From: Candidatus Aminicenantota bacterium
GTDB taxonomy: Bacteria > Acidobacteriota > Aminicenantia > Aminicenantales > Aminicenantaceae
Assembly: GCA_016926925.1 (NCBI GenBank)
Contig: JAFGNQ010000137.1
Span: forward strand, 1-7,663
Length of the DNA stretch: 7,663 nt
Reading direction: 5' to 3'
Shown: piece by piece, positions 1 through 7,663 of the stretch
Position numbering within the stretch: the first letter of the stretch is position 1
Layout of the letters: each line of letters begins with the position of its first letter
Made by a program: the position numbers and the translations under genes
The notes under the pieces: generated by a model
Seen by the model: only the letters and a program-made list of their open reading frames with translations
What the model was told of the DNA's origin: nothing
The model's database searches: none

Positions 1-2337
1 GATCGGCTCCAGATCGCCGTGCTTGAAGTTTGCCCCTCCGCCGCTGTTGAAGTGACACAGACCGCAGTTGTAACGACTGGGACGGCCCACATGTGCTGCC
101 ACTTCAGCGAGATTCACATCTTCCTGAGGCATTCCTCCCTTGCCTTTCTTGTAGGTGTGCGTTGTGTCGTGGCAGACCAGACAGTCGATTTTATTGACAT
201 CGGAGAAATCGAATACGTTTTCGCTCCATCCATACCCGATGTGGCACTGGGCGCAGTAGGCATCATCGGCACCCATAGCAAGAGAACAATTGTTGAATAC
301 AGTCTTCCTTCCCAGGTTTACATCATGCTCATGTCCGATGATTACCGGAGACTGACCCTGCCAGGTCCAATGAGCAGAATCCAGGACATCCTGACCGACG
401 CGCGGGTGACAGGAAAGGCAGCGTGCGGTTACTTGACTTATATCCGCATTTGGAGGAAGTCCGACCAGTTCCCTGTGATCGGGTGTGTAAGAATAATGAC
501 ATGAAAGACAGTCGACGGGAGCTTTCTGTTTATCGGGCTGAGCTTCATGACATTCGATGCACTGCTGGTGATATGCTCCTTTAAGCCCCAGGCGGTTCAG
601 GTCATCGGCTTCTCCAGGCAGCCAGTGGCAGGTCGAACATTTCTGTGTGTAAATGTCCTCCATGTCGTGGCAGGAAGCGCATGCGGCATTGGCGATTCTG
701 ATGTCGGATTCCAGATGGAATTCCTTGACATCCAGGCCAATCCTGTCTTCTTCATCCACACTGAAGCGGTGATGGCAGATGCCGCAGTTTCCATCCGTGG
801 CCACATCGTGCGTGCGGTGCGTGAAACGGACAGGTTCGTAAAAGTCCGTAGTCATGTTCAGGATTTCGTTGTCCAGCATGTATAGGTTGGAATATCCCTC
901 CGGCCTAAAAAGATGCGGAGAAGGAGACGGTAAGTCAGGGGCCTTTTTCACCGGAACGACTTTCTTGGCCCAATTGAACGCTGAGATCGTGCCTGCCAGC
1001 GCTTCCCTGTGGACAAATGTGTAAAAAAGCACGAAGACCAGCAGCACGGCAACAGCGACAACCCGTATGATTCGAACCCAGCCTGCAGACAGGGAATTCT
1101 TCAGCTCGTTTTGTTCTTGCCGGTAGCGGACGGAACATTCCCCGCAGTCGCATCGTTCCAAAACAGGGAAAAAAGTAACCACGACACGGTAAAGAAACAT
1201 GAGCGTGGAGACCATGCCAATCGTAAAGAATAACTCCCCGATAGAGGGAAAGTACTTGCTCGAGGAGAAGGGAGGATCGTAGGCAACCAGGTAGACGTTA
1301 ATCCGGTTGAGCACCAGACCGAAGATCACCAGCAGAGAAGAAAAGAGAAGCAGTCCCCGCGACCTTCGGACCGTGCGTCTGGTAAACAGAAAGAAGGGAA
1401 GGAGAATTCCGGCCACGATTTCTATAAAAAAGGCGCTTGTATAGACGGGATTGCCGAAAAAATCGATACTGCGGAAGCGCACCAGAAGATCTCCGAACTT
1501 CAGCAGTCCATACAGACCGATGAACCAGGGAACAATCTTGGCTATATTTTCCAGAAGGTGCATCTCGGAGTTTCGCCCGTAGACTTTGCTGGAAATGAGG
1601 GATTCGAAGATAACCATAGGAAATCCCACCATGACGGCCGACATAAGGAACAACAGCGGAAGCATCGGAGTATACCACAGGGAATGGATTTTAGTCGGGG
1701 CGATCAGGATGATGGTTCCCAACGATGACTGGTGCATAAATGAAAGAACCACACCGGCGATGATGAAGATCGGCAGCACGATCTTAACTGTCCGATGGAT
1801 AATCAGAAGAGGCTTTTCCAGATGCGGCAGAATACGGGATCCGATTTTGTTCTGGTCGACTCGCTCTTTCAGCCCTTCAAGAAATGAAGGCGACATCTCA
1901 ATAGTGAGAACGGTCAGGTAGGCCATGACACACATAGCAACTTCGAACAGCCCCGAATTTCCTTGCCAGTTGAAAAGCGGACGCCAGATATTCCAGTAAC
2001 GACCGAGATCGAACATGAGCCCGACCGCCACCATGGCATAGCCCAGCCAGGCGGTAAGGATGGCTGGGCGCAGGAGCGGTTTGAATTTGTGTTTACCGAA
2101 TATCTCCACAAAAGCGGCTGTAGTGAAGCCGCCGGCAGCCAAGGCAACACCGCAGGCCACGTCGATGGCAATCCATATTCCCCAGGGAAAGAAGTTGTCC
2201 AAATTGGTGACTGCTCCCAAACCGGCGAACATCCGGGTCAGGCCAAAGGAAAATCCGATGCCCATCAATGCCAAAAGTATATAAGTTCCAGGAGTGAAGA
2301 GCGGCCTTCGGATGCGTTCCGAGTTGTGGCTATTCAT
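1..2337 (-). CDS. NrfD/HybB-type membrane protein fused to OTR-like multiheme cytochrome c (3' partial)
   Basis: I translated the minus strand from the ATG at 2337 to base 1 and found 779 sense codons without a stop, so the C-terminus lies outside the window. Residues 1-393 form about ten membrane helices (near 18-39, 52-76, 89-110, 129-148, 184-202, 221-245, 266-285, 301-319, 326-347, 366-390), with the W-G-I-W-I-A-I-D...AAGGF signature of HybB/HmcC/DsrP-type NrfD proteins, which exchange electrons with menaquinone. A linker carrying C396-x-C398-xx-C401 and an eleventh helix (about 422-442) follow. The rest is periplasmic by prediction and holds CxxCH heme motifs starting at residues 518, 553, 567, 593, 610, 640, 695, 719 and 758. 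From about 636 the motifs CLSCH, HWTW, CHIGYGW, CLVCHDTT-x-TYKK, NCGLCHF and KHGDLE match the octaheme tetrathionate reductase (OTR) family. Shewanella OTR reduces tetrathionate, nitrite and hydroxylamine in vitro. The substrate here is unknown. If the OTR part is complete, about four further hemes lie beyond base 1. The gene is coupled to the upstream FeS gene. Confidence 0.9.
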   Translation of the reverse strand, partial: MNSHNSERIRRPLFTPGTYILLALMGIGFSFGLTRMFAGLGAVTNLDNFFPWGIWIAIDVACGVALAAGGFTTAAFVEIFGKHKFKPLLRPAILTAWLGYAMVAVGLMFDLGRYWNIWRPLFNWQGNSGLFEVAMCVMAYLTVLTIEMSPSFLEGLKERVDQNKIGSRILPHLEKPLLIIHRTVKIVLPIFIIAGVVLSFMHQSSLGTIILIAPTKIHSLWYTPMLPLLFLMSAVMVGFPMVIFESLISSKVYGRNSEMHLLENIAKIVPWFIGLYGLLKFGDLLVRFRSIDFFGNPVYTSAFFIEIVAGILLPFFLFTRRTVRRSRGLLLFSSLLVIFGLVLNRINVYLVAYDPPFSSSKYFPSIGELFFTIGMVSTLMFLYRVVVTFFPVLERCDCGECSVRYRQEQNELKNSLSAGWVRIIRVVAVAVLLVFVLFYTFVHREALAGTISAFNWAKKVVPVKKAPDLPSPSPHLFRPEGYSNLYMLDNEILNMTTDFYEPVRFTHRTHDVATDGNCGICHHRFSVDEEDRIGLDVKEFHLESDIRIANAACASCHDMEDIYTQKCSTCHWLPGEADDLNRLGLKGAYHQQCIECHEAQPDKQKAPVDCLSCHYSYTPDHRELVGLPPNADISQVTARCLSCHPRVGQDVLDSAHWTWQGQSPVIIGHEHDVNLGRKTVFNNCSLAMGADDAYCAQCHIGYGWSENVFDFSDVNKIDCLVCHDTTHTYKKGKGGMPQEDVNLAEVAAHVGRPSRYNCGLCHFNSGGGANFKHGDLEPI

Positions 2338-3250
2338 TTTTATCTCCTTCTGCTTTCGAATTTCGGTTGTTGCGCCACATGATCGCACCCAGAGCTCCGT
2401 AGATGATCATCGGGATGGCTCCGAATTTGAATATCGTGTGCTGAATATTCTCCGTGAGGCGAGGTGGAGCGTTAGCCGGCAGCTTGAGCAGATCGATCTC
2501 TGCCGGAGACCTTCCTGTGATGTAAAGCCATGATGTTCCTCCGACCTCGTTTTCCCCATATATTCGATCGACATAGCGATCCGGCCGTTTGCGGATCCGA
2601 TCCCGGGCTAAAGAAAGCAGATCTTTTCGCTTGCCGAACAAAATTGCCTCTGTGGGACAGGCTTTGGCACAGGCCGGGTCGGTCCCGATCCCCTGGCGGT
2701 AATCCGTGCAGAATTCGCACTTCCTAACCAGAGGAGTGAGTGCATCGTCATATTCATAGGCCGGAATCTGAAAGGGGCAAGCCACCATGCAGTAGCGGCA
2801 GCCCAGGCAGATATCTGGATTATAAACCACAGCCCCGCACTGGCTGGTTGTCAGAGCCCCAACGATACAAGCGGAAACACATGATGGGTCCAAACAGTGC
2901 ATGCACTGGACCTTGGTGTACGTGTTGATACGATGGGGCTGATCCGGAGAAGGACGCCCGGAATATTCATTGACGACCGTAAAGGCCTTGTCTGTGGGAC
3001 GGCGCATGTCACGAAACACACTCTTGTCAGAAAATGGAAGTTCCGGTTTTGGGAGTCCGTTTTTGAGATTGCAGGCTTGTTCACACTGCCGACATCCTAT
3101 ACACAAAGTCGTATCCACCAAACAGCCTACATGCGTCTCATCCTTAATCGGAATATGGTTCTTAGCTTGAGCTTTTTTCTTAGAAAGCGCAAAAAATCCT
3201 GTGCCTGTAGCTATAGTGTGCTTCAGGAATCCTCTTCGAGAAAATTTCAT
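2330..3250 (-). CDS. Tat-exported, membrane-anchored 4x[4Fe-4S] ferredoxin-like redox subunit (HybA/HmcB/DsrO type)
   Basis: This 306-residue protein is the electron-transfer partner expected for an NrfD/HybB-type membrane protein. It begins with a twin-arginine signal (S4-R5-R6-G7-F8-L9-K10, then a short hydrophobic stretch, A27-Q28-A29), so it is exported folded with its clusters to the periplasm. Four cysteine groups follow the usual pattern of this family: C50/C53/C56/C60, C116/C119/C124/C128, C148/C151/C154/C158 and C178/C181/C194/C198. Cys ligands are swapped between groups in known relatives, giving four [4Fe-4S] clusters. A C-terminal helix (about 273-292) with a charged tail anchors it, as in HybA. 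The start is supported by GAGGAG about eight bases upstream. It is the first gene of the operon and overlaps the NrfD-cytochrome fusion by 8 bases. No molybdopterin or hydrogenase subunit lies in the window, which leaves the fused cytochrome as the likely partner. DsrO, PsrB or NrfC could be equally close relatives. Confidence 0.92.
   Translation of the reverse strand: MKFSRRGFLKHTIATGTGFFALSKKKAQAKNHIPIKDETHVGCLVDTTLCIGCRQCEQACNLKNGLPKPELPFSDKSVFRDMRRPTDKAFTVVNEYSGRPSPDQPHRINTYTKVQCMHCLDPSCVSACIVGALTTSQCGAVVYNPDICLGCRYCMVACPFQIPAYEYDDALTPLVRKCEFCTDYRQGIGTDPACAKACPTEAILFGKRKDLLSLARDRIRKRPDRYVDRIYGENEVGGTSWLYITGRSPAEIDLLKLPANAPPRLTENIQHTIFKFGAIPMIIYGALGAIMWRNNRNSKAEGDKNE
2338..2349 (-). promoter_or_regulatory. 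Ribosome binding site of the NrfD-cytochrome fusion gene
   Basis: On the minus strand AAGGAG (2349-2344) sits six bases before the ATG at 2337. It lies inside the last codons of the upstream FeS gene, whose TAG stop (2332-2330) falls within ATGAATAG. This fixes the start of the fusion gene and implies translational coupling, so the two subunits are probably made in matched amounts. Confidence 0.85.
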
Positions 3251-3388
3251 ACCCTGTTCTCCTCATTCGTATGATTTTCTGTAATTCAATCGGAGCCTGG
3301 ATCCAATTCGCCAAAATTCCTATTGATCCGATAGATCTTACAATGCTTATAAACATAATGTTCTCAACACGTTGCATATAAAGTCCTT

Positions 3389-3417
3389 CTTTTAACATCC
3401 ATAACGACTTTTTGCAA
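3389..3417 (-). promoter_or_regulatory. Possible sigma-70-type promoter of the FeS / NrfD-cytochrome operon
   Basis: In the 263-base gap between the lepA stop and the FeS gene, the minus strand has TTGCAA (3417-3412), a 17-base spacer and TAAAAG (3394-3389) preceded by TGT (an extended -10). An AT-rich block just upstream (about 3421-3440) could act as an UP element. The start would be near 3382, leaving a leader of about 130 bases. Each hexamer matches only four of six consensus bases. A TATAAT-like box at 3472-3477 is an alternative without a good -35. I saw no clear intrinsic terminator after lepA, so read-through from lepA is possible. Confidence 0.3.
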
Positions 3418-3513
3418 GAGGATTTAAAAATTTAATTCAGGCAGTTCGTTGGGGTGTTGTATCTAACCCGGATTATATAAGATGAAGCGAGAATTCTTTA
3501 TCCGCCCCGCATC

Positions 3514-5310
3514 TCACTTGTCTTCTGTCTTCAGCACCGCCGCGAAGGCGCTTTGGGGGATCATAACCGAGCCCACCATCTTCATCCTCTTTTTGCCCTT
3601 TTTCTGTTTTTTGAGGAGCTTCTGTTTGCGAGTGACGTCTCCACCGTAGAGCTTGGCGGTGACATCTTTTCTATAGGGAGAAATCGTGGATCTCGAGATG
3701 ATGTTGCCTCCGATTGCACCCTGGATGGCGATTTTGAATTGATGCCGTGGAATCTCATCCTTGAGCCGGTCGCAGATCCTGACCCCCCATTCCCTGGCTT
3801 TATCACGGTGAACGATGAGGGATAGGGCATCGACCCTTTCCCCATTGACGAGGATGTCCAGGCGGACCAGGTCGCTCTCTCTGTAATCGGACAATTCATA
3901 GTCCAAGGATCCGTATCCTTGGGTGATGGTTTTGAGCGTATCGTAAAAATCGTAGATCGCTTCTGCCAGCGGCATTTCGATTCTGAGTTCGATGCGCCCT
4001 GGTGTGGGATAGCTCGAGCGCGGATTGCTCCCTCTTCGAGACAAACAGAGTTTCATGACCACTCCCATGTATTTTTCCGGAAAGAGCAGGGTGGCTTTGA
4101 TGTAAGGTTCTGCAGTGGCCTGAATCTGGGCGGGATCGGGATAATACTGGGGGTTGTCGATTGTCAAGGTCTCGCTGTTTTTAAGGATGAACCGGTACTC
4201 AACGCTGGGAACGGTCATCACGATCGACGCACCATATTCCCTTTCCAACCGCTGCTGGAATATCTCGAGGTGCAGAAGCCCCAGAAAACCGCACCGGAAT
4301 CCCTGACCCAGGGCTGCGGAGGAGTCTTTTTGATAGGTCAAAGAGGCGTCATTGAGTTCATACTTTTCCAGGCTCTCCCGCAGGGACTGGTATTCATCCG
4401 AGGCCATGGGATAGATTGAAGAAAAGACTACCGGTTTGGCCGCTTTGAACCCGCCTATGGGATTCGCGGTGGGATTCGAATCCAGAGTGATGGTGTCCCC
4501 TATCCGCGTGTCTCCCAATTTTTTTATTCCCGCTGTGATGTACCCGACTTCGCCGGCCGAGAGACTGGATTTCGGTTTTCTATGGATCTTGAACAGGCCG
4601 ACTTCCTCCACTTTGTAGGTGGCTCCATTGGACATAAGCCGGATGAGATCACCGTGCCCGACACATCCCTCAAAGACACGGCAGGCGACAATGGTTCCCC
4701 GAAACGGATCGTACTGCGCATCAAAAATATGGGCTTTTAGCGGGGCATCCGGGCTGCCGGTGGGAGGAGGAACGAATTTGACGATGGCTTCGAAGACCCT
4801 TTCAATTCCTTTCCCCTCTTTGGCGGAACACAGGATGGCCGTTTCCGAATCCAATCCCAGCTCGTTTTCGATCTGCTCTTTGGTCATCTCGATATCTGCG
4901 GATATGAGGTCGATTTTATTTATGACAGGAACGATGACGAGGTCGTGCTCCATGGCCATGTAGAGATTGGCAACGGTCTGGGCTTCCACGCCTTGAGAAG
5001 CATCCACCACCAGGAGCACTCCTTCACAGGAGGCCAACGCACGGGAGACTTCATAGGAAAAATCCACATGACCGGGAGTATCGATCAGGTTGAGTTCATA
5101 TTCATTCCCGATTTTGTCCCTGTAAGGGAGTGTGACCGTCTGGCTCTTGATGGTGATCCCCCGTTCTCTCTCGAGGTCCATGGTGTCGAGGATCTGGTCA
5201 CGGAACTCTCTTGGGGAAACCAGACCGACGGCCTGAATGAGCCTGTCCGCCAGCGTGGATTTGCCGTGGTCGATATGAGCGATGATGCTGAAGTTTCTGA
5301 TATTGTCCAT
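3514..5310 (-). CDS. lepA: Elongation factor 4 (LepA), ribosomal translocation/initiation GTPase
   Basis: This is a 598-residue translational GTPase, the normal length for LepA/EF4, which binds the ribosome and affects translocation and initiation. The G-domain motifs are intact: G1 A11-H-I-D-H-G-K-S-T19, G2 R50-G-I-T53, G3 D77-T-P-G-H81 (H81 being the catalytic histidine), G4 N131-K-I-D134 and G5 S162-A-K164. EF-G-like domains II, III and V follow, then the LepA-specific C-terminal domain with its conserved YGGD, RK and KKGKKRMK tract and the closing region around P-Q-S-A-F. An in-frame TTG at 5316 would add two residues, but the ATG at 5310 gives the family's usual N-terminus (M-D-N-I-R-N-F-S-I-I-A-H), so I prefer it. 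There is no recognisable Shine-Dalgarno sequence before either start. lepB, a common neighbour elsewhere, is not adjacent. The gene is divergent from the porin gene. Function is probably housekeeping and unrelated to the redox operon downstream. Confidence 0.97.
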   Translation of the reverse strand: MDNIRNFSIIAHIDHGKSTLADRLIQAVGLVSPREFRDQILDTMDLERERGITIKSQTVTLPYRDKIGNEYELNLIDTPGHVDFSYEVSRALASCEGVLLVVDASQGVEAQTVANLYMAMEHDLVIVPVINKIDLISADIEMTKEQIENELGLDSETAILCSAKEGKGIERVFEAIVKFVPPPTGSPDAPLKAHIFDAQYDPFRGTIVACRVFEGCVGHGDLIRLMSNGATYKVEEVGLFKIHRKPKSSLSAGEVGYITAGIKKLGDTRIGDTITLDSNPTANPIGGFKAAKPVVFSSIYPMASDEYQSLRESLEKYELNDASLTYQKDSSAALGQGFRCGFLGLLHLEIFQQRLEREYGASIVMTVPSVEYRFILKNSETLTIDNPQYYPDPAQIQATAEPYIKATLLFPEKYMGVVMKLCLSRRGSNPRSSYPTPGRIELRIEMPLAEAIYDFYDTLKTITQGYGSLDYELSDYRESDLVRLDILVNGERVDALSLIVHRDKAREWGVRICDRLKDEIPRHQFKIAIQGAIGGNIISRSTISPYRKDVTAKLYGGDVTRKQKLLKKQKKGKKRMKMVGSVMIPQSAFAAVLKTEDK

Positions 5311-5318
5311 GAACAACT

Positions 5319-5327
5319 ATTTTACCA
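5319..5327 (-). promoter_or_regulatory. Possible extended -10 promoter of lepA
   Basis: The minus strand reads TGG then TAAAAT (5324-5319), a TGn-extended -10 box, without a good -35 at 17 bases upstream. Transcription would start near 5310-5313, almost at the lepA ATG. This fits the missing Shine-Dalgarno sequence, but the box could be chance in AT-rich DNA. Confidence 0.3.
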
Positions 5328-5362
5328 CAATGCACAGAAGGATATTTAAAAAGAAACTTTAG

Positions 5363-5391
5363 TTGTTGTAATATGCTAAAAATTGTATTAA
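5363..5391 (+). promoter_or_regulatory. Sigma-70-type promoter of the porin gene
   Basis: TTGTTG (5363-5368), a 17-base spacer and TATTAA (5386-5391) form a plausible promoter with a start near 5398, giving a leader of about 54 bases before the porin ATG. Each hexamer matches four of six consensus bases. The predicted start lies at or after the in-frame ATG at 5395, which argues against using that upstream ATG for translation. Confidence 0.45.
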
Positions 5392-5436
5392 GCTATGCCC
5401 TTTTTTATTCACCAAAACGCTCACAGTCTTAGTTTG

Positions 5437-5451
5437 AAAGGAGAACGATAT
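5437..5451 (+). promoter_or_regulatory. Ribosome binding site deciding the porin start
   Basis: AAAGGAG (5437-5443) lies eight bases before the ATG at 5452. It selects this start over the in-frame ATG at 5395, which lacks such a site and would place 19 polar residues before the signal peptide. Confidence 0.85.
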
Positions 5452-6546
5452 ATGAGGAAATTACTACCTATCTTAGTCGCGGCAGGCTGTCTTCTCTGTT
5501 TCACAGCAGACGCTCGAGCAGCAAAGATCAAAATTTCAGATACGGCTTTTCTCGACATCCACGGCTACATGCAGCACTGGCTGCATATGCCACTGGATCA
5601 GGGGCCCAGTATCAAGACGGATTTCTACTTAAGGCGTGTCAGACTTCTGTTTACCGGACAGATAGCCCCGAATGTCAACTTTTTTATCGGAACTCTGAAC
5701 TCAGATATGGGAAAAAACGGAGACATGAGTTCGCGCACTTTGATCGCGGATGCCTGGATGGAATTTGTCATTTCCGATTATTTGACTATCAATGCCGGTT
5801 TGTTGAAACTTCCGTTTTCAAGACACATGCAACAAACAGGTGGAAAGCTGCATGGGCTTGACTTCCATGGCTCCTATCTAATGAGATATGGGGGAATAGG
5901 CCACAGGGATATGGGAATTATGGCAAGAGGATTGCTATTAAACAATAAAATAGATTATCGTATCGCCATTCTGGACGGCAAAGAGTATGCCCCCGGTAAT
6001 TCCAATGCAACACCACCGGTGGCGGATACAAATAAAAACGACAGCCTGCGCCTTGTCGGCCGTGCTGCCTACAATGTTTTTGATTCAGAGCCCGGTTATT
6101 TCTGGGCAGGCACATACCTCGGCACAAAGAAAATTCTCTCTTTCGGCTTAAGTTTTGACATCCAGTCGGGTGTGGGCGGAGAGAATGGAAATGATCTCTA
6201 CTCTGCCATTGCTGTGGATGCTTTCGCAGACATTCCCATAGGGAAAAATGGGATCGTAAGCACACTGAACTTTTACAGTTTCGGAGCCGGCGGCGCTGTT
6301 CCTGAAGGCCACGGTCTCTGGGCTGACTTCGGATACCGAATCGATAAAATCGAACCTCTTATTGCCTTTGAATGGTATTCTCCAAGTCAAGGCGATGCCG
6401 GAAAGCGTCAAGCAATTCTGGCCGGCTTGAACTGGTGGATCCATGGACATAATGTCAACATCAAGTTTCAGTTCGGAACCGAAAACTTGAACGGAGTTGA
6501 TAAGTGGACAAATACGGCCATCGTTCAGGGCCAACTTTTGTTCTAA
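5452..6546 (+). CDS. Outer-membrane porin, OprO/OprP (phosphate-selective porin) family-like
   Basis: The product is 364 residues from the ATG at 5452. It has a Sec signal peptide: M-R-K, then a hydrophobic core, then A-D-A-R-A, with cleavage probably near residue 23 or 24. The mature protein of about 340 residues shows the alternating polar/aromatic pattern of beta-strands and ends in phenylalanine (V-Q-G-Q-L-L-F), the typical C-terminal signal for the outer-membrane assembly machinery. Early segments (F-Y-L-R-R-V-R-L-L-F-T-G, then A-D-A-W-M-E-F and I-N-A-G-L-L-K-L-P-F-S) resemble the N-terminal strands of OprO/OprP-type porins. It probably forms a 16-strand-type channel for small anions or other solutes. 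The substrate cannot be read from the sequence. It has its own promoter and ribosome binding site, lies divergent to lepA and is followed by an AT-rich gap without a clear terminator. A functional link to the cytochrome system is possible but unsupported here. Confidence 0.8.
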   Translation: MRKLLPILVAAGCLLCFTADARAAKIKISDTAFLDIHGYMQHWLHMPLDQGPSIKTDFYLRRVRLLFTGQIAPNVNFFIGTLNSDMGKNGDMSSRTLIADAWMEFVISDYLTINAGLLKLPFSRHMQQTGGKLHGLDFHGSYLMRYGGIGHRDMGIMARGLLLNNKIDYRIAILDGKEYAPGNSNATPPVADTNKNDSLRLVGRAAYNVFDSEPGYFWAGTYLGTKKILSFGLSFDIQSGVGGENGNDLYSAIAVDAFADIPIGKNGIVSTLNFYSFGAGGAVPEGHGLWADFGYRIDKIEPLIAFEWYSPSQGDAGKRQAILAGLNWWIHGHNVNIKFQFGTENLNGVDKWTNTAIVQGQLLF

Positions 6547-6640
6547 GAATTTAGCAATTTCTCAGGTTTTGTCGGTTGACAGGGTGAAGTTTTGCCTGAA
6601 ATACAAGTGGATAAACAATAACGTTCCAGGCTGAAACCGA

Positions 6641-6675
6641 TCCAATACTTTGAATAACAATCCAATTATTTGAAT
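6641..6675 (+). repeat. Tandem 15-base repeat, candidate enhancer (upstream activator) sites
   Basis: TCCAATACTTTGAAT (6641-6655) and TCCAATTATTTGAAT (6661-6675) agree at 13 of 15 positions and start exactly 20 bases apart, about two helical turns, so a bound protein would contact the same DNA face twice. They lie about 99-133 bases upstream of the expected start of the sigma-54 promoter, the usual distance for enhancer-binding proteins. A further inverted ATTCAAA occurs at 6723-6729. The link to the promoter is inference. Confidence 0.55.
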
Positions 6676-6747
6676 TTCATGCCCTTTTTAGCACACTCCT
6701 AATTCTCCATATCATTGATAACATTCAAAATAGATAGATAATAAAAC

Positions 6748-6763
6748 TGGCATAAATCTTGCT
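6748..6763 (+). promoter_or_regulatory. Sigma-54 (RpoN) -24/-12 promoter
   Basis: TGGCAT (6748-6753), five bases, then TTGCT (6759-6763) matches the TGGCAC-N5-TTGCW consensus with correct spacing: GG at 6749-6750 and GC at 6761-6762 are 12 bases apart. The preceding C also fits. Transcription would begin near 6774 and run rightward. No plus-strand gene follows, so the transcript would be a short RNA that continues antisense to the end of the glycosyltransferase gene. Confidence 0.55.
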
Positions 6764-6880
6764 TTAATTTCTGTAGAAGGGAACCTTAAGTAGAAGGCAA
6801 TCGGAGGGTTGGTCTATCACGAGGAGAATTCGAAAGGAAAAACTCTTTATCTCTTTTTGAACGAATACTCGATACCGTTG

Positions 6881-7663
6881 TTAATCATTAGAATCGATTT
6901 TTTCGAGCAATGTCAGCCGAATTGCTAAAAAATCGAACCTTCCCCGCAAAAGGATATCCTTGATTTCTCCTCTTCCGTGGCGGGATCTGAGGTGATAGAT
7001 CCGATCGATCATATTATAACCATCAGGAATTTCGTCATGAATGCCTTGGAGGACAGCCAGGAAACGCACGGAATCGTCCTCCGGGAGGCGGTAGTCCGGA
7101 TACCCCCGAATATCCGCCCCTGGAAGGATGAATCGAAAGATCTCATAGCTCGCAAAGAAATTCGAAGGAAAGCAAACAGTTTGTCCGCTCAATCTGCTGA
7201 GCGTCTCTTCAGAGAACGGCGTTGAAAAAGGTTTGAGAAATAGGCTGAAGGCACAAAACAATCCCAGTACCAATACAGGAAAAATTCGCCGGCCAAGCTT
7301 AATCCTAAAAGAGCCCAACACTCCGAGAATGACGATGAGAAGCAACATGATATATGCGAACGGCGAAAAAAGAGAAGACTTTAGGCTCCTCTCTATACCA
7401 TAGAGGAACCACAATCCAAGTACGGAAAAAATGATCACCAAAACATGACTGGTGCGAAAAGCCCACTTCGATAATTTGTCCCACCTCAAGGCAATCAAAA
7501 CACTGAGGGCTGCACAGGTAGGAAGGATATAGTTTTCCTGCCTCTGCGTTGGAAAGGAATAAATGACAAGGAAACCTAAGATATAAAGCCATAATCTTTT
7601 TTCGTCACCGGACAGGGTTTTGCGTCGCCTGATGAGATCAATGATCAATGCGATCAAAATAAA
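6881..7663 (-). CDS. ArnT/PMT-like membrane glycosyltransferase, C-terminal part (5' partial)
   Basis: The frame is open from the right window edge to the TAA at 6883-6881 (260 visible residues), so the N-terminus with the catalytic aspartates of this family is missing. A TTG near the edge (7657) is not a credible start. The visible part begins with several hydrophobic helices (about 1-11, 24-37, 45-58, 70-88, 96-118 and 125-145). The second helix ends in F-P-T-Q-R-Q-E-N-Y-I-L-P, which resembles the motif before the late helices of GT39/GT83 enzymes (protein mannosyltransferases, ArnT). After about residue 148 a soluble domain follows, expected in the periplasm. Such enzymes move sugars from polyprenyl-phosphate carriers onto lipid A, glycans or proteins. 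The acceptor cannot be told. The gene converges on the porin gene, and its last codons hold a long inverted repeat (6894-6936). A different polyprenyl-sugar transferase or an O-antigen ligase-like protein remains possible. Confidence 0.65.
   Translation of the reverse strand, partial: FILIALIIDLIRRRKTLSGDEKRLWLYILGFLVIYSFPTQRQENYILPTCAALSVLIALRWDKLSKWAFRTSHVLVIIFSVLGLWFLYGIERSLKSSLFSPFAYIMLLLIVILGVLGSFRIKLGRRIFPVLVLGLFCAFSLFLKPFSTPFSEETLSRLSGQTVCFPSNFFASYEIFRFILPGADIRGYPDYRLPEDDSVRFLAVLQGIHDEIPDGYNMIDRIYHLRSRHGRGEIKDILLRGRFDFLAIRLTLLEKIDSND
6894..6936. repeat. 16-bp inverted repeat with 2-base bulge at the end of the glycosyltransferase gene
   Basis: TCGATTTTTT (6894-6903), CG as a bulge, and AGCAAT (6906-6911) pair without mismatch with ATTGCT (6921-6926) and AAAAAATCGA (6927-6936), around a 9-base loop (6912-6920). 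It overlaps the last coding triplets of the glycosyltransferase, stopping about 10 bases before its stop codon. Neither strand has a T-run directly after it, so it is not a classical intrinsic terminator. It may protect the 3' end of the mRNA or shape the end of a plus-strand RNA from the sigma-54 promoter. Confidence 0.6.

Follow-up and report, generated by a model that had tools for sequence, protein, structure and literature searches.

An NrfD-Type Quinone Module Joined in One Chain to an OTR-Like Octaheme Cytochrome: a Likely Reductase Encoded With a Conserved Iron-Sulfur Partner

The DNA examined here, referred to as the window (the whole 7,663-nucleotide stretch of contig JAFGNQ010000137.1, from a Candidatus Aminicenantota bacterium), encodes a single polypeptide in which an NrfD-type membrane domain is followed by multiheme cytochrome modules, the last of which resembles the octaheme tetrathionate reductase (OTR) of Shewanella. 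Together with the iron-sulfur (FeS) gene that precedes it, this fusion gene forms a conserved two-gene unit, and the NrfD-OTR single chain is a new combination of two known kinds. Judged from its sequence, the complex is likely a reductase of sulfur or nitrogen compounds. The best explanation, to which we assign a probability of roughly 0.55, is that the products of the two genes form a single menaquinone oxidoreductase of the inner membrane, in which menaquinol would drive the reduction of a periplasmic S or N compound at the octaheme domain.

Domain organization of the fusion protein

The fusion frame runs from the ATG at position 2337 to base 1, through 779 codons with zero stops in the ORF list (Table 1). 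A GGAG lies a short way 5′ of this ATG; the ORF caller picked an in-frame GTG at 2388 as an alternative first start. Hydropathy segments of the protein merge into ten helices, the number expected for the HybB/HmcC/QrcD group, and Pfam NrfD (PF03916) matches residues 43–348 with 63.4 bits, above its gathering cut-off of 25.8. The best full-length NrfD-type models are HybB (NF008133; 330 bits, under the cut-off of 450), which is also the top-scoring NCBIfam model, and HmcC (NF045714; 286 bits, under the cut-off of 550). An eleventh helix is also found in the structure model of the relative P0002, encoded at locus L002 (residues 418–459), and would bring the chain to the periplasm.

Behind the membrane part, the protein has exactly nine CxxCH motifs (Table 1), a number reached in none of 10,000 shufflings of the sequence behind residue 460 (maximum four). 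The sequence-only reading had described one unbroken frame with ten NrfD/HybB-like helices and then a CxxCH series; frame, hydropathy and motif count agree with this, and no stop was found in the window sequence between residues 393 and 518. Its claim that NrfD and OTR lie in one chain also holds, given the NrfD match and a match to the octaheme family TIGR04315 at residues 633–777. Its two-part layout stands for the NrfD and OTR-like parts but needs a third module, pentaheme and c3/HmcA-like, between them. In P0002 this module matches HmcA structures.

The TIGR04315 match scores 151 bits (cut-off 375) and, as the domain is cut by the contig edge, extends only to profile position 167 of 440; P0002 scores 460 bits against the same family. 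All four CxxCH motifs at OTR positions that fall within the window are present, and the remaining four, past the contig edge, are present in the full-length relatives P0001 and P0002. These show what the missing C-terminus would comprise, namely about 310 residues with five further CxxCH.

Table 1. Features annotated in the window; residue numbers are those of the fusion protein.
Feature	Position	Strand	Remarks
Fusion gene, NrfD/HybB-like + pentaheme + octaheme (OTR-like)	1..2337	(-)	5′ complete, 3′ cut by contig edge
Start of octaheme tetrathionate reductase domain, residue 633 on	1..441	(-)	CxxCH 640, 695, 719, 758; rest past contig edge
Lys772, aligned with OTR Lys153	22..24	(-)	
NNCS, residues 682-685, aligned with OTR residues 61-64 (NNFC)	283..294	(-)	
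Pentaheme c3/HmcA-C-terminal-like module, residues 496-620	478..852	(-)	CxxCH 518, 553, 567, 593, 610
Eleventh hydrophobic helix, residues 414-449	991..1098	(-)	hydropathy
10-helix NrfD/HybB/HmcC domain, residues 4-394	1156..2328	(-)	
HmcB/HybA-like FeS subunit	2330..3250	(-)	Tat motif SRRGFL, four four-Cys motifs
Fusion-gene ribosome-binding region (GGAG), within FeS gene end	2338..2360	(-)	
lepA, upstream of operon	3514-5316		
Outer-membrane porin-like protein	5395-6546	(+)	ExtI (selenite/tellurite operon) 85 bits, cut-off 150; Pfam Porin_O_P
Hydrophobic protein, cut by right edge	6881-7663	(-)	no Pfam or NCBIfam match

The iron-sulfur partner

The FeS gene overlaps the fusion gene by 8 bases. 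Its product features four-Cys cluster motifs at Cys 50–60, 116–128, 148–158 and 178–198, enough for four clusters, as well as a C-terminal hydrophobic segment (272–292) and a second one (124–143) among the Cys motifs. It scores 313.6 bits with HmcB (NF045715; under the cut-off of 420) and 259.1 bits with HybA (NF008134; just under the cut-off of 263).

Related loci numbered 146, of which the best 80 were kept for all locus counts. The HybB part could be traced to its start in 79 of these, and in 77 of the 79 an FeS-like gene overlaps this start or ends at most 69 bases before it; both loci where it is missing start at a contig edge. The partner FeS subunit proposed from the sequence alone is thus a regular companion of the HybB part.

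Fused and split forms

The same full-length fusion architecture was seen in 117 of 120 homologues among the database matches listed. Where the sources name these proteins, they are called "octaheme c-type cytochrome" or "Ni/Fe-hydrogenase cytochrome b subunit". The fusion is thus common, and the unfamiliar type of the sequence-only reading, if taken to mean a rare one, is not borne out.

Among the best 80 of 146 loci there is also a split form, in which a HybB gene of about 400 aa is followed by an adjoining cytochrome gene. Each of the eight split cytochromes among those listed begins with a hydrophobic segment, and helix 11 of the fusion may therefore be an old signal anchor. Fused and split forms were placed on a quick maximum-likelihood tree built from 97 HybB domains plus a single QrcD, which included 17 of the 117 full-length fusion proteins. 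Only two changes explain its 33 fused and 54 split rows. The window falls with Acidobacteriota and Planctomycetota rows in one fused group (22 rows, support 100), and the remaining fused rows are labeled Desulfobacterota or "Deltaproteobacteria". Since the branch of the QrcD outgroup is very long, neither the root nor gain versus loss of the fusion was inferred.

These data bear on the possibility that an assembly or sequencing error fused two adjacent genes. Many Desulfobacterota loci do have both parts as separate adjoining genes, so that a lost stop could mimic a fusion, but the same fusion, 1055–1103 aa long, recurs in the 117 of 120 listed proteins and needs only the two changes on the tree. 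Because relatives carry the same fusion, an error of this kind is refuted, and we give it practically no credence.

The spread of the fusion was also surveyed in 199 genomes of the phylum of locus L003 (labeled Acidobacteria), at a threshold of E 1e-60 and with at most the best three candidates per genome. Some match occurred in 57 genomes and the full fusion in 6 (frames of 1081–1110 aa); the other matching genomes have OTR or HybB parts alone. In the 10 of 15 matching plasmid records listed, the matches cover only the HybB part. One metagenome-assembled genome (CSMAG_2559) has two differing fusion genes, each on a contig of its own (L001 and L002), which may be two copies or mixed strains.

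An otr gene induced by tetrathionate is described for Acidobacteriota (PMC8528874). The forward primer for this gene of Ca. Sulfomarinibacter was absent from 6 genomes of one class, and among 396 genomes of the phylum it had one match, with no CxxCH frame around it and no match of the reverse primer; in that genome no relative of P0002 was found.

The octaheme active site

In OTR, the active heme is the heme at residues 74–78 of the structure, surrounded by Cys64, Asn61 and Asp150, and its lysine is Lys153. A lysine outside a CxxCK motif is reported to ligate the active heme of OTR (PMC12285233). Aligned to OTR, the window protein has Cys63, Ser64 and Ala150, so that neither Cys64 nor Asp150 is kept, together with a counterpart of Lys153. 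By this alignment, the heme motif and the lysine are retained and the cysteine is shifted. The nearest kin of the window (L001, L002 and L004) likewise have NNCS with Cys63, Ser64 and Ala150, and keep the lysine.

Across the 117 full-length fusions, Cys64 is found in 81, position 153 is Lys in 104, Arg in 12 and Leu in 1, and each of the eight OTR places holds CxxCH in at least 100. The CxxCH at 74–78 is present in 100 and absent from 17. All of these 17 have Asp61 and lack Cys at both 63 and 64; among the remaining 100, Asp61 occurs once and Cys is missing from both positions in 12. One sub-branch of the fusions is thus probably devoid of the active heme, as judged by its motifs. The proteins in question are P0028, P0031, P0082, P0096, P0103 and 12 others, and loss of catalysis or a different cofactor is possible for them.

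Both the non-canonical site of the window protein (Cys63, Ser64, Ala150) and the variation among its relatives, with Cys64 in only 81 of the 117 fusions, Lys153 replaced in 13 and the CxxCH at 74–78 absent from 17, count against a menaquinol-driven reductase acting at the octaheme domain.

Selenocysteine in related loci

In many relatives, the active-site residue appears to be encoded as selenocysteine (Sec). Among the best 80 of 146 loci, 47 have an in-frame TGA in the cytochrome frame, behind which OTR sequence continues; a 48th frame merely ran off its contig. When aligned to 1sp3, the TGA falls at OTR Cys64 in all 47 loci. The codons of the window gene at this position are sense codons, and no Sec codon was found in the gene. 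The frame behind the TGA is 423–452 aa long in 41 of the 47 loci, and the six shorter ones end at a contig edge (L022, L030, L061) or at an early stop (L035, L040, L049). In the latter three the stop comes 43, 129 and 61 residues past the TGA, respectively, and the contigs continue, as would follow from a sequencing error or a broken gene.

A hairpin, GCAACGAG[G/T]CTCGTTGC, lies thirteen bases 3′ of the TGA in 45 of the 47 loci. The other two, L005 and L007, have GCAACTGGTCCAGGTGC in place of the common hairpin, in which 7 of 8 facing positions are paired by eye, with changes on both arms; the stem is missing from the lowest-energy fold of the L007 stretch. Compared with synonymous recodings, the folding energy ranked in the lowest 5% for 27 of 47 TGA loci versus 2 of 20 Cys loci, the latter having been chosen by NNFC, NNYC, NNCS or NNCT before CxxCH, so that Cys loci with other motifs are missed. 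Since only 27 of the 47 TGA loci reach the lowest 5%, the argument for the hairpin is carried by the shared sequence and not by energy. A tRNA-Sec above the Rfam cut-off was present in 8 of 8 TGA genomes tested, in 6 of the 10 further genomes and in 5 of the 14 controls.

The TGA loci are labeled mostly Desulfobacterales, a group of sulfate reducers. In L005 and L007, HybB lies in the same frame as the cytochrome, and the other TGA loci are split. On the HybB tree, the presence or absence of Sec requires four changes.

Selenocysteine in this family is already on record. TIGR04315 is listed as a selenoprotein family in a 2026 review, in one table row with the source "GA" and without motif, position or partner (PMC13188914). 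The 47 loci belong to the same family and, set beside this entry by its description, probably concern the same TGA; that row mentions neither the location of Sec in the OTR active site nor the quinone partner. Since Sec and Cys exchange at the active-site position of OTR, chemistry is suggested rather than a passive wire.

The quinone end and the direction of electron flow

For the quinone end, the QrcD of locus L081 was used as a ruler, which agrees with the published Desulfovibrio vulgaris numbering at 15 of 17 positions once an offset of 8 is applied. The QrcD residues D70, Y110, S138 and Y150 are essential by mutation (PMC13059093), and by alignment all four are kept in the window protein (D59, Y100, S128 and Y140), which is consistent with the quinone link drawn earlier from the sequence. 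Further matches are D120, E142, E157 and H199 of QrcD (D110, E132, E147 and H202 in the window), and I67, L140 and E164 are likewise kept. The window protein differs at QrcD F63, Y88, N100 and M139, where it has W52, E78, R90 and G129. No window counterpart was found for QrcD R358 and E413, where the L081 QrcD itself shows Tyr and Arg under the offset of 8, nor was a position corresponding to QrcC Tyr113 found on the FeS subunit.

In Qrc, the proton path carries cytoplasmic protons to menaquinone for its reduction (PMC6303296), and the same path from the cytoplasmic side has been proposed for quinone reduction by Hyb (PMC6303296; PMC13059093). Because this kept path serves quinone reduction in Qrc, it argues against a simple quinol-oxidizing reductase of a high-potential acceptor, and it is mainly for this reason that the direction of electron flow is given only tentatively here. 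A reductase that used a path of the Qrc type would release the quinol protons inward and spend the gradient, which would make sense with an acceptor of low potential, polysulfide for instance, and be wasteful with tetrathionate, whose potential is +198 mV (PMC8528874).

The opposite direction would make the complex a donor-side enzyme. Its octaheme domain would oxidize a low-potential periplasmic compound, of the sulfite or the sulfide/polysulfide class, or be fed by other cytochromes, and menaquinone would be reduced at the NrfD domain by means of cytoplasmic protons, so that energy is conserved as in Qrc. The residues D59, Y100, Y140, E147 and H202, kept at proton-path positions, fit such an enzyme, as do the HmcA-like heme module and the best full-length NrfD-type models, HybB and HmcC, which are placed near the quinone reductase QrcD (PMC6303296). 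The in vitro activities of Shewanella OTR, however, are reductions, as cited in PMC4911364, and the induction of an Acidobacteriota otr by tetrathionate (PMC8528874) likewise speaks against a donor-side role, which we regard as rather improbable.

Gene neighborhood and the case for an electron outlet

The most widespread recurring neighbor family beyond the operon is a PAS/sigma-54 regulator, found in 39 of the best 80 loci. This activator (for example L005:5201-6586, minus strand) is Cys-rich near its start, lies mostly on the opposite strand at a median of 2.8 kb upstream of the HybB start, and is a possible regulator of the operon. As a neighbor, it names no substrate. Where the window has lepA, L001 (2512-2955) and L002 (2824-3315, minus strand) feature a divergent regulator before the operon, which belongs to the Fur family by domain search in L002 and is similar by eye in L001. 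Directly behind the fusion of L006, on a contig labeled Planctomycetota, a frame of 885 aa (10842-13499) combines 19 CxxCH with a cytochrome b561-type membrane domain, and is thus another cytochrome-membrane fusion, CbcL-like in concept.

The sequence-only reading had left open a reductase or an electron outlet, and the fusion itself does not decide between the two. As an outlet, the heme string would be non-catalytic and would only hand menaquinol electrons on to porin conduits and cytochromes of the periplasm. In the window, a weakly ExtI-like porin is located some 2 kb upstream of the FeS gene, but it is on the opposite strand and behind lepA, and no porin-like family is found among the 8 gene families common to at least 6 of the 80 loci (three recognized by domain and the rest by eye). 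The altered site of the window protein and the 17 of 117 fusions that lack the active-site CxxCH, all with Asp61 and without Cys at 63/64, would suit a carrier. Against this stand Lys153, kept in the window, and the exchange of Sec and Cys, which favors catalysis; a TGA with a hairpin at the Cys64 position in 47 of the best 80 of 146 loci is hard to explain for a passive wire. On balance, we consider an outlet improbable.

Comparison with known systems

The OTR of Shewanella oneidensis (TIGR04315, PDB 1sp3) is a separate periplasmic protein. The octaheme domain described here shares with it Lys153 and, in predicted models, the same fold, but is fused to a membrane domain; moreover, the window protein has Cys63, Ser64 and Ala150, and P0001 and P0002 carry a ninth, terminal CxxCH. 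OTR has been known since 2004, according to the reference lists of later papers, and what it contributes physiologically was still described as unclear in 2024 (PMC10949509). PMC8528874 regards the Otr of marine Acidobacteriota as a periplasmic protein, and the available text of that paper mentions neither NrfD nor HybB nor a fusion.

Likeness to Hmc and Nhc (HmcA-B-C, NhcA-B-C) lies in the HmcB-like FeS subunit, the HmcC-like NrfD domain and the c3-type stretch that resembles the HmcA C-terminus. The subunits of Hmc of sulfate reducers are separate proteins, and neither Hmc nor Nhc is known to have an octaheme domain. The subunits of Nhc are also separate proteins in the table of PMC8076601. 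That table, which gives separate catalytic subunits and no NrfD-OTR fusion, agrees with the earlier statement that known NrfD complexes have separate subunits, and the available text of the paper contains none of the words "fused", "fusion" and "octaheme".

Hydrogenase-2 resembles the window pair in its FeS subunit (HybA) and 10-helix quinone subunit (HybB, compared by profile only, at 330 versus 450 bits), but no hydrogenase subunit is found in the window. CbcL of Geobacter joins a multiheme cytochrome to a membrane quinone module that is a b-type cytochrome. It shares with the window protein the combination of a multiheme cytochrome and a membrane quinone module; here, however, the profile match and, for P0002, the predicted fold identify the membrane domain as NrfD, not as a b-type cytochrome as in CbcL-type fusions.

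The closest published parallel by description is from Thermosulfurimonas dismutans, for which OTR was proposed to be membrane-linked through an adjoining multi-helix "cytochrome b subunit" (TDIS_1882/1883; PMC4911364). The OTR/membrane pairing is the same, but it involves two proteins. The earlier claim of novelty therefore survives for the fusion, of which no published description was found in open-license papers, but not for the split version, which is known from T. dismutans (PMC4911364).

Proposed mechanism and implications

In the preferred reading, the two proteins would assemble into one complex and menaquinol would be oxidized at a site of the NrfD domain on the periplasmic side. Electrons would then pass through the four FeS clusters of the HmcB-like subunit to the pentaheme module and on to the octaheme domain. 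There, by analogy with Shewanella OTR, a compound of the tetrathionate, polysulfide, hydroxylamine or nitrite class would be reduced in the periplasm at the heme that is lysine-held in that enzyme. The pentaheme module of P0002 is predicted with pLDDT <50, so that this heme path is without model support, which weighs against the proposal.

A broader idea, which we put forward only tentatively and as distinctly less probable, is a class of quinone-linked heme-thiol/selenol enzymes, so far undescribed. In such enzymes, a Cys or Sec beside a lysine-held heme would make or break S-S (or S-O) bonds, wired in one chain or as two neighbors to an electrogenic NrfD module and, with the proton gradient, reversible. 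Later, a single branch of the fusions would have lost the active-site heme motif and become a carrier or acquired another site.

For the biology of OTR, its joining in nature to a quinone module that has a fixed FeS partner would directly name its likely electron donor, and the exchange of Cys and Sec points to its reacting residue. The two-gene unit makes the purpose of OTR testable in one construct, and the fusion is a good single-chain structural target for electron transfer from NrfD to heme.
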